Shown piece by piece: positions 1 to 64,000 of a DNA stretch of 64,000 bases. The notes beneath the pieces were generated by a model, which was not told the DNA's origin, made no database searches, and saw only the letters and a program-made list of their open reading frames with translations. The DNA lies in assembly GCF_900103535.1 (NCBI RefSeq), contig NZ_FNHQ01000003.1, positions 1 to 64,000 of the forward strand, in the 5' to 3' direction. Positions within the stretch are counted from its first letter, which is position 1, and every line of letters starts with the position of its first letter. The DNA comes from Megasphaera paucivorans (GTDB taxonomy: Bacteria; Bacillota; Negativicutes; Veillonellales; Megasphaeraceae). A program made the position numbers and the translations under genes.

Positions 1-726
1 ACCCTGCGTTCTCTGAGGCGGAGTGAAGATTTTGCGGACATTTGTCGGCGAACCGCTCAAACCGATACGGCTTTCGTCTACTTTGATATCATCTGCCGAC
101 AAGGTTGGTATTTCGCGACGTTTGGCCTTCATCGTTCCGCGAATAGTCGGGAACCGCGGTTCATTTAATTCTTTTACAGCCGTAATGAGAACTGGGAACG
201 AAGCTTCCGTAACGATATAGCCTTCTTCATTCTGCTGCTTTACCGTTACTTTTTCTCCTTCTACTTCGATATGTGCTGCGTAGGTGATCTGTGGGATACC
301 GAGTTCAGCTGCTATCTGCGGACCGACCTGTGCTGTATCTCCATCAATGGCCTGCTTGCCGCATAAGATCATGTCGAAATGGTCCAGTCCTTGTAATTCA
401 GCAACTTTCTTGACTGCCTGTGCCAGGCAGTAGCCTGTTGCCAGGGTATCCGAACCGCCGACTTTTCTGTCTGTCAGCAAATATGCTTCGTCGGCTCCCA
501 TTGCCAGCCCTTCACGAAGTACTTCTACAGCCTGCGGTGGCCCCATGGAGAGCAGCGTTACCTTAGCTCCCTGTTCATCCTTCAGCTGCAGTGCAGCTTC
601 CAAGGCATTCTGGTCAAACGGATTAAAGATGTTAGGCACACCCGCACGAATGACGGTATGTTTCACTGGGTCGATTTTTACTTCTGCAGTATCTGGTACT
701 TGTTTTACACATACCAATATTTCCAT
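1..726 (-). CDS. etfB: Electron transfer flavoprotein beta subunit (3' end cut by window)
   Basis: Small subunit of the electron-transferring flavoprotein that passes electrons between NADH or ferredoxin and butyryl-CoA dehydrogenase in the cytoplasm. The start is the ATG at 726, ten bases after an AGGAGG. The reading frame stays open to base 1 (242 codons), so the C-terminus lies outside the window; the M. elsdenii family protein is about 270 residues. Recognisable parts are the N-terminal MEILVCVKQVPDT, the nucleotide-binding region around GADEAYLLTD and the stretch LCGKQAIDGDTAQVGPQ. It lies 79 bases after bcd on the same strand, so the two are probably one operon, usually continued by etfA. 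Confidence 0.95.
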   Translation of the reverse strand, partial: MEILVCVKQVPDTAEVKIDPVKHTVIRAGVPNIFNPFDQNALEAALQLKDEQGAKVTLLSMGPPQAVEVLREGLAMGADEAYLLTDRKVGGSDTLATGYCLAQAVKKVAELQGLDHFDMILCGKQAIDGDTAQVGPQIAAELGIPQITYAAHIEVEGEKVTVKQQNEEGYIVTEASFPVLITAVKELNEPRFPTIRGTMKAKRREIPTLSADDIKVDESRIGLSGSPTNVRKIFTPPQRTQG

Positions 727-805
727 ATTACGCTAACCTCCTAAAAATGTTTTCTTGTCTCCACAGCTTGATTACGCAACAATCAAACCTGCTTTGTCAT
801 GCCAA

Positions 806-1945
806 TTACCGCAATAATGCACCGGAAGTAACCATGCGCTGTACTTCGTTCGTGCCTTCATAAATCTGCGTAATCTTTGCATCACGCATATGACGGGCAA
901 CTGGATATTCTTCGCTGTAGCCGTAGCCGCCGAAAATCTGAACTGCGTCAACTGAAACTTCCATAGCTACATCCGAAGCATAGCATTTTGCCATTGCGGC
1001 ATCCACCGAATACGGTTTCTTTTCCTGTTTTTTCATCGCTGCTTTGTATACGAGGTTTCTAGCTGCTTCGATCTTCATTGCCATATCAGCAAGCTTGAAG
1101 GAAATAGCCTGGAATTTGCAGATCGGTTTGCCAAACTGTACACGCTGTTTGGAATATTCAACTGCATCTTTCAACGCGGCTTCTGCAATCCCCAATGCCT
1201 GTGCGGCTACGCCGATACGGCCGCCGTCCAATGTCTGCATAGCAATTTTGAAGCCTTTGCCTTCTTGACCCAGCATATTTTCAACAGGAACTTTTACATT
1301 CTGGAATACGAGTTCCATCGTCTGAGAGGTATGGATCCCGAGTTTGTCTTCTTTCTTGCCAAAAGTAAAGCCTTCCATTCCTTTTTCAAGGATGAATGCC
1401 GTAATACCATGATTACCCTGGCTCTTATCCGTCATAGCGAATACAATATAGATATCAGCTGCGCCTGCGTTGGTGATAAAGATTTTGGAGCCATTCAAGA
1501 TGTAATGGTCGCCTTCTTTTACAGCAACGGTCTGCTGGCCGGAAGCATCGGTACCGGCATTCGGTTCTGTCAAGCCGAACGCACCCAGTTTCGTGCCTTC
1601 GCAAAGCGGAGTTAAGAATTTTTTCTTTTGTTCTTCTGTGCCGTATTCAAAAATCGGATTGGCACACAAGGATACGGTTCCGGACAATGTAATGCTGACA
1701 CCTGCATCATACTTAGCCAGTTCTTCTACTGTCATGATGTAGCTCAATACATCGGCACCAGCTCCGCCGTATTCTTCTGGGAAATATGTGCCGCCCAAAC
1801 CCATTTCGAGCATTTCTTTGACGATTGCTTCATCAAAAATACCGTGATGGTCACGTTCAGTAATAGTCGGGGCTAATCTTTTTTCACCAAAGTCTTTAGC
1901 CAATTTTACAAACATTTGTTGATCTTCCGTCATGTTAAAATCCAT
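806..1945 (-). CDS. bcd: Short-chain acyl-CoA (butyryl-CoA) dehydrogenase
   Basis: FAD enzyme of 379 residues that reduces crotonyl-CoA to butyryl-CoA in butyrate formation, working with Etf. It has the three-part acyl-CoA dehydrogenase layout: helical N-domain (about 1-120), beta middle domain with FGLTEPNAGTDASGQQ (about 122-137), and helical C-domain with the arginine region YSKQRVQFGKP. The catalytic base is the glutamate of IYEGTNEVQ, residue 363, which matches Glu367 of the four-residue-longer M. elsdenii enzyme. The start follows AAAGGAG, and a perfect 16-bp palindrome lies just upstream. Adjacent etfB supports the butyryl-CoA role rather than fatty-acid degradation. Confidence 0.95.
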   Translation of the reverse strand: MDFNMTEDQQMFVKLAKDFGEKRLAPTITERDHHGIFDEAIVKEMLEMGLGGTYFPEEYGGAGADVLSYIMTVEELAKYDAGVSITLSGTVSLCANPIFEYGTEEQKKKFLTPLCEGTKLGAFGLTEPNAGTDASGQQTVAVKEGDHYILNGSKIFITNAGAADIYIVFAMTDKSQGNHGITAFILEKGMEGFTFGKKEDKLGIHTSQTMELVFQNVKVPVENMLGQEGKGFKIAMQTLDGGRIGVAAQALGIAEAALKDAVEYSKQRVQFGKPICKFQAISFKLADMAMKIEAARNLVYKAAMKKQEKKPYSVDAAMAKCYASDVAMEVSVDAVQIFGGYGYSEEYPVARHMRDAKITQIYEGTNEVQRMVTSGALLR

Positions 1946-1979
1946 GATTCTTCCACTCTCCTTTAGAATGTTTTTACTA

Positions 1980-1995
1980 TTTAGTTTAAACTAAA
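1980..1995. promoter_or_regulatory. 16-bp perfect palindrome upstream of bcd
   Basis: TTTAGTTTAAACTAAA reads the same on both strands and lies 35 bases before the bcd start, just upstream of its ribosome binding site. The position fits a repressor operator or a site within the promoter/5' leader. It does not clearly match the Rex consensus, so I do not name a regulator. Confidence 0.4.
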
Positions 1996-2461
1996 AAGCA
2001 TTGTAAAAAGATATAGTTATTGCCGCTTTGAACTAACTTCTGCAGGTGCTTCCGAAAGCCTGTAGCAGCTATGATAACCACAATTAGACAATGATAAATG
2101 CACACGGCATATACACAATTGTTCTAATCTCCCACATCTGAATTGTACAACTTTTCACAAATTAAATCAATAGAAAAAACAGCACTTGGGGCAATATTAT
2201 TATTTTTTTTTCTCATAGCTAACCAGCTAAAACTTATTATCATACATAATCTTTTTTGTTCATTGCAACACATTTTTTCACTTGGCTTATTGAAAATATT
2301 CGATGAACTTTATTTGCATAAAATAATAAAAATGCCAGTATTACAGCTATTTCTTAGCAAATATATTGTGCAATAATTAACACAATATAAAAAAATCAAT
2401 AACATTACCACACGTATTTCATTATAAAAAAACAATATAGCAAATAATTTATTTATAACTA
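1996..2461. other. AT-rich intergenic region without a supported gene
   Basis: About 470 bases between bcd and the Nudix gene. There is a small hairpin at roughly 2040-2068 (CAGG..GCTT/AAGC..CTG) and long A/T tracts. A 77-codon plus-strand frame is hydrophobic but lacks a ribosome binding site and starts at TTG; I do not accept it. I see nothing else. Confidence 0.5.
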
Positions 2462-2493
2462 AATGGCATAGTAAAAAGTACTATGTCATTTCT
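2462..2493 (-). terminator. Terminator-like hairpin at the end of the Nudix gene
   Basis: Inverted repeat ATGACATAGTA / TACTATGCCAT with a short T-rich loop overlaps the stop codon of the Nudix gene. The stem has one mismatch and only a short T tail. Confidence 0.45.
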
Positions 2494-3095
2494 ATGCGGC
2501 GATATTGACTAATAAAATTTTTGACGATATGCGCTGTAATTCCCCAAATCGTTTTATTTTCATATTGATACATGTAAATATCATACGAAGAACGTTTACG
2601 CCACTGCCAAGATAATTGCTTGGCAATGACATCCGGAAAACCAGCCGCCGGTCTTGTCGCAATTTCCATGCAGAAATGTTCCGGTTCCTGTGTGAGAAAC
2701 CACGACACCGGAACAATAAAAATTTCCTGTACTTCCTGTTTGCTTATATGAATGCAGCCAGCCTCTATCATCCCAACAAACGGCCATACAGTTACCCCGA
2801 CAGGAGACTCGACATAATCCAGTCTGCCGAGCATCTGAATTTGTTTTTTTGAAGTTCCTAATTCTTCCATTGTTTCTCTAACCGCTGTATGTTCAAAAGA
2901 AATATCGGTATTCTCCCTGCCCCCTCCGGGAAAACAAATATCACCCGGCTGCCAGCTGAGTTTGCTGCTGCGAACTTCAAATAAAACCCCCAGATTGCCA
3001 TTATTTTCAATGAGCGGGACTAACACTGCACATTGTTTATTACGCAGCACAGGCGACTGTTTTGCCTTTATGCTGCTCCATTTTTCAGTATTCAT
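2481..3095 (-). CDS. Nudix hydrolase, CoA pyrophosphatase (NudL/PCD1) type
   Basis: A 204-residue Nudix protein predicted to cleave CoA or a similar dinucleotide to 3',5'-ADP and 4'-phosphopantetheine. The box runs from FPGGGREN (about 55-62) to VRETMEELG (72-80). The catalytic REtmEE half is intact, while the usual first glutamate is replaced by the E/N/T/D pattern seen in NudL-type enzymes, which also share the preceding VRSSKLSWQPGDICFPGG. The longer frame starts at 3122, but AAGGGGAG lies seven bases before the ATG at 3095, so that start is preferred. Substrate is inferred from family pattern only. The gene stands alone between bcd and leuS. Confidence 0.8.
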   Translation of the reverse strand: MNTEKWSSIKAKQSPVLRNKQCAVLVPLIENNGNLGVLFEVRSSKLSWQPGDICFPGGGRENTDISFEHTAVRETMEELGTSKKQIQMLGRLDYVESPVGVTVWPFVGMIEAGCIHISKQEVQEIFIVPVSWFLTQEPEHFCMEIATRPAAGFPDVIAKQLSWQWRKRSSYDIYMYQYENKTIWGITAHIVKNFISQYRRIEMT

Positions 3096-3187
3096 GTCTA
3101 TGCTCCCCTTCATATATATCATATTTTATGATATCAAATGCGTGCAAAAAAAGATACTCATTTTTATATGAGTATCTTAATTTTTAC

Positions 3188-5659
3188 TTATTTTACAACA
3201 ATATTAACAATCTTTTGCGGAATGACAATATATTTAATAATTTTCCTGCCATCTATAAATTCTTTCACACGGGGCATTGATAATACTTTTTCTTTCATTT
3301 CTTCACTCGTAATATCGACAGGTATTGTAATGCGTTCGCGGACTTTACCATTAATTTGTATAGGTATTTCAATTTCATCGACGATCAAAGCCGAAGCATC
3401 CACTTCCGGCCAGGCTGCTTCATGAACGCTCCCTTCAAATCCTGCATCATGCCACAATTCTTCTGTAATATGCGGCGTAAACGGAGCCAGCAGCAATAAC
3501 AAATTTTTATTTACCTCCAGCGCCAGATCTTTACGGATTGTCTGATTTTTTCCTACATATGCATACATCGCATTGACCATTTCCATAATAGAACTAATCG
3601 CTGTATTAAAGTTATATTTACCAGTAACACCTTCTGTAACTTTTCCAATGGAGGTATATTCCACAAAGCGAAGTTCTTTTTCATCTTCTGTATACTCTTG
3701 AGAGGCAGGGTCTCCTTGTTTCATCAATTCCATATATTGTCCAAAAATGCGCCATACACGATTTAAAAAGCGGAAGGAGCCTTCCACTCCTTGATCAGAC
3801 CATTCCAAATCACGTTCCGGCGGTGCGGCAAACAAGATAAATAACCGTGCTGTATCCGCTCCGTATTTTTGTACAATTTCTTCCGGAGATACAACATTGC
3901 CCTTGGATTTTGACATTTTACTGCCATCCATCAGAACCATTCCCTGTGTCAGCAGACGAGTAAATGGTTCATCGTCTTCCACTAAACCGGCATCATACAA
4001 GACCTTCATAAAGAAACGGGAATACAGCAAATGCAGAATAGCGTGTTCAATACCGCCGATATATTGGTCAACGGCCATCCAATGATTCGCTTTTTTCGAA
4101 TCAAAGGCCGCCTGATTATTTCTTGCATCTGTATAGCGTAAGTAATACCAGGAAGAATCAAAAAATGTATCCATGGTATCAGTTTCACGCCGAGCAGGAC
4201 CACCGCATTTCGGACAAGTACAATGAACAAAATTTTCACTTGTAGCCAACGGGGAAACAGCACCCGCTGTAAATTTAACATCCGTGGGCAGCGTAATCGG
4301 CAGCTGATCTTCAGGAACAAGCTGTTCTCCACAGGTATCACAATAAATGACCGGAATGGGAGTACCCCAATAGCGCTGACGGGAAATAAGCCAATCGCGA
4401 AGTTTATAGTTTACAGTACCATGCCCCAATTGATGTTCCACAAGCCATTGGGTAATAGCTTTACGCCCTTCTTCATCGGTCAGACCGTTAAATGAACCGG
4501 AATTAACCAAAATTCCGGGATCATGGTATGCTGTTTCCATCGTATCTAGATCTAATGTTCCTTCTTCATTCTGAACGACCAGTCGAATCGGCAGCTGATA
4601 TTTTTTAGCAAACTCCCAGTCACGTGCATCATGACCCGGAACCCCCATTACAGCACCTGTTCCATAATCGATCAAAACATAATTGGCAATCCAAATAGGC
4701 ACTTCTTCATTATTAACTGGATTTATCGCATAAGAGCCAGTAAACATGCCTTCTTTTTCGGCATCGTCCGAGGTGCGGTCCATATCATTCATATTTTTCA
4801 TACGGGTGATAAAATTGCGGAGTTCTGTTTCATTTTCCTTGCCTTTAATCAATTCCGCCACATACGGATGTTCCGGGGCCAATACAATATATGTTACGCC
4901 AAAAATTGTATCCACTCTTGTAGAAAACATAGATATTTTTTTGTCTATTTCAGGAATAGTAAAGTCAAACTCGGCACCTTCACTGCGTCCGATCCAATTT
5001 TTCTGCATCGTCTTGACACGTTCCGGCCATCCATCCAGCTTATTCAGGTCCTGCAGCAGGCGATCCGCATAATCAGTGATTTTTATAAACCATTGTTCCA
5101 AGTCTTTTTTTACAACATCGGAATCACAGCGCCAGCATTTGCCATCAATAACTTGTTCATTTGCCAAAACAGTATTACAGTTTTCACACCAGTTTACCTT
5201 TGCCTTTTTTCTATATACAAGACCTTTTTTATAAAATAATTCAAAGAGCCATTGATTCCATTTATAGTAATCTTCCTTGCAAGTTGTCGCTTCCCGGTCC
5301 CAATCATAGGAAAGTCCCAAAGCCTGCTGCTGCCGTTTCATATTGGATATGTTATCCAGTGTCCACACTGCCGGCGGAATATTGTTTTTGATGGCAGCAT
5401 TTTCCGCAGGCATCCCGAACGAATCCCATCCCATCGGATGCAAAACATTAAAGCCCGTCATCCGTTTATATCTGGCAATGACATCCCCAATAGAGTAATT
5501 GCGCACATGTCCCATATGAAGGTTTCCTGATGGATAAGGAAACATTTCCAAAACATAATACGGCGGCTTTCCATTATCATCCGGACAACAATCAACCTTT
5601 TCCTCCAGCCATTTTTTTTGCCATTTTTTTTCAATTTCCTGTGGGATATACTTTTCCAT
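3188..5659 (-). CDS. leuS: Leucyl-tRNA synthetase
   Basis: Class Ia synthetase of about 823 residues that charges tRNA-Leu in the cytoplasm. Class I signatures are present: HMGH in [15 protein letters not shown] near the N-terminus, and KMSKS in [13 protein letters not shown]. The CP1 editing region lies between them ([23 protein letters not shown]). CxxC pairs (WCENCN, CWRCD; CDTCGE, CPKCGG) form zinc sites. The open frame reaches 5779 but that part is T-box leader. Two ATGs follow AGGAGG, at 5668 (3-base spacing) and 5659 (12-base spacing); I chose 5659, [13 protein letters not shown], as the usual family N-terminus. Control is by the upstream T-box. Confidence 0.96.
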
Positions 5660-5723
5660 TATTAACATATGCCTCCTATACGTACAATTCAACCTATACC
5701 TGGTATCTCTATCACAAAAAGAA

Positions 5724-5976
5724 AAGCCCCTAACAATGCCTTGCAATGCATCGTTAGGGGCGTATGATCGCTGTACCACCCTAATTGGTTCTCATTACGA
5801 CGAAATAGTATTCCGTCTTACGGTTAACGCCCGTCAAACGCTTATACTTACTATGTTTCAGCATAAGAAGCTCCCGGGTGAGTGAATAAACTTCTGACGT
5901 ACCGGATTTCCACCATCGCCGGCTCTCTGGAACGCTGTTGTTTACAATTCCCAATCATTGCTTACCTTATAGATGT
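5724..5976 (-). promoter_or_regulatory. Leucine T-box riboswitch
   Basis: The 5' leader of leuS. The conserved T-box AGGGTGGTACAGCG lies at 5769-5782. It is followed by the terminator GCCCCTAAC...GTTAGGGGC (5726-5761) and a T-rich tail. Upstream is stem I with AGAGAGCCGG and the specifier region CACTCACCCGGGAG; the likely specifier is CTC (Leu) at 5880-5882. Uncharged tRNA-Leu should stabilise the antiterminator and let leuS be read. Confidence 0.92.
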
Positions 5977-5981
5977 TACAT

Positions 5982-6010
5982 ATTCTACTACGCTATTCCT
6001 TTTTTGTAAA
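5982..6010 (-). promoter_or_regulatory. Sigma-70 type promoter of the leuS T-box transcript
   Basis: TTTACA (6005-6010), 17-base spacer, TAGAAT (5982-5987). The predicted start near 5975 gives a leader of about 315 bases. Confidence 0.65.
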
Positions 6011-6043
6011 GTATAAAAACATGAAATCTTTTTGTTTTCTATT

Positions 6044-7576
6044 TTACGCAGGAAAGTTCTGCCAAAAATCATTTACTTCAAACCCTTTGCGCCAAAAAGC
6101 AGCTCCTGCCAAGCGATAGGCAGATAACAGCAAATATTTATACTGCAAAGACTTTTCATCTTCAAACCATATTTTTATTTGTCCTTCAGCAACGGGCAAT
6201 TCCATATAATACAATTTCAAAGCCTCATCCCAGCGTATATCTTTTTTAAAACGAGCAAATAGCTTTTTGCTGTCCGACATCGTCAACGTTTTCACATCAA
6301 GGGAAGAGGGGGCAGCCATACTGATCTGCGATGTCCGCTGCAGCCAAGTATCCATATCAGAAGGAAGCGTTCCCGGATCATTGGTTTCATACCAAGTGCG
6401 CATATATAAAGGCATCCCAAGAATAAGTTTATTCGGCGGAACGACAGTTATCATCTTTCTTACACTCGCATCGACCCATGGGTATGATGCATTCGGTCCG
6501 GCAACGGCACTGGCTCGACCAAATTGGTCATAGGCCATAAGTACGACATAATCAAGCTGTTTAGCCAAGGAAGCGCGGTCATAAACCTGAGACCAATTGG
6601 GATTATTGGATATAGCTGTCACATCCATAGAAATAGTGAGTCCATACGCATGTCCCGCTTTAACAATATCACCAACAAACGCGGTCAGACGATCGCGGTC
6701 TTCATAATTTATATTCTCGAAATCAAGATTATATCCATTCAAATTATATAGCAGTGCATAGCCTATGAGCTGTTTTATTACGCGTTCCTTCAAGCTGTCG
6801 TCCATAAGCAATTGATGTGTAAATTGAGGATCAAAATGATTGTCCACCAAAGGCCATATATTATACCCTTTGTCACGATATGCCGCAATCAGTGTATCTA
6901 AATCCGGATTGCGCAGCTCTATCCCTGCTGTCGTCATTCTAAATGCTGTGGGAGAAATGACACGCTGTTTGGCGTTTATTTCAGGAATATTATCTTTTTC
7001 TTTCATCATAGGATCCCATAGAAGAGCAATATCTAATTTCCCCTTTTTATTGATTACAGCGATTGAATCCTGCTCTTTCAATTCAGGAATCATCGTAACA
7101 GGTGTCAATGGCGGCTCTAATTCTTTTTCTTTTGGCTGCAAAACATAACGAATACCTAAAGGCCGGCGAATATGCTGTATACTGACAGTGTAATCCTTCT
7201 TTCCTTTACTGCCGGGAAAGAGAAGTTCTACATTAGGATTCTGCCATAACGTATCCGTCGTATTCTGTTTTGATTTAGGTAAGCGCACGAGAAAATATCC
7301 CGTTTTTCCTGAAATCTCGTGAATACCGTATTGTGACAGGGAATTACCTGATACAAGCCACCTTCCTTGTTCTTCCACAATTTTTAAATTTTGAATATCC
7401 ATAGCTTGAATCGGATTGTTGACCGTGGGTACGTTAAAAACAGGATCTGATTTCTTTGTTTCTTTTACACTAACTGTCTTAGCAAAAATATTTTGCGGCA
7501 GTGTTACCGTGATGCTTACTGCCAAAAATAAAGGAACCAAAAACATAAGATTTTTTTTAGATTTCCAGTGAATCAT
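6044..7576 (-). CDS. Exported glycoside hydrolase family 18-like protein
   Basis: A 510-residue protein with an N-terminal signal sequence (MFLVPLFLAVSITVTL, cleavage likely after IFA). Residues about 40-200 are of unknown fold. The C-terminal half is a GH18-type barrel as in YaaH/SleL spore and cell-wall proteins: GYNLDFENIN (about 285-294) carries the catalytic D-x-E of the GH18 motif, and VVLMAYDQFG is the typical later strand. It probably binds or cuts N-acetylglucosamine-containing cell-wall polymer outside the cytoplasmic membrane; this is inference. The ATG at 7576 follows AGGAG with eight-base spacing. It is divergent from lgt. Confidence 0.75.
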   Translation of the reverse strand: MIHWKSKKNLMFLVPLFLAVSITVTLPQNIFAKTVSVKETKKSDPVFNVPTVNNPIQAMDIQNLKIVEEQGRWLVSGNSLSQYGIHEISGKTGYFLVRLPKSKQNTTDTLWQNPNVELLFPGSKGKKDYTVSIQHIRRPLGIRYVLQPKEKELEPPLTPVTMIPELKEQDSIAVINKKGKLDIALLWDPMMKEKDNIPEINAKQRVISPTAFRMTTAGIELRNPDLDTLIAAYRDKGYNIWPLVDNHFDPQFTHQLLMDDSLKERVIKQLIGYALLYNLNGYNLDFENINYEDRDRLTAFVGDIVKAGHAYGLTISMDVTAISNNPNWSQVYDRASLAKQLDYVVLMAYDQFGRASAVAGPNASYPWVDASVRKMITVVPPNKLILGMPLYMRTWYETNDPGTLPSDMDTWLQRTSQISMAAPSSLDVKTLTMSDSKKLFARFKKDIRWDEALKLYYMELPVAEGQIKIWFEDEKSLQYKYLLLSAYRLAGAAFWRKGFEVNDFWQNFPA

Positions 7577-7676
7577 TGCACATTCTCCTACTATATAAAT
7601 ATTTTTTATCTGGTAATTTTACATAAATACGTTATAATATATACATTATGCTATTATAACACAAAGGAGGAAACAT

Positions 7677-8468
7677 ATGCATCAATATTTGTTTTATATC
7701 GGATCTTTTCCTATTCGTTCTTATGGTCTTTTATTCATGCTTGGGATTCTGTCGGCAGGCGTTGTTGCTTATTATATTATGAAACGGGATGGACGGGGCT
7801 GGCATGTACATATATTTGATTTTACCATGTACTGCGGTCTTATGGGTATTGTAGGCGGACGTCTGTGGGATGTTTTCTTTTTCGACTGGACGTATTATCA
7901 TAACCATATTACAGAGATTCCGTATGTCTGGCAGGGCGGCATGGCAATACAAGGCGGCCTCCTATTCGGAGCCATCGCCGGCATCATATACACCAGATAT
8001 CATCATATTGATACTTGGGCTTTTGCCGACCTTCTGGCACCTGCTATTATATTGGGACAATCCATCGGCCGCATGGCCAACCTCATGAACGGAGATGCCT
8101 TCGGACATCCCACAGGAGAAAATTTCGGCTTATTATATCCAGACACAACACTTGCGTATCATACATATGGCAGCCAGCCTTTATGGCCGGCAGAAATATG
8201 GGAAGGACAACTTGATGTTTTAGTTTTTGTAGCCTTGCTTTTTTACAGCAGTTTCCCTCACAAAAAAGGACAGGTCTTTTGTCTTTACATTATGTTATAT
8301 GCTGTAGAACGTTTCTTCTTGGAATTTTTACGCGGAGATTACGTAAACCTCGTTATGGGTTTAAAATCAGCTCAAATGACCAGTGTAATTGCATTTGGCA
8401 TAGCCGCTGCCGTATTTTTATATCTTCAGTTTTATGGCAAAATCGATACAGAAGATAAGGGACAATAA
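7677..8468 (+). CDS. lgt: Prolipoprotein diacylglyceryl transferase
   Basis: Integral membrane enzyme of 263 residues that moves a diacylglyceryl group from phosphatidylglycerol to the lipobox cysteine of prolipoproteins. It contains the Lgt signature region GRMANLMNGDAFGHPTG, the early GMLG-like region YGLLFMLGILSAG, and a C-terminal EFLRGD. About seven hydrophobic segments are visible. The start follows AAAGGAGG at six-base spacing. It is one of the few plus-strand genes here and ends at a two-way terminator shared with sufU. Confidence 0.95.
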   Translation: MHQYLFYIGSFPIRSYGLLFMLGILSAGVVAYYIMKRDGRGWHVHIFDFTMYCGLMGIVGGRLWDVFFFDWTYYHNHITEIPYVWQGGMAIQGGLLFGAIAGIIYTRYHHIDTWAFADLLAPAIILGQSIGRMANLMNGDAFGHPTGENFGLLYPDTTLAYHTYGSQPLWPAEIWEGQLDVLVFVALLFYSSFPHKKGQVFCLYIMLYAVERFFLEFLRGDYVNLVMGLKSAQMTSVIAFGIAAAVFLYLQFYGKIDTEDKGQ

Positions 8469-8492
8469 CTATCTGGTTTTTAAGTCCCATCA

Positions 8493-8542
8493 AAAAGGAA
8501 CATGTGGCAGGATTTTGATTTATCCTGCTACATGTTCCTTTT
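8493..8542. terminator. Bidirectional terminator between lgt and sufU
   Basis: Long inverted repeat AAAAGGAACATGTGGCAGGA / TCCTGCTACATGTTCCTTTT with an eight-to-ten-base loop. A/T runs on both sides allow it to end lgt (+) and the suf operon (-). Confidence 0.9.
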
Positions 8543-8575
8543 CTCTATCTTAACCCAATAGATACTTTATTAATT

Positions 8576-9016
8576 TTATTGTTGATTTTTATTTACAATA
8601 GCTTCTTTCAAGGTGTGCCACGCAAGAACTGCACATTTTACACGAGCCGGCATATTAGAAATATTTTTTAGAGCAATAGCATCCTCCAAATCTTCTAATT
8701 TCTCCTCATCCGTAATTTCCCGTTTAATCATATCAAGAAATAAATCAACAAGCCGCAACGCTTCATCCACTGTTTTACCTTTTATAATATCAATCATCAT
8801 ATCTGCCGAAGCTTGGCTGATAGCACATCCGTGTCCCGTATACGCAGCATCCTTTACAATGCCGTTTTCGATTTCGGCACGCAGCGTAATATCATCGCCA
8901 CAACTTGGATTATGCCCTCGTTCTTCCAAATTATATGGATTGAGTTCATGTTTATTGAGTTGATTCTGGTTGTGCTCCAAAATAATATCAGAATATAACT
9001 GATTCATGTCTTCCAT
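8576..9016 (-). CDS. sufU: SufU zinc-dependent sulfur acceptor / Fe-S scaffold
   Basis: Cytoplasmic partner of SufS in Fe-S cluster assembly; it takes the persulfide sulfur from SufS. From the ATG at 9016 it has 146 residues. The three conserved cysteines are C39 (NPSCGDD), C64 (GHGCAISQAS) and C128 (RVKCAVLAW), with D41 as further ligand, as in the SufU family. The frame could start at GTG 9025, but AGGAG abuts that codon, while it is eight bases from 9016. Last gene of sufCBDSU; its ribosome binding site overlaps the sufS stop codon. Confidence 0.93.
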   Translation of the reverse strand: MEDMNQLYSDIILEHNQNQLNKHELNPYNLEERGHNPSCGDDITLRAEIENGIVKDAAYTGHGCAISQASADMMIDIIKGKTVDEALRLVDLFLDMIKREITDEEKLEDLEDAIALKNISNMPARVKCAVLAWHTLKEAIVNKNQQ

Positions 9017-9027
9017 ATCTGCCACTC

Positions 9028-10248
9028 CTAGTCTTTAAAACCCATCGTTTTACGAACAAGTTTTAATTTATCAAGAAAATAGTCAACTTCTTCAACTGTA
9101 TTGTAAATATAAAAGCTGACACGATTTGATGCCTCCGCTCCGATATGGCTGCCATAAGGCTGTGCACAATGATGTCCCGACCGAATCGCAATTCCGTAGC
9201 TGTCAAGGATAGTTGCCACATCATGAGGATGCACTCCTTCAATAGTAAAGGAAATAACGCCTGTTTTTTCCTCAGCGTTGGTACTGCCGATAATGTGAAC
9301 ATAAGGAATTTGTTCCAATCCCTGAAGAGCCCGCGTTACTAATTCGTGTTCTTTTGCTTCGATAGTATCAAATCCTATGTTTTCCAGATAATCAATTGCT
9401 GCATGCAATGCAACCGCACCTTCAACATTTTCAGTTCCCGCTTCAAATTTAAACGGCAGCACATTGAAAGTCGTGGTCTGTTCTTGGACGTATTCTATCA
9501 TATCTCCGCCCAAAAGGAAAGGTTCCATATCATTTAATAAATCACGTTTTCCATACAGCACACCGGTTCCAGCAGAACCCAGCATCTTATGTCCGGAAAA
9601 AACATAAAAATCGCAATCCCATTGTTGCACATCACTCTTCATATGAGGTGCCGCCTGCGCTCCATCAAGTACAACGACGGCTCCTGCCGCATGCGCTTTA
9701 TCAATAATTTTTTTAATAGGCGTTTTCATGCCTAACACGTTGCTGACTGCCGCAAATGCAACAATTTTTGTTTTACTGTCGATTTTAGCTAAATCATTTT
9801 CCGTAAAATGTCCTGTTTCATCAAGATACATATAGACAAGTTTTGCTCCTGTTACTCTGGCAACACGCTGCCAGGTAACCAAATTGGCATGATGTTCAGA
9901 AATCGGGATAACAATCTTATCGCCCTCGTGCAAGTGCGTTTCGCCATAACTTCGAGCTATGATATTAAGCGCCTCCGTAGCATTACGGACAAATACAACT
10001 TCTTCACTATGCGCTGCATTAATAAATTTTTGTACAGCTATGCGCGCATCATCATACAGCTTCGATGCTTCCACACTCAAAATATGCGCACCACGATGCG
10101 GATTGCCATTGTGGTTCTCCAACAAATCAACAATTGCCTGGATCACTTGTTTAGGCTTTTGTGTCGTAGCTGCATTATCAAAATAAACAATCTGATGTCC
10201 GTTATGAACTTTAGTCAATATGGGGAAATCTTTTCGAACATTTAACAT
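9028..10248 (-). CDS. sufS: Cysteine desulfurase SufS (group II)
   Basis: PLP enzyme of 406 residues that releases sulfur from cysteine as a persulfide for Fe-S cluster assembly. The PLP lysine is in FSGHKMLGSAG, and the catalytic cysteine is in SGHHCAQPYGSH. The start at 10248 (MLNVRKDFPIL) follows AAAGGTG; the longer frame to 10365 runs into sufD and is not supported. It overlaps the end of sufD by 38 bases, which suggests coupled translation. Third from last in time order within sufCBDSU, acting with SufU. Confidence 0.95.
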   Translation of the reverse strand: MLNVRKDFPILTKVHNGHQIVYFDNAATTQKPKQVIQAIVDLLENHNGNPHRGAHILSVEASKLYDDARIAVQKFINAAHSEEVVFVRNATEALNIIARSYGETHLHEGDKIVIPISEHHANLVTWQRVARVTGAKLVYMYLDETGHFTENDLAKIDSKTKIVAFAAVSNVLGMKTPIKKIIDKAHAAGAVVVLDGAQAAPHMKSDVQQWDCDFYVFSGHKMLGSAGTGVLYGKRDLLNDMEPFLLGGDMIEYVQEQTTTFNVLPFKFEAGTENVEGAVALHAAIDYLENIGFDTIEAKEHELVTRALQGLEQIPYVHIIGSTNAEEKTGVISFTIEGVHPHDVATILDSYGIAIRSGHHCAQPYGSHIGAEASNRVSFYIYNTVEEVDYFLDKLKLVRKTMGFKD

Positions 10249-11335
10249 GGCAATCACCTTTCTTATGGCAGTACTGCATCTTTTCGCGAACAGCCTGCAA
10301 CACTTTATTTTCCATAGCCGAATCACCCAGTTTATCAATGACCGGTCTAATATTAGACTCAACAATAATCAATTGTGCACCATTTTCACTAAATCCACGG
10401 CTCATCAGATAAAAAAGTTTATCTTGATCAATTTGACCCGCACTGGAAGCATGATTTCCAACAACATCATCTTCCTTACAAAGAAGAAGCGGAATAGAAA
10501 TGGAATGTGCTTTCGGACTCAGCAAAAGACATACATCTGATTCAGATCCAACTGCTTTTTTCCCACCACGCAGAAAATCTATCGTACCGCGAAAATATTT
10601 TTTCGAGCTTCCCATGAGTGAACCGGTCGTAAGAATATCGGTTTCCGTCTGTTTTCCCTGCTGTGGAACCCAATAGGAAAAATCAAATATCTGTGTATCA
10701 TCTCCCATGTACATCGTATTACTGTGAAACTTCCCACTTTCCTTTAAAAGATCTGTCTTATAGTAAACAATCGTTTCACGGCTGCCAATCTCAGCACTTA
10801 CATAATCAACAAAACTTTGTTTTTCTGTTTTTGCATAACGGTGTTCTATATGCCGTACATGTTCCCCGTGAAGCTGAATTTTACTAATTTTCACTTTCGC
10901 GCCTTTCTCAGCTTCTATGTAATTTAAAAAATTGACATTTCCTTGTTCCGCGTCACCTTCAAAAGTCAGATATATCGACACATCACTGCCATTACCAGCC
11001 TTAATTTGAAGTTGGGCAATAATCTGCGGAACTTCTTCACTCAGTGTATAGGTAAGCCAAACAGCTCCCTTTGCGTGAGGTGCAATTTCTATACGGCACC
11101 CCGTCGTACTATGATGCAGCGCTTGTGATAACGCCTCTGCATTGGCACCCGTAAAGTCTCCCAGCGACAAATTGCCATCTCCATCGTAAAACCGCACTGC
11201 GACCTCTCCGTCATGATGTTCCTGAGGCTGTATATATACAGCCGGGCTCATCTGCTGAGGCGCTAACTCCAAATGATTTACCTTCATCCAGCGGAACGTG
11301 GTTCGCGGGAGTTGGTTATATTGTTCTTTGATCAT
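10211..11335 (-). CDS. sufD: SufD, Fe-S cluster assembly scaffold subunit
   Basis: A 374-residue beta-helix protein that with SufB and SufC forms the SufBCD scaffold complex. Typical features are the repeated beta strands in the middle (SGKFHSNTMYMGDDTQIFDFS), the GxGxH-like HASSAGQIDQDKLFYLMSRGF near residue 300 and the C-terminal ENKVLQAVREKM. The ATG follows GGGAGG. Thirteen bases separate it from sufB, and its end overlaps sufS. Confidence 0.93.
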   Translation of the reverse strand: MIKEQYNQLPRTTFRWMKVNHLELAPQQMSPAVYIQPQEHHDGEVAVRFYDGDGNLSLGDFTGANAEALSQALHHSTTGCRIEIAPHAKGAVWLTYTLSEEVPQIIAQLQIKAGNGSDVSIYLTFEGDAEQGNVNFLNYIEAEKGAKVKISKIQLHGEHVRHIEHRYAKTEKQSFVDYVSAEIGSRETIVYYKTDLLKESGKFHSNTMYMGDDTQIFDFSYWVPQQGKQTETDILTTGSLMGSSKKYFRGTIDFLRGGKKAVGSESDVCLLLSPKAHSISIPLLLCKEDDVVGNHASSAGQIDQDKLFYLMSRGFSENGAQLIIVESNIRPVIDKLGDSAMENKVLQAVREKMQYCHKKGDCHVKCSKRFPHID

Positions 11336-11347
11336 GATAATTCCTCC

Positions 11348-12760
11348 CTATTTCAATGAACCTTTAAGTTCCAGATTAATCAGATTATTCATTTCTACCG
11401 CGTATTCTAAAGGCAATGCTTTAGAAACCGGTTCGACAAATCCTCTGACCAACATCGCACGTGCTTCCTCTTCACTTAGTCCTCGGCTCATCAGATAAAA
11501 AATAGCCTCATCAGATATGCGTCCTATCTTCGCTTCATGCCCTAAATCTATATTATCATTTTTTACAATAATCGCCGGTATCGTATCGGATTGTGAAATT
11601 TCGTCCAGCATCAGCGATTCGCAGCTGACATTAGCCTTCGCTCCTTCTGCTTTTTCATTGACAACAACGCAGCCTCGATAAATACAGACTCCACCGCTTT
11701 TAGAAATAGATTTTGAATTAATATTGCTAGTCGTATACGGTGCATTATGTACTACTTTGGAACCCGTATCAAGATACTGCCCTTCACCGGCAAAAGTAAC
11801 TCCGGTAAATTCACAATGAGCCCCTTCTCCTTGCAGGATGCTCATAGGATATAAGCAGGATGTATGCGAGCCAAAAGAGCCCGTAACCCAGTTAATACGT
11901 CCGTTCTTACCTACGATCGCTCGTTTGGTATTTAAGTTATACATGTTTTTTGACCAGTTTTCAATAGTTGAATACGTCAATTCTGCATTATCGCCAATAA
12001 AGAGTTCCACACATCCTGCATGGAGATTTGCTACGTTATATTTAGGTGCTGAACATCCTTCAATAAAATGAACTTTAGCTCCCTCTTCAACAATAATCAT
12101 AGTATGTTCGAATTGACCCGCCCCGGGAGCGTTCAGACGAAAATAACTCTGCAATGGGATGGACACCTGTACGCCCTTGGGTACAAACACATAGGATCCT
12201 CCGGACCATACTGCCCCATGAAGAGCTGCGAATTTATGATCTGTCGGGGGGACAAGTTTCATGAAATGTGCTTTTACAATATCTTCATATTTGCTAAGAG
12301 CCGTATCAAAATCCGTATAAATAACTCCCTGTTTAACTAAATCTTCTTGAATGCTGTGATATACGACTTCCGAATCATACTGTGCCCCAACTCCGGCTAA
12401 TGAAGTCTTTTCAGCCTCTGGAATTCCCAGCCTGTCAAATGTATCCTTAATGTCATCGGGAACCTCATTCCAATTCGCTTTCATCTGTGCATTAGGCCGT
12501 ACATAGGTGACAATATTATCCATATCGAGTTCGCTGATATCAGGTGCCCAGTCGGGATAATCCAATTTATAAAAAGTTTCCAAGGATTTCAGCCGAAAAC
12601 GCAGCATCCATTCCGGTTCATGTTTTTTATCTGAGATTTCCTTAACAATTTCCGGAGTCAATCCTGCTTCGGTTTTATAGGAATACGTAAAATCTTTTTT
12701 AAAATTATAGACGTTGCCAAAATTGGACAAGGCATCAATTTTACTTTTTGCATCAGCCAT
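11348..12760 (-). CDS. sufB: SufB, Fe-S cluster assembly scaffold subunit
   Basis: A 470-residue SufB. Family features are the N-terminal helical part, EEGAKVHFIEGCSAP in the middle, VVNEKAEGAKANVSCESLML, and the C-terminal YLMSRGLSEEEARAMLVRGF. Together with SufD and the SufC ATPase it receives sulfur and iron and builds clusters in the cytoplasm. The start follows GGAGGGG with six-base spacing. Eleven bases separate it from sufC. Confidence 0.96.
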   Translation of the reverse strand: MADAKSKIDALSNFGNVYNFKKDFTYSYKTEAGLTPEIVKEISDKKHEPEWMLRFRLKSLETFYKLDYPDWAPDISELDMDNIVTYVRPNAQMKANWNEVPDDIKDTFDRLGIPEAEKTSLAGVGAQYDSEVVYHSIQEDLVKQGVIYTDFDTALSKYEDIVKAHFMKLVPPTDHKFAALHGAVWSGGSYVFVPKGVQVSIPLQSYFRLNAPGAGQFEHTMIIVEEGAKVHFIEGCSAPKYNVANLHAGCVELFIGDNAELTYSTIENWSKNMYNLNTKRAIVGKNGRINWVTGSFGSHTSCLYPMSILQGEGAHCEFTGVTFAGEGQYLDTGSKVVHNAPYTTSNINSKSISKSGGVCIYRGCVVVNEKAEGAKANVSCESLMLDEISQSDTIPAIIVKNDNIDLGHEAKIGRISDEAIFYLMSRGLSEEEARAMLVRGFVEPVSKALPLEYAVEMNNLINLELKGSLK

Positions 12761-12771
12761 ACTAACCCCTC

Positions 12772-13518
12772 CTATTTAGCTTGTTCTTTAAAGGCATCGT
12801 AGCCATTAGCTTCAATTTCCTGAATAAGTTTGGCATTGCCGGTTTTGACAATACGTCCATTAATGAGAATATGCACATAGTCAGGAATCAGTTTTTGCAA
12901 TATTTCGCTATGATGTGTAATAACAAGAATAGCATTGCTTTCATTATGATATTCGGAAACAGCTTCTGAAACTATTCTGACAGCATCCACGTCAAGACCC
13001 GAGTCGATTTCATCCAACATAGCCAATTTAGGTTCCAGCATACACATTTGTAAAATTTCTGTTTTTTTGCGTTCTCCGCCGGAAAATCCATCATTGACAT
13101 AGCGATCTCCGTAGGAACGGTCCATCATAAGACCTTCCATCTGTTTATGCATTTTTTTGCGAAATGGCATAATTCGCTGTGGTTCACCGGAAACAGTACT
13201 TTTAGCGTTGCGGATAAAGTTTTCTACAGAAATCCCCTGAACCGCTATTGGTGATTGAAACGCCATAAAGATGCCTGCTTTAGCCCTTTCGTTAACAGGC
13301 TGATCTGTTATATCCCTGCCTTCAAAAAATATACGGCCTGCGGTAACTGCATATTGGGGATTTCCCATCACGGCGTTAAACAATGTTGATTTCCCAGCTC
13401 CGTTCGTCCCCATAATAACATGTGTTTCTCCTGTATTAATTGTTAAGTCGAGTCCTTTGAGGATTTCTTTGCCTTCAACAGCAACTTTCAGGCCTTCTAC
13501 TCTCAGTAATTCACTCAC
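12772..13518 (-). CDS. sufC: SufC ATPase
   Basis: ABC-type ATPase of about 248 residues that drives the SufBCD complex. Walker A is GTNGAGKSTLFNAVMG (about 37-52), the signature is FSGGERKKTE, and Walker B is LAMLDEIDSGLD, followed by the switch histidine in VITHHSE. The frame allows GTG at 13527 or 13518; AGGAG is eight bases before 13518 and directly abuts 13527, so 13518 is chosen. First gene of sufCBDSU. The 120-base upstream region should hold the operon promoter, but I cannot fix -35/-10 boxes with confidence. Confidence 0.95.
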   Translation of the reverse strand: MSELLRVEGLKVAVEGKEILKGLDLTINTGETHVIMGTNGAGKSTLFNAVMGNPQYAVTAGRIFFEGRDITDQPVNERAKAGIFMAFQSPIAVQGISVENFIRNAKSTVSGEPQRIMPFRKKMHKQMEGLMMDRSYGDRYVNDGFSGGERKKTEILQMCMLEPKLAMLDEIDSGLDVDAVRIVSEAVSEYHNESNAILVITHHSEILQKLIPDYVHILINGRIVKTGNAKLIQEIEANGYDAFKEQAK

Positions 13519-13645
13519 AGTAATCACTCCTACTAGTTATTTATTATTACATTTTTAAAATGGACAAAATTGCTATACATTTATCATACATAGATTACTC
13601 CAATGCAGTATGAATGTCAACTTTTTTAGTGATGTTTTTATAAAA

Positions 13646-13681
13646 AAAAACTATTTGCTTCAAATGAAACAAATAGTTTTT
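13646..13681 (-). terminator. Terminator after the P1-family peptidase gene
   Basis: Stem AAACTATTTG / CAAATAGTTT with a 12-base loop, followed on the minus strand by nine T. It separates the peptidase transcript from the suf operon. Confidence 0.9.
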
Positions 13682-13716
13682 AAACACATTTGCCAATTAA
13701 TACAATCATACCTGTG

Positions 13717-14706
13717 TTATTTCTTCCATTGCAAATCTTTTACTGCTGGAATTCCATATGCAGAATCGGCATATAATACGGCACGGCCAATGGCTTTTTC
13801 CAAAACATAAGCCGCTAACGTTCCGACAATATTAATATCTGCCGTAACAGTACCGACAGAAACAGCATACACAGAATCCCCGTCAGCCATTGTATTAACC
13901 GGTGAAATAGCGCGTACCATGCCATTACCCGCCATAGCAGCAATTTTATTCATTGCCGTCTTATCAAAAGCTGCATTCGTAATAATTGCTGCTATAGTAG
14001 TGTTCGTTGCATGTGCTTGTGCTCTCTGTGAAAAGAGATTCGGCGTATCTCTATCCTCTATCAGAATCCGTTCCGAACAAGCAAATCCGTTTTTATCTTT
14101 ATTAAGCATTCCCGCCAAAATACAATTGCGGCTCCGATCATATACATCACCTACGGCGTTAACAGCAACAACAGCTGCGACTTGAAGTCCCCAGGCTTCT
14201 ACAGCATATATGCCAAGCCCCGATTTCATCATGTAAGCGGCTCCCCAAAGTTTTCCAACCGTTGCGCCCGTCCCGGCACCATGATTTCCTTCCTGTATAT
14301 CGTTTTGTTCTGCCGCCAAACAAGCGGCATACCCCATTCCCTCATCCGGCCGTACCGTGCTGTCACCACAACCTAAATCAAATATAGAGGAAGCACACAC
14401 CAGAGGTACTTTGCCGTATCTCGTTTCAAAACCAATATCATGCTCTTCAAGATACTTCATAACACCGCCTGCCGCATTAAGCCCAAACGCACTCCCACCG
14501 CATAACGCGATAGCATGTATCTTTTCACAGGCAGCAACCGGCTTAAGTAATTCTGTTTCCCGGCTGGCAGGACCTCCTCCCCGGACATCAATACCGCAGG
14601 GAGCACCTTCCGGACATATGATAACCGTACATCCCGTGCCAGCTTTACGGTTTTCACTGCTGCCTATTCGAAAATTTTTCATATCTTGGATTTTTATTTC
14701 TTTCAT
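13717..14706 (-). CDS. P1 family (S58, DmpA-like) peptidase
   Basis: About 329 residues, of the self-cleaving N-terminal-nucleophile aminopeptidase/amidase group (DmpA, BapA). The conserved early block GIDVRGGGPASRETELL, then ALCGGSAFGLNAAGGV, and GNHGAGTGATVGK are visible. The probable self-cleavage and nucleophile site is the Asn-Thr-Thr of ATNTTIAAIITNAAF. Substrate is unknown; relatives cut N-terminal amino acids or beta-peptides. The ATG at 14706 (MKEIKIQD) follows GGAGGGTGAT; the upstream ATG at 14727 would place this signal inside the gene. It lies alone between terminators. Confidence 0.85.
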   Translation of the reverse strand: MKEIKIQDMKNFRIGSSENRKAGTGCTVIICPEGAPCGIDVRGGGPASRETELLKPVAACEKIHAIALCGGSAFGLNAAGGVMKYLEEHDIGFETRYGKVPLVCASSIFDLGCGDSTVRPDEGMGYAACLAAEQNDIQEGNHGAGTGATVGKLWGAAYMMKSGLGIYAVEAWGLQVAAVVAVNAVGDVYDRSRNCILAGMLNKDKNGFACSERILIEDRDTPNLFSQRAQAHATNTTIAAIITNAAFDKTAMNKIAAMAGNGMVRAISPVNTMADGDSVYAVSVGTVTADINIVGTLAAYVLEKAIGRAVLYADSAYGIPAVKDLQWKK

Positions 14707-14727
14707 TATATTATCACCCTCCTGCAC

Positions 14728-14762
14728 AAAAGGAGCATATCTAAGATAGATATGCTCCTTTT
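14728..14762 (-). terminator. Terminator after dcd
   Basis: Perfect stem AAAAGGAGCATATCT / ATAGATATGCTCCTTTT directly after the dcd stop codon. The A and T ends make it usable on both strands. Confidence 0.85.
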
Positions 14763-14767
14763 ATTGA

Positions 14768-15289
14768 TTATTTTTGAAAATCCTTATAAAGCATACTTGT
14801 CTGAATCCCATGATTATTTTGATACTTGCCAGATTTATAGGTGTCATATTCACCATCAATATCATGATAATATATTTGACAAATTTCCACATCCGGATAT
14901 ATACGAATAGGCTGCACGCAAAAAATCTCCAATGTCCAATATCCAGCAAATCCGACATCTCCAAACCCAGCAGTTACATGAATAAATACGCCCAATCTTC
15001 CAACGGAGGAACGCCCTTCCAGCATGGGAATATATCCATTGGTTTTCGTATATTCGTTCGTCCGTCCCAGATACAATTTATTAGGCTGCAGCACATAGCC
15101 GCTTTTGGGAATAATAATATCAGAAGCAGAATTTGACTGAGCCATATCTAATTCCTGATGATCATAAACCATAAGATGATTATATAAAGACAAATTATAG
15201 CTGTTAGGATTAACTCGTTTAGGATCAAAGGGATCAATAATGATTTTTTCACCTATATGTTTAACAATTTCCTTACCGGACAATATCAT
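14768..15289 (-). CDS. dcd: dCTP deaminase
   Basis: A 173-residue trimeric enzyme that deaminates dCTP to dUTP (possibly bifunctional with dUTPase activity). Family signatures are NPNSYNLSLYNHL (substrate site), EGRSSVGRLGVFIHVTAG (central motif) and GDVGFAGYWTLEIFC, whose glutamate is the expected catalytic residue. The ATG follows CGAGGTG. It has its own promoter and terminator, so it is a single-gene unit. Confidence 0.94.
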   Translation of the reverse strand: MILSGKEIVKHIGEKIIIDPFDPKRVNPNSYNLSLYNHLMVYDHQELDMAQSNSASDIIIPKSGYVLQPNKLYLGRTNEYTKTNGYIPMLEGRSSVGRLGVFIHVTAGFGDVGFAGYWTLEIFCVQPIRIYPDVEICQIYYHDIDGEYDTYKSGKYQNNHGIQTSMLYKDFQK

Positions 15290-15321
15290 ACACTGTCACC
15301 TCGTGGTTTAATATACTCTAA

Positions 15322-15350
15322 ATTATATACAAAAAAACAGTACTTGTCAT
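15322..15350 (-). promoter_or_regulatory. Promoter of dcd
   Basis: ATGACA (15345-15350), 17-base spacer, TATAAT (15322-15327) on the minus strand, 33 bases before the dcd start. Confidence 0.65.
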
Positions 15351-15408
15351 GGTTTTTCCATTATTATTTTCAACAGTCCGTTTCTAAAGGCCCCCATCTT
15401 AAGTATCA

Positions 15409-17541
15409 CTATTTTGCAAATATGCTTGGTTTTCCCTCTACGTCACTGCAAGTTGTATTGCAAGCAGGTTCGCTGCATACCCAATAGCGTCCGTAAGAAC
15501 TCGTGCGGCAAATAAAATACCCATCATGGCAGCGAGGACATTTATATTTTTTTTCTTCTTCTTTTAACGGGGCTGTCATTTGTTCTGTATATCGGCATTT
15601 CGGATACATGGTACAGCCAAAAAAGTCGCCGTACTTGCCATGCCGTAAAACCATGACCGCACCGCATTGCGGACATATTTTCTGATCTTTATTCATATTT
15701 TTGCTAACAATTTTTACTTCTCTGGCTCTTGCAACAAGTTTTTCTAAAAATATAATTTGATCCTGCAGAAATGAAGCAAGTTGATCTTTCCCTTCACTCA
15801 TTTTATATAGCCGATCTTCCCAAACAGCTGTTTCATCGGGATATACCATTTCATCAGGCAATGCATCTACAAGCAGATATGCATTATCTGTCGGCTTCAA
15901 ATATCTTTTTTTCCCTTCTTCTACTAAAAATTTTCGTTTTATCAGTTCATCAATAATAGTAGCCCGTGTCGCTTCTGTTCCAATGCCCTGTACCTCTTTT
16001 AGTTTTTTCTTTAAAGAATCATCTTTAACATATTTATAAATTTCCTTCATTGCCGCCAACAGCGTAGATGGCGTAAAGCGCGACGGCGGTTTCGTTGTTT
16101 TCTTATCCACAAGCCCATCTTGATAGACAACCGTATCTCCTTTTTTTACAACAGGCAGTCCGTCGTCGTTTTCTTCCTCCTCGACATCATTCTTATCAGA
16201 TGTATATAGTTCTTTCCATCCCAATACAGTAATTACTTTTCCATGGGCCACAAACAGTTCTGATGCCGCTTCAACGAGTATACGAGTCTGATCATATTCA
16301 TACAACGGATAAAATTGTGCAATGTATGACTGCGCAATAAGATAATAAATATGCTGCTGCAGTGATGTCAATTTAGAAAAATCACAAAAAACCGTCGTGG
16401 GAATAATGGCATGATGCGCTGTGATTTTACTATCGTTCCATGCCCTGCTTTTAATAGAAAGATCAGCCTTTTCAGTCCACTCTGATAATTTTCCAGCCTG
16501 GTTGCTTTGTAAGTTACGTATAATAGAAGAACGATCTTTCCATTGATTGCATGGCAGATATTCACAATCAGAGCGGGGATATGTCGTAAGTTTTCGTTCA
16601 TAAAGCTGCTGTGCTGCATCCAATACCTGCTGCGGATCATATCCATAGCGTTTGCCTGCTAAAACCTGCAGGGATGACAATGATAGGGGAAGACGCTGCG
16701 CTTCCTTCTTTTTTGTCTTTTTTCGTTCTTGAATTACTCCTGACGGGTTATTATGTAACCGATCAATAAGTGCCTGAGCTGCTTTTTCTTCAATAATATG
16801 TCCCTCAGAATCCATCCCTGTTTGCGTATCCTTCGGCTGCCACTGCGCAGTAATACTTCCGTTGGCATGAATAAACACAGCCTTTACAATAAAATACTCG
16901 ACAGGAACAAAATGATCCAGTTCCCGCTGACGCCGCACAACAAGTGCCAATGTTGGAGTTTTGACTCTGCCGATAGGAAAAACAACGCGATGGCCCTGCC
17001 TCCGCGCAGCCAATGTATATGCCCGTGATAAGTTCATCCCAATAAGCCAATCCGCACGGCTGCGAGCCAATGCGGATTCTTTCAAGTGGAGAAAATCAGA
17101 ATTATTCCGCAGATCCGCCAAAGATTCTTGAATGCTCTTTTCATCAAGAGCATTCAGAAGTATCCGTTGTACCGGCTTGGTGTTCCCTACATAATCTAAT
17201 ATTTCATCAATTAAAAGCTGACCTTCTCTATCCGGATCTCCTGCATTAATAATGCTGTCTGCCTGAGTAATCAGATTGCAGATCGTTTGGAATTGTTCTT
17301 TACTGTTCGGGCTGACCAACAGTTTCCATTCTTTCGGCACAATCGGCAAATCTTCCGCTTTCCATGTTTTATACTTTATATCATAATCCTGTGGTTCTGC
17401 CTGCTGTAATACATGCCCGTAAGCCCAAGTAACAATACCGTCTCCGGTTTCAATGAATCCTTTTTTCTTGTGCTGCGGCGGTGGCAGACATTTGGCTAAT
17501 TCCCTAGCCATACTCGGTTTTTCTGCAATAAAGATACGCAA
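15409..17541 (-). CDS. topB: DNA topoisomerase III (type IA)
   Basis: About 710 residues; relaxes or decatenates DNA by cutting one strand. The N-terminal TOPRIM domain begins RIFIAEKPSMARELA and has the DPDREGQLL metal motif. The active tyrosine is in LTTYPRSDCEYL. Two C-terminal zinc ribbons are present: CPQCGAVM...CTMYPKC and CPRCHDGY...CSEPACNTTC. Both possible starts are TTG; the one at 17541 has AGGAG nine bases upstream and gives the family N-terminus, while 17550 abuts the signal. It lies about 37 bases after an OLD-family nuclease gene on the same strand, probably co-transcribed. Confidence 0.94.
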   Translation of the reverse strand: MRIFIAEKPSMARELAKCLPPPQHKKKGFIETGDGIVTWAYGHVLQQAEPQDYDIKYKTWKAEDLPIVPKEWKLLVSPNSKEQFQTICNLITQADSIINAGDPDREGQLLIDEILDYVGNTKPVQRILLNALDEKSIQESLADLRNNSDFLHLKESALARSRADWLIGMNLSRAYTLAARRQGHRVVFPIGRVKTPTLALVVRRQRELDHFVPVEYFIVKAVFIHANGSITAQWQPKDTQTGMDSEGHIIEEKAAQALIDRLHNNPSGVIQERKKTKKKEAQRLPLSLSSLQVLAGKRYGYDPQQVLDAAQQLYERKLTTYPRSDCEYLPCNQWKDRSSIIRNLQSNQAGKLSEWTEKADLSIKSRAWNDSKITAHHAIIPTTVFCDFSKLTSLQQHIYYLIAQSYIAQFYPLYEYDQTRILVEAASELFVAHGKVITVLGWKELYTSDKNDVEEEENDDGLPVVKKGDTVVYQDGLVDKKTTKPPSRFTPSTLLAAMKEIYKYVKDDSLKKKLKEVQGIGTEATRATIIDELIKRKFLVEEGKKRYLKPTDNAYLLVDALPDEMVYPDETAVWEDRLYKMSEGKDQLASFLQDQIIFLEKLVARAREVKIVSKNMNKDQKICPQCGAVMVLRHGKYGDFFGCTMYPKCRYTEQMTAPLKEEEKKYKCPRCHDGYFICRTSSYGRYWVCSEPACNTTCSDVEGKPSIFAK

Positions 17542-17578
17542 CGTACGCAACTCCTATTTCTTAATACATATACTATAT

Positions 17579-19246
17579 TCAACAATCTTGATTCGAATCA
17601 ACTTTAGCTAATTGACCGGCAACTTTAATTACCCGGGTAAAAGAAGCCGGTATTTCCTGTTTTGTAAGAGATTGCCCAATAAGGCGGCCTAAAATAACCC
17701 CTTTATTGCTATACAGCCAAGAAAAATAATACACGTACATAGCCTCTACATTGCGAGGATTTACATTCTCCAGCATTCTCGGCGGATAATTATGGTAATT
17801 CATATCCAGCTTACGGCAAGCTTTTTTCAGCATATCCGCCGTTGCTTTGCCATGGGTACCTCCGGCTGTATAAATGATATGATCTAAAATCCGTCGTTTT
17901 CCTTTGTCAATCATAGCTTTTGCGAGATCCATTTCAAAACAAATTTCGTCTGTAAAAAAAACATTTTTTTCCGCCTCACGGCTGCCTTTTACATCTGCAT
18001 CATAAAGTGCCACTGTAGGTATTTTAAAATACTGCAGTAATTTTTTGATTTTAGATATAGAGCTTTCTCCGCGCGCATTAATAAGACAAATGCCATAATA
18101 ATCAAAACGCAATTCCAATGTCGTGCCAAAAAGCTGGAAACATCCATATTCCGTTTCCCCTTCGACAATAATAACGCTGCGCGAGTACAGTGCTTCTTTT
18201 ACTTCCGGGAAATGCATAATCAGATGTTTTTCTATTTCTTCATTAAAGTGGAAATTTACACCGCAGGCAGCCTGAACACATCCACATTTGTCTCTGTAAA
18301 AGCGAATGATATTACGGTAATCATCCACTAGCGAATCTGTCGAATGCGTAACAATAAACATCTGTCCCCGCAGCCCATCTATATTAAACAGTGATTTCAG
18401 AATACAGCAAAAAGCCGGATCCTCATTCTGCAGCAATTGTTTGTAATATGTCAAAATAGATCGCTGCATATAAGGATGCAAATGTATTTCCGGTTCATCT
18501 ATCGCCACAAATATAGACAAAAATCGTTTGCCCTTGCTGTCTACAATAATCGTATGTTCAAAAGGAACGGCTTTACTGTGATACATTACATATATTTGAG
18601 ATAAAATCTTCAAGGCTACAAGAGAAATGAATTTTAAATTATCCGCTCTGGGCCGATCCTGACGGCTCAACAATTTAGACAACACCAATACATTCATATA
18701 AAAAGAAGTATCATATTCACTATACCGTTCCTGCTGACGAATGAATTGGACCATATCGGGAGAAGGCCTGAATTCTTCAATTTGTCCACTTTTAAGTATA
18801 TCATTTTTTAATAAATTATATATTTCGTCAGAAACAAGATAATCGTCGTTTCGCGTTTCTGAATGATAAATATATCGGATGCGTCGAATTAAATCAAGCG
18901 GCAGCTGTGAATTATCTATATCATTGTATAAACGCGGAAAAATTTCATCCACCCGCTTTTCCATGCGCAGACGCACCTGGGCCGGCACCCCTTCTTCACT
19001 ATCAAAAAAATGTTCTGATGTGTCATCCAATAAACATATTTCGACAATAATTACAATAGGAAGATTTGTATCAGCATAGTCATGTTCTAAAATGCCAAAA
19101 CCGGAACTTATCAGCGATAATAAGCGTAAAAAACTGCTCTTACCAATATTATTTTCTCCCACGAGATAATTTGCTCTTTCATGAAAGTTCATTTCTACAT
19201 CTTTAAATAAACGATAATTCTGTAAACGCATATATTTTATATACAC
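17579..19246 (-). CDS. OLD family ATP-dependent nuclease (AAA ATPase + TOPRIM)
   Basis: About 555 residues. The N-terminal ABC/SMC-like ATPase has Walker A GENNIGKSSFLRLL (about 30-43) and Walker B FVAIDEPEIHLHPYMQRSIL (about 245-265), with VTHSTDSLVDDY as the switch. A C-terminal TOPRIM domain follows, with SVIIVEGETEYGCFQ and LYDADVKGS as the acidic metal motifs. This is the overcoming-lysogenization-defect architecture, used in phage defence (P2 Old, GajA of Gabija, retron Eco8 effectors) but also found alone. GTG at 19246 is preceded by GTGGGTGAT; TTG 19264 is the alternative. No GajB-type helicase or reverse transcriptase is adjacent; the next gene is topB. Confidence 0.85.
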   Translation of the reverse strand: MYIKYMRLQNYRLFKDVEMNFHERANYLVGENNIGKSSFLRLLSLISSGFGILEHDYADTNLPIVIIVEICLLDDTSEHFFDSEEGVPAQVRLRMEKRVDEIFPRLYNDIDNSQLPLDLIRRIRYIYHSETRNDDYLVSDEIYNLLKNDILKSGQIEEFRPSPDMVQFIRQQERYSEYDTSFYMNVLVLSKLLSRQDRPRADNLKFISLVALKILSQIYVMYHSKAVPFEHTIIVDSKGKRFLSIFVAIDEPEIHLHPYMQRSILTYYKQLLQNEDPAFCCILKSLFNIDGLRGQMFIVTHSTDSLVDDYRNIIRFYRDKCGCVQAACGVNFHFNEEIEKHLIMHFPEVKEALYSRSVIIVEGETEYGCFQLFGTTLELRFDYYGICLINARGESSISKIKKLLQYFKIPTVALYDADVKGSREAEKNVFFTDEICFEMDLAKAMIDKGKRRILDHIIYTAGGTHGKATADMLKKACRKLDMNYHNYPPRMLENVNPRNVEAMYVYYFSWLYSNKGVILGRLIGQSLTKQEIPASFTRVIKVAGQLAKVDSNQDC

Positions 19247-19381
19247 ATTATCACCCACTTTCAATCAAGATTCTTATGTATATATTATTCGACATAAACC
19301 AGTAAATCCATTTTTTAAAATAGACATGTGATTTTTTATTTCTCTATACATTATATATCTTACCATAATTACTGCAGCAGA

Positions 19382-19431
19382 CAAAAAGAAATACAGCCGT
19401 ATCCTCTTAATTATCTATGAGAATACAGCTG
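19382..19431 (-). terminator. Terminator after the malic enzyme gene
   Basis: Stem CAGCTGTATTCTC / GAGGATACGGCTG (one G-T pair), then TATTTCTTTTT on the minus strand. Confidence 0.85.
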
Positions 19432-19443
19432 CAGTTATCTATC

Positions 19444-20670
19444 TTACTTTTTCATAAAAGATTTTGCTTTTTCCACTTCTTCTGCAAACGTCATTGGCAT
19501 TCCAGCGATGCCCTCCTGTGTTGCTGCTTCGGCAACCGCTGCAGCAACATTTATCGTTACTCTGCTGTCAAAGGCATCGGGTAGAATATATTCTTCACGC
19601 AATCCATCTTTTTCTGCAACTGCTGCAATAGCTTTTGCCGCAGCCAATTTCATTTTTTCACTGATATCAGCAGCACGACAATCTAATGCGCCGCGAAATA
19701 CACCGGGGAATACAAGTACATTATTCACCTGATTGGGAAAATCCGAACGCCCCGATCCAACTACACGTGCTCCTGCCGCTTTCGCTTCCTGCGGGTAAAT
19801 CTCGGGAATAGGATTTGCCATAGCAAAGCAAATTGCATTATCCGCCATAGATTGTATCATTGCAGGGGATACAATTCCTCCTTTTGAAACGCCGATAAAA
19901 ACATCTTTGTCTTTTAAAATATGTGCTAAATCTCCATGTTCATGACGAATATTGGTTTTTTCAGCCATTTTTTCCTGAGCCGGATTACTATCTGCATCCC
20001 CTTCACAAAGGGCCCCATGAATATCACAAATGATAATATCTTTTATCCCATATTCTAAAAGCAAGTTAGCAATACTAAGACCCGCGGCACCTCCGCCATT
20101 AATAACAACTTTTGCCGACGCTGCCGGCTTGTTAACAAACTGCAACGCATTAATAATACCCGCCAGCACAATAATCGCAGTTCCATGCTGATCATCATGA
20201 AATACAGGAATATGCATCGTTTCCCGTAATCTTCTTTCAATTTCAAAACAACGAGGGCCACTAATATCTTCTAAATTGATACCACCAAAGGATGGCTCCA
20301 GCAGCTGTACAAATCGAATAATTTCCTCCACATTCTGAGTTCCAATACAAAGAGGAACTGCATTTATTCCGGAAAATTCACTAAAAAGAAGACATTTCCC
20401 CTCCATGACCGGCATACCTGCCTGCGGTCCAATATTTCCCAGTCCAAGAACCGCACTGCCATCCGTGACTACAGCAACATAATTTCCACGTCCAGTATAT
20501 TCATATGACCGTGCTTCATCTTCAGCAATTTTTAGGCAAGGTGCTGCCACCCCCGGTGTATACAGCAAGGATAAAGATTTTTTTGAATTAGCTGCTACTT
20601 TGCTGCCTATGTTTAACTTACCCGCTAATCTTTTATGCAGCATTAATGCTTCATCATCGTTATTATGCAA
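19444..20670 (-). CDS. NAD(P)-dependent malic enzyme (decarboxylating)
   Basis: A 408-residue short-type malic enzyme that converts malate to pyruvate and CO2. The substrate domain shows SLLYTPGVAAPC and NYVAVVTDGSAVLGLGN. The metal/lysine region is PVFHDDQHGTAIIVLAG, and the Rossmann motif is VINGGGAAGLSIANLL. The start is TTG (MHNNDDEA), six bases after AGGGG. It has its own terminator. Cofactor preference cannot be read with confidence, so I give no symbol. A possible promoter TTGCAT-N17-TACAAC lies upstream. Confidence 0.9.
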   Translation of the reverse strand: MHNNDDEALMLHKRLAGKLNIGSKVAANSKKSLSLLYTPGVAAPCLKIAEDEARSYEYTGRGNYVAVVTDGSAVLGLGNIGPQAGMPVMEGKCLLFSEFSGINAVPLCIGTQNVEEIIRFVQLLEPSFGGINLEDISGPRCFEIERRLRETMHIPVFHDDQHGTAIIVLAGIINALQFVNKPAASAKVVINGGGAAGLSIANLLLEYGIKDIIICDIHGALCEGDADSNPAQEKMAEKTNIRHEHGDLAHILKDKDVFIGVSKGGIVSPAMIQSMADNAICFAMANPIPEIYPQEAKAAGARVVGSGRSDFPNQVNNVLVFPGVFRGALDCRAADISEKMKLAAAKAIAAVAEKDGLREEYILPDAFDSRVTINVAAAVAEAATQEGIAGMPMTFAEEVEKAKSFMKK

Positions 20671-20775
20671 AGAAAACCCCTCTTTTCATTTGTCTCCCAT
20701 TCCAAGTACAGTTACTATATTTCTATGGAATGATATTAGTTGTATCACATATTATACAGAAATGCAACTATCTTC

Positions 20776-23700
20776 TCATCTGCCGTACTGTTTGCACAAG
20801 ATTGCAAGTCTCTGTGCCAACATGTCGGTCAGTTGTCCTTTTTCTGCCTGCCACAGCCATTGTCCATGACTGATGCCGGGGCGATTCATACGACACGCTG
20901 ACGGCAAACACAAGACATCTTGCAGGGGCACTATAATGGTCTTTGCCCTTCGGCTGTATACATACGATACAAAAGACCATACAATTTCTTCTGCAGAAGC
21001 ATTTTTCTCTAATCCCAAAGCATTTTTCATCTGTTCCTGCTGATACCTATCCAATTCCTCCGTATACCATCCAAGCAACGTATTATTGTCATGTGTACCT
21101 GTATAAGCAACGCAATCCGGTTCTGTATCAAAACTATAGCGGCCATCTGATCGGTATTTCATATGAAACTGCAAAATCTTCATCCCCGGGATACCTAATT
21201 TGTTTTTTAATTCACAGACATCATCCGTTATAAATCCTAAGTCTTCTGCTATTAATTGAATATTAGGAATTTTTTTGTATATCGCTCGAAACAGGTCAAT
21301 TCCTGGGCCGGGATCCCATTTTCCGTCTCTGGCAGTATGTGAACCGGCAGGAATAGCCCAACAAGATGCAAATCCGCGAAAATGATCAATACGTATTTCA
21401 TCAACCATAGCTAACACACGTTGAAATCTCTTGATCCACCATTCATACTGATCCGCAGCTATAGTATCCCACCGGTACAATGGATTCCCCCAAACTTGTC
21501 CATCGGCAGAAAAATAATCAGGCGGAACACCTGCTCCGTGACGCAAATATCCCTGTTCGTCTAAATCGAAAAACTCTTGATGAGCCCAGCAGTCTACACT
21601 GTCATGAGCAACAAATATTGGTATGTCACCTAAAATTGCAATATCTTTGCTTGCGGCATATTGCCGTACTTCCTGCCATTGCATATGAAAAATATATTGC
21701 ATAAATTTATTATGAGATAGGGTGGCTGATAATTCTTTTTTATAGTACTCAATGGCTGCCGCTTCATGATTCCGTATATCATCAGGCCATTGAGTCCATG
21801 AATTCCCTTGATAAAAATCATGTATTGCCGAAAATATGGCATACTCTTCAAGCCAATCTGCATTATTCTGACAGAATGCCGCAAAATCATTCCAAGGAAT
21901 TACTAAATCAGGATCATGCGACATATCCCATAAACACATCTTTTTGCACTGCCATTTTTCTTCATATGTATGAGCCTGCAATATCTGCCGCTTAAATTCC
22001 AGAAAACGTTTTTCTTTCAGCCATCCCATCGTGACCAATTTATCCAATGAAATCAATCGTTCATTCCCGGCAAAAGCCGACATAGATACATAGGGGGAAT
22101 TTCCTTCTCCCGGCTGCGTAAGCGGTAAAATTTGCCATACCTTCTGCCCCGCTTGAGAAAGAAAATCAATAAACTGCATTGCCTCGTTTCCTAGATCGCC
22201 CATACCATAGCTGGAAGGAAATGACGTAGGATGGCATAAGATTCCGGCCCTTTTTTCTTTTATTTCATCCATGCCTTTCAATACCGTAACACCAAGGGGC
22301 GGCAAGGTTACAGTAAAACGGCTGTTTACTGTGCAGATAGGAACTCGATTGGGCTCAAAGGCATCATATAACTTACCATAGGCCAATCCATCTGTATACA
22401 TACTAATAGACCGTATTGCAGTGGTATTCCGATTCATGACGATAATAAAAAAACCATCTTCTGCTTTTTTTCCAAACACATCCATACCGCCTTCAATACT
22501 ACGGGCATATGCATAAATATCGCCATTTCCATAAAGAGGAATAAAGCGTCCGGTCCGTAAAGCAGCATTATGACTCCGCAAGGTGGTGAGCTGTATATAC
22601 CATTCTAAAATACGTGTATTTTCATTTCCCCATGGATACGTTCTGCGATTATCAGGATCTACATCACCGGTTACCCCAGCTTCATCCCCATAATAAATAC
22701 ATGGGGCACCTGGCATTGTCATCTGCCATGTACAAAGTACTTTAAGACGTGCTTCCGATTTTTCTGAAGCTGTCAAAACAGCGGTTCCGCCATCTGCACC
22801 AAGAATAGATAAAATCCGCTTTACATCATGGCTGCCAATAAGATTCAGCATAGCATAAAAATTTTCCTGCGGATAATTTTCCATCTGCCGATATATTTCT
22901 TCTGCCGTACGTCTGCCGTCTTTGTGTTCCAAAATAAAGTCTATCATAATGGCCCGCAAAGCATAATTCATGGCACTGTCCATATCCTTGCCGCAAAGAT
23001 ATTCTCGTTGTTCTCCATAACTCATTTTATTCGACGCATCTTCCCACACTTCGCCGATCAGAACAGCCTGTGCGTTTTCTTTTTTTAGTGTATGATAAAA
23101 TTTGCGCAAAAAGGTTTCCGGAAGTTCATCGATCACATCAAGACGCCAGCCGCTGATTCCCCGCTCCAGCCAATACGTAAGGACACTATCTTTATTATTA
23201 ATAATAAAGTCCAAATAAGACGGGGTCATTTCGGCTACGTTGGGAAGCGCTTTTACACCCCACCATGACTCATATTTGTCAGGATAATCGATAAACCTAT
23301 ACCAATCATAATACGGGGATTGTTTCGATTGATACGCTCCTGTTTCAGGGTAGTGTCCGAATTTATTAAAATATATGCTATCTTCGCCTGTATGACTGAA
23401 TACACCATCCAAAATAATATGTATGCCTTTTTTTTCAGCATCTGCACACAAGCGAGAAAATTCTTCATTTGTTCCCAGCATAGGATCAATATGATGATAA
23501 TCGGCTGTGTCATATCGATGATTGCTGCTGCTTTCAAAAACTGGATTCAAGTATACCGCTGTGACATGCAGCATCTTGAGATAGTCTAATTTTTTTCTTA
23601 TTCCAGCTAAGTTGCCGCCAAAAAAATCATATTGCACAACATTTCCTTGATTATCTTTGCAATAGTGCGGTATATCATTCCAATCACTGTGAATAACAGC

Positions 23701-24174
23701 CCCTTTTTTCCCAAAAAGTTTGGCAGTCGATGATTCACTCCGACAAAATCGATCTGGAAATATTTGATACACAATCGCATTCTTAAACCAATCCGGCGTA
23801 TGAACATCCTTATCATAAACGGTAATTTGGTATGATGGCGGCTCTTGTGTATACACAGCGCCTACTCCACCAAGTTGTTCCTTATTATTACCATAATATA
23901 CGGTGTTTCCTTGATATTGGACAATAAAATAATACCATAAAAGTGCCCCTTCTTCAGGCATGGTAATTTCGGCTTCGTAAAATCCGCCTTTTTCTGCCAT
24001 GGGTATTTTATGTTCTCCTTCATTGCTTTTCCAAGTACGCAGCGTAATCAAACAGGTATTTTCATTTTTTAGGTTGGCAGAAATTCGTAATGTAAGTTTT
24101 TTACCTGTACGGACAGCGCCAAATATTGATTTATATACCGGATTCCGTGAATCATGATATAAATATAGGTCCAT
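20776..24174 (-). CDS. Fusion of GH13 alpha-amylase/neopullulanase and GH77 4-alpha-glucanotransferase
   Basis: A 1132-residue two-enzyme fusion. Residues 1-120 are a CBM34-like N-domain. The GH13 part (about 130-620) has GWRLDVIDELP (nucleophile Asp), LIGEVWEDA (acid Glu) and IGSHDVKRI. The GH77/MalQ part (about 630-1130) has the early HPTSFPSSYGMGDLG, IRIDHFRGFASCW (nucleophile), LIAEDLGFITDD and YTGTHDNNTLLGW. All catalytic residues I looked for are present in both halves. It probably debranches or trims glycogen and maltodextrins and rearranges the products. The ATG at 24174 follows GGAG by eight bases; 24210 is less likely. Last gene of the glg operon, after a hairpin. Confidence 0.92.
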   Translation of the reverse strand: MDLYLYHDSRNPVYKSIFGAVRTGKKLTLRISANLKNENTCLITLRTWKSNEGEHKIPMAEKGGFYEAEITMPEEGALLWYYFIVQYQGNTVYYGNNKEQLGGVGAVYTQEPPSYQITVYDKDVHTPDWFKNAIVYQIFPDRFCRSESSTAKLFGKKGAVIHSDWNDIPHYCKDNQGNVVQYDFFGGNLAGIRKKLDYLKMLHVTAVYLNPVFESSSNHRYDTADYHHIDPMLGTNEEFSRLCADAEKKGIHIILDGVFSHTGEDSIYFNKFGHYPETGAYQSKQSPYYDWYRFIDYPDKYESWWGVKALPNVAEMTPSYLDFIINNKDSVLTYWLERGISGWRLDVIDELPETFLRKFYHTLKKENAQAVLIGEVWEDASNKMSYGEQREYLCGKDMDSAMNYALRAIMIDFILEHKDGRRTAEEIYRQMENYPQENFYAMLNLIGSHDVKRILSILGADGGTAVLTASEKSEARLKVLCTWQMTMPGAPCIYYGDEAGVTGDVDPDNRRTYPWGNENTRILEWYIQLTTLRSHNAALRTGRFIPLYGNGDIYAYARSIEGGMDVFGKKAEDGFFIIVMNRNTTAIRSISMYTDGLAYGKLYDAFEPNRVPICTVNSRFTVTLPPLGVTVLKGMDEIKEKRAGILCHPTSFPSSYGMGDLGNEAMQFIDFLSQAGQKVWQILPLTQPGEGNSPYVSMSAFAGNERLISLDKLVTMGWLKEKRFLEFKRQILQAHTYEEKWQCKKMCLWDMSHDPDLVIPWNDFAAFCQNNADWLEEYAIFSAIHDFYQGNSWTQWPDDIRNHEAAAIEYYKKELSATLSHNKFMQYIFHMQWQEVRQYAASKDIAILGDIPIFVAHDSVDCWAHQEFFDLDEQGYLRHGAGVPPDYFSADGQVWGNPLYRWDTIAADQYEWWIKRFQRVLAMVDEIRIDHFRGFASCWAIPAGSHTARDGKWDPGPGIDLFRAIYKKIPNIQLIAEDLGFITDDVCELKNKLGIPGMKILQFHMKYRSDGRYSFDTEPDCVAYTGTHDNNTLLGWYTEELDRYQQEQMKNALGLEKNASAEEIVWSFVSYVYSRRAKTIIVPLQDVLCLPSACRMNRPGISHGQWLWQAEKGQLTDMLAQRLAILCKQYGR

Positions 24175-24196
24175 GTTCAGAACTCCTTTTTCTAAA

Positions 24197-24235
24197 ATAC
24201 CCCCCACCATATGCTTAATTTGGTCAAGGGGGTAT
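24197..24235 (-). terminator. Hairpin between glgA and the GH13-GH77 fusion gene
   Basis: ATACCCCC...GGGGGGTAT with an imperfect inner CCA/TGG extension, followed by TTTT on the minus strand. It sits right before the ribosome binding site of the last operon gene, so it could end or reduce transcription into it. Confidence 0.55.
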
Positions 24236-24247
24236 TGATCTATTTGA

Positions 24248-25687
24248 TCATGTATTTAAAATATGAGTGTACAATTCTTCGTATTTATCCGCCGACTTAC
24301 GCCAGCCGTATTTGCTTGTCATCGCATTATGAACGAGATACTTCCATAAATGAGAATCGGCATAATAACTTAACGCTCGTTTCACTGTAAACAATAATTC
24401 ATGGGCATTAAAATTTTGAAAATTTAATCCGTTTCCTGTATTCGTATATTTGTCAAAAGGAATAATCGTATCTTTTAATCCTCCTGTTTCTCTGACAACA
24501 GGAATCGTCCCATATTTTAAAGCAATAAGTTGACTCAGTCCGCAAGGTTCATATCGTGATGGCATAATAAATAAATCTGAAGCCGCATATACACAGTGAG
24601 CTAATCCTTCATCAAAAAGAATATTTGCCGAAACTTTTGTCGGATTATGCTGGGCTAAATGACGAAACCCCTCCTCATACGGCCAATCGCCAGTACCTAA
24701 AATAATGAGCTGTACCTCTTCCATCATCAATTCATCCATAATACGCATTATTAAATCCATCCCCTTATCTTCAATAAGACGGGATACAATAGCAAGCATA
24801 GGAATATTACGATTGACGGGAAGTCCCAGACGTTCCTGCAACGATTCTTTATTAGCAGCTTTACGGCTGAACACGTTGCTTTTGGTATAGGTAAAAGGAA
24901 TAAACGGATCTTTTGCCGGATTATATATTGTTTCATCAAGCCCATTGATAATCCCGGTCAGTCTATGCTTACACAGGCGAATATAGCTATCCAACTTTTC
25001 GCCAAAATAAGGGTATGCAATTTCTTGTGCGTATGTCTGACTCACGGTAGTAATATGATCAGCGTACACCATACCGGCTTTCATATAATTAACACATCCG
25101 TCACATTCAAGATTTCCGTTATCAAAAAGTTTTCGCGGCAACCCCATTATATCCTCTACTACTGACGGAGAAAATATCCCCTGGTATTTTAAATTATGGA
25201 TAGTATACACAACTTTTATGTTTTTATAATAGGAATCTCGATAAAAATCTTCTTTTAAAAAAACACCGATAAGACCTGTATGCCAATCATTACAATGAAT
25301 AATATCCGGCTGAAATCCGATTTTTGGCAGCATTGCCAAAACTGCCCGGCTATAATACGCAAACCGTTCTGCATCATCATCAAAACCATACAAACGATCT
25401 CGTTTAAAATATTGTTCATTATCAATAAAATAAACGGTCATTCCACTCTTTTCAATTTTTTCAACGCCATAATATAATTGACGCCAAGCTAAATTTACAA
25501 CACCATGGTACACTTCCTGCATTTCATCGTTGTAAGAATCGGGAATTTGGCTATATTTAGGAATCACCAGACGAACATCCATTCCCTTAGATGCCAATAC
25601 GTTTGGCAATGCGCCCATAACATCTGCTAACCCGCCGGTTTTAACAAATGGCACTGCTTCAGAAGCAACAAATAAAACTTTAATCAT
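24248..25687 (-). CDS. glgA: Glycogen synthase (ADP-glucose, GT5)
   Basis: About 479 residues; extends alpha-1,4-glucan chains using ADP-glucose. The N-terminal acceptor motif is VPFVKTGGLADVMGALP (KTGGL). The C-terminal half has IVSRLIEDKGMDL, the GT5 stretch ILGTGDWPYEEGF and the active-site loop SRYEPCGLSQLIALKYGT. The start at 25687 (MIKVLFVASEA) follows AGAGG by eight bases; the upstream GTG is not needed. Fifth gene of glgC-D-P-B-A. Confidence 0.96.
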   Translation of the reverse strand: MIKVLFVASEAVPFVKTGGLADVMGALPNVLASKGMDVRLVIPKYSQIPDSYNDEMQEVYHGVVNLAWRQLYYGVEKIEKSGMTVYFIDNEQYFKRDRLYGFDDDAERFAYYSRAVLAMLPKIGFQPDIIHCNDWHTGLIGVFLKEDFYRDSYYKNIKVVYTIHNLKYQGIFSPSVVEDIMGLPRKLFDNGNLECDGCVNYMKAGMVYADHITTVSQTYAQEIAYPYFGEKLDSYIRLCKHRLTGIINGLDETIYNPAKDPFIPFTYTKSNVFSRKAANKESLQERLGLPVNRNIPMLAIVSRLIEDKGMDLIMRIMDELMMEEVQLIILGTGDWPYEEGFRHLAQHNPTKVSANILFDEGLAHCVYAASDLFIMPSRYEPCGLSQLIALKYGTIPVVRETGGLKDTIIPFDKYTNTGNGLNFQNFNAHELLFTVKRALSYYADSHLWKYLVHNAMTSKYGWRKSADKYEELYTHILNT

Positions 25688-25762
25688 AGGTAACACCTCT
25701 TTTCAAAAATTTTCTATGATTGAAATTTTAAAAAATTATTGTATGTACTATCACATTATTCT

Positions 25763-27685
25763 TTATATTTTTTCTGTTCCATTATCAGTTATTTCCGACT
25801 GCATCTTTAGGTATATAACAGCTAATGGCGGTAATGTCAACACCATAGATTGATTTTGCCCATGCATAGGAATGTCTTCACTGACAAAAGCATCTGTGTT
25901 ACATACATCAGAACCCCCAAACCGTTCCGCGTCACTATTAAACACTTCTGCATATACCCCTTTTTCCGGAACACCCACTCGATAGGAATGACGAACAATG
26001 GGTGTAAAATTACAGAGGACAACAGTCATCAGATTATTTTCCCTGCCCCTGCGATAAAAGGCAATCACGCTATTATTACAATCATCGCAGCTGATCCACG
26101 AAAAGCCGGACCATTCACAATCTTCTTGCCAGAGCTCCGGATGTTCCAGATAATATGCATTGAGTTCTCTCACATAATCATGCAGCGCATGGTGCATCGG
26201 ATATTCTAATAAATGCCAATCTAAACTATCATTATAGTTCCATTCAATAAATTGTCCAAAATCACATCCCATAAAGAGCAGTTTTTTCCCCGGGTGAGCC
26301 ATCCAGTAGGCATAAAAAGCTCGTAACCCAGCAAATTTCTGCCAATAATCTCCCGGCATTTTATTTAATAAAGAACGTTTTCCATGAACAACTTCATCGT
26401 GTGATAAGGGTAAAATGAAATTTTCTGAAAAAGCATAACATAAGGAAAACGTAACCAAATTATGATTTTCCTTTCGATATATGGGATCCAGAGACATATA
26501 TTTTAACATATCGTTCATCCAGCCCATATTCCATTTATAGTTAAATCCCAGACCGCCTACATCGACCGGTTTCGTGACAAGAGGCCATGCAGATGATTCT
26601 TCCGCTATCATCAGTGTCTGTGGTATCGCCGCAAAAACAGCGGTATTTAACTTATGCAAAAAATCAATGGCATCAAGATTTTCGCGCCCGCCATAGGCAT
26701 TAGACTGCCAGGGACCGGCACCATGGCCGTAATCAAGATACAGCATGTTAGCAACAGCATCAATACGCAAGCCATCAAGGTGAAATTGCGTAAGCCAGAA
26801 AAGTGCATTCGATATAAGGAAACTTTGCACTTCCGTACGACCGTAATCAAAATTCATCGTATCCCATTCTTGATTTTCCGCTAATAATTCATTTTCCGAT
26901 TCATACACCGGTTGTCCATCAAAGAAGCGAAGTCCCTGCGCATCACGACAGTAATGTCCGGGAACCCAATCCAAAATAACCCCGATATGATTGCGGTGAC
27001 ATACATCAACAAAATACATAAAATCTTCAGGATTGCCGTACCGGCTTGTTACTGAAAAATAACCGGTAATCTGATATCCCCAAGATCCGTCAAAAGGATA
27101 TTCACACAAGGGCATGAGTTCAATGTGAGTATAGTTCATATCTTTTACATACGCGACTACCTGCTGTGCTATTTCACGATATGTCAATACATCGCCTGCC
27201 GCGTTACGGCGCCAGGATCCAAGATGCATTTCATAGATAAGCATGGGATTTTTGTAAGAGTCATAGTTTTGGCAATCCCGCTGCCAATTTTTGTCTTTCC
27301 AATGGTAGTGAAGTTTCGTCAATTTTGAAGCCGTTCCCGGACGCAGTTCTGACGCAAAGGCATACGGATCACTTTTAAGAATCACATCTCCCGAAGATGT
27401 TGTAATGGCATATTTATATATATCGCCTTCCTGCAATCCTTCAATATAAGCAACCCAGATGCCATTTCCATAGGAAGAAGCTGTCATCCTATCCATCCGG
27501 TCATCCCAATTATTAAAATCACCGACAACACTCACCTGCTGTGCATGAGGTGCCCATACGGCAAAACGAACACAGGATTTGCGCTTATAAGACGTGAAAT
27601 GTGCACCGAATAAACGGTAGCTGCTGTAATTTGTACCCTGGTGATATAAAAATGTACTGTAGTCATCGATTGCACTTAATTTCAT
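25763..27685 (-). CDS. glgB: 1,4-alpha-glucan branching enzyme (GH13)
   Basis: A 640-residue enzyme that makes alpha-1,6 branches in glycogen. The CBM48 N-domain contains RFAVWAPHAQQVSVVGDFN. Catalytic motifs are GLRIDAVANML (nucleophile), LMIAEESSAWP (acid/base) and LPLSHDEVVHGK. The C-terminal beta domain runs from about residue 540. It lies between glgP and glgA on the same strand and is about 17 bases after glgP. Confidence 0.96.
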   Translation of the reverse strand: MKLSAIDDYSTFLYHQGTNYSSYRLFGAHFTSYKRKSCVRFAVWAPHAQQVSVVGDFNNWDDRMDRMTASSYGNGIWVAYIEGLQEGDIYKYAITTSSGDVILKSDPYAFASELRPGTASKLTKLHYHWKDKNWQRDCQNYDSYKNPMLIYEMHLGSWRRNAAGDVLTYREIAQQVVAYVKDMNYTHIELMPLCEYPFDGSWGYQITGYFSVTSRYGNPEDFMYFVDVCHRNHIGVILDWVPGHYCRDAQGLRFFDGQPVYESENELLAENQEWDTMNFDYGRTEVQSFLISNALFWLTQFHLDGLRIDAVANMLYLDYGHGAGPWQSNAYGGRENLDAIDFLHKLNTAVFAAIPQTLMIAEESSAWPLVTKPVDVGGLGFNYKWNMGWMNDMLKYMSLDPIYRKENHNLVTFSLCYAFSENFILPLSHDEVVHGKRSLLNKMPGDYWQKFAGLRAFYAYWMAHPGKKLLFMGCDFGQFIEWNYNDSLDWHLLEYPMHHALHDYVRELNAYYLEHPELWQEDCEWSGFSWISCDDCNNSVIAFYRRGRENNLMTVVLCNFTPIVRHSYRVGVPEKGVYAEVFNSDAERFGGSDVCNTDAFVSEDIPMHGQNQSMVLTLPPLAVIYLKMQSEITDNGTEKI

Positions 27686-27702
27686 AATGTCCCCTCCAAA
27701 AC

Positions 27703-30141
27703 CTACGTACTTTCAACAGGTTTAATATGCCAAATATCACGTGCATATTGCCGAATCGTCCGATCACTGGAAAAAAATCCCGAATGTGCTATATTTACGG
27801 CACTAGACTGAAGCCATTTATAGTGATTTTGATAACGGCAGCCGATATTTTTCTGTGCCTCGCAATACGAATCAAAATCTTTCAGCACAAAATATTCATC
27901 ATTTCGATCCAAAAGAGAATCATATAACATTTGGAAAGCATAATTGCCGTTTCCCAACGAACCATCTACTAAATGTGTCAAAAGCATGCGAATGTGCTCA
28001 TTTGTACGATATAAATCCCAAGATGAATATCCGCCGTGAACATAATACTTCATCACTTCATCGGCCCGCAGTCCAAAAATAACACAGTTATCGTCACCTA
28101 CTTCATGATGAATTTCTACGTTAGCGCCATCCATAGTCCCTAATGTAATAGCTCCATTCATCATAAACTTCATATTGCCGGTTCCGGAAGCTTCTTTACC
28201 GGCCGTAGAAATTTGTTCGCTTACATCGGCTGCCGGAAATAAAAGTTGAGCTAAAGAAACATTATAATTTTCTAAAAACAGTACTTTTAATTTTCCCTCC
28301 AAACAATGATCCCCATTAATCATTTTACTAACTACATTAATGAGTTTAATCGTCATTTTTGCTTCGCCATACCCTGCCGCAGCTTTTCCGCCAAATAAAT
28401 ATGTGCGCGGAACGATATCCATGTTCGGATTCTCTTTTAATGCATAATACAGATTGAGAATATGGAGAATATTCAACAGTTGACGCTTATACAGATGGAA
28501 TCGTTTAATTTGTATATCAAATACAGAGTCTGTATCTATTTGCTGATCATATTCCGCTTTAATATATGATGCAAGTATATTTTTACGTATTCTTTTTACT
28601 TGATCCAGTTGTTCCAGAAAAGCAGTATCTGCTGCATATGCGGAGAGATGTATCATATGTTCGGGATGTTTACGCCATGTATTTCCGATAGCTGAATCGA
28701 TAAGCTGTGCCAGCTGTGGATTGGACTGAATCAACCATCGCCGATGAGACACTCCGTTTGTCTTATTATTGAAACGTTCGGGAAAGCAGCTATAGAATGC
28801 ATGCAACGTAGATTCCTTCAATATTTGCGAGTGAATTTCCGCCACCCCATTAATACTATGACTTCCCAATACGGCAAGATGAGCCATATGAACCTGATTA
28901 TCCCAAAGGATAGCCACTTCACGCGCTTTTGCCTCATCGCCGGGATTTTTATTCCGTACCTGCTGCAGCCATCGCTTGTTTAATTCTTCTATGACTAAAT
29001 AGATGCGCGGCAGTAATTCTTTAAACAGGGGAATGGACCAGCGCTCCATTGCTTCCGGCAAAATGGTATGATTGGTATAGGCTACAACTTCCGTGGTAAT
29101 ATCCCATGCCGTTTCCCACGGCAGCCCTTCTTCGTCCATAAAAATCCGCATTAATTCAGGTATAACCAAAGCGGGATGCGTATCATTGATATGAATGGCC
29201 ACATAGTGCCCAAATACTTTAATATTAGGGCTTATCTTCTGCTTAAAATGCCGGACTATACTTTGGACGCCGGCAGAGACCATAAAGTACTCCTGCATAA
29301 GCCGTAACCTGCGGCCTTCTTCCGTACTGTCTTCCGGATACAAAAAGCGAGAAATAAGCTGTACATTATCTTTATAGCGAAATGCCTCATGTCGATTTCC
29401 TTTGGCCAAGACACGATATACATCTTCTCGGGTATATTCGGCACGCCATAACCGCAATGTATTGACGGTATCATTATGATAGCCAACCATAGGCACATCA
29501 TACGGCACAGCACGGACAGAGTGATAATTTTCGTATACGCATTCCAAGTTTCCCTCACCGTCAGGACGCATATACGCATTGCCGCTAAAACATACATTGA
29601 CCGCCTTATCTACTTTCTTCACTTCCCACGGATAGCCATCTACCAGCCAATTATCCGGAAGTTCAACTTGTTGTCCATCCACAATACGTTGATTAAACAA
29701 CCCATATTGATAGCGGATACTACATCCATGACCGGGCAAACGAAGAGCTGCCAAAGAATCTGCAAAACACGCTGCAAGACGGCCTAATCCTCCATTCCCC
29801 AATCCCGGATCTCGTTCTTCCGGTATAATAGCATCCAAATCCCAACCCAAATCATGCAATCCTTCGCGGCAAACTGTTTCCATATCAACACTGATCAAAT
29901 TTGACTGCAGTAATCTTCCCAATAAAAATTCAATCGAAAAATAATATACTTGTTTAACTTTCTTTTCTACATACATCTTATTGGTTTTAATCCAATCTTC
30001 ACTTATTAAATCACGAATCATAAATGCAACGGTCTGATATACTTCGTTTGGTATAAGGTCGCGCACATCTTTTTCCCATGCTACATGAGATTTACGAATA
30101 AATATTTTTTTGAATTCTTCTTTATCTTTCCATTTCTTCAT
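27703..30141 (-). CDS. glgP: Glycogen/maltodextrin phosphorylase (GT35)
   Basis: About 812 residues; releases glucose-1-phosphate from glycogen using PLP. Visible signatures are DPGLGNGGLGRLAACFADS near the N-terminus, HINDTHPALVIPELMR and the PLP lysine block EASGTGNMKFMMNGA with TLGTMDGANVEI. The start at 30141 (MKKWKDKEEF) has AAAGAGG seven bases upstream; the longer frame to 30183 would overlap glgD. It adds glycogen breakdown to an operon of synthesis genes, as in Bacillus. Confidence 0.95.
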   Translation of the reverse strand: MKKWKDKEEFKKIFIRKSHVAWEKDVRDLIPNEVYQTVAFMIRDLISEDWIKTNKMYVEKKVKQVYYFSIEFLLGRLLQSNLISVDMETVCREGLHDLGWDLDAIIPEERDPGLGNGGLGRLAACFADSLAALRLPGHGCSIRYQYGLFNQRIVDGQQVELPDNWLVDGYPWEVKKVDKAVNVCFSGNAYMRPDGEGNLECVYENYHSVRAVPYDVPMVGYHNDTVNTLRLWRAEYTREDVYRVLAKGNRHEAFRYKDNVQLISRFLYPEDSTEEGRRLRLMQEYFMVSAGVQSIVRHFKQKISPNIKVFGHYVAIHINDTHPALVIPELMRIFMDEEGLPWETAWDITTEVVAYTNHTILPEAMERWSIPLFKELLPRIYLVIEELNKRWLQQVRNKNPGDEAKAREVAILWDNQVHMAHLAVLGSHSINGVAEIHSQILKESTLHAFYSCFPERFNNKTNGVSHRRWLIQSNPQLAQLIDSAIGNTWRKHPEHMIHLSAYAADTAFLEQLDQVKRIRKNILASYIKAEYDQQIDTDSVFDIQIKRFHLYKRQLLNILHILNLYYALKENPNMDIVPRTYLFGGKAAAGYGEAKMTIKLINVVSKMINGDHCLEGKLKVLFLENYNVSLAQLLFPAADVSEQISTAGKEASGTGNMKFMMNGAITLGTMDGANVEIHHEVGDDNCVIFGLRADEVMKYYVHGGYSSWDLYRTNEHIRMLLTHLVDGSLGNGNYAFQMLYDSLLDRNDEYFVLKDFDSYCEAQKNIGCRYQNHYKWLQSSAVNIAHSGFFSSDRTIRQYARDIWHIKPVEST

Positions 30142-30160
30142 GCGCATACCTCTCTTTACA

Positions 30161-31273
30161 TCAGATAACCGAATATTTTCCAATACATAAAGGCATTTGT
30201 TTTGTCCCCGTCAGCACAGCTTCTGACTGAATACTTGCATTTTTGTCACAAATAACATAGTTTAGCTGTGCATCATCACCAACGGCAGAGTGCTGCATAA
30301 TGATACTGTTACGTATGACCGCATTTTTTCCCACACGGACTTTGCGAAAAAGAATGCTGTTTTCTACCCGGCCTTCAATAATACAGCCATTCGCTACCAG
30401 TGAGTTATTTACAGCGGATTCCTCCATATATTTGGCCGGAGCTTCATCTTTTATTTTTGTATATATCCGCCTTTCTCCATCAAGAAAGAGACTGCGCCAT
30501 TTTTTTACATCCAGTAATTCCATATTCGCATTAAAATACGCAGGAACGGAATGAATACAAGCCGTATAGCCTTGATAATTAAAACCGAAAACGCGCAGCC
30601 GGTCAATGTTTCTTTTTAAAATATCCGTCAATATGAATTTATACCCTTTGGCATATGCCAGACGGACAGATCGATTAAATATTTCACAATCAATCAAGAT
30701 TCCGCGCATATAGACATTTTCACCGCTTTTCACATGCGTTTTAGGAGTTATCTCCGTAATACGGTCTTTATCATCTGTATCAAGTATATAAAAATTGCCA
30801 GTTATATCTGTTGCCGGGTGGTGATAAATTACAGTCACATCGGCATTATGCCGACGATGGAAATGAAGAACCTTTTCATAGTCTATATTTTGTACATAGT
30901 CACTGCGCGTAATCAGGATATAAGGTTGTACCGCCCGCTCTACAAACGATAAATTATGATAATATGTACGAACATCCCCCTCCATAGGATGAATAATATC
31001 TTGTGCTTCCAGCGGCAAGTAAAATAAGCCATCTCCCTTGCGGGCCAGATTCCAATCCTTAGCAGAACGTATGTGGTCTAATACAGAACGCGATTCTGCA
31101 GAAAGAAGAATTCCTATATCCCCGATACCAGCGTTTACCATATTGGATAAAGTAAAATCAATAAGGCGAAATTTTCCGCCAAACGGCATAGTAGCTAATG
31201 GACGTCTTTCATTCAATTCGCGCAGCGGATTATCTTCCTGGAGATTTATCAATCCAATGATTTGGCTGCTCAT
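30161..31273 (-). CDS. glgD: GlgD, glucose-1-phosphate adenylyltransferase-like subunit
   Basis: A 370-residue relative of GlgC with a nucleotidyltransferase N-domain ([21 protein letters not shown]) and a left-handed beta-helix C-domain (hexapeptide repeats from about 280). The GlgC nucleotide loop GGKGSRL is missing ([15 protein letters not shown] instead), as in Bacillus-type GlgD, which activates GlgC rather than catalysing. Its ATG overlaps the glgC stop (ATGA), which suggests fixed-ratio translation. Confidence 0.93.
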
Positions 31274-32436
31274 GCTATCACGTCTCCTTGTATCTGTCCC
31301 TCACTCGCTTTTATCTTTTCATCGTTACCGACAACCATTACGGTACCATCGTCATTATGAACAACTGCATTACTTTGAATAATACATCTTTCGCCAATAA
31401 TAGCTTTATCTACTACTGCATTTTTTTCAATACTTGTCCCCGGCATTAAAACGGAATTAGTCACCTTTGCACCTTCTTCAATAGTAACACCGTAAAAAAC
31501 AACCGAACGTATCACCGTACCTAAAATTTGAGATCCCTCCCCTACAAGAGAGCTTCTGGCACTGCCATGCGGTCCAATGACATGAGGTGGCAGCGATTGA
31601 CTGCCGGAATAAATACGCCAATCAGAATTATTCAGATCAAGAGGTGGATCATCGGCTAATAAATCCATATTCGCCTGCCACAAGCTTTCAATGGTACCTA
31701 CATCTTTCCAATATCCTTCAAAAGGATATGCATACAGCGGCAGATTTTGTGACAGCATCGCAGGAATAACATTCTTTCCAAAATCATGTTCTGAATGTAT
31801 TTCCTTTGCATCCGCCATTAAATATGTTTTCAGGAGTTTTCGATTGAAAATATAAATGCCCATAGAAGCAAGATTGCTTTCCGGATGTATCGGCTTCTCC
31901 TGAAACTTACGTATTTTCATGTTATCGTCAGTCGTCATAATACCAAAACGGCTGGCATCGCTCCATGGGACACGAATCGTGCCAATAGTAACACCTGCAT
32001 GATGTTTTTTATGAAATGCCAGCATTTTCGAATAGTCCATGGAATAAATATGATCGCCTGATAATACAAGAACATAATCGGAACCAATCATATCCACAAA
32101 ATTCATATTTTGATAAATAGCGTCAGCCGTTCCATGATACCAATTGGTTCCGTCATCTGTCATATAAGGCGGTAGCACAAAAGTTCCTCCACGGTCAGAA
32201 TCAAGATCCCAAGAACTTCCGTTTCCTACATACCAATTCAGTGCCAACGGTTGATATTGAGTTAAAATGCCGACTGTATCAATGCCGGAATGACGGCAAT
32301 TACTCAATGTAAAGTCAATAATGCGGTACTTTCCGCCAAACAGCAGTCCTGGTTTGGCTTGGTTTTTAGTAAGAACCCCCAAACGGCTTCCTTTTCCTCC
32401 GGCAAGTATCATGGCTAAACAATTAGATTTTCTCAT
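31270..32436 (-). CDS. glgC: Glucose-1-phosphate adenylyltransferase
   Basis: A 388-residue enzyme that forms ADP-glucose, the committed step of glycogen synthesis. It has the complete pyrophosphorylase motif [16 protein letters not shown] followed by [19 protein letters not shown], the substrate loop FQEKP and a C-terminal beta-helix. The ATG at 32436 has AGGAGG seven bases upstream; the longer frame to 32502 is not supported. First gene of the glg operon, with a promoter and a palindrome upstream. Confidence 0.96.
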
Positions 32437-32567
32437 AGAATTGCCTCCTGATTCCGAAAGACATACCGACTTGATACACATATTTTTAATTATCAACTGC
32501 AATATTTGATATTTCCATTCTTCCCTTCTGACTTTTCGGTATTCTTTCCCTGATATATTATTTAAAA

Positions 32568-32585
32568 ATTACGTTATAACGTGAT
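32568..32585. promoter_or_regulatory. Palindrome downstream of the glgC -10 box (possible operator)
   Basis: ATTACGTTATAACGTGAT contains a perfect 12-bp inner palindrome ACGTTATAACGT, extended by two pairs after one mismatch. It lies about 14 bases downstream of the TATAAT of the presumed glg promoter, a position where a bound repressor would block transcription. Confidence 0.5.
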
Positions 32586-32599
32586 TTATCTCTATATTT

Positions 32600-32605
32600 A
32601 TTATA
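32600..32605 (-). promoter_or_regulatory. -10 box of the glg operon promoter
   Basis: TATAAT preceded by TG (GTGTATAAT) on the minus strand. The -35 region is weak (candidates TTATCG or ATCGCA at 18-20-base spacing), which fits a regulated promoter. Leader to glgC about 155 bases. Confidence 0.45.
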
Positions 32606-32672
32606 CACTAATAACGGTAAAAATGCGATAATACCAGTGATAATCTATATAGGAGCAGCAAATAATAAAATA

Positions 32673-32719
32673 AAAAAAAGATACCGAAAAATAGTATAAA
32701 AATCTGGTATCTTTTTTTA
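32673..32719 (-). terminator. Terminator of the mltG-trmR-trhP-DUF4911 operon
   Basis: Stem AAAAGATACC / GGTATCTTTT with a 20-base loop and seven T on the minus strand. It stands between DUF4911 and the glg promoter. Confidence 0.88.
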
Positions 32720-32746
32720 TATTGCATTTATGTTGCATAATAGTGC

Positions 32747-32974
32747 TTATATTATTTTAAGTTGATTTACATCAAGAAGTTCTACTCTAAAAGGCAGCGA
32801 CATCAGTATTTCTTTCGTCAATTCTTTTGTATCGATAACAGTTCTTACAAATCCAATTCCTTTTTTGCCATCTAATGCGGTAACCACTCCCAAGTATTCG
32901 CAGCCTTCTATAATACGTGTTACAAACGTCATATTTTCTGGTTTTATACGAAAATAAACCCAATCGTGATTCAT
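32747..32974 (-). CDS. DUF4911 domain protein
   Basis: A 75-residue small protein beginning MNHDWVYFRIKPENMTFVTRIIEGCEYLG. No catalytic motif is visible; the pattern of short hydrophobic strands suggests a compact alpha/beta domain. The ATG overlaps the stop of the U32 gene (ATGA) and AAAGGTGG lies within that gene, so the two are translated together. This pairing suggests that it assists the U32 protein in tRNA wobble-uridine hydroxylation, which is inference. Confidence 0.7.
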   Translation of the reverse strand: MNHDWVYFRIKPENMTFVTRIIEGCEYLGVVTALDGKKGIGFVRTVIDTKELTKEILMSLPFRVELLDVNQLKII

Positions 32975-34200
32975 GACTCTGCCACCTTTCGGCGCATCAT
33001 AGAATACGGCTGCAGCGGCGTATCAATATAAATACCCACCTTCATCTGCGGATGAGGCGCTACAGTAATAATCGCGTTCTTTTCATCAATCATTTTTGTA
33101 ATAATATGATGCACATTTTTCCCTCGAGGTTGTAAAAACTCAACGGTATCGCCAACTTTAAAATTATTGCGCTGTTCCAAATATACGATTTTTTTTTCTT
33201 TGTCATAGGAAGTAACAAGACCGATAAATTCATGTGTCTGTGTATTACTGGAGTGGCTGTATACTTGATCGGCTTCCGTTGGACGAGATACAGAAAACCC
33301 TTTCGTATATGGTCGGTGAGAAATCTTCTCCAATTCATCCAGCCATTCCTGTTTTACAGAAAAATGTTCAGGATCTCGTTCAAATGCATCCAAAGCTTCC
33401 CGATAAACTTTTACTACAGTAGCAACATAATGTACACTTTTCATACGTCCTTCTATTTTCAGACTACATAAGCCTGCCTCATATAATGCAGGCAAATAAG
33501 GAAGCAGGCACAAATCTTTCGAATTAAAAATATAGGTTCCCCTATCATCTTCCGTAACAGGAAAATATTGACCAGGCCGGGTTTCTTCAACAATATTATA
33601 TTTCCAGCGGCAGGCTTGCACACATTGGCCACGGTTAGAATCTCTGTTTTGTGTAAAATAATTACTCAATAAACAACGTCCGGAATAAGAAATACACATA
33701 GCACCATGTACAAACCCTTCCAATTCAACCGGAACTTTTTCGTGAATAACTTTTATATCGGCAAGACTAACTTCTCTTGCCATAACCACACGTTTGGCAC
33801 CGGCTTCCTGCCAGAATTTAGCCGATATCCAGTTTGTTGTATTCGCTTGCGTACTGATATGAACCGGCATCCGGGGAACAATTTTTCTGGCCAGATAAAA
33901 CACACCCGGATCTGCCACTAAGATAGCATCTACCCCTATGCTGTCCAGATATTCCAAATATTCCGGCAAGCCTTTAAAATCATCATTATGAGGAAAAATA
34001 TTAACGGTTACATGCACTTTCTTTTTCAAGGAATGTGCAAAAGAAACAGCCTCTCTTAGTTCTTCATCTGTAAAATTGCCGCTATAGGCACGCAATCCAA
34101 AAGCTTTCCCGCCTAAATAAACAGCATCGGCACCATAAAGCAATGCCATTTTCATTTTATCCATATTACCGGCAGGTGCCAATAATTCCATTTTCTGCAT
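32971..34200 (-). CDS. trhP: U32 family protein, TrhP-type tRNA uridine hydroxylation protein
   Basis: A 409-residue U32 protein. The family signature EGFVHGAMCISYSGRCLLSN lies at about residues 156-175, and further cysteines occur in NRGQCVQACRWKY. In B. subtilis, YrrN/YrrO (TrhP1/TrhP2) of this family are needed for 5-hydroxyuridine at U34 of tRNA. The neighbours match that B. subtilis locus (mltG-trmR-trhP), supporting the same role here instead of a peptidase. A second copy is missing; DUF4911 follows instead. It overlaps trmR by 35 bases. Confidence 0.82.
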   Translation of the reverse strand: MQKMELLAPAGNMDKMKMALLYGADAVYLGGKAFGLRAYSGNFTDEELREAVSFAHSLKKKVHVTVNIFPHNDDFKGLPEYLEYLDSIGVDAILVADPGVFYLARKIVPRMPVHISTQANTTNWISAKFWQEAGAKRVVMAREVSLADIKVIHEKVPVELEGFVHGAMCISYSGRCLLSNYFTQNRDSNRGQCVQACRWKYNIVEETRPGQYFPVTEDDRGTYIFNSKDLCLLPYLPALYEAGLCSLKIEGRMKSVHYVATVVKVYREALDAFERDPEHFSVKQEWLDELEKISHRPYTKGFSVSRPTEADQVYSHSSNTQTHEFIGLVTSYDKEKKIVYLEQRNNFKVGDTVEFLQPRGKNVHHIITKMIDEKNAIITVAPHPQMKVGIYIDTPLQPYSMMRRKVAES

Positions 34201-34795
34201 ACTCGTATCCTTTCCAATAGGAAACGGTCATTCCGTCTCCGTTTTCATAAAAAGTCGTCTCAAATCTTTTATCCTGAGTTACCATTCGTAAATATTCTCG
34301 AAGCCGCATAACAATCGTACGATGTTTATGAGGTATCGGTCCCTTGATGCGTACCATTCCATGATATAAAATATTATCAGCAATAATAACTGCCCGCGGC
34401 GACAGTTCGGGAATTAATTTCACAAGCTGTCGTGAATACTGCCCTTTAGGCCCATCCAAAAAAACTAAGTCCCACGGACCTTTTAAATCATTTAAAAGAA
34501 CGGCGGCATCTCCGATCAATTGTGTAACACGATCTTCGCAATGTGCTCGTGCAATGTATTCTCGTGCTTTATACGCGCGCTCCTTGTCAATCTCAATGGT
34601 AACAATCGATCCGTTTTCAGACAGCAGCGGAACCATCTGCAATGTAGAATACCCAATAGCCGTTCCGATTTCCAAAACACGCTTCGGAGCCGCTTCCGCT
34701 ATTAATCTGCAAAATAGAGTTACTTCCGTATCACGTAAAATAGGAATCATCTGCGCTGCTGCATATTTTTTCATTTCTTCAAATAACTCCTTCAA
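34166..34795 (-). CDS. trmR: tRNA 5-hydroxyuridine methyltransferase (TrmR-type O-methyltransferase)
   Basis: A 209-residue SAM-dependent O-methyltransferase. Motif I is VLEIGTAIGYSTLQM, followed by VTIEIDKERAYKA and the metal/SAM motif LVFLDGPKGQY and ADNILYHG. B. subtilis TrmR (YrrM) methylates 5-hydroxyuridine at the wobble position of tRNA to 5-methoxyuridine, and it sits in the same gene order. The start is TTG, eight bases after AAGGAG, overlapping the mltG stop. Confidence 0.85.
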   Translation of the reverse strand: MKELFEEMKKYAAAQMIPILRDTEVTLFCRLIAEAAPKRVLEIGTAIGYSTLQMVPLLSENGSIVTIEIDKERAYKAREYIARAHCEDRVTQLIGDAAVLLNDLKGPWDLVFLDGPKGQYSRQLVKLIPELSPRAVIIADNILYHGMVRIKGPIPHKHRTIVMRLREYLRMVTQDKRFETTFYENGDGMTVSYWKGYEYAENGIIGTCR

Positions 34796-35856
34796 GGCAT
34801 ATACTCCTTCACATTCTGCATATGTTCTTCATAGGTCCGGGAAAAATGATTATGCCCCTTAGCGTCTGCTACAAAAAACAAATATTCCGTATCTTTCGCT
34901 TCGGCAACAGCCTTCAAGCAGTTTACCCCGGGATTGCCAATCGGTCCCGGAGGAAGTCCTGTATATAAATATGTATTATACGGAGAATCAATTTTCGTCT
35001 CTTCTATACTATAGGCTGATTTATGAGATCCTAAAGAATAAGAAAGGCTGGCATCAGACTGCAGCGGCATATGGATTTTCAACCGTTTAAGAAATACCGC
35101 GGCAATAATCGGCTGGTCTTCTTCATATTGTGCCTCTTTTTCTACCATGGAGGCTAATGTAACAAACTGATAAATTGACATATTGTGCTGGTCTGCGCTT
35201 TCCCTCATATTTTCTGTAAGATGCTTATCAAAATTATCCAGCATCATTTTTACTATCTGATCTGCCGTTGCCCCTCGCGGGATAAAATATGTATCAGGAA
35301 ATAAAAAACCTTCTGACGGAAACGTAACTACACGATTTCCATACATATAAGGGTATAAGTTTTTCGTATCTGCCGCTGCCGACAAAAAATCAGCCTCTTT
35401 CACCAATCCTTTTTGATTGAGCACTTGGGCAATGCGGCGAACCGTATATCCTTCAGGAATCACAATGCGTTCCGCTTCTGATTTACCGCTTACCAATTTT
35501 GCCATTAAATCATGCAGGCTCATGCGGTTGTTGACCAGATATTCTCCTTGTTTCATTGTATTGGCTGTTCCCGTTAAAGTTGCCACTGCCCGAAACCACC
35601 ACGTATTGGAAATAATCCCTTTGTTTTGTAATTCTGCGGCAATCTCACCGGCAGTCATCGTATCGTGAACTTCTATATACGCTTCTGCCGGTTTTAAAAA
35701 TGAAATAGGTGCATAATAAGCTGCCTCTGCACTGACCACTCCCAAAATAATAAAACAGCAAACTAAGGTTACGGTAATTTGTTTTTTATTCCAGGTATGG
35801 TTTTTCATGATTGATCCACTTGTATTAACTTCTTGTGTATTATTTTTTTTATCCAT
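34792..35856 (-). CDS. mltG: Endolytic transglycosylase MltG
   Basis: Membrane-bound YceG-domain enzyme that cuts nascent peptidoglycan strands. A short cytoplasmic part is followed by one membrane segment (ITVTLVCCFIILGVVSAEAA), a LysM-like region and the YceG domain, whose catalytic glutamate is in LASMVEKEAQYEEDQ; the C-terminus has LPPGPIGNPG. The frame continues to 35895, but a promoter covers that start. Candidates are ATG 35856 (only about 3 bases after the predicted transcription start) or ATG 35808 (weak GTGGA signal, 338 residues). I list the longer one with doubt. Confidence 0.88.
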   Translation of the reverse strand: MDKKNNTQEVNTSGSIMKNHTWNKKQITVTLVCCFIILGVVSAEAAYYAPISFLKPAEAYIEVHDTMTAGEIAAELQNKGIISNTWWFRAVATLTGTANTMKQGEYLVNNRMSLHDLMAKLVSGKSEAERIVIPEGYTVRRIAQVLNQKGLVKEADFLSAAADTKNLYPYMYGNRVVTFPSEGFLFPDTYFIPRGATADQIVKMMLDNFDKHLTENMRESADQHNMSIYQFVTLASMVEKEAQYEEDQPIIAAVFLKRLKIHMPLQSDASLSYSLGSHKSAYSIEETKIDSPYNTYLYTGLPPGPIGNPGVNCLKAVAEAKDTEYLFFVADAKGHNHFSRTYEEHMQNVKEYMP

Positions 35857-35865
35857 AATGTATCT

Positions 35866-35895
35866 ATTATACTGTAAAATTATTGTATGTGGCAA
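35866..35895 (-). promoter_or_regulatory. Promoter of the mltG operon
   Basis: TTGCCA (35890-35895), 18-base spacer, TATAAT (35866-35871). The predicted start near 35859 is almost at the ATG of 35856. Confidence 0.7.
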
Positions 35896-35948
35896 ATATT
35901 CATATTTAAAATACTATGAATAGGCAATACTATTTCATCAAAATAAAA

Positions 35949-35982
35949 TAATGCCGACAAAAACAGTCTTTGTCGGCGTTAT
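35949..35982 (-). terminator. Terminator after the DUF4127 gene
   Basis: Stem AACGCCGACAAA / TTTGTCGGCAT followed by TATTTTATTTT on the minus strand. Confidence 0.88.
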
Positions 35983-35999
35983 CCCCTTTTTATCAAAAT

Positions 36000-37826
36000 T
36001 TACTTGGACGGACTCCAAATACGTTGCTGTTGCGCCAACTCTTCTCGCTGATCTATCTGCTGTGATTGTAAATCAGACTGCTGTTCATCTGCATCTGCTT
36101 CAGCAGACTGTTGTACAGCCGCTTGAGCTGTCACCGTATTTTGACTGTTTGAAGATTGTTTTGCCGCTGATAATGCTGCTTTTGCAGCATCCTCCTGCGC
36201 TTTGATTCGATCATTCTCCGCTTGACGCATTTGTTCCCGTATTCGTGATTCCAATGGAATATCCGGAAAGGCACGAACATCGACATAGACTTCAAAAAGT
36301 CGATTCCACGGCAACGTAACTTGAATCGTCCGTGGATCAACACCAAGATAATCTTTTGCATATCGCTGCAATTGTTCTTTGGTGCGGCTCTGCAATTCTG
36401 CATTGATCGTAGAAAAGTATTGAGGCTCTTCATTTTTTTTGATTTTTTCCTGCATGCGTGTAATATAATCACGGACATTCGCTTGATATGCCCAATTATC
36501 AAGATATTGGGTTGTCAACATACGCTGGTGTGCATCAGCCGTCATATATTTAGATAAAATTCCCTGTGAAACTCCGTATCCCACAGAATTACTAGCCGTA
36601 TTCCAACCATTATAGGCAGCTAAACTATACATAATTTTATCCATATATAACCCATAAACCAATGTATTATCTGATCCATTAGAAAAAGCCATATCAACTA
36701 TACTCACCGGGATACCCGCCTGTATTGCTTTTTCGATTTGTCCCAGAAATACCTTCGTAGAATCAAGCATAATCGGAAAGTTTTCAAAATTAGCTGACTC
36801 TGAAGTCTGCGTTGTCAACGGCGTATTAACTGCCAGCAGTAAATCAGGACGTTCTTTATCGGTAATAACTCCGCCTACAGCTTCAATGTGCGCTTTAATT
36901 GTCTTGCCAATTTCCTGCCCGTCATAACTTGGAACGGTCCTGGCACCCCCGCCAAGAGGATAAATAACGGTAATTTTAGGATGATAATTGTTAAAATCAT
37001 TACTTGCTCGCGTGATAAGCAGCAATCCAAGCTGATCAGCCCCCGGAAAAGATCCATATACGTTATTAGAAACTCCCTTGCTTTCCGTTTCAAGGTATTT
37101 TGCTTCCAAAGCGGATTGTGTATGAGTAGAATTATCATCATGACCCAGACAAAAATATGTAAAAATGCCTTTTTTGGCACACTGAATCAGTATATGATTT
37201 ACCATCATATTTTTACGACGCCGATTGTACCAATCCTGCAGATATTCCATGGGTACACGTTGTACAATATTGAACCAGTCTGTTCGTTCCTGCGGGTTCA
37301 GCCCTTCTTCGTCCATTTTTGACTGCAGTGCCGATAATTCATAAATATCATTTCCATACGTCAAATAATAATCAGGTTCTACCCCCTGTCCACCGGCCCA
37401 AGGGCTGCGCATAACAGTACTAAAAGCATAGATAGGAATATGGCTGTGATTATTTTTAATTTTTTCAATTTCATTTATCCGCCTGACTAATGTTGCCATA
37501 TCCATATTATGCTTACGGGAATCTACCAATCCCCCATAAACAAGAGAATCTACAGAAAGCACCATAGCATCGGCTTCCCCGGCATGAGCATCAACCCACT
37601 GCAAAAGCTGTTCCGGAGATCCCTTAAAATTACTGCCCGACAAATATTTCTGCGGCGGTGTAATAATTGTATATCCGGCATCCTGTGCTGTGCTGACGGT
37701 ATATGCAAGATCAACGGGTCGGTTATCCTGCGGCACATATAAAATGGTTTTTGCTAATGCCGCTGGTCCAGTACACAATATCATTGCAAATACAGCAAAA
37801 CGTATTACTTTATGTAGCAACTTCAA
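36000..37826 (-). CDS. Exported DUF4127 protein
   Basis: A 608-residue protein with a signal sequence (VIRFAVFAMILCTGPAALA, cleavage likely before KTILYVP). The family's early block TILYVPQDNRPVDLAYTV is intact, with conserved SVDSLVYGGLVDSR and FSTVMRSPWAGG further on. The biochemical role is unknown to me. The last 60 residues are rich in Gln, Ser and Ala (repeated QQ/EQQ), probably a disordered tail. The start is TTG, six bases after GAGGTG. It stands alone with its own terminator. Confidence 0.75.
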   Translation of the reverse strand: MKLLHKVIRFAVFAMILCTGPAALAKTILYVPQDNRPVDLAYTVSTAQDAGYTIITPPQKYLSGSNFKGSPEQLLQWVDAHAGEADAMVLSVDSLVYGGLVDSRKHNMDMATLVRRINEIEKIKNNHSHIPIYAFSTVMRSPWAGGQGVEPDYYLTYGNDIYELSALQSKMDEEGLNPQERTDWFNIVQRVPMEYLQDWYNRRRKNMMVNHILIQCAKKGIFTYFCLGHDDNSTHTQSALEAKYLETESKGVSNNVYGSFPGADQLGLLLITRASNDFNNYHPKITVIYPLGGGARTVPSYDGQEIGKTIKAHIEAVGGVITDKERPDLLLAVNTPLTTQTSESANFENFPIMLDSTKVFLGQIEKAIQAGIPVSIVDMAFSNGSDNTLVYGLYMDKIMYSLAAYNGWNTASNSVGYGVSQGILSKYMTADAHQRMLTTQYLDNWAYQANVRDYITRMQEKIKKNEEPQYFSTINAELQSRTKEQLQRYAKDYLGVDPRTIQVTLPWNRLFEVYVDVRAFPDIPLESRIREQMRQAENDRIKAQEDAAKAALSAAKQSSNSQNTVTAQAAVQQSAEADADEQQSDLQSQQIDQREELAQQQRIWSPSK

Positions 37827-37880
37827 CTAAATCACCTCAAACTAAAATATTGTATTAATTATAGCAAAAACCAATGACAA

Positions 37881-38540
37881 TTACAAAATATCATCTCTTC
37901 GTTTACGGCGGACACGAGGAAGATTCCAATGAAAATGAATAGCTAACATACGCAATATTAACGTGATGCTAAATCCTATAATGCAAGATATTTCAGCAGG
38001 AATTCCCAGTATAATAAACGTAATATACAACATGCATGAACCGATCAAAGAGGCGGAGGCATAAATATCCTGTAAAAAAATAATCGGCACTTGTCCTGCC
38101 AAGACATCACGAATAACTCCGCCGCCAATAGCGGTAACAACGCCAAGAGTAACAGCTAAAACCCACATATTGGGATAATAACTACACCCCAGCATCGTCC
38201 CCGTAACAGTAAAAGACCCCAGTCCTATGGCATCGGACATTAAATATACATTTTTGAAGCGGTCCATCAAGTCACGCCGCATAGTAATATATCGAATAAT
38301 GGCACACGTTACGGCAATCGTTATAATAACAATCCATAAATACAAATCATCTCGCAGCGCTGCCGGAGGAATATTGCCAATAATAACATCACGAAGTATG
38401 CCGCCGCCAACTGCAGTCGCTGCAGCAAGGACGAATACACCAAAAATATCCATTCTTCTCGATACGGCAACCATTGTCCCTGATAAAGCAAATGCCGTCG
38501 TTCCTAATATATCAAATAATTGCCACCATAATGATTGCAT
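37881..38540 (-). CDS. TRIC-type channel family membrane protein (YicG/UPF0126)
   Basis: About 219 residues with seven hydrophobic segments arranged as two repeats. The family glycine motif appears twice: AVGGGILRDVIIGNIP (about 40-55) and IGGGVIRDVLAGQVP (about 125-140). Relatives are small-cation channels; glycine has also been suggested for some. ATG 38540 has GGTGG six bases upstream; ATG 38546 is the alternative. Confidence 0.82.
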   Translation of the reverse strand: MQSLWWQLFDILGTTAFALSGTMVAVSRRMDIFGVFVLAAATAVGGGILRDVIIGNIPPAALRDDLYLWIVIITIAVTCAIIRYITMRRDLMDRFKNVYLMSDAIGLGSFTVTGTMLGCSYYPNMWVLAVTLGVVTAIGGGVIRDVLAGQVPIIFLQDIYASASLIGSCMLYITFIILGIPAEISCIIGFSITLILRMLAIHFHWNLPRVRRKRRDDIL

Positions 38541-38653
38541 TACCATCCACCATCCTGTAAAATTATACTATCAGTATGTATCATATCATAAAATGCTTAT
38601 AATAACCAACCCTTCTGGTTATCACTGCGGCATGCTATATGAAGGAGAAAATC

Positions 38654-39106
38654 ATGACTAAAGATGAATTTTACATGGGAAAAGCATTACACGAAGCCAA
38701 AATCGCCTATAACGTAGGAGAAATTCCAATTGGTGCCATTATCGTGTTTGAAAAAAAAGTTATTGCTTCTGCCTATAATTTACGCGAAACACTGCCCTGT
38801 GCTACTGCGCATGCTGAAGTATTAGCTATAGAAAAAGCTTGCCGGGCATTATCACGCTGGCGTCTTTCCGGATGCACGTTATATGTCACAGTAGAACCAT
38901 GTTCCATGTGTGCCGGTGCTATTGTCAATAGTCGTCTGGATCGCCTAGTATATGGCTGTGATGATCCTAAAGGCGGAGCTGTCCACTCACTATTTTGCAT
39001 AGTAAATAATCCCAGCTTAAATCATCAGGTATCTGTTACCTCAGGAATACGAGAGGAAGAATGCAGTCAGCTGATGAAAGATTTTTTTAGACAAAGAAGA
39101 CAATGA
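38654..39106 (+). CDS. tadA: tRNA-specific adenosine deaminase
   Basis: A 150-residue zinc deaminase that makes inosine at position 34 of tRNA-Arg(ACG). Zinc and catalytic motifs are HAEVLAIEKAC (His and catalytic Glu) and PCSMCAGAI (two Cys). The ATG at 38654 has AAGGAG six bases upstream; the ATG at 38639 would place the signal within the gene. It is a single plus-strand gene between two minus-strand units. Confidence 0.94.
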   Translation: MTKDEFYMGKALHEAKIAYNVGEIPIGAIIVFEKKVIASAYNLRETLPCATAHAEVLAIEKACRALSRWRLSGCTLYVTVEPCSMCAGAIVNSRLDRLVYGCDDPKGGAVHSLFCIVNNPSLNHQVSVTSGIREEECSQLMKDFFRQRRQ

Positions 39107-39122
39107 AATATAAATAAAATAG

Positions 39123-39169
39123 CAGATACACGGTACAAGAATTTTAAATATAAAGGTATCCCGTGTCTG
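39123..39169 (+). terminator. Imperfect hairpin after tadA
   Basis: CAGATACACGG...CCGTGTCTG with bulges and a GTAC/GTAT inner part; no T run follows, so its function as terminator is uncertain. Confidence 0.35.
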
Positions 39170-39221
39170 ATCCGTCTCGGTCTAATATACTGCACACAAA
39201 ATTCATTCTTTACATAACATA

Positions 39222-39276
39222 AAATACCTCTGAATAGGGAAAACAAGTATCTTCACTTCCCTATCCAGAGGTATTT
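39222..39276. terminator. Bidirectional terminator between tadA and gatB
   Basis: Long stem AAATACCTCTGAATAGGGAA / TTCCCTATCCAGAGGTATTT (one mismatch) with a 15-base loop; it ends the gatCAB transcript and can also stop tadA read-through. Confidence 0.88.
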
Positions 39277-39301
39277 AAATGCGTTTTATAAATTTTTACT
39301 T

Positions 39302-40744
39302 TTATGCCTCTAAATTTTTAATCAATAATTCATTGACCGCTCCAGGATTAGCACGGCCTTTTGTCTGTTTCATGACCTGTCCTACCAAAAAACCAATAGC
39401 TTTTTTCTTACCGGCTTTATAGTCTGCAACAGATTGTGGATTTGATGCAATAATCGTTTTAATAATTTCTTCCAGTGCCCCTGTATCAGAAATCTGGACA
39501 AGACCTTTTTCCTTTACAACCTCTGCGGCTGCTTTTCCGGATTGCCACATTTCAGGCAATACCGATTTAGCAATTTTTCCAGATATAGTACCTTTAGAAA
39601 TCAATTCCAGAAGTTCGGCTAACGCATTCGGAGCAACCGGTGCTTTATCAGCTGTCAATCCGGCAGCATTCAATTGTTTGGCAAATTCCCCCTGCATCCA
39701 ATTAGACGCTGTTTTAACATCAATACCGGCAGCCACTACCGCTTCAAAGTAATCTGCCGTCTGTTTATCTAGTGTAAGAAGATTCGCATCATATTCAGGC
39801 AATCCCAACTCTTCAGTAAAACGCTTGCATCTCGCATCCGGCATTTCCGGGATTTCTTTGCGAATTTCCTCAATCCATTCCGGAGATACCTCTATAGGAA
39901 TCAAATCCGGTTCGGGAAAAAATCGATAATCATTTGTTCCTTCCTTGACACGCTGGGTAACTGTAATCTCTTTATTTTCGTCCCAGCCGCGGGTTTCCTG
40001 AATAACAGTCCCCCCATCTTCAATCAGTTCGGCCTGGCGAACTGCCTCAAATTCAATGCCTTTTTGAACGCCGCTGAAAGAATTAATATTTTTCAATTCA
40101 GCCTTTGTGCCTAATTCAGCAGTTCCGACCGGACGTACGGAAATATTAGCATCGCAGCGCATACTTCCTTCTTCCATGCGACAATCCGATACATCAAGGT
40201 ACTGCAATATAGACCGCAGTTTTTCCAAGTATGCTTTAGCTTCTTCACCACTGCGGATATCCGGTTCCGATACGATTTCCAACAAAGGCACACCTGTACG
40301 GTTATAATCAACATATGTCGTATCAGACGTATCAATGGAAGCGCCATTATGGACAAGTTTACCGGCATCCTCTTCCATATGGATACGAGTCAATCGGATG
40401 CGCCGTGTTTCACCGCCGACTTCTATATCCACATGCCCATTCAAACAAATTGGCAGATCATACTGCGAGGTCTGAAAATTCTTCGGCAAATCAGGATAAT
40501 AGTAATTTTTACGATCGAATTTACTGTATGGTAAAATATCACAATGTAATGCCAATCCTGCTTTAATAGCAAAATGCAGCACTTCTTTATTCAAAACCGG
40601 CAATACGCCAGGAAGCCCCAAACATACGGGACATACATGTGTATTGGGTTCGGCACCGAATTCTGTACTGCAGCCGCAAAAAATCTTTGTTTTCGTCTTT
40701 AATTCACAATGGACCTCCAGCCCAATGACGGATTCGTATTTCAT
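39302..40744 (-). CDS. gatB: Asp/Glu-tRNA amidotransferase subunit B
   Basis: A 480-residue subunit that binds the mischarged tRNA and phosphorylates the Glu or Asp before amidation. It starts VIGLEVHCELKTKTKIFCGC, with CPVCLGLPGVLP giving the zinc cysteines, then DRKNYYYPDLPKNFQTSQYD. A C-terminal YqeY-like tail domain ends VKQ-type (VGQVMKQTKGRANP). The ATG shares a base with the gatA stop (TAATG). Confidence 0.96.
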   Translation of the reverse strand: MKYESVIGLEVHCELKTKTKIFCGCSTEFGAEPNTHVCPVCLGLPGVLPVLNKEVLHFAIKAGLALHCDILPYSKFDRKNYYYPDLPKNFQTSQYDLPICLNGHVDIEVGGETRRIRLTRIHMEEDAGKLVHNGASIDTSDTTYVDYNRTGVPLLEIVSEPDIRSGEEAKAYLEKLRSILQYLDVSDCRMEEGSMRCDANISVRPVGTAELGTKAELKNINSFSGVQKGIEFEAVRQAELIEDGGTVIQETRGWDENKEITVTQRVKEGTNDYRFFPEPDLIPIEVSPEWIEEIRKEIPEMPDARCKRFTEELGLPEYDANLLTLDKQTADYFEAVVAAGIDVKTASNWMQGEFAKQLNAAGLTADKAPVAPNALAELLELISKGTISGKIAKSVLPEMWQSGKAAAEVVKEKGLVQISDTGALEEIIKTIIASNPQSVADYKAGKKKAIGFLVGQVMKQTKGRANPGAVNELLIKNLEA

Positions 40745-42210
40745 TATAATTCAACCTCCCTCATAGGCGGCTGCTTTTTCAAATCGGTACGATTTTGTTC
40801 AAACGTATATGCAGCCCGCAGCAGCGTTTCTTCATCAAGAGCTTTGGCAATAAGCTGCATGCCGATAGGCAGTCCATCCTTATATCCGCAGCAAATATTC
40901 ATACCGGGAAGCCCCGTCAAATTTAATGTAACAGTACAGATGTCACCTAGGTACATCGCCAGTGGATCATCCGTATTCTGCCCAATTTTAAAGGCCGTAT
41001 CCGGTACTGTCGGAGTCAAGAGCACATCAACCTGCTTCAAGGCTTCGTCATAATCGCTCTTCACCAGCGTACGTACCTTCATCGCCCGCAGATAGTATGC
41101 ATCGTAATATCCCGAGCTTAAAACATACGTGCCAAGCAGAATACGGCGTTTTACTTCAGCGCCAAATCCTGCAGAACGAGTTTTCTTATACATATCTACA
41201 ATGTCAGTGCCCGGAATGCGCAGCCCGAATCCTACCCCGTCAAACCGAGCTAAATTGGAGCTGGCTTCAGCGGGAGCAATAATGTAATACGCTGCCAGTC
41301 CATATTTCATATGAGGCATTTTAAGCGAAATTATCTCAGCACCTAATTTTTTATACGTATCAATCGCTTCTTCTAGCGCTTTTCTGCACTCAGAATCAAG
41401 CCCTTCAGCAAAATATTCTTCGGGAATACCAATTTTCAGCCCTCTAACATCATTAACCAGCGCTTTTTTATAATCCTTTTTTTCCTGTACAATGGAAGTG
41501 GAATCTTTGCTGTCATGACCAGCAATCGCATTCAGCACGATAGCACAATCCGTAACGTCCGTTGTAATAGGCCCGATTTGATCCAGCGATGAAGCAAAGG
41601 CAATCAAGCCATATCGGGAAATCAGTCCATAAGTAGGTTTCATACCGACTAACCCACAATACGATGCAGGCTGGCGAATGGATCCTCCCGTGTCAGATCC
41701 CAAGGCCCATACAGCTTCTCCCGAAGCAACAGCAGCTGCAGATCCTCCGGAAGATCCACCTGGGACGCAGTCCAGATTCCAAGGATTGTGTGTTATTTGA
41801 AAAGCAGAATTTTCGGTCGAACTCCCCATGGCAAATTCATCCATATTCGTTTTGCCAAGACTGACATAATCGGCATTCATCAATTTTTCAATAACAGTCG
41901 CATTATATGGCGATTTAAAATTTTCCAGCATCCGAGAGGCACAGGTAGCATTTTGCCCTTTGATGCATATATTATCTTTTATAGCACCCGGTATACCGGC
42001 TAAATCCGAAATACTCTCTCCTGCAGCTATTTTCTTGTCAACTGCCGCTGCTGCTTCCAGCGCATATTCACGATTATCTGACAAAAAAGCTTGAACTCGG
42101 GGTTCAACAGCATCTTTGTGAGCAAGATACTTCTTTGTTAGTTCAACGGACGTAATTTCACCAGTAACTAATTTTTCATGTAATACATGTATTGTCGACG
42201 CTTCCACCAT
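40744..42210 (-). CDS. gatA: Asp/Glu-tRNA amidotransferase subunit A
   Basis: Amidase-signature subunit of about 488 residues that releases ammonia from glutamine. The Ser-cis-Ser-Lys triad is seen in [13 protein letters not shown] (Lys) and [16 protein letters not shown] (the two Ser), with [13 protein letters not shown]. The frame is open to 42348 but AGGAGG lies just before the ATG at 42210 (three-base gap) and GTG at 42207 (six-base gap); either may be used. Seven bases after gatC. Confidence 0.95.
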
Positions 42211-42217
42211 ATGCCTC

Positions 42218-42508
42218 CTAATCCTGAATAACCTTGGGAACTTTAAAATAACCGTTTTCTTGTTCCGGTGCATTCTGCAGTGCTTTTTCATTCGCCAAAG
42301 ACGGTTGAGGCACATCTTCACGCATAACATTGCGCATAGATACGGCATGTCCTGTCGGTTCTACATCACTTATATCGACTTGGCTGATTAAATCCATGTA
42401 CGTTAAAATGTCATTTAACTGTTTCCCAACGGAATCAATCTGATTATCCTGGATTTCCAATCGGGACAATAGTGCGATTTTTTTTATTTCCTCTGCACTG
42501 ATTTTCAT
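42218..42508 (-). CDS. gatC: Asp/Glu-tRNA amidotransferase subunit C
   Basis: A 96-residue subunit that stabilises GatA. Typical sequence: [19 protein letters not shown] at the start, [15 protein letters not shown] in the middle and [16 protein letters not shown] followed by FKVPKVI at the end. ATG 42508 follows AAGGGG; the frame extends to 42610 without a signal. First of gatCAB. Confidence 0.95.
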
Positions 42509-42572
42509 ATGGACACCCCTTGTTGAAAATATTTTATCTATAACTTTACAATAAATTATTATACCATTTTTT

Positions 42573-44588
<2,016 letters not shown>

Positions 44589-46787
44589 CTATTCCCTTTC
44601 GATAGGTGCATATTTCACAACAACCTGCCGAACTCCTTTCGTAGGAAACTCAATTTTCATCTGCATATTTGATCCTTCTCCAATAACTTCAAGAATCTTC
44701 CCAATACCCCAAATTTTATGCCGTACATTGTCCCCCGCTTTCCATGAATCATCTACTTCATGTTTTTCAGGAAGAGCTGAATTCACAGGCTGCGACAGAA
44801 TAGATATCCGCTGCCGTGCCGGTACTCGTGACGACGTTTCAGGCATTTTGACACGCCTTTTGTATTCTTCCATAAGATCTTCCGGTATCTCACGGAGAAA
44901 ACGACTGGGAAGATATGCCGAAATATGCCCATATATCGTACGAGTTGAAGCATTCGTCAGATATAATTGCTGTTCCGCACGCGTAATCCCTACATAACAT
45001 AACCGCCGTTCCTCTTCAATTTGTCCCGGATCCATAAGAGTTCGACTGTGAGGAAACAATCCTTCATCCATGCCTGCCAGAAACACTATGGGAAATTCCA
45101 ATCCCTTTGCAGCATGAAGTGTCATCAAAGTAACCTTGGATTCTGAATTTTCAAATTCATCAACATCATTAACTAATGCAATATTTTCTAAAAAATCTTG
45201 TAATGTCCCTTGTGGATTGGAATTCATAAAATCCCTAGCAACCGATAAGAATTCTCCTAAATTTTCTTTACGACTTTCTCCTTTTGGATCATGCGCTGCC
45301 TCTGCATCAATCATTGCACCATACCCACTTTGCCGGATAACTTCTTCAATAAGAGTCATCACATCCCATTCGCTCGTGTGGTTCAGCAAATCAAAAATAA
45401 GCACGGCAAAACTTTCCAATGATTCTTTTGCCCGCTTTGTTACCGGCAGTTCTTCTGAAGAAGACAAGGCCTCAAAAATAGAAATCTCATTTTTTTCAGC
45501 ATACTCCGCCAAATGTTCCAGTGTCGTTGCTCCCAGACTGCGCTTGGGAACATTGATAATGCGCATAAGACTCAAACTGTCGTCGGGATTATATAAAACG
45601 CGCAAATATGCAATAATATCTTTTATTTCTTTGCGGTCATAAAATTTTGTTCCTCCCACCATCGTATACGGAATACCATAATGCATTAATGCTTCTTCCA
45701 ATGTACGAGACTGGGAATTCGTGCGGAAAAGAACGGCCATATGTCCATATGGTTCGTGTCCGATTTCATGACGATTGTATATTATCCCTCCAATATAGTC
45801 GGCTTCATCATGCTCTGTTTGCGCATGATAATGAATGATTTTATGACCGTCAGGATTACAAGTCCATAATTCTTTTTTTGGCCGGCTTTTATTGTGTTCG
45901 ATAACCGCATTTGCTGCTTCTAGAATTGTTTTCGTAGAACGATAATTCTGTTCCAGTTTAATTTGCGCTGCCTGAGGATAATCTTTTCCAAATTCTATAA
46001 TATTCTGTATATCTGCACCACGCCAGGCATAGATACTCTGATCCGCATCACCGACAACACATATATTCTGCCATTTTGCCGCCAATATGCGTGTCAGTAA
46101 ATATTGTGCATGATTTGTATCTTGATATTCATCTACCAAAATATATTGAAATCGATTTTGATACTTTTCCCTCACATCCCGGTTCGTCTGCAACAGTTTA
46201 ACCGCTAAAAGAAGCAAATCATCAAAATCCATTGCATTATTATCTTTTAATTTTTTTTCATATAATGTATATACATCAGAAACTTTTTGTTCATAAAAGT
46301 CTCCCGCCTGTTTCGCATATTCAGCCGCCTGCAGAAGTCGATTTTTCGCTCCCGATATCGTCGACAAAACGGAACGGGGCGGAAATTGCTTGTCATCCAA
46401 ATTAATTTCTTTTAAACAATCTTTTACAAGAACCAGTTGATCCGATGCATCGTATATTGTAAAATTACGGCTGTATCCATCAAATCCATCAATTTCAAAA
46501 CGCAGCAGCTTAGCACAAAAAGAATGAAAAGTACTGAGCCAAATTCGTTCTGCTTCAGCACCTACAAGATTGCGTACTCGTTCCTGCATTTCTTTAGCTG
46601 CCTTATTGGTAAAGGTAATTGCTAAAATACAATACGGCGCAACACCTTTTTCCAAAAGATGAGCAATACGGCAGGTAAGTACCTTGGTTTTTCCGGAACC
46701 AGCTCCAGCCATGATCAGCAAAGGACCTTCCGTATGTTTTACCGCTTCTATTTGTTTTTCATTTAATGTATCATAAATCGGATTCAT
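44589..46787 (-). CDS. pcrA: UvrD/PcrA-type DNA helicase
   Basis: A 732-residue superfamily 1A helicase. Walker A is MAGAGSGKTKVLTCRIA (about 26-42), motif Ia AITFTNKAAKEMQER, Walker B ILVDEYQDTNHAQY, motif III VGDADQSIYAWRGAD, motif IV LEQNYRST and motif VI VGITRAEQQLYL. The C-terminal tail ends in a Tudor-like KAGDNVRHKIWGIGKI. The ATG follows AAGGAG. Followed by ligA. Confidence 0.96.
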   Translation of the reverse strand: MNPIYDTLNEKQIEAVKHTEGPLLIMAGAGSGKTKVLTCRIAHLLEKGVAPYCILAITFTNKAAKEMQERVRNLVGAEAERIWLSTFHSFCAKLLRFEIDGFDGYSRNFTIYDASDQLVLVKDCLKEINLDDKQFPPRSVLSTISGAKNRLLQAAEYAKQAGDFYEQKVSDVYTLYEKKLKDNNAMDFDDLLLLAVKLLQTNRDVREKYQNRFQYILVDEYQDTNHAQYLLTRILAAKWQNICVVGDADQSIYAWRGADIQNIIEFGKDYPQAAQIKLEQNYRSTKTILEAANAVIEHNKSRPKKELWTCNPDGHKIIHYHAQTEHDEADYIGGIIYNRHEIGHEPYGHMAVLFRTNSQSRTLEEALMHYGIPYTMVGGTKFYDRKEIKDIIAYLRVLYNPDDSLSLMRIINVPKRSLGATTLEHLAEYAEKNEISIFEALSSSEELPVTKRAKESLESFAVLIFDLLNHTSEWDVMTLIEEVIRQSGYGAMIDAEAAHDPKGESRKENLGEFLSVARDFMNSNPQGTLQDFLENIALVNDVDEFENSESKVTLMTLHAAKGLEFPIVFLAGMDEGLFPHSRTLMDPGQIEEERRLCYVGITRAEQQLYLTNASTRTIYGHISAYLPSRFLREIPEDLMEEYKRRVKMPETSSRVPARQRISILSQPVNSALPEKHEVDDSWKAGDNVRHKIWGIGKILEVIGEGSNMQMKIEFPTKGVRQVVVKYAPIERE

Positions 46788-46808
46788 GAAAACTCCTTAA
46801 ACACGAAC

Positions 46809-46845
46809 CAAGGCCCACACCACCATCAGGATGAGGGCCTTGGCA
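46809..46845. terminator. Strong GC-rich hairpin between the pyrophosphatase gene and pcrA
   Basis: CCAAGGCCC / GGGCCTTGG with an 18-base loop. No T run follows on the minus strand, so it may be an mRNA-stabilising end or a weak terminator. Confidence 0.55.
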
Positions 46846-46860
46846 ATTATTTACTAAAAA

Positions 46861-48144
46861 TCAGCGTAAGTCTTTAATAGCCGCTAAAATGGGCGGTACA
46901 ATTTGTTTTTTACGGCTCATTACATTAGGAAGATACACTTCTTTATCAAGGATATCCTTGGCAAACGACTTATGGATAACATCTTCAAAATTACCCGCAA
47001 AAATAAGATTTGTCGATTCATCAATAATACTGGTAATCATTAATAAGGATGCCGCATAATCAGCTCCTGTACGCATTTTTTCCAATGCATTCAGCAAGAC
47101 TTCTTTTTGATCAAGCAAGTCTTTCGTGTCCATAACCTGAACTTGAGATATAGAAATAACTTGGTCTTTTTCCGAAAATTCCTTCATATCATTATGGGCA
47201 ATTTCGTCTGGTGATAAATCAGACACATTCGCACCGGCTTTAAGCATGCTCAAACCATACTGCTGTATATCCACTCCGGCAATTGCCGCAAGTTTTTCAC
47301 AAGCAGCTTTATCTTCATCCGTGCATGTAGGAGAACGGAACAACACTGTATCAGAAATAATCGCAGACAACAGCAAGCCCGCTATATCTTTAGGGATTTC
47401 CTTGTGATACAACTCATATAGCTGTGTTACAATAGTACTAGTACAGCCGACTGGCTTAAAAAGGACAAAAATGGGACCATCTGTAGCAATACCACCGCCA
47501 ATACGGTGATGATCAATGTTTTCAATTACTTCGGCTTCATCAATGCCATCAATAATTTGTTTCTTTTCATTATGATCAACAAGAATTACTTGTTGTTTTT
47601 CCGTATGTTCAATGCATGCCGTACAAATTAATCCATAATATTTGCCTTCTTTTATAACAACATACGTCCCATCTGATTTTACATCATGAGCAAAGTCCGT
47701 GGTTTTATAAAAAATTTCAGGATCATGAACCAGTTCTTTAATCGTCGTCAATTCCTGCCCAAGAAGATTTTTGATAAATTCATCGGCAAAACTCGCTTTA
47801 TCAATGATACCAACAAACTTGCCATTATCCACGACCGGGGCAAATTCGAGAAGATTAACAGAAAACCACTTAGCCGCATCTTTCAAACTGGAGCTCAAAG
47901 ATAATGCTGCAATCGTTGTATCTGCTGCATCGGCAACTGTAATATAAAAATTTTTCACTAGCGGCTGGGGCGCAACCTTAAAATAATTCAATGCAAATTC
48001 AGTTTCCTTGTTTATTTCACCGGCACGAATAGCCACCGCATCTACATTCATCAGTTGTTTCAATTTCGCATATGCAATGGAAGAACAGATAGAATCTGTA
48101 TCCGGGCTCTTATGGCCTGTAACAAAAATATGTTTTTCTGCCAA
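46861..48144 (-). CDS. ppaC: Manganese-dependent (family II) inorganic pyrophosphatase with CBS insert
   Basis: About 427 residues; hydrolyses pyrophosphate. The DHH domain is split: GHKSPDTDSICSS at the start, then IIDGIDEAEVIENIDHHRIGG and SDTVLFRSPT; the DHHA2 end has SRKKQIVPP. About 120 residues (roughly 65-185) are inserted and look like a CBS pair (DAAKWFSVNLLEFAPVVD, FVGIIDKASFADEFI; then TYVVIKEGKYYGLI). CBS-type enzymes are adenine-nucleotide controlled; the usual DRTGG domain between the CBS halves is absent. GTG 48153 is possible but GAGG spacing favours TTG at 48144. Confidence 0.88.
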   Translation of the reverse strand: MAEKHIFVTGHKSPDTDSICSSIAYAKLKQLMNVDAVAIRAGEINKETEFALNYFKVAPQPLVKNFYITVADAADTTIAALSLSSSLKDAAKWFSVNLLEFAPVVDNGKFVGIIDKASFADEFIKNLLGQELTTIKELVHDPEIFYKTTDFAHDVKSDGTYVVIKEGKYYGLICTACIEHTEKQQVILVDHNEKKQIIDGIDEAEVIENIDHHRIGGGIATDGPIFVLFKPVGCTSTIVTQLYELYHKEIPKDIAGLLLSAIISDTVLFRSPTCTDEDKAACEKLAAIAGVDIQQYGLSMLKAGANVSDLSPDEIAHNDMKEFSEKDQVISISQVQVMDTKDLLDQKEVLLNALEKMRTGADYAASLLMITSIIDESTNLIFAGNFEDVIHKSFAKDILDKEVYLPNVMSRKKQIVPPILAAIKDLR

Positions 48145-48198
48145 TGTACTCACCTCATATTAAAATTAGTTAATGGTTAAATATATACTCTAGTGACT

Positions 48199-48227
48199 AT
48201 TATAACATAGAGGTCTATCCTATTCAA
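48199..48227 (-). promoter_or_regulatory. Promoter of ppaC
   Basis: TTGAAT (48222-48227), 17-base spacer, TATAAT (48199-48204) on the minus strand. Confidence 0.65.
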
Positions 48228-48251
48228 AAAAAAAATGAACCTAGTTAAACC

Positions 48252-48312
48252 AATCGAGTAGGAGGTCACCCATTGGGACTTTCATCCGTTAGACTGCGTT
48301 CATACCGGGCAC
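48252..48312 (-). mobile_element. Internally deleted group IIC intron relic
   Basis: The minus strand begins GTGCCCGGTATGAACGCAGT, then CTAACGGATGAAAGTCC, like the 5' end of bacterial group IIC introns, and ends GGGTGACCTCCTACTCGATT, like their 3' end (domain VI and splice site). Everything between (most of domain I to V and the maturase gene) is missing. It starts directly after the T tract of the rplS terminator, the normal IIC insertion place. It cannot splice as it stands. Confidence 0.75.
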
Positions 48313-48350
48313 AAAAAAAAACAAGAGTTGGAATAATCCAACTCTTGTTT
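48313..48350 (-). terminator. Terminator of rplS
   Basis: Perfect stem AAACAAGAGTTGGA / TCCAACTCTTGTTT with a four-base loop and nine T on the minus strand. Confidence 0.95.
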
Positions 48351-48363
48351 GTGTTCTTTACTA

Positions 48364-48708
48364 CTAGGACCGTTTTTCGCGAATACGTGCAGCTTTGCCT
48401 GTGAGACCGCGCAAATAATGCAATTTTGCACGACGGACAATACCGCGGCGAACAACTTCAATTCTTGCCAAACGAGGTGAATGTACCAAGAAAGTACGTT
48501 CCACTCCTATGCCATACGAAATACGACGAACCGTGAATGTTTCACGGACACCGCCATTTTGACGGCCGATAACAAGACCTTCAAAAATCTGAATACGTTC
48601 CCTATTGCCTTCTACGACCTTTACATGTACCTTTACGGTATCACCGGGGCGAAAATCAGGAATGTCACTGCGAAGTTGTTCTTGTTCAAGCACACTGATA
48701 ATGTTCAT
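48364..48708 (-). CDS. rplS: Ribosomal protein L19
   Basis: A 114-residue 50S protein at the interface with the 30S subunit. Clear family sequence: [20 protein letters not shown], then [20 protein letters not shown] and [23 protein letters not shown] lies nine bases before the ATG. It is transcribed alone, with its own promoter, leader and strong terminator. Confidence 0.98.
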
Positions 48709-48798
48709 TTATATTTTCCTCCTTGAGACATTCGTGCCCTGCGGCACCATCACAAACATGGCACATCGCGAAGCGGACAGAGGACTGTCTAGATTAAC
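48709..48798 (-). promoter_or_regulatory. 5' leader of rplS, possible L19 leader RNA
   Basis: About 90 bases between the promoter and the start. They can fold GACAGTCCTCTGTC and GTGCC...GGCAC helices. Firmicutes often have an L19 leader that binds the protein; I cannot confirm the match here. Confidence 0.4.
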
Positions 48799-48804
48799 AG
48801 AGTT

Positions 48805-48833
48805 ATTTTATCACATAATTTACTTGTTGGCAA
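48805..48833 (-). promoter_or_regulatory. Promoter of rplS
   Basis: TTGCCA (48828-48833), 17-base spacer, TAAAAT (48805-48810) on the minus strand. Confidence 0.65.
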
Positions 48834-48846
48834 TACCTTACTTCTT

Positions 48847-49410
48847 TTATTTCGCTGCAGTTTGCGCATTTACCGGTACAAAAGACTTATCCATATGGGC
48901 AATAATCGCTTTATACTTTTCTTTTTTAGACAATGGGTAGGCAATGCCAAAGGAAGCATAGGTGTCTTTATTTAAAACCACTTTTTTATAATAACTCATA
49001 TTATCTTTTTCCCAAGCAATAGCATAATAATTCTTTCCCATGGATTTATTCGTAAGTTTCGGGAAATTAATGATACCCATATCCACATTATAAAGATTCT
49101 GCAGGGTAAAATGCATTGTATTCTCCGCCCCATATACGGTATATGTTGCCCCATCCGCAGGATCAATAAAATTACATCCATCACCGTTTGTTGAAGGAAT
49201 CGCTTCAGTAGCGGTCACGGGTATATCAACAGCATATTGAAAACGTGAATTTTCATACCGGTAGTAGTTGGCATCATTCGTTTTCAATACCTCTACTGTA
49301 TTAATATCGTCATTATCAGCTCCGTTAATATCCGTTGTATTATCGGCAGCAAAAGAAGCTGACATAATCAGCATTGTAATAGCCGCGATCAACAATACTA
49401 TTTTTTTCAT
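48847..49410 (-). CDS. Small exported protein of unknown function
   Basis: A 187-residue protein with a clear signal peptide (MKKIVLLIAAITMLIMSASFAAD; cleavage likely after FAA). The mature part has RYENSRFQYAVDIPVTATEA and YTVYGAENTMHF, a pattern seen in small periplasmic proteins of Negativicutes; I do not recognise a named family. No lipobox cysteine. The ATG follows AAGGAAGGG. The gene stands between rplS and glyS and is not overlapping either. Confidence 0.75.
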   Translation of the reverse strand: MKKIVLLIAAITMLIMSASFAADNTTDINGADNDDINTVEVLKTNDANYYRYENSRFQYAVDIPVTATEAIPSTNGDGCNFIDPADGATYTVYGAENTMHFTLQNLYNVDMGIINFPKLTNKSMGKNYYAIAWEKDNMSYYKKVVLNKDTYASFGIAYPLSKKEKYKAIIAHMDKSFVPVNAQTAAK

Positions 49411-49505
49411 TTTAATCCCTTCCTTTCAATTAAAATTGTACATTTACTATACCATATTACATCACATTATACTATTAAAAAAAGTCACAAAAATATTACA
49501 AAAAG

Positions 49506-51557
49506 TTAAGATAGTTTCTTTATATCTCCCAGCGGACTAATAAGGCTGAATGTCAATGCCAGAAGATAAAGGCGATTATTCTTAACTTCTTCCTGTTTAT
49601 GCATGACAAGTACATGATCAAGAAATTCGTTAATAGCCGCCACTCCTTCCTGCAAAACAGCAATAACACCATCATAATCATAGCCAGCATATAATGCAGA
49701 CAGTTTAGACTGCATATACTCGCAGGTTTGATACAGTTTCTTTTCTTCCGCCGTTTCAAACAATTCTGGTTTTACATCTGTAATTTTCGTATCTTTAATC
49801 ATGTTTTCCACACGAGTAAAAGCCTGTAATATATCAGTCTGGCTCATGATGTCAGCATTCGTCAGCGCTTGTGCCCGCTGTTCTGCCTCCGAAGCATCCA
49901 GCGTATCCGCACAAAGGACACAATCAATGATATGATAATCCATTCCTCTCTCTTGGAAAATATTTTTCAGACGCAAACGAAAATACGCATTGAGTTGTTC
50001 TACGATTTTCTTTTGTTTTTCTGCCGGAACACCTAAAAGATTTAAGATAAAACGAAACACTTCGCTGCAGTCCAGTTTCCAATGAGCTTCCATAAGGATG
50101 TTCAAAATGCCAATAGTCTGACGACGCAGTGCAAATGGGTCCTGCGATCCTGTAGGAATGAGGCCCAAACTAAAGGAGCCGGCAATAGTATCAAATTTAT
50201 CAGCAAGACCCAAAATTTTACCCATCACCGTTTGCGGCAATTCATCACCGGCAAAACGCGGCAAATATTGTTCATTTATTGCTAAGGCAACTGCTTCCTT
50301 TTCGCCATCAATGCGGGCATATTCCATTCCCATAATACCTTGCAATTCTGTAAACTCTGCCACCATTTGCGTTAAAAGATCCGTTTTAGCTAATTGAGCT
50401 GCTCTCACTAATAAAGTATCTTCTATCTCAACGATAGAAAGTGTATCCTTCAAAAAGACAGTAATTGCTTCCAGGCGTTTTGCTTTATCATAAAGTGTTC
50501 CCAATCCATCCTGGAAAACAATTTTCTTCAAATCTTCAACACGATCAATCAATTTTGTTTTCCGATCTTCATCAAAAAAGAATTTTGCATCATCCAGACG
50601 TGCACGAAGTACACGTTCGTTCCCGTGTTGAACGGTTTCTAAATGATATGCATTACCATTCCGTACAGTAAGAAACATATTCATTAATTTCCCATCTTTA
50701 TCTTTCATGGGAAAATACCGTTGATGGTCTTTCATCGGTGTAATGATAGCCGCTTCCGGTAATTGCAGAAATGCTTCGTCAAAATTGCCGCATAACGCGG
50801 TTGGATATTCAACTAGATACATGACTTCTTCGAGCAGGTCTTTATCCATTATGATTGTCCCGCCTTTTTCTTCTGCCAATTTCTGCAATCCTGACAGAAT
50901 CATCTGTTTCCGTTCCTCAGGATCAACAATAACGAAATGTTCTTTCATGATTTTTCTATACTCTTTCATGGAAGAAATCAAAAAATCTCCATCACTTAAA
51001 AAGCGATGTCCGCGGCTTCGATTCCCGGTATGTACATGCGCAATTTCAAAAGGTATTACATCTGTATCTAACAGTGCTACCATCCATCGGATAGGGCGGA
51101 CAAAACGAACATCTTCATTCCCCCAAATCATGCTTTTAGGGAAGTTCAAGGATAGGATAATATTTTTTAAAATATCCGGAAGTAATCCTTGAGTGGGAAC
51201 TCCGGCACAGGTCACGTTAGCATATACATATCCATTTTCAACGACCAAATCTTCTACATTTATTTTCTGACCGCGAGCAAATCCCAAGGCTGCTTTGGTG
51301 GGATTCCCCGCAGCATCAAACGCAATTTTAACAGAAGGTCCTTTATTTTTTGAAAAAATATCTTTTTGCTTATCTGCAACTTCGCTGATACAAAGAACGA
51401 TACGGCGAGGCGTCCCCAGGGAACATATAGTTCCACAGGAAATATTCGCTTCTGCAAATTTTTCACCAGCCAGTTCCTTGATCTGCAATAACACATTTGG
51501 CATATAGTGAGCTGGTATTTCTTCCGTGCCTATTTCCAGCAATACATCTTTGCTCAT
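49506..51557 (-). CDS. glyS: Glycyl-tRNA synthetase beta subunit
   Basis: A 683-residue beta subunit that binds tRNA-Gly in the alpha2-beta2 enzyme. Typical sequence: MSKDVLLEIGTEEIPAHYMP at the start, RPIRWMVALLD, the HD-like central region and the C-terminal anticodon-binding region (FTRVENMIKD). The ATG directly follows the glyQ stop codon, which suggests translational coupling; AAGGAGG lies in the end of glyQ. Confidence 0.96.
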   Translation of the reverse strand: MSKDVLLEIGTEEIPAHYMPNVLLQIKELAGEKFAEANISCGTICSLGTPRRIVLCISEVADKQKDIFSKNKGPSVKIAFDAAGNPTKAALGFARGQKINVEDLVVENGYVYANVTCAGVPTQGLLPDILKNIILSLNFPKSMIWGNEDVRFVRPIRWMVALLDTDVIPFEIAHVHTGNRSRGHRFLSDGDFLISSMKEYRKIMKEHFVIVDPEERKQMILSGLQKLAEEKGGTIIMDKDLLEEVMYLVEYPTALCGNFDEAFLQLPEAAIITPMKDHQRYFPMKDKDGKLMNMFLTVRNGNAYHLETVQHGNERVLRARLDDAKFFFDEDRKTKLIDRVEDLKKIVFQDGLGTLYDKAKRLEAITVFLKDTLSIVEIEDTLLVRAAQLAKTDLLTQMVAEFTELQGIMGMEYARIDGEKEAVALAINEQYLPRFAGDELPQTVMGKILGLADKFDTIAGSFSLGLIPTGSQDPFALRRQTIGILNILMEAHWKLDCSEVFRFILNLLGVPAEKQKKIVEQLNAYFRLRLKNIFQERGMDYHIIDCVLCADTLDASEAEQRAQALTNADIMSQTDILQAFTRVENMIKDTKITDVKPELFETAEEKKLYQTCEYMQSKLSALYAGYDYDGVIAVLQEGVAAINEFLDHVLVMHKQEEVKNNRLYLLALTFSLISPLGDIKKLS

Positions 51558-52433
51558 TTACTTATCCTCCTTTAACATAGGAAATCCCAATTTTTCTCGT
51601 TGTTCCAAATATCCTTTGGCACAAGCACGCGCCAAATTACGAACACGTCCTATAAAAGCAGCCCGTTCACTGACACTAATTGCACCGCGTGCATCAAGGA
51701 GATTAAAAGCATGGGAACATTTTAAAGCATAATCATAGGCTGGAAGAACAAATCCCGATTTAATAATACGCATAGCTTCTGTTTCATATAAATCAAATAA
51801 ATGAAACAAAAGTTTTGCATCACTAATCTGGAATGCATAGGTAGATTGTTCCACTTCATTTTGATGAAAAATATCTCCATATGTAATGCCTTCCGTCCAT
51901 TCCAAATCATATACATTATCTTTTTGCTGTATATACATGGCCAGCCGTTCCATGCCATATGTTATTTCTGAAGAAACAGGCTTGACATCAATACCGCCAA
52001 CTTGCTGAAAATATGTAAACTGTGTAATTTCCATGCCATCCAGCCATACTTCCCAACCCAGCCCCCATGCACCTAATGTCGGTGATTCCCAATTATCTTC
52101 GACAAAGCGGATATCATGTTCTTCTGCTTTAATGCCAAGTTTTGCCAAACTTTCCAAATAAAGCTCTTGGATATTATCAGGCGATGGCTTGCAAATAACT
52201 TGGAACTGATGATGTTGATACAATCGATTCGGATTATCGCCATAACGTCCGTCAGCTGGCCGGCGTGATGGCTCTACATATGCCACATGCCAAGGTTCCG
52301 GTCCCAAAGTACGCAAAAAAGTTGCAGGATTCATCGTACCCGCTCCCTTTTCTACATCATACGGTTCTTGAATAATGCAGCCTTGGGAAGACCAAAAGTG
52401 TTTCAATGCAAAAATCATTTCCTGAAAATTCAT
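51558..52433 (-). CDS. glyQ: Glycyl-tRNA synthetase alpha subunit
   Basis: A 291-residue class II catalytic subunit. Signature blocks are [37 protein letters not shown] (motif 2 region) and [20 protein letters not shown] with the motif 3 region [20 protein letters not shown] precedes the ATG. Controlled by the glycine T-box upstream. Confidence 0.97.
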
Positions 52434-52448
52434 CTGTTTTCCCTCCTA

Positions 52449-52675
52449 AAATACAAAAAATCCCTGTAACATTAATAAATGTTACAGGGACGAGTACACA
52501 CTTACCCGCGGTTCCACCCTGATTGGTCGGTAAGACCCACTTCATTCTTTCGGCTTTTACGCATTCCTATCCGGAACTTCCTGCCGGAGCCTTCGAAGCG
52601 CCTTCAGCACACAACAGGCTCGCACTATTCCTGTTTCGCTTTTATATGCCTACTACTCTCCTGCATCGCTCATAT
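52449..52675 (-). promoter_or_regulatory. Glycine T-box riboswitch of glyQS
   Basis: T-box AGGGTGGAACCGCGGGTAAG (about 52501-52520) followed by the terminator TCCCTGTAACATT...AATGTTACAGGGA (52469-52499) and T's. Stem I is short, as in other glyQS leaders lacking stem II; the likely specifier GGC is at 52600-52602 in CTGAAGGCGCTTC. The 5' end overlaps the end of the sulfatase gene. Confidence 0.9.
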
Positions 52676-54746
52676 GGACCATCTTAGCAAACTTGTCCGA
52701 AAAAGTCAATGACGAAACAGAGGGTCGCCCTGCCTCTTTCAATAATTCCGGATGACGCAATAAATAAGCCGATAAATTCCGTTCTGCTTCAGAAATATGT
52801 ATATACGGAGTATTTCCCATATTTACTTGTTCACCCGATATCGCCGCAAGCATCTGATAATAATTATCACTATAATCACCGATTGCTTCAGCTGTCAGCC
52901 AATGATATGGTGTAACCACACGAGAAAGCTTCTCCGTAAGCGGCGGTACTAATGAATAATATTCAAACCCTGCTGGTCCTATCAATTCCATAATCGTAGG
53001 CATAATATTCATATGCCCGCCAATCATATTACCCGCCAAAATATTCTGTGTAATATCAGGATGCTGCATCATAAACACCGGACAGTGCAGTTCTCTGAAC
53101 GTATATGTCCGCTGCATAAGCGATGTATGCTGCAATTCGCCGCAAGAACCGCCGTGATCCCCCGTGAAAATGAATAAGCTGTCCTTATAGCACCGTTTCA
53201 TCCGCTCTATAAAGTTGCTGATAGCCTGATCAGAGTACCAGAAGGTTCCCAACACAGATTGTATACCCTTATTATGCTTCACATCATCAGGAGCATCCGG
53301 CATAATGCGTTCTGTATCAAAACCCAGTTCTCCTAAATTCATCTTGTACGGGCCATGGTTGGACGTAGTGTATACAAAATGAAACTGCAACGGATGAACA
53401 TCATCCTGTTCAATCAATTCTGCGGTTTTATCAAGAAAAACACCATCATACACACCCACCCAGCTCATCGGCGCGTTCGGACCGCAAAAATCTGTCGCAG
53501 CCATGGCCCGGTCAAAACCGCACGCCGGGCAAAAATGCTGAAAATTTCCATGTGCCAAACTGCCGCCATACCAATAGGAGGAATGATATCCCAGTTTTCT
53601 AAGCTGCACCGGCAACGACGTCGGTACCGTTCCCCGCCAAAAAGCCTCCCGTTCATTCAGCTCCAGCCCTGCATCAAATATCCCCGACATAAGACTCACG
53701 ATCGAAGGTCTGGAGATAATACCTGCGGAAAGAAAATTAGATATTACGGCTGCGGAAGGATCATTCATTAAAGATTTTATTCCGTCCGCAACATGAAGTG
53801 ATTGTAAAAACGGATCTACATAGTTTTGCCCGTAACTTTCTCCCACAATAAGAAAAATGTGAGATGGCGGCTTAATCATTGATCCTTTAGCTATTCGTCT
53901 GCTCATATATACCGGATTTTTTTGGATAGGAAGAGCTGCACCTATTTCTTTGGCTGCCGTTTCAAAAGACTGCATATCCTCTTCATCTGTGTGCTTTAAA
54001 GAATCATTCATTGGATGTTCTGCCAAATATTCCAACGCAACTAAATCGTCCATTGCCGCCTTGGAAAGAAATACATCGTTTTTCACAATATCCGGGATAG
54101 TATCCCATTCCGGTTTATCATCATGAATCAAAGTCCCGCCATATCGAAAAAAATAAAAGCCCAGACCTACCACCAACACAATAAGTACATTAAAACCATA
54201 TGACACCACAGGCAAAGAAAAATGAGGATATGCCACGGAAGGAAATCTAATCAGCAGCGTTAAAATAATCCAGCATGCAAAGGTATACGGAATTGCTCCT
54301 AAAATAGCAGTCCAGCCATGATATTGGTTTAAAAAGACATCTATTAAATTGCGTTTATTAGCCTTGCGTCCCAATAAAACCAATCCATTAAATGTATCAT
54401 GGAACTGAAAATAAAAAATCATTTTTCCCACAAAAGCTGCATATAATATCGCAGCGTATATAGTTCCGCCCATTAAACGAACGAAGTTTGCATGGCTATG
54501 CCAATAGGGGAATACTAACCCCGGAAGCGTTATCAGCAGTAAGGAAAATAAAAATACATAGGCATTAAAATCCATGCCCCACCAAAAACCAAAGCGAAAA
54601 CATTCTTTTACTACTTTCCACTTTCCTTTTAAAGAATATGGTTTATATGTATAAATAAATATCCCGCGAAAAACAGCACAAAGAACAGGAAAAAAAACAA
54701 ACAATTTAATGTCCTGCTGCATAGAAATATAAAATTGCTCAAACAT
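52653..54746 (-). CDS. LTA synthase-like sulfatase, membrane phosphoglycerol/phosphoethanolamine transferase family
   Basis: A 697-residue protein with about five membrane segments in the first 240 residues and an extracytoplasmic sulfatase-type domain from about 300. Metal motifs are IFLIVGESYGQNY (Glu), FTGDHGGSCGE (Asp, His) and TTSNHGPYKM (His). The nucleophile region aligned to LtaS-type SGGTRT reads SAGIISRPSIVSLMSG, so the nucleophile would be Ser instead of Thr. Substrate is unknown: Negativicutes have an outer membrane, so lipoteichoic acid is not the obvious product. ATG after AAAGGAG; own promoter. Confidence 0.82.
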   Translation of the reverse strand: MFEQFYISMQQDIKLFVFFPVLCAVFRGIFIYTYKPYSLKGKWKVVKECFRFGFWWGMDFNAYVFLFSLLLITLPGLVFPYWHSHANFVRLMGGTIYAAILYAAFVGKMIFYFQFHDTFNGLVLLGRKANKRNLIDVFLNQYHGWTAILGAIPYTFACWIILTLLIRFPSVAYPHFSLPVVSYGFNVLIVLVVGLGFYFFRYGGTLIHDDKPEWDTIPDIVKNDVFLSKAAMDDLVALEYLAEHPMNDSLKHTDEEDMQSFETAAKEIGAALPIQKNPVYMSRRIAKGSMIKPPSHIFLIVGESYGQNYVDPFLQSLHVADGIKSLMNDPSAAVISNFLSAGIISRPSIVSLMSGIFDAGLELNEREAFWRGTVPTSLPVQLRKLGYHSSYWYGGSLAHGNFQHFCPACGFDRAMAATDFCGPNAPMSWVGVYDGVFLDKTAELIEQDDVHPLQFHFVYTTSNHGPYKMNLGELGFDTERIMPDAPDDVKHNKGIQSVLGTFWYSDQAISNFIERMKRCYKDSLFIFTGDHGGSCGELQHTSLMQRTYTFRELHCPVFMMQHPDITQNILAGNMIGGHMNIMPTIMELIGPAGFEYYSLVPPLTEKLSRVVTPYHWLTAEAIGDYSDNYYQMLAAISGEQVNMGNTPYIHISEAERNLSAYLLRHPELLKEAGRPSVSSLTFSDKFAKMVHMSDAGE
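52681..52709 (-). promoter_or_regulatory. Promoter of glyQS within the sulfatase gene
   Basis: TTGACT (52704-52709), exactly 17-base spacer, TAAGAT (52681-52686), inside the last 20 codons of the sulfatase gene. The transcript would start near 52674, before the sulfatase stop codon. Confidence 0.7.
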
Positions 54747-54809
54747 GTAATAACTCCTTTATTCTCATAATAAAACTATTTGCATTAAAATAGTTTTCTA
54801 TACTCTCTC

Positions 54810-54837
54810 ATTATAATTAAACTGTAGAAAAAGTCAA
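54810..54837 (-). promoter_or_regulatory. Promoter of the sulfatase gene
   Basis: TTGACT (54832-54837), 16-base spacer, TATAAT (54810-54815) on the minus strand, divergent from the tRNA promoter. Confidence 0.65.
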
Positions 54838-54861
54838 ATAAACTTTTATGTTATCTTTTTA

Positions 54862-54890
54862 TTGACGAAGGACAGTAACTATGATAAGAT
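54862..54890 (+). promoter_or_regulatory. Promoter of tRNA-Ser
   Basis: TTGACG (54862-54867), 17-base spacer, TAAGAT (54885-54890), about 16 bases before the mature tRNA. Confidence 0.75.
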
Positions 54891-54906
54891 TTTTATGTTG
54901 ACTCTT

Positions 54907-54995
54907 GGAGCGGTATCGAAGTGGTCATAACGGGGCTGACTCGAAATCAGTTGATCCGAAAGGGTCCGTGGGTTCGAATCCCACCCGCTCCGCCA
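54907..54995 (+). tRNA. tRNA-Ser (anticodon CGA)
   Basis: 89 bases with an encoded CCA end. Acceptor stem GGAGCGG/CCGCTCC, discriminator G, long variable arm typical of serine tRNAs, T arm GTGGGTTCGAATCCCAC. The anticodon loop CTCGAAA gives CGA, which reads UCG. AT-rich, mobile-type DNA follows directly. Confidence 0.97.
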
Positions 54996-55004
54996 TTCAT
55001 AAAG

Positions 55005-55050
55005 CGCATCATTAAGCTGTTTGTCAGACTTGATGGTGCGTTTTTATTTT
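55005..55050 (+). terminator. Terminator of tRNA-Ser
   Basis: Stem CGCATCATTAAG / CTTGATGGTGCG (with G-T pairs), then TTTTTATTTTT. Confidence 0.85.
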
Positions 55051-55402
55051 TCTTATTTTTCGGATTTTTCCCGACCTTCTACCCCAATCGTCATTTTTCT
55101 GCATCGGCCTAAAAATGATAATTTTCTCAAATATACAAAGTGCTTCATAAATATATAGCGCACAAAAATAACCCCCTGAATAATCAAACAGGGGGTTGGA
55201 TTATTTAATAGCGTTCATTCTCTTTTCAGCTACAAAGTAATAATTTCTTACCTACATACACATAATGCATGATATTCATATAATTCTACACCTCAACTTG
55301 GTCCAATGGTATCTCGGTTAAGAACCCTTTACATATTTTATCAATTTTATTTATTGCAGTTATTACTATATTATAAGAAATAAATCTTCCGGTTTCATTC
55401 TT
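55051..55402. other. AT-rich intergenic region with two hairpins
   Basis: Contains a small TCATTTTT/AAAAATGA inverted repeat (55091-55120) and the terminator at 55170-55197. No open frame with a ribosome binding site. No copy of the tRNA 3' end (attachment repeat) is seen. Confidence 0.5.
55170..55197 (-). terminator. Terminator downstream of the DUF4020-like gene
   Basis: Stem AACCCCCTG / CAGGGGGTT followed on the minus strand by ATTTTTG. Confidence 0.75.
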
Positions 55403-56518
55403 TTATGAATTTAGTATTACACTTGAATTACTCGTTAAAATACTATTTCTTAATTCCGGTGCACTTTCTAAACCAAGTCTTGCCAGACTATCAATAATTA
55501 ATCTTACACTTGTTTCATCTGCTCGAGCTGAAATCAAATCTCCAACAATTTCAGCCACTGTATCGCGAGGGGAAAACGGACAGTTCGCCGACATAATTAA
55601 ACAATTTAAAAGTTTAGCAATATCATCAGGATATTGCTTCGCTAATTTTTTTTTATCAATCTTCCAATATAGCAAAACATCATTTATACACGGAATGGTA
55701 ACATTACAAATATATGATACAAATTCAGGAATATGTTTGTTCATAAAAGGTAACCAGCCAATCATTTCTTCAATTTCTTTATCTTCTAAAGCTAGCGGCA
55801 CCCCTTCAATACGATTTTTTAAGTACTGTTGAAGCCATTTATCCCATACCATCTGTGCTGCATAACAATCACTTTCTAAAATTAATTCAAAATATGCTTT
55901 ATTATCTTTTGTTAATCCATTATAATATTTTACATTTTTATGTATTTTAGAAATACTATGGAGTATAAATTCAGTCAATTTACCCCCTGTATTATTTATT
56001 GCTTCTTCAGCCCATTTTTCACTAATTGTGTCATCAATCACTTCACCCTCATCAATATAAATCTTCAACAATTGATAGGCAAAACATTCTGCATGGATAA
56101 TAGATTCTAAAGGAATACCATCCGATTCTTTTTGGATAGAACTCAAAAGCAATTTAGCAACATTATTTCCAATATATAATAGGTCTTTATGTTGTTCAAT
56201 CAGTGACAATATCTTTTCCCACTGCTCTGGCAAAATTTTTCCTTTCTCAAATCCTTCAAAAATACCGCCCCATAAATCACTTTTCCAAAGTTCTTTTTGA
56301 GATAAAATTTGAAATAGACTAACTCCCCAATCAAAATTACTCGCCACTACTTCCGCTACAACAGTAATAAGACCACACCTACTGGGTTCATTGAATAAAT
56401 TAACCGAATTTTCCTTGAATTCAATCAAAAAATCAATAATTTCACTTGGTTTTTTATTAAGTAGTTCTTCTTTTTGAATAGGGCTTATAAATGTCTTAAA
56501 CTTCGCTTTTGGCTGAAT
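55403..56518 (-). pseudogene. 5'-truncated DUF4020-like gene, possible SIR2-type defence protein remnant
   Basis: About 370 codons of an all-helical protein whose 5' part is missing: the first five codons of the open frame (56533-56519) come from the IS3-family terminal repeat, so the real start is lost. The pattern (GGKLTEFILHSISKI, then a long helical-repeat region, SARADETSVRLIIDSLARLG near the end) resembles DUF4020, which I know as the C-terminal part of large SIR2-domain proteins found in defence regions. This assignment is tentative. No SIR2 domain remains beyond the IS. Codon use is AT-rich compared with the core genes. Confidence 0.5.
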
Positions 56519-56608
56519 GTATAATGGTCTCATAAATTAAGACATTTTGGGAGCCCGTTTATAATGAACCTGATATACTGTAGATAACACTTGAAAGAAG
56601 GTTCATTT

Positions 56609-56956
56609 ATGTCCCGGAAAAGAAGACATTTCACAGCAAAATTCAAATCGGATCTAGTTCTCGAACTGCTCAAGGGCGAGAAAGATCTCCATGCAATAGC
56701 TATAGAAAATAGCATACAACCAAATCTTTTGCGAAACTGGAAAAAAGAATTTCTCGATAAAGCCTCTGTTGTATTCGATGATTCCCGAGAGGAGCATATC
56801 AGAGAAAAACTAGATGAGGAACGCAAAGAGAAAGAAGCATATGCTAAAAAGGTTGGCCAACTCACCATGCAGGTGGACTGGTTGAAAAAAAAATCTACAG
56901 AACTGCTTGGACCTGGCTACGAAAGTAAATTTAGTCCGAAACCTTTTGATGACTAA
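56609..56956 (+). CDS. IS3-family transposase OrfA
   Basis: A 115-residue helix-turn-helix protein beginning MSRKRRHFTAKFKSDLVLEL, followed by a leucine-zipper-like helix (LDEERKEKEAYAKKVGQLTM). It binds the terminal repeats and is normally joined to OrfB by a -1 frameshift. GAAGG lies seven bases before the ATG at 56609. It overlaps orfB by eight bases. Intact, but without a working orfB. Confidence 0.88.
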   Translation: MSRKRRHFTAKFKSDLVLELLKGEKDLHAIAIENSIQPNLLRNWKKEFLDKASVVFDDSREEHIREKLDEERKEKEAYAKKVGQLTMQVDWLKKKSTELLGPGYESKFSPKPFDD

Positions 56957-57767
56957 AGAACTTCCCGCATAGAAAGGCGCTGAATTACTTGAAGTAAATC
57001 GTACCAGCATCTACTACCAAGGCACACCTATTTCATCAGAAGAGCTTGCCTGTAAAGCTGTCATAGATCGTATTCATACGGATAATCCCGCTTGGGGGGC
57101 GCGTCAAATGTCATCCCAACTCAAAAGCCTCGGTTACTTGGTCGGCCGCAGGAAAGCCCGTCGGTATATGACGGAAATGGGTATGGACGCGATATATCCA
57201 AAGATAAATCTGTCCAAACGTATGCAACAGGCGAAGGTATGCCCGTATTTGCTGCGGAATGCTGTAATAACTCGGCCAAATCAAGCATGGTCAATTGACA
57301 TCACCTATATTCCCATCAAACGAGGATTCCTTTATTTAACCGCTGTCATCGACTGGTATAGCCGATGCATTGTTGGCTGGGAAGTAGATGACACATTAGA
57401 CACCAGAATGGTCACCCATGCGCTCAAAAGAGCATTTAAAGTTGCGAAACCGCTAATTTTAAACTCAGATCAGGGTTGCCAGTTCACTAGCAAGGAGTAT
57501 ATTAAGTTTTTAAAGGAAAATAAGGTGCGCCAAAGCATGGATGGCAAGAGACGCTGAGCTGACAACATCATGATTGAACGTTGGTTCCGAAGTTTCAAGT
57601 ATGAGGAAGCTTAGCTGACTCAGTATGGCAATCTCAAAGAGGCGCGTCAAGCAATTAAAAATTATATCCAGACCTACAATTTTAAACGGAATCATTCAGC
57701 AATTGATTATCAGGCTCCAGCTACGCTGTACTATCCAGCAATGCTAATAGATTATGCCACGGCTTAA
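56949..57767 (+). pseudogene. IS3-family transposase OrfB with three in-frame stop codons
   Basis: A 272-codon frame with rve/DDE integrase signatures: SIDITYIPIKRGFLYL (first Asp), LILNSDQGCQF (second Asp) and NIMIERWFRSF (Glu). TAG at 56970-56972, TGA at 57555-57557 and TAG at 57612-57614 interrupt it; the second and third separate the last catalytic Glu from the rest. Flanking sequence stays in one frame, so these are point mutations and not frameshifts. The element should be unable to move by itself. Confidence 0.85.
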
Positions 57768-57819
57768 GGTTCATTATGAAATCTTTAGATTTCTGTCTTG
57801 ACAAATGAGCCATTATACA

Positions 57820-58070
57820 ATTCGGTATCACCATATTCACTGACTACCGTCTTCTTGCTATGCCCGTTACGACGATTTTCGGTTTGTTTGGCAGAGTTTT
57901 CATTTTTACCATAACCCAATAACCCAGAGTGGTATCCATTTCAGCTTCCAGCATTTCCTGCATAGTTTCACTGAATAGATCCTTAAGCATTGCCGAAATA
58001 TCGCGCTGGTTGTCTTCATGTTTCGCTCTTTAATGAGCTCCCGAATTTGTTCTTTCGTTAGTAGTCCCAT
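57820..58070 (-). pseudogene. IS256-family transposase, N-terminal fragment with frameshifts
   Basis: Starts at ATG 58070 after GGAGG (MGLLTKEQIRELIKER). The family sequence then continues in another frame (DISAMLKDLFSETMQEMLEAE) and, after a GGTTAT duplication near 57925, in a third (NRRNGHSKKTVVSEYGDTE). It ends at the IS3-family border; the rest of the transposase, including the catalytic region, is not found on the other side. An end-type repeat GGTAGTGTAAAATAGTTTGT lies at 58116-58135. Confidence 0.82.
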
Positions 58071-58115
58071 GCTTTTGACCTCCATATCTTCATTCTACAG
58101 ATTTTTTTCAAAAGC

Positions 58116-58135
58116 ACAAACTATTTTACACTACC
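58116..58135 (-). repeat. Terminal inverted-repeat-like end of the IS256-family fragment
   Basis: GGTAGTGTAAAATAGTTTGT on the minus strand, about 45 bases upstream of the transposase start, in the place and with the sequence type of an IS256-family end. Its last 11 bases recur at 61580-61590. Confidence 0.6.
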
Positions 58136-58211
58136 TATTTTTATTACTGCATCTTGATATAAAAATACATTTTTCCAATTCTTGAATCATAACATCATTG
58201 CTGTTAAATTT

Positions 58212-58412
58212 TTACTTATCAAACTTATCAATGTATTCTTGATCTATCTCAAACGACGCGGAAGGAACTAGTTCATATTTTTCATCGTAGATTTCATTTA
58301 ATTTATTAGGATCTACAAATCCTTCATAATGCTTATCACTTTCAGTGTAATTTTCTAATTCAAAATGTCCACATCTATGATATCTGCATTTTTCTAATTT
58401 TGTTTTATCTAT
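58212..58412 (-). CDS. Small protein of unknown function
   Basis: 66 residues, MIDKTKLEKCRYHRCGHFEL at the start; acidic C-terminal half. A Cys-x4-Cys-x-His group (KCRYHRCGH) might bind a metal, which is a guess. AAGGAGGG lies six to eight bases before the ATG at 58412; the frame to 58469 is not needed. I do not recognise a family. Confidence 0.55.
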   Translation of the reverse strand: MDKTKLEKCRYHRCGHFELENYTESDKHYEGFVDPNKLNEIYDEKYELVPSASFEIDQEYIDKFDK

Positions 58413-58461
58413 CATAAAAAATCCCTCCTTCATACCATATAACATATTAACAATATAATAA

Positions 58462-58488
58462 AAGAACACTCGAGCTGCGAGTGTTCTT
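58462..58488 (-). terminator. Terminator of a short minus-strand transcript
   Basis: Perfect stem AAGAACACTCG / CGAGTGTTCTT, five-base loop, then TTTATTATATT on the minus strand. Confidence 0.8.
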
Positions 58489-58650
58489 AATTCCTATAGT
58501 AGAAGGTTTATCCGTCCCCACCTTCAAAAAGGTCGTTCTGTATCACGTTACATGTTATAGCTCCTAAAGGGTTTTATTTCATATATCCGCACTCGATAAA
58601 TGTTTGAAATCGGTTTGGTTTCAATCATCACCCCTTGTATTTACACTATA
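58489..58650 (-). ncRNA. Candidate short transcript with a tiny reading frame
   Basis: A TATAGT -10 box (58645-58650) and a terminator (58462-58488) bound about 175 bases. After a 10-base leader with AAGGGG there are two overlapping small frames: ATG 58628 to TAA 58548 (26 residues, MIETKPISNIYRVRIYEIK...) and TTG 58624 (16 residues, better spacing). The rest can fold (ACCTT...AAGGT). It could be a leader, a small RNA or a peptide gene; I cannot decide. Confidence 0.35.
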
Positions 58651-58747
58651 CCACAAATATAAAATAAAAGATATCGTTCATTAAAATGAATAATTCCCCC
58701 CAATACTCACTTTCTGCACTATCATTATGTAATCAGTGCTTAGAATA

Positions 58748-58945
58748 TTATTTACAATCGCTAACACTGATAACACTAATATCTTTCAGATTATACCTAT
58801 ATTCTTTAAATACTGTTTTTTTCTTTGTTTTTTCAGCTAATGTAATATAATTCATTTTAGAATCATGTACTTTACAAATACCTTCATGTAAAGCTCTGTT
58901 ACTAATTACTCGAATTTTTAAATACTTTTCTAGATATGATGTCAT
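58748..58945 (-). CDS. Small protein, possibly Sm-like fold
   Basis: 65 residues: MTSYLEKYLKIRVISNRALH, then EGICKVHDSKMNYITLAE and a last NLKDISVISVSD. The short helix followed by five predicted beta strands resembles LSm/SH3-like small barrels. This is inference from pattern; no RNA-binding residues can be assigned. AGGAGGG precedes the ATG. Two 20-bp repeats overlap or precede its presumed promoter. Confidence 0.6.
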   Translation of the reverse strand: MTSYLEKYLKIRVISNRALHEGICKVHDSKMNYITLAEKTKKKTVFKEYRYNLKDISVISVSDCK

Positions 58946-59031
58946 ATAATATCCCTCCTAATAATAAGAGAAACGCAGAATCTATAAAATATTTCCAATT
59001 AACTAGCCTATACTTATTTTCCTGCACTACT

Positions 59032-59037
59032 ATTATA
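59032..59037 (-). promoter_or_regulatory. -10 box upstream of the 65-residue protein gene
   Basis: TATAAT on the minus strand. The -35 region is occupied by one of the 20-bp repeats (GGAC element), and spacing to a standard -35 is poor, so an activator may be used. Confidence 0.4.
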
Positions 59038-59047
59038 ACATGTATTT

Positions 59048-59100
59048 CTTGTCCAAACCTGCTACAATTCTGCTATAAATCTGTCCGAATCTGCTACAAG
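59048..59100. repeat. Two 20-bp direct repeats 33 bp apart (operator-like)
   Basis: CTTGTCCAAACCTGCTACAA (59048-59067) and CTGTCCGAATCTGCTACAAG (59081-59100) share CTGCTACAA and GTCC spacing; a third partial copy TTCTGCTATAA lies between them (59068-59078). A 33-bp distance is three DNA turns, so a protein would bind one face. Confidence 0.6.
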
Positions 59101-59159
59101 AAAAAAGTTATTCACAAATATATTTAATACAAGCTATTCTTTATTGTATGGTTTCCCAT

Positions 59160-59414
59160 CTATTTCAATATGTTTCCCAAATAGTGGAACTTACTATCAA
59201 TTCTTCTGCAAGCATCTTCAATACTTTTATCATTTTCTAATAGTTCAAAAATTATTTTTTCCATTTCCGGGGTACATACTCCATTATTTTCATTGTACAA
59301 TTTTACATATTCCCTATTCAAATCATCTTGTCTTTTTTTTAATTCTGCTATTCTTTGATCTAATGCATCATTTAATTTTTTCATCTCAAACATATGCTCA
59401 TCTATTCCAGTCAT
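59160..59414 (-). CDS. Small coiled-coil protein of unknown function
   Basis: 84 residues. The first half (MKKLNDALDQRIAELKKRQD and on) has heptads typical of a coiled coil; the second half is helical and charged. The ribosome binding site is weak (AAAGAA), so the start is uncertain. Found next to the ArpU-like regulator in phage-type DNA. I do not recognise a family. Confidence 0.5.
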   Translation of the reverse strand: MTGIDEHMFEMKKLNDALDQRIAELKKRQDDLNREYVKLYNENNGVCTPEMEKIIFELLENDKSIEDACRRIDSKFHYLGNILK

Positions 59415-59510
59415 TAAAACACATTCTTTCTTCGAAAGAAAAAATTATCAATAATAAATTTTCATATTATATTTATTAAATAATAACTGCGTACAATAAA
59501 TAAGTCAACT

Positions 59511-59999
59511 TTAAAATAAAAAATCTGTCTGCACCGGAATATCTTCTGTTCCAAACACCATCTCCGCCAATATTTCTAGTACCTTTTCACTACGCTTGCG
59601 GCAGTATCCTTCTGAACAATTCACACAGGCTGCTGTCATTTTCCACGACATTTCTTTTATATATTTATTGCAAATAATCATTCGATCCGATTCTGTCAAT
59701 GCTTCTAGTGACCGATTTAGTCGGTTCATGATAGGTTCTTTCTCCGCAAGTTCTGTCCGAAGTGCAGCAATCTTGTTTGGAATTTTCTCTTTCTTGAAAT
59801 ATTCCTGTTCTTGCTGACTTAGATCACTACCATTGCCGCCGGGTGCAAAAGATAAAGATGGAATTTTTGGTGCCGCATTTAGTGACAGCATGGCTTCATA
59901 ATCAGCAATATCCGCCTTCACGTTTTCTATATACGTCATCTGCTCCTGATAGTGCTGCAGATAGTATTTGATTACCGCTACATTTTTACTACGATCCAT
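59511..59999 (-). CDS. ArpU/RinA-type phage transcriptional regulator
   Basis: 162 residues, with a C-terminal sigma-region-4-like helix-turn-helix (LTESDRMIICNKYIKEMSWK, then YCRKRSEKVLEILAEMVFG). An N-terminal helical part begins MDRSKNVAVIKYYLQHYQEQ. Proteins of this kind activate late or packaging genes of Firmicute prophages and pathogenicity islands. GGAGG precedes the ATG. The terminase fragment nearby fits a decayed prophage, though here the terminase remnant lies upstream of it on the same strand. Confidence 0.72.
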   Translation of the reverse strand: MDRSKNVAVIKYYLQHYQEQMTYIENVKADIADYEAMLSLNAAPKIPSLSFAPGGNGSDLSQQEQEYFKKEKIPNKIAALRTELAEKEPIMNRLNRSLEALTESDRMIICNKYIKEMSWKMTAACVNCSEGYCRKRSEKVLEILAEMVFGTEDIPVQTDFLF

Positions 60000-60096
60000 G
60001 CTCTATTGCCTCCTGCTATTATAATGAAACAATGTCAATCAGTTCCCCCGGTTATCTCTCTTGATCAAATTTTTAAGTTATAACATGCTAAAAGTT

Positions 60097-60267
60097 TTAA
60101 TTTTGCAGTATCTTTGTTTGATGAAGTCCTTCCGCTTTTCCCTTATCATAAGCCCTATATGCTACGACAACTACAAGCGCAGCTAAATCCATTTTCCCAA
60201 TAGATATATATTTTAATTCGTCCATTGTATTAAATATTATTGTTTCAATTTCGCTTTTTTTAGTCAT
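60097..60267 (-). CDS. Small 56-residue protein
   Basis: MTKKSEIETIIFNTMDELKY at the start, ending GLHQTKILQN. AAAGGAG lies eight bases before the ATG at 60267, a strong signal. The middle (LAALVVVVAYRAYDKG) is hydrophobic but short. It lies between the ArpU-like gene and a terminase fragment, as small unknown genes do in phage genomes. No family recognised. Confidence 0.6.
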   Translation of the reverse strand: MTKKSEIETIIFNTMDELKYISIGKMDLAALVVVVAYRAYDKGKAEGLHQTKILQN

Positions 60268-60305
60268 AATTCACTCTCCTTTGTAATTATTTTGCATAAA
60301 CACAA

Positions 60306-60340
60306 AACGGAACTGACAACTTTATGTTATCAATCCCGTT
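60306..60340 (-). terminator. Terminator-like hairpin after the terminase fragment
   Basis: 15-bp stem with G-T pairs, AACGGGATTGATAAC / GTTGTCAGTTCCGTT, loop ATAAA, then TTG on the minus strand. Confidence 0.55.
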
Positions 60341-60385
60341 ATACTAGGTATATTAATGTATGAATATACAATAATCATCAAAATA

Positions 60386-60526
60386 TCAATGCTTTTTCTT
60401 TGATTCTAATTCCGCAATACGCTTATCAGCATCCTCATCACTCATATTACATACATTGATGAGACCGCCATCTTTACCGGTAACCTCAGTTTCCTGCTTA
60501 TCACCCCAATCATTCCGCTTACTATT
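60386..60526 (-). pseudogene. C-terminal fragment of a phage terminase small subunit
   Basis: 47 codons read NDWGDKQETEVTGKDGGLIN and end MSDEDADKRIAELESKKKH, like the C-terminal tail of phage terminase small subunits. A TAA directly precedes it and no start codon with a signal is present, so it is a decayed remnant. Confidence 0.6.
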
Positions 60527-60543
60527 TTAAATTTACAAACAGT

Positions 60544-61533
60544 TTAAGACAACTGCTTATCTAATTCACATATCTTCTGTAAAATTTTATGTTGTTTTTC
60601 ATCAAGAGCCGATATATCTAATTTTTCAATAGAGTTCCATTCTCCTTCTGATCCATAAAAATATTTTCTTGATATTATTGTGATTATTTCAAAAAACATT
60701 ACTTGTATTAAAGAAATCAATAAAAACCCATTTTTAGAATACCATGTTGGAGAAAAAAAATTGTCACTAATATCTGTATTTACTATATCTAAAAAACTCG
60801 CCCCATGTATATATTGAGGCATAAAATCATATAATTGATCATACATAAACATAAGACTATCATCAAAGAACAAATCACCATTTAGCCGTTCATTTAACAT
60901 AATACTCATTTGTCGCAAGGAGTACCTTTTAATTCTATGATCTTTTAAATATTCAAAAACAAAATACCACGGACCATAAAATTTATCTTTCGCAGCATTG
61001 TTTAATTCTTCAATCGTGTCTTTTATCAATTTTGTACTTACATTGGACGAAAACTGTTCAAAAAGTCGATTAACTTTTTCATAAGTAGCTTCAGTATTAT
61101 ATAAAACATCTATTACGACATCGGGATGATCTTGTGCGTACCGATTACCTCTTTGAATATCTCTTCTTCCTTTCCAAACAGAAAATACGGAATAACATTT
61201 TGCTTTAATATTTATTTCATCTTCATCAACCATTAAATAATTCATTAGTAAAAATACTTCATACATGGTTCTCACTGTAGGTATTGCATTACGATGAAGA
61301 TTATTACCACAAAGAATTTGTACTCCATATAATAAATCTGTCCATTCTTTAAAAAAATGAAGAAATAGTGCATCACCTTCTGTAATTAACTTCTGATCAG
61401 TTTTGCTCTGTCTATTTTTATATTCATCCAAGAAAATCTTTCCTATACGTTCACATTCTCGTATACAGTTTTTTAATATTTTTGCTGATAAATTTCCATA
61501 AGCTTCGAGATTATCCATTTGTTCTCGTGTCAT
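60544..61533 (-). CDS. DUF5677-like protein
   Basis: A 329-residue mainly helical protein. Early features HFFKEWTDLLYGVQILCGNN and IPTVRTMYEVFLLMNYLM match my memory of DUF5677, a family of unknown function common in mobile regions. A hydrophobic stretch near the C-terminus (FLLISLIQVMFFEIITIIS) might contact membrane. AAAGAGG precedes the ATG. AT-rich, isolated between the phage remnants and the arsenic operon. Confidence 0.6.
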   Translation of the reverse strand: MTREQMDNLEAYGNLSAKILKNCIRECERIGKIFLDEYKNRQSKTDQKLITEGDALFLHFFKEWTDLLYGVQILCGNNLHRNAIPTVRTMYEVFLLMNYLMVDEDEINIKAKCYSVFSVWKGRRDIQRGNRYAQDHPDVVIDVLYNTEATYEKVNRLFEQFSSNVSTKLIKDTIEELNNAAKDKFYGPWYFVFEYLKDHRIKRYSLRQMSIMLNERLNGDLFFDDSLMFMYDQLYDFMPQYIHGASFLDIVNTDISDNFFSPTWYSKNGFLLISLIQVMFFEIITIISRKYFYGSEGEWNSIEKLDISALDEKQHKILQKICELDKQLS

Positions 61534-61579
61534 TAAAATATCGCCTCTTTATAGAGATAATATCACAAAAACAACTAAA

Positions 61580-61590
61580 TTTACACTACC
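61580..61590. repeat. 11-bp copy of the IS256-family end
   Basis: TTTACACTACC matches the outer end at 58125-58135 in the same orientation. It could be the trace of a second element border or chance. Confidence 0.35.
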
Positions 61591-61595
61591 AATTA

Positions 61596-61624
61596 AAAAG
61601 CCGCCACTGCATCAAGTGACGGCT
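61596..61624 (-). terminator. Terminator upstream of the DUF5677-like gene
   Basis: Stem AGCCGTCACT / AGTGGCGGCT (one G-T pair) followed by TTTTT on the minus strand. It is the likely end of the arsenic operon transcript, about 200 bases after its last stop codon. Confidence 0.8.
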
Positions 61625-61821
61625 ATCCAGAAAAGAGACATTGAATCATAGACCTATGCAAACTCATTACTTGTAGTAGTATTTACATAATTCTACTGTA
61701 TATAGTATAACAGCTTTTTACTACTCTTATTATTCAATTAAGCTCTCATGTATTGATCAATAAAAAATCTTACGGTCAAACATTGCCTATCTTAAAATAG
61801 TATTTCTTATTTTTTCTTCAA
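61625..61821. other. AT-rich spacer after the arsenic operon
   Basis: About 200 bases without a supported frame. Contains a TTTACA...TATAAC pair on the plus strand at 18-base spacing with no gene behind it. Nothing else seen. Confidence 0.4.
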
Positions 61822-62883
61822 TTATTCGATTCCATTTATATTATAATATTTTCGTTTTAAATAGGTCGCTGCATTCACTAAACCAATCATAACTGGTACT
61901 TCAATCAGTGGTCCAATTACAGCCGCAAAAGCTTGATCAGAGGCAATACCAAACACAGCCACAGTGACTGCAATAGCTAATTCAAAATTATTACTGGCAG
62001 CAGTAAATGCTAAAGTGACTGTTTGTTCATATTTAAAATTTGCTTTATATGATATATAAAAACTAGAAAAAAACATAATCACAAAATAAATTAAAAGCGG
62101 GATAGCTATACGAACAACATTTATCGGATTATCAATAATTTCACTACCTTTGGTCATAAACATAATAACAATGGTATACAACAACGCAATTAAAGCCAAC
62201 GGTGAAATTGTAGGTATAAAAACTTGTTCATACCATTTTTGTGTTTTTGCTCGTATAAGTCCAAATCTTGTAAAAAATCCTGCAACGAACGGGATTCCTA
62301 GATAGATTAACACACTTTTAGCTACATCTATCATTGATATTGTAATATTCTGCTCTCCCCAAGACATGCCCAACCATGCGGGAATAAGTGTCACAAATAA
62401 ATATATATACACCGCATATAACAAAATTTGGAAAATAGAATTGAGTGCTACCAGCGCCGCACAATACTCATTATCCCCATTAGCAAGTGTATTCCATATA
62501 ATGACCATTGCAATACACCTTGCCAATCCAATGACAATTAATCCGATAGCAAATCCGGGCATATCGCCCAAAAATAATACCGCCAAAATAAACATTAAAA
62601 CAGGACCTATAATCCAATTCTGAAAAAGTGAAAACACAAATATTCTTTTATTTTTTATGACTTTCCCAATTTCTTCATATTTAACTTTAGCAAGCGGTGG
62701 ATACATCATAACGATAAGACCTATTGCAATGGGCCATGATATTGTCCCTGTACTAAAAGCACTTAATGATTCTGCTAAATTAGGAGATAAATAGCCACAA
62801 GTTACACCTAATCCCATAGCAATAAAAATCCACAGTGTAAGAAATCTATCTAAAAAAGATAACCTATTTTTTTGTATTCCCAT
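61822..62883 (-). CDS. acr3: ACR3-family arsenite efflux transporter
   Basis: A 353-residue inner-membrane exporter with about ten hydrophobic segments. The family's essential cysteine is in [19 protein letters not shown] (about residue 120), and the later conserved glutamate is in [14 protein letters not shown]. Also typical are [14 protein letters not shown] and [24 protein letters not shown] lies ten bases before the ATG, within the end of the upstream gene; the two overlap by 20 bases. Removes arsenite from the cytoplasm. Confidence 0.94.
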
Positions 62884-64000
62884 CGTATTTTTTCTCCTTA
62901 CTCAAATTCAAATACATACAAGTGCTAGTTTTAGGACATATATTTCCCAGAGAAGATGTTTCTAAAATATCAACTGGTACAGCATCACGCGATATGGAGA
63001 TAAAATCATATCTACTTAAATAAGTTTCCGCTGTATTAGTTAATAAGTAAACTCCTTTACATCTTTGTTCCCTCAATATATTTAGAACATACTGTATTAA
63101 TTTACTGGCAATCCCTGATTTTTTAAACTTAGGACAAACGGCCAATGAACGCAACAAAGCAACATCATTGTAAATTTCAAAACCCAATACTCCCATAATA
63201 GAAGTACCTTGTGCAATATAATATTTTCCCGTATCATCACTGACTCCACTAACAGGTAATCCACTATGCTCTAACAAATTATATATTTGTGGAAAATCTT
63301 TTTGTTCAGCAATTTTAATATTGAAATCAGCCCCCTCTACTAAAGATTGCGCAGGTTTTTTTGCACGAATAAATGCACTAATCAATGCCCCATTCCATTC
63401 TTCAATTTCGTTCGTTATGTTTGATGATACTCGCTGTTGCATAAATAGTTCTGTTAAATCATACGTTCGAGTTGTTCGAACTTCAATGTTTTCGAACCCT
63501 GCCTCTTTTAATTTTTTTTCATATTCTGTATGTAATAACGCACCGGATATGCACCCAGCCCATGAAAATAAATCACGTCTTATAGTATCAGGTAATGGTT
63601 TTGTAATAACAATATCAGATACAGCTATGCGTCCTCCCGGCTTGAGAACTCGATATATTTCTCTAAAAACTTGATCCTTATCTCCTGACAAATTAATAAC
63701 ACAATTAGAAATAACAGCATCTATTTCTCCATCCGGCAAAGGAATTTCTTCAATATATCCTTTTAAAAACTCGGCATTGGCTATATTAGCCTTATTTTTA
63801 TTAGCGTTAGCTTCAGCCAACATTTCATCTGTCATATCAAGTCCATATGCTTTACCGGATGGACCAATTCGACGTGCAGAAAGCAATACATCCAGCCCAG
63901 CACCGCTTCCCAAATCAAGTACAGTTTCTCCAGCATGCAAGGAACCTAATGCCGTAGGATTGCCGCAACCAAAAGAAGCAGCTATCATGTCTTGCGGCAA
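62864..64000 (-). CDS. arsM: Arsenite methyltransferase ArsM fused to ArsN2-like acetyltransferase (5' end cut by window)
   Basis: 378 codons in the window; the frame continues beyond base 64000 (the TTG there is an internal Leu). Residues 1-215 are a SAM methyltransferase with [20 protein letters not shown] and the three ArsM cysteines in [19 protein letters not shown] and [11 protein letters not shown]. From about 225 a GNAT domain follows ([68 protein letters not shown]), like ArsN2. It should methylate As(III) and acetylate an organoarsenical. Upstream regulator not visible. Confidence 0.9.

Follow-up and report, generated by a model that had tools for sequence, protein, structure and literature searches.

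A 60-nt genomic fossil of a group IIC intron behind the rplS terminator of Megasphaera paucivorans

The 64,000-nt stretch of Megasphaera paucivorans DNA that was analyzed here (the window) contains, at 48253-48312 on the minus strand, two pieces of a group IIC intron joined directly to each other, 38 nt from the 5' end and 22 nt from the 3' end. This remnant is a dead fossil and not an element that still works. Most probably (roughly 93%), it derives from a longer intron of this class that landed behind the rplS terminator and later suffered an internal deletion, after which the scar drifted neutrally.

Read from 48312 to 48252, the minus strand gives GTGCCCGGTATGAACGCAGTCTAACGGATGAAAGTCCC, then AATGGGTGACCTCCTACTCGAT, and then a T. 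An earlier note, made from the sequence alone, described these 61 bp as a group IIC intron relic that keeps both ends but no interior. Its identity is confirmed, as both halves match longer group IIC introns. Of the length claimed, 60 nt hold, while the 61st base, the T at 48252, is flanking DNA, judging from aligned longer introns. These introns end in ...CTACTCGAT and are followed by a variable base; because the T of CGAT is the last base they have in common, the remnant is 60 nt long.

The 5' half (48275-48312, minus strand) represents the first 38 nt of the intron, and the intron alignments place it at consensus positions 1-40, covering hairpins 1 and 2 of domain I. It carries the group IIC 5' terminus (GTGCGCCCGGCATGG...AAAGTCC), which aligns over 38 nt with few substitutions and with a 2-nt deletion in GTGCGCCC relative to the consensus. 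It matches intron 5' ends of the sister genome, the one genome from the same genus, at 85-92% identity, including 36 nt at 92% (E 1.8e-8). A 20-nt motif of the 5' end recurs neither elsewhere in the window, with up to three mismatches allowed, nor in shuffled sequence, with 0 expected. Both hairpins covary among the intact introns compared. As read off the alignment, two of the five pairs in hairpin 1 and one pair in hairpin 2 are broken in the remnant, as expected of a sequence that is not under selection.

The 3' half (48253-48274, minus strand) comprises the last 22 nt of the intron, which according to the same alignments are part of the domain VI loop, the 3' strand of domain VI and the tail. 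The group IIC 3' terminus (...CCTACTCGAT) is present, and 23 nt are identical to the 3' ends of two other intron copies of the host, C52:68724 and C31:16945, both of which retain domain VI and have domain V-like sequence upstream. In the remnant, the domain VI stem is incomplete with its 3' strand alone left, and the catalytic domain V is absent according to both Rfam and direct reading.

The two halves meet at 48274-48275 (GTCCC/AATGGG, minus strand). On the left the intron breaks off at consensus position 40, one base before the second hairpin of domain I is complete, and on the right it resumes within the domain VI loop, which supports the earlier proposal of an internal deletion from domain I to domain VI. 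When the junction is compared with the parents, neither flanking parent base matches across it, and thus no microhomology to known relatives is visible. The remnant has lost domains II-V along with the exon-binding sites and the reverse transcriptase gene and, judged by its sequence, is therefore expected neither to splice nor to move. The Rfam group II check suggested in the earlier note gave nothing convincing at the site even at a relaxed threshold, which is expected if domain V and the stretches under the D1-D4 models are missing.

The remnant lies between rplS, encoding ribosomal protein L19 (48364-48708, minus strand; 88-95% amino acid identity to Megasphaera-group homologues), and ppaC, encoding a manganese-dependent inorganic pyrophosphatase according to its protein sequence and relatives (46861-48153, minus strand). 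The intrinsic terminator of rplS (48319-48350, minus strand) has a 14-bp stem, is followed by a T tract at 48313-48318, and is also found in relatives. The remnant starts at the first base past this T tract. Class C introns are known to insert behind terminators (PMC3522654; PMC8919778; PMC4424553), and the remnant sits directly behind one just as group IIC introns do, so that the type of insertion target proposed earlier is borne out. The likely ppaC promoter, TTGAAT-17-TATAAT (48199-48227, minus strand), has 10/12 consensus matches and an extended -10, and a TATAAT-like box is also found in most of the relatives' rplS-ppaC spacers. As this promoter is downstream of the remnant, the insertion lies between terminator and promoter. 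Because the remnant precedes the ppaC promoter, no function is indicated for it. In several relatives of the Megasphaera group, rplS and a terminator are followed directly by the ppaC promoter region, i.e., the site is empty and lacks the 60 nt. In the sister genome, one contig ends within rplS and the rplS-ppaC spacer is not on its contigs; ppaC has no match in that assembly.

Longer introns with the same two ends, for which the earlier note proposed to search, were found in the same genus, the same genome and the same class. Group IIC introns of ~1.9 kb in other families of the class share both ends, starting like GTGCGCCCGGCATGGGCGCAGTCTAACGGGTGAAAGTCCC and finishing like GGGTAGCCTCCTACTCGAT, and most of them are located behind terminators. 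In the sister genome, the introns on contigs C12 (709 nt) and C26 (722 nt) have both ends in common with the remnant, and the C12 intron matches Rfam RF02001 (group-II-D1D4-3) with 94 bits. The host itself has a 666-nt intron (C43:60431-61096) with both ends, in which the protein gene is found in pieces only.

Sister-genome elements on C26 (L030 924-1646) and C74 (L146 1501 onward) are rearranged, with the IIC 5' end joined ~70 nt in, at an identical point, to a partner that reads like a different reverse transcriptase (DMWR...FERYADDAIIHC). They sit behind two different terminators, and this element seems to have spread after rearrangement.

Further group IIC remains are found in the host genome. 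At C31:43455 (minus strand), intron position ~40 runs straight into the reverse transcriptase frame, ~36-40 nt of an intron 5' end are left at C59:2204 and 27 nt at C22:6416, and C59:16760 is a 3' end only. The 5' remnants at C31:43455 and C59:2204 break at consensus ~36-41, near the 5' break of the remnant in the window, and these breaks are too few to call a hotspot. RF02001 (D1-D4-3) has no match at E<=1e-6 in the host genome. An intact group IIC reverse transcriptase or maturase was found neither in cis nor elsewhere in the host genome, which is a draft of 2.91 Mb in 76 contigs from which an intact donor could be missing. The sole intact reverse transcriptase found is on host contig C26, in a group II intron of another class. 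This intron (L036) matches RF02012 and has a second domain V ~0.8 kb downstream. Group IIC introns thus seem to have been active in the host lineage at one time and to have decayed since.

A full 61-nt match occurs only once in the 2.91 Mb genome, at the window copy, and the further 61-bp copies behind terminators that the earlier note proposed to look for were not found. BLAST or exact-pattern searches found no copy in 60 near relatives and none in plasmids or phages, and viral contigs had no exact match to the junction. Among 398 genomes of the phylum, the window gave the only paired-end match at E<=1e-10. R1, a sequence model built on the fused ends, was run on 380 Negativicutes genomes and matched in 101 of them, nearly always at 5' ends; among the matches listed, the window copy alone spans both halves. 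When 35 genomes, mostly with weak R1 matches, were searched again, a second paired-end element was detected in a genome of a different family (G362). A second model (R2), with scores of up to 23.4 bits for single ends and of 32 bits or more for the two paired ends, recovered exactly these two elements over the 380 genomes. As both were in its training set, R2 informs on the absence of other cases and is not independent support.

The G362 element (C71:3716-3789, minus strand; L200) is 74 nt long and also lies behind a terminator, with a pyruvate:ferredoxin oxidoreductase-like gene upstream and a malic enzyme-like gene downstream, as named from reading of the translations. Its junction leads from position ~25-31 into the end of domain V, followed by the whole of domain VI, and parents of this type share GGTGGTG at the break, giving a microhomology of 6-7 bp (GTGGTG). 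The two remnants point to independent deletions, because families, sites and junctions differ.

In the favored course of events, terminator-directed retrohoming of the usual kind would have placed a longer group IIC intron behind rplS. An internal deletion would later have taken everything from consensus position 40 to the domain VI loop. The loss would amount to ~0.6 kb if the parent no longer had a reverse transcriptase gene and to ~1.8 kb if it still had one, and the 60-nt scar would have drifted unselected afterwards. We infer the deletion itself, its occurrence after insertion and not by a jump during reverse transcription, and the neutrality of the scar. The missing microhomology at the junction and the missing rplS-ppaC spacer on the sister contigs count against the deletion. 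An intron that was already shortened when it inserted, the enzyme having jumped in the course of target-primed reverse transcription from the loop of domain VI to where hairpin 2 of domain I ends, would be the same kind of intron remnant and would differ from the favored explanation in timing alone. A zero-homology junction at structural landmarks would fit such a jump, as would the break at consensus ~40 into the reverse transcriptase frame at C31:43455. However, these cases are very few, the microhomology junction in G362 is typical of slippage deletion, and the other fragments in the host genome break variously, as ordinary decay would give. We therefore regard a jump at insertion as rather unlikely in this case. 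That internal deletions of group IIC introns recur through such jumps at fixed points, namely where hairpin 2 of domain I ends and in the loop of domain VI, is more doubtful still; if true, near-empty terminus-only insertions would be a regular by-product of retrohoming.

The remaining alternatives are far less probable. A draft assembly might have joined two contig ends inside a multi-copy intron, and contigs of other genomes do often end inside these introns. Still, the site lies mid-contig (134.8 kb), its two sides do not overlap at the junction, both pieces fall short of the usual assembly overlap, and the genome yielded no intact group IIC intron in multiple copies, so that an artefact is very improbable. 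The earlier note also considered a small non-autonomous element that a group II maturase from elsewhere would mobilize in trans. The remnant does keep both termini and the terminator target site, and the rearranged sister-genome element, with one junction behind two terminators, suggests that introns with altered interiors may have spread there. However, the remnant lacks domain V and the exon-binding loops, and no intact group IIC maturase was found in the host; the single copy, the lack of copies in near relatives and mobile DNA, and the different junction of the only other paired-end element in the class make an element of its own exceedingly unlikely. We give just as little credence to a regulatory leader or small RNA of rplS/ppaC that merely resembles intron ends. 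The position between the two genes is what would suggest it, but the sequence follows the rplS terminator and precedes the likely ppaC promoter, the fold of the 61 nt does not surpass that of shuffles (z 0.61), and each half matches the ends of genuine introns. A leader would predict conservation at the locus in other species, and a search for it was negative. The relatives' spacers lack the element; the earlier note would have taken the same bases in the rplS/ppaC leader of distant species as refuting the relic.

The remnant is thus an extreme but ordinary product of retroelement decay. It shares the 5' terminus, the 3' terminus and the target site with group IIC introns, but lacks domains II-V, the exon-binding sites and the reverse transcriptase, and measures ~60 nt compared to ~1.9 kb. 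Group II intron fragments have been catalogued in Enterobacteriales, with matches <100 bp discarded (PMC3522654). Like the remnant, those fragments are inactive past insertions, often with no intact copy in the genome; in contrast to them, the remnant keeps both termini, and being below the 100-bp cut-off it would not have been counted there. ORF-less group II introns have likewise lost the protein gene internally but keep the ribozyme (PMC4424553), which the remnant has lost as well. The group III introns of Euglena chloroplasts, at ~100 nt and sometimes with domain I and VI motifs alone (PMC4424553), resemble it in content; however, they are spliced introns of chloroplast genes, and nothing suggests splicing of the remnant. 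A search of open-licence papers with a few word combinations found no description of terminus-only scars. Our results indicate that group II intron insertions can shrink to ~60 nt with both termini kept, and that such scars fall under the cut-off of at least one published census. The two-ended model separates them from ordinary intron ends (two in 380 genomes), and could be used to estimate how often introns behind terminators are lost. On the evidence at hand, the remnant has no consequence for the host, and its interest is mainly that of a limiting case.

In the sister genome, a raiA RNA (RF03072, 188 bits) is found near a group IIC 5' end (L031 1810-2015, minus strand). The sole Rfam match at gathering level in the window is a tRNA gene at 54907-54992 on the plus strand.
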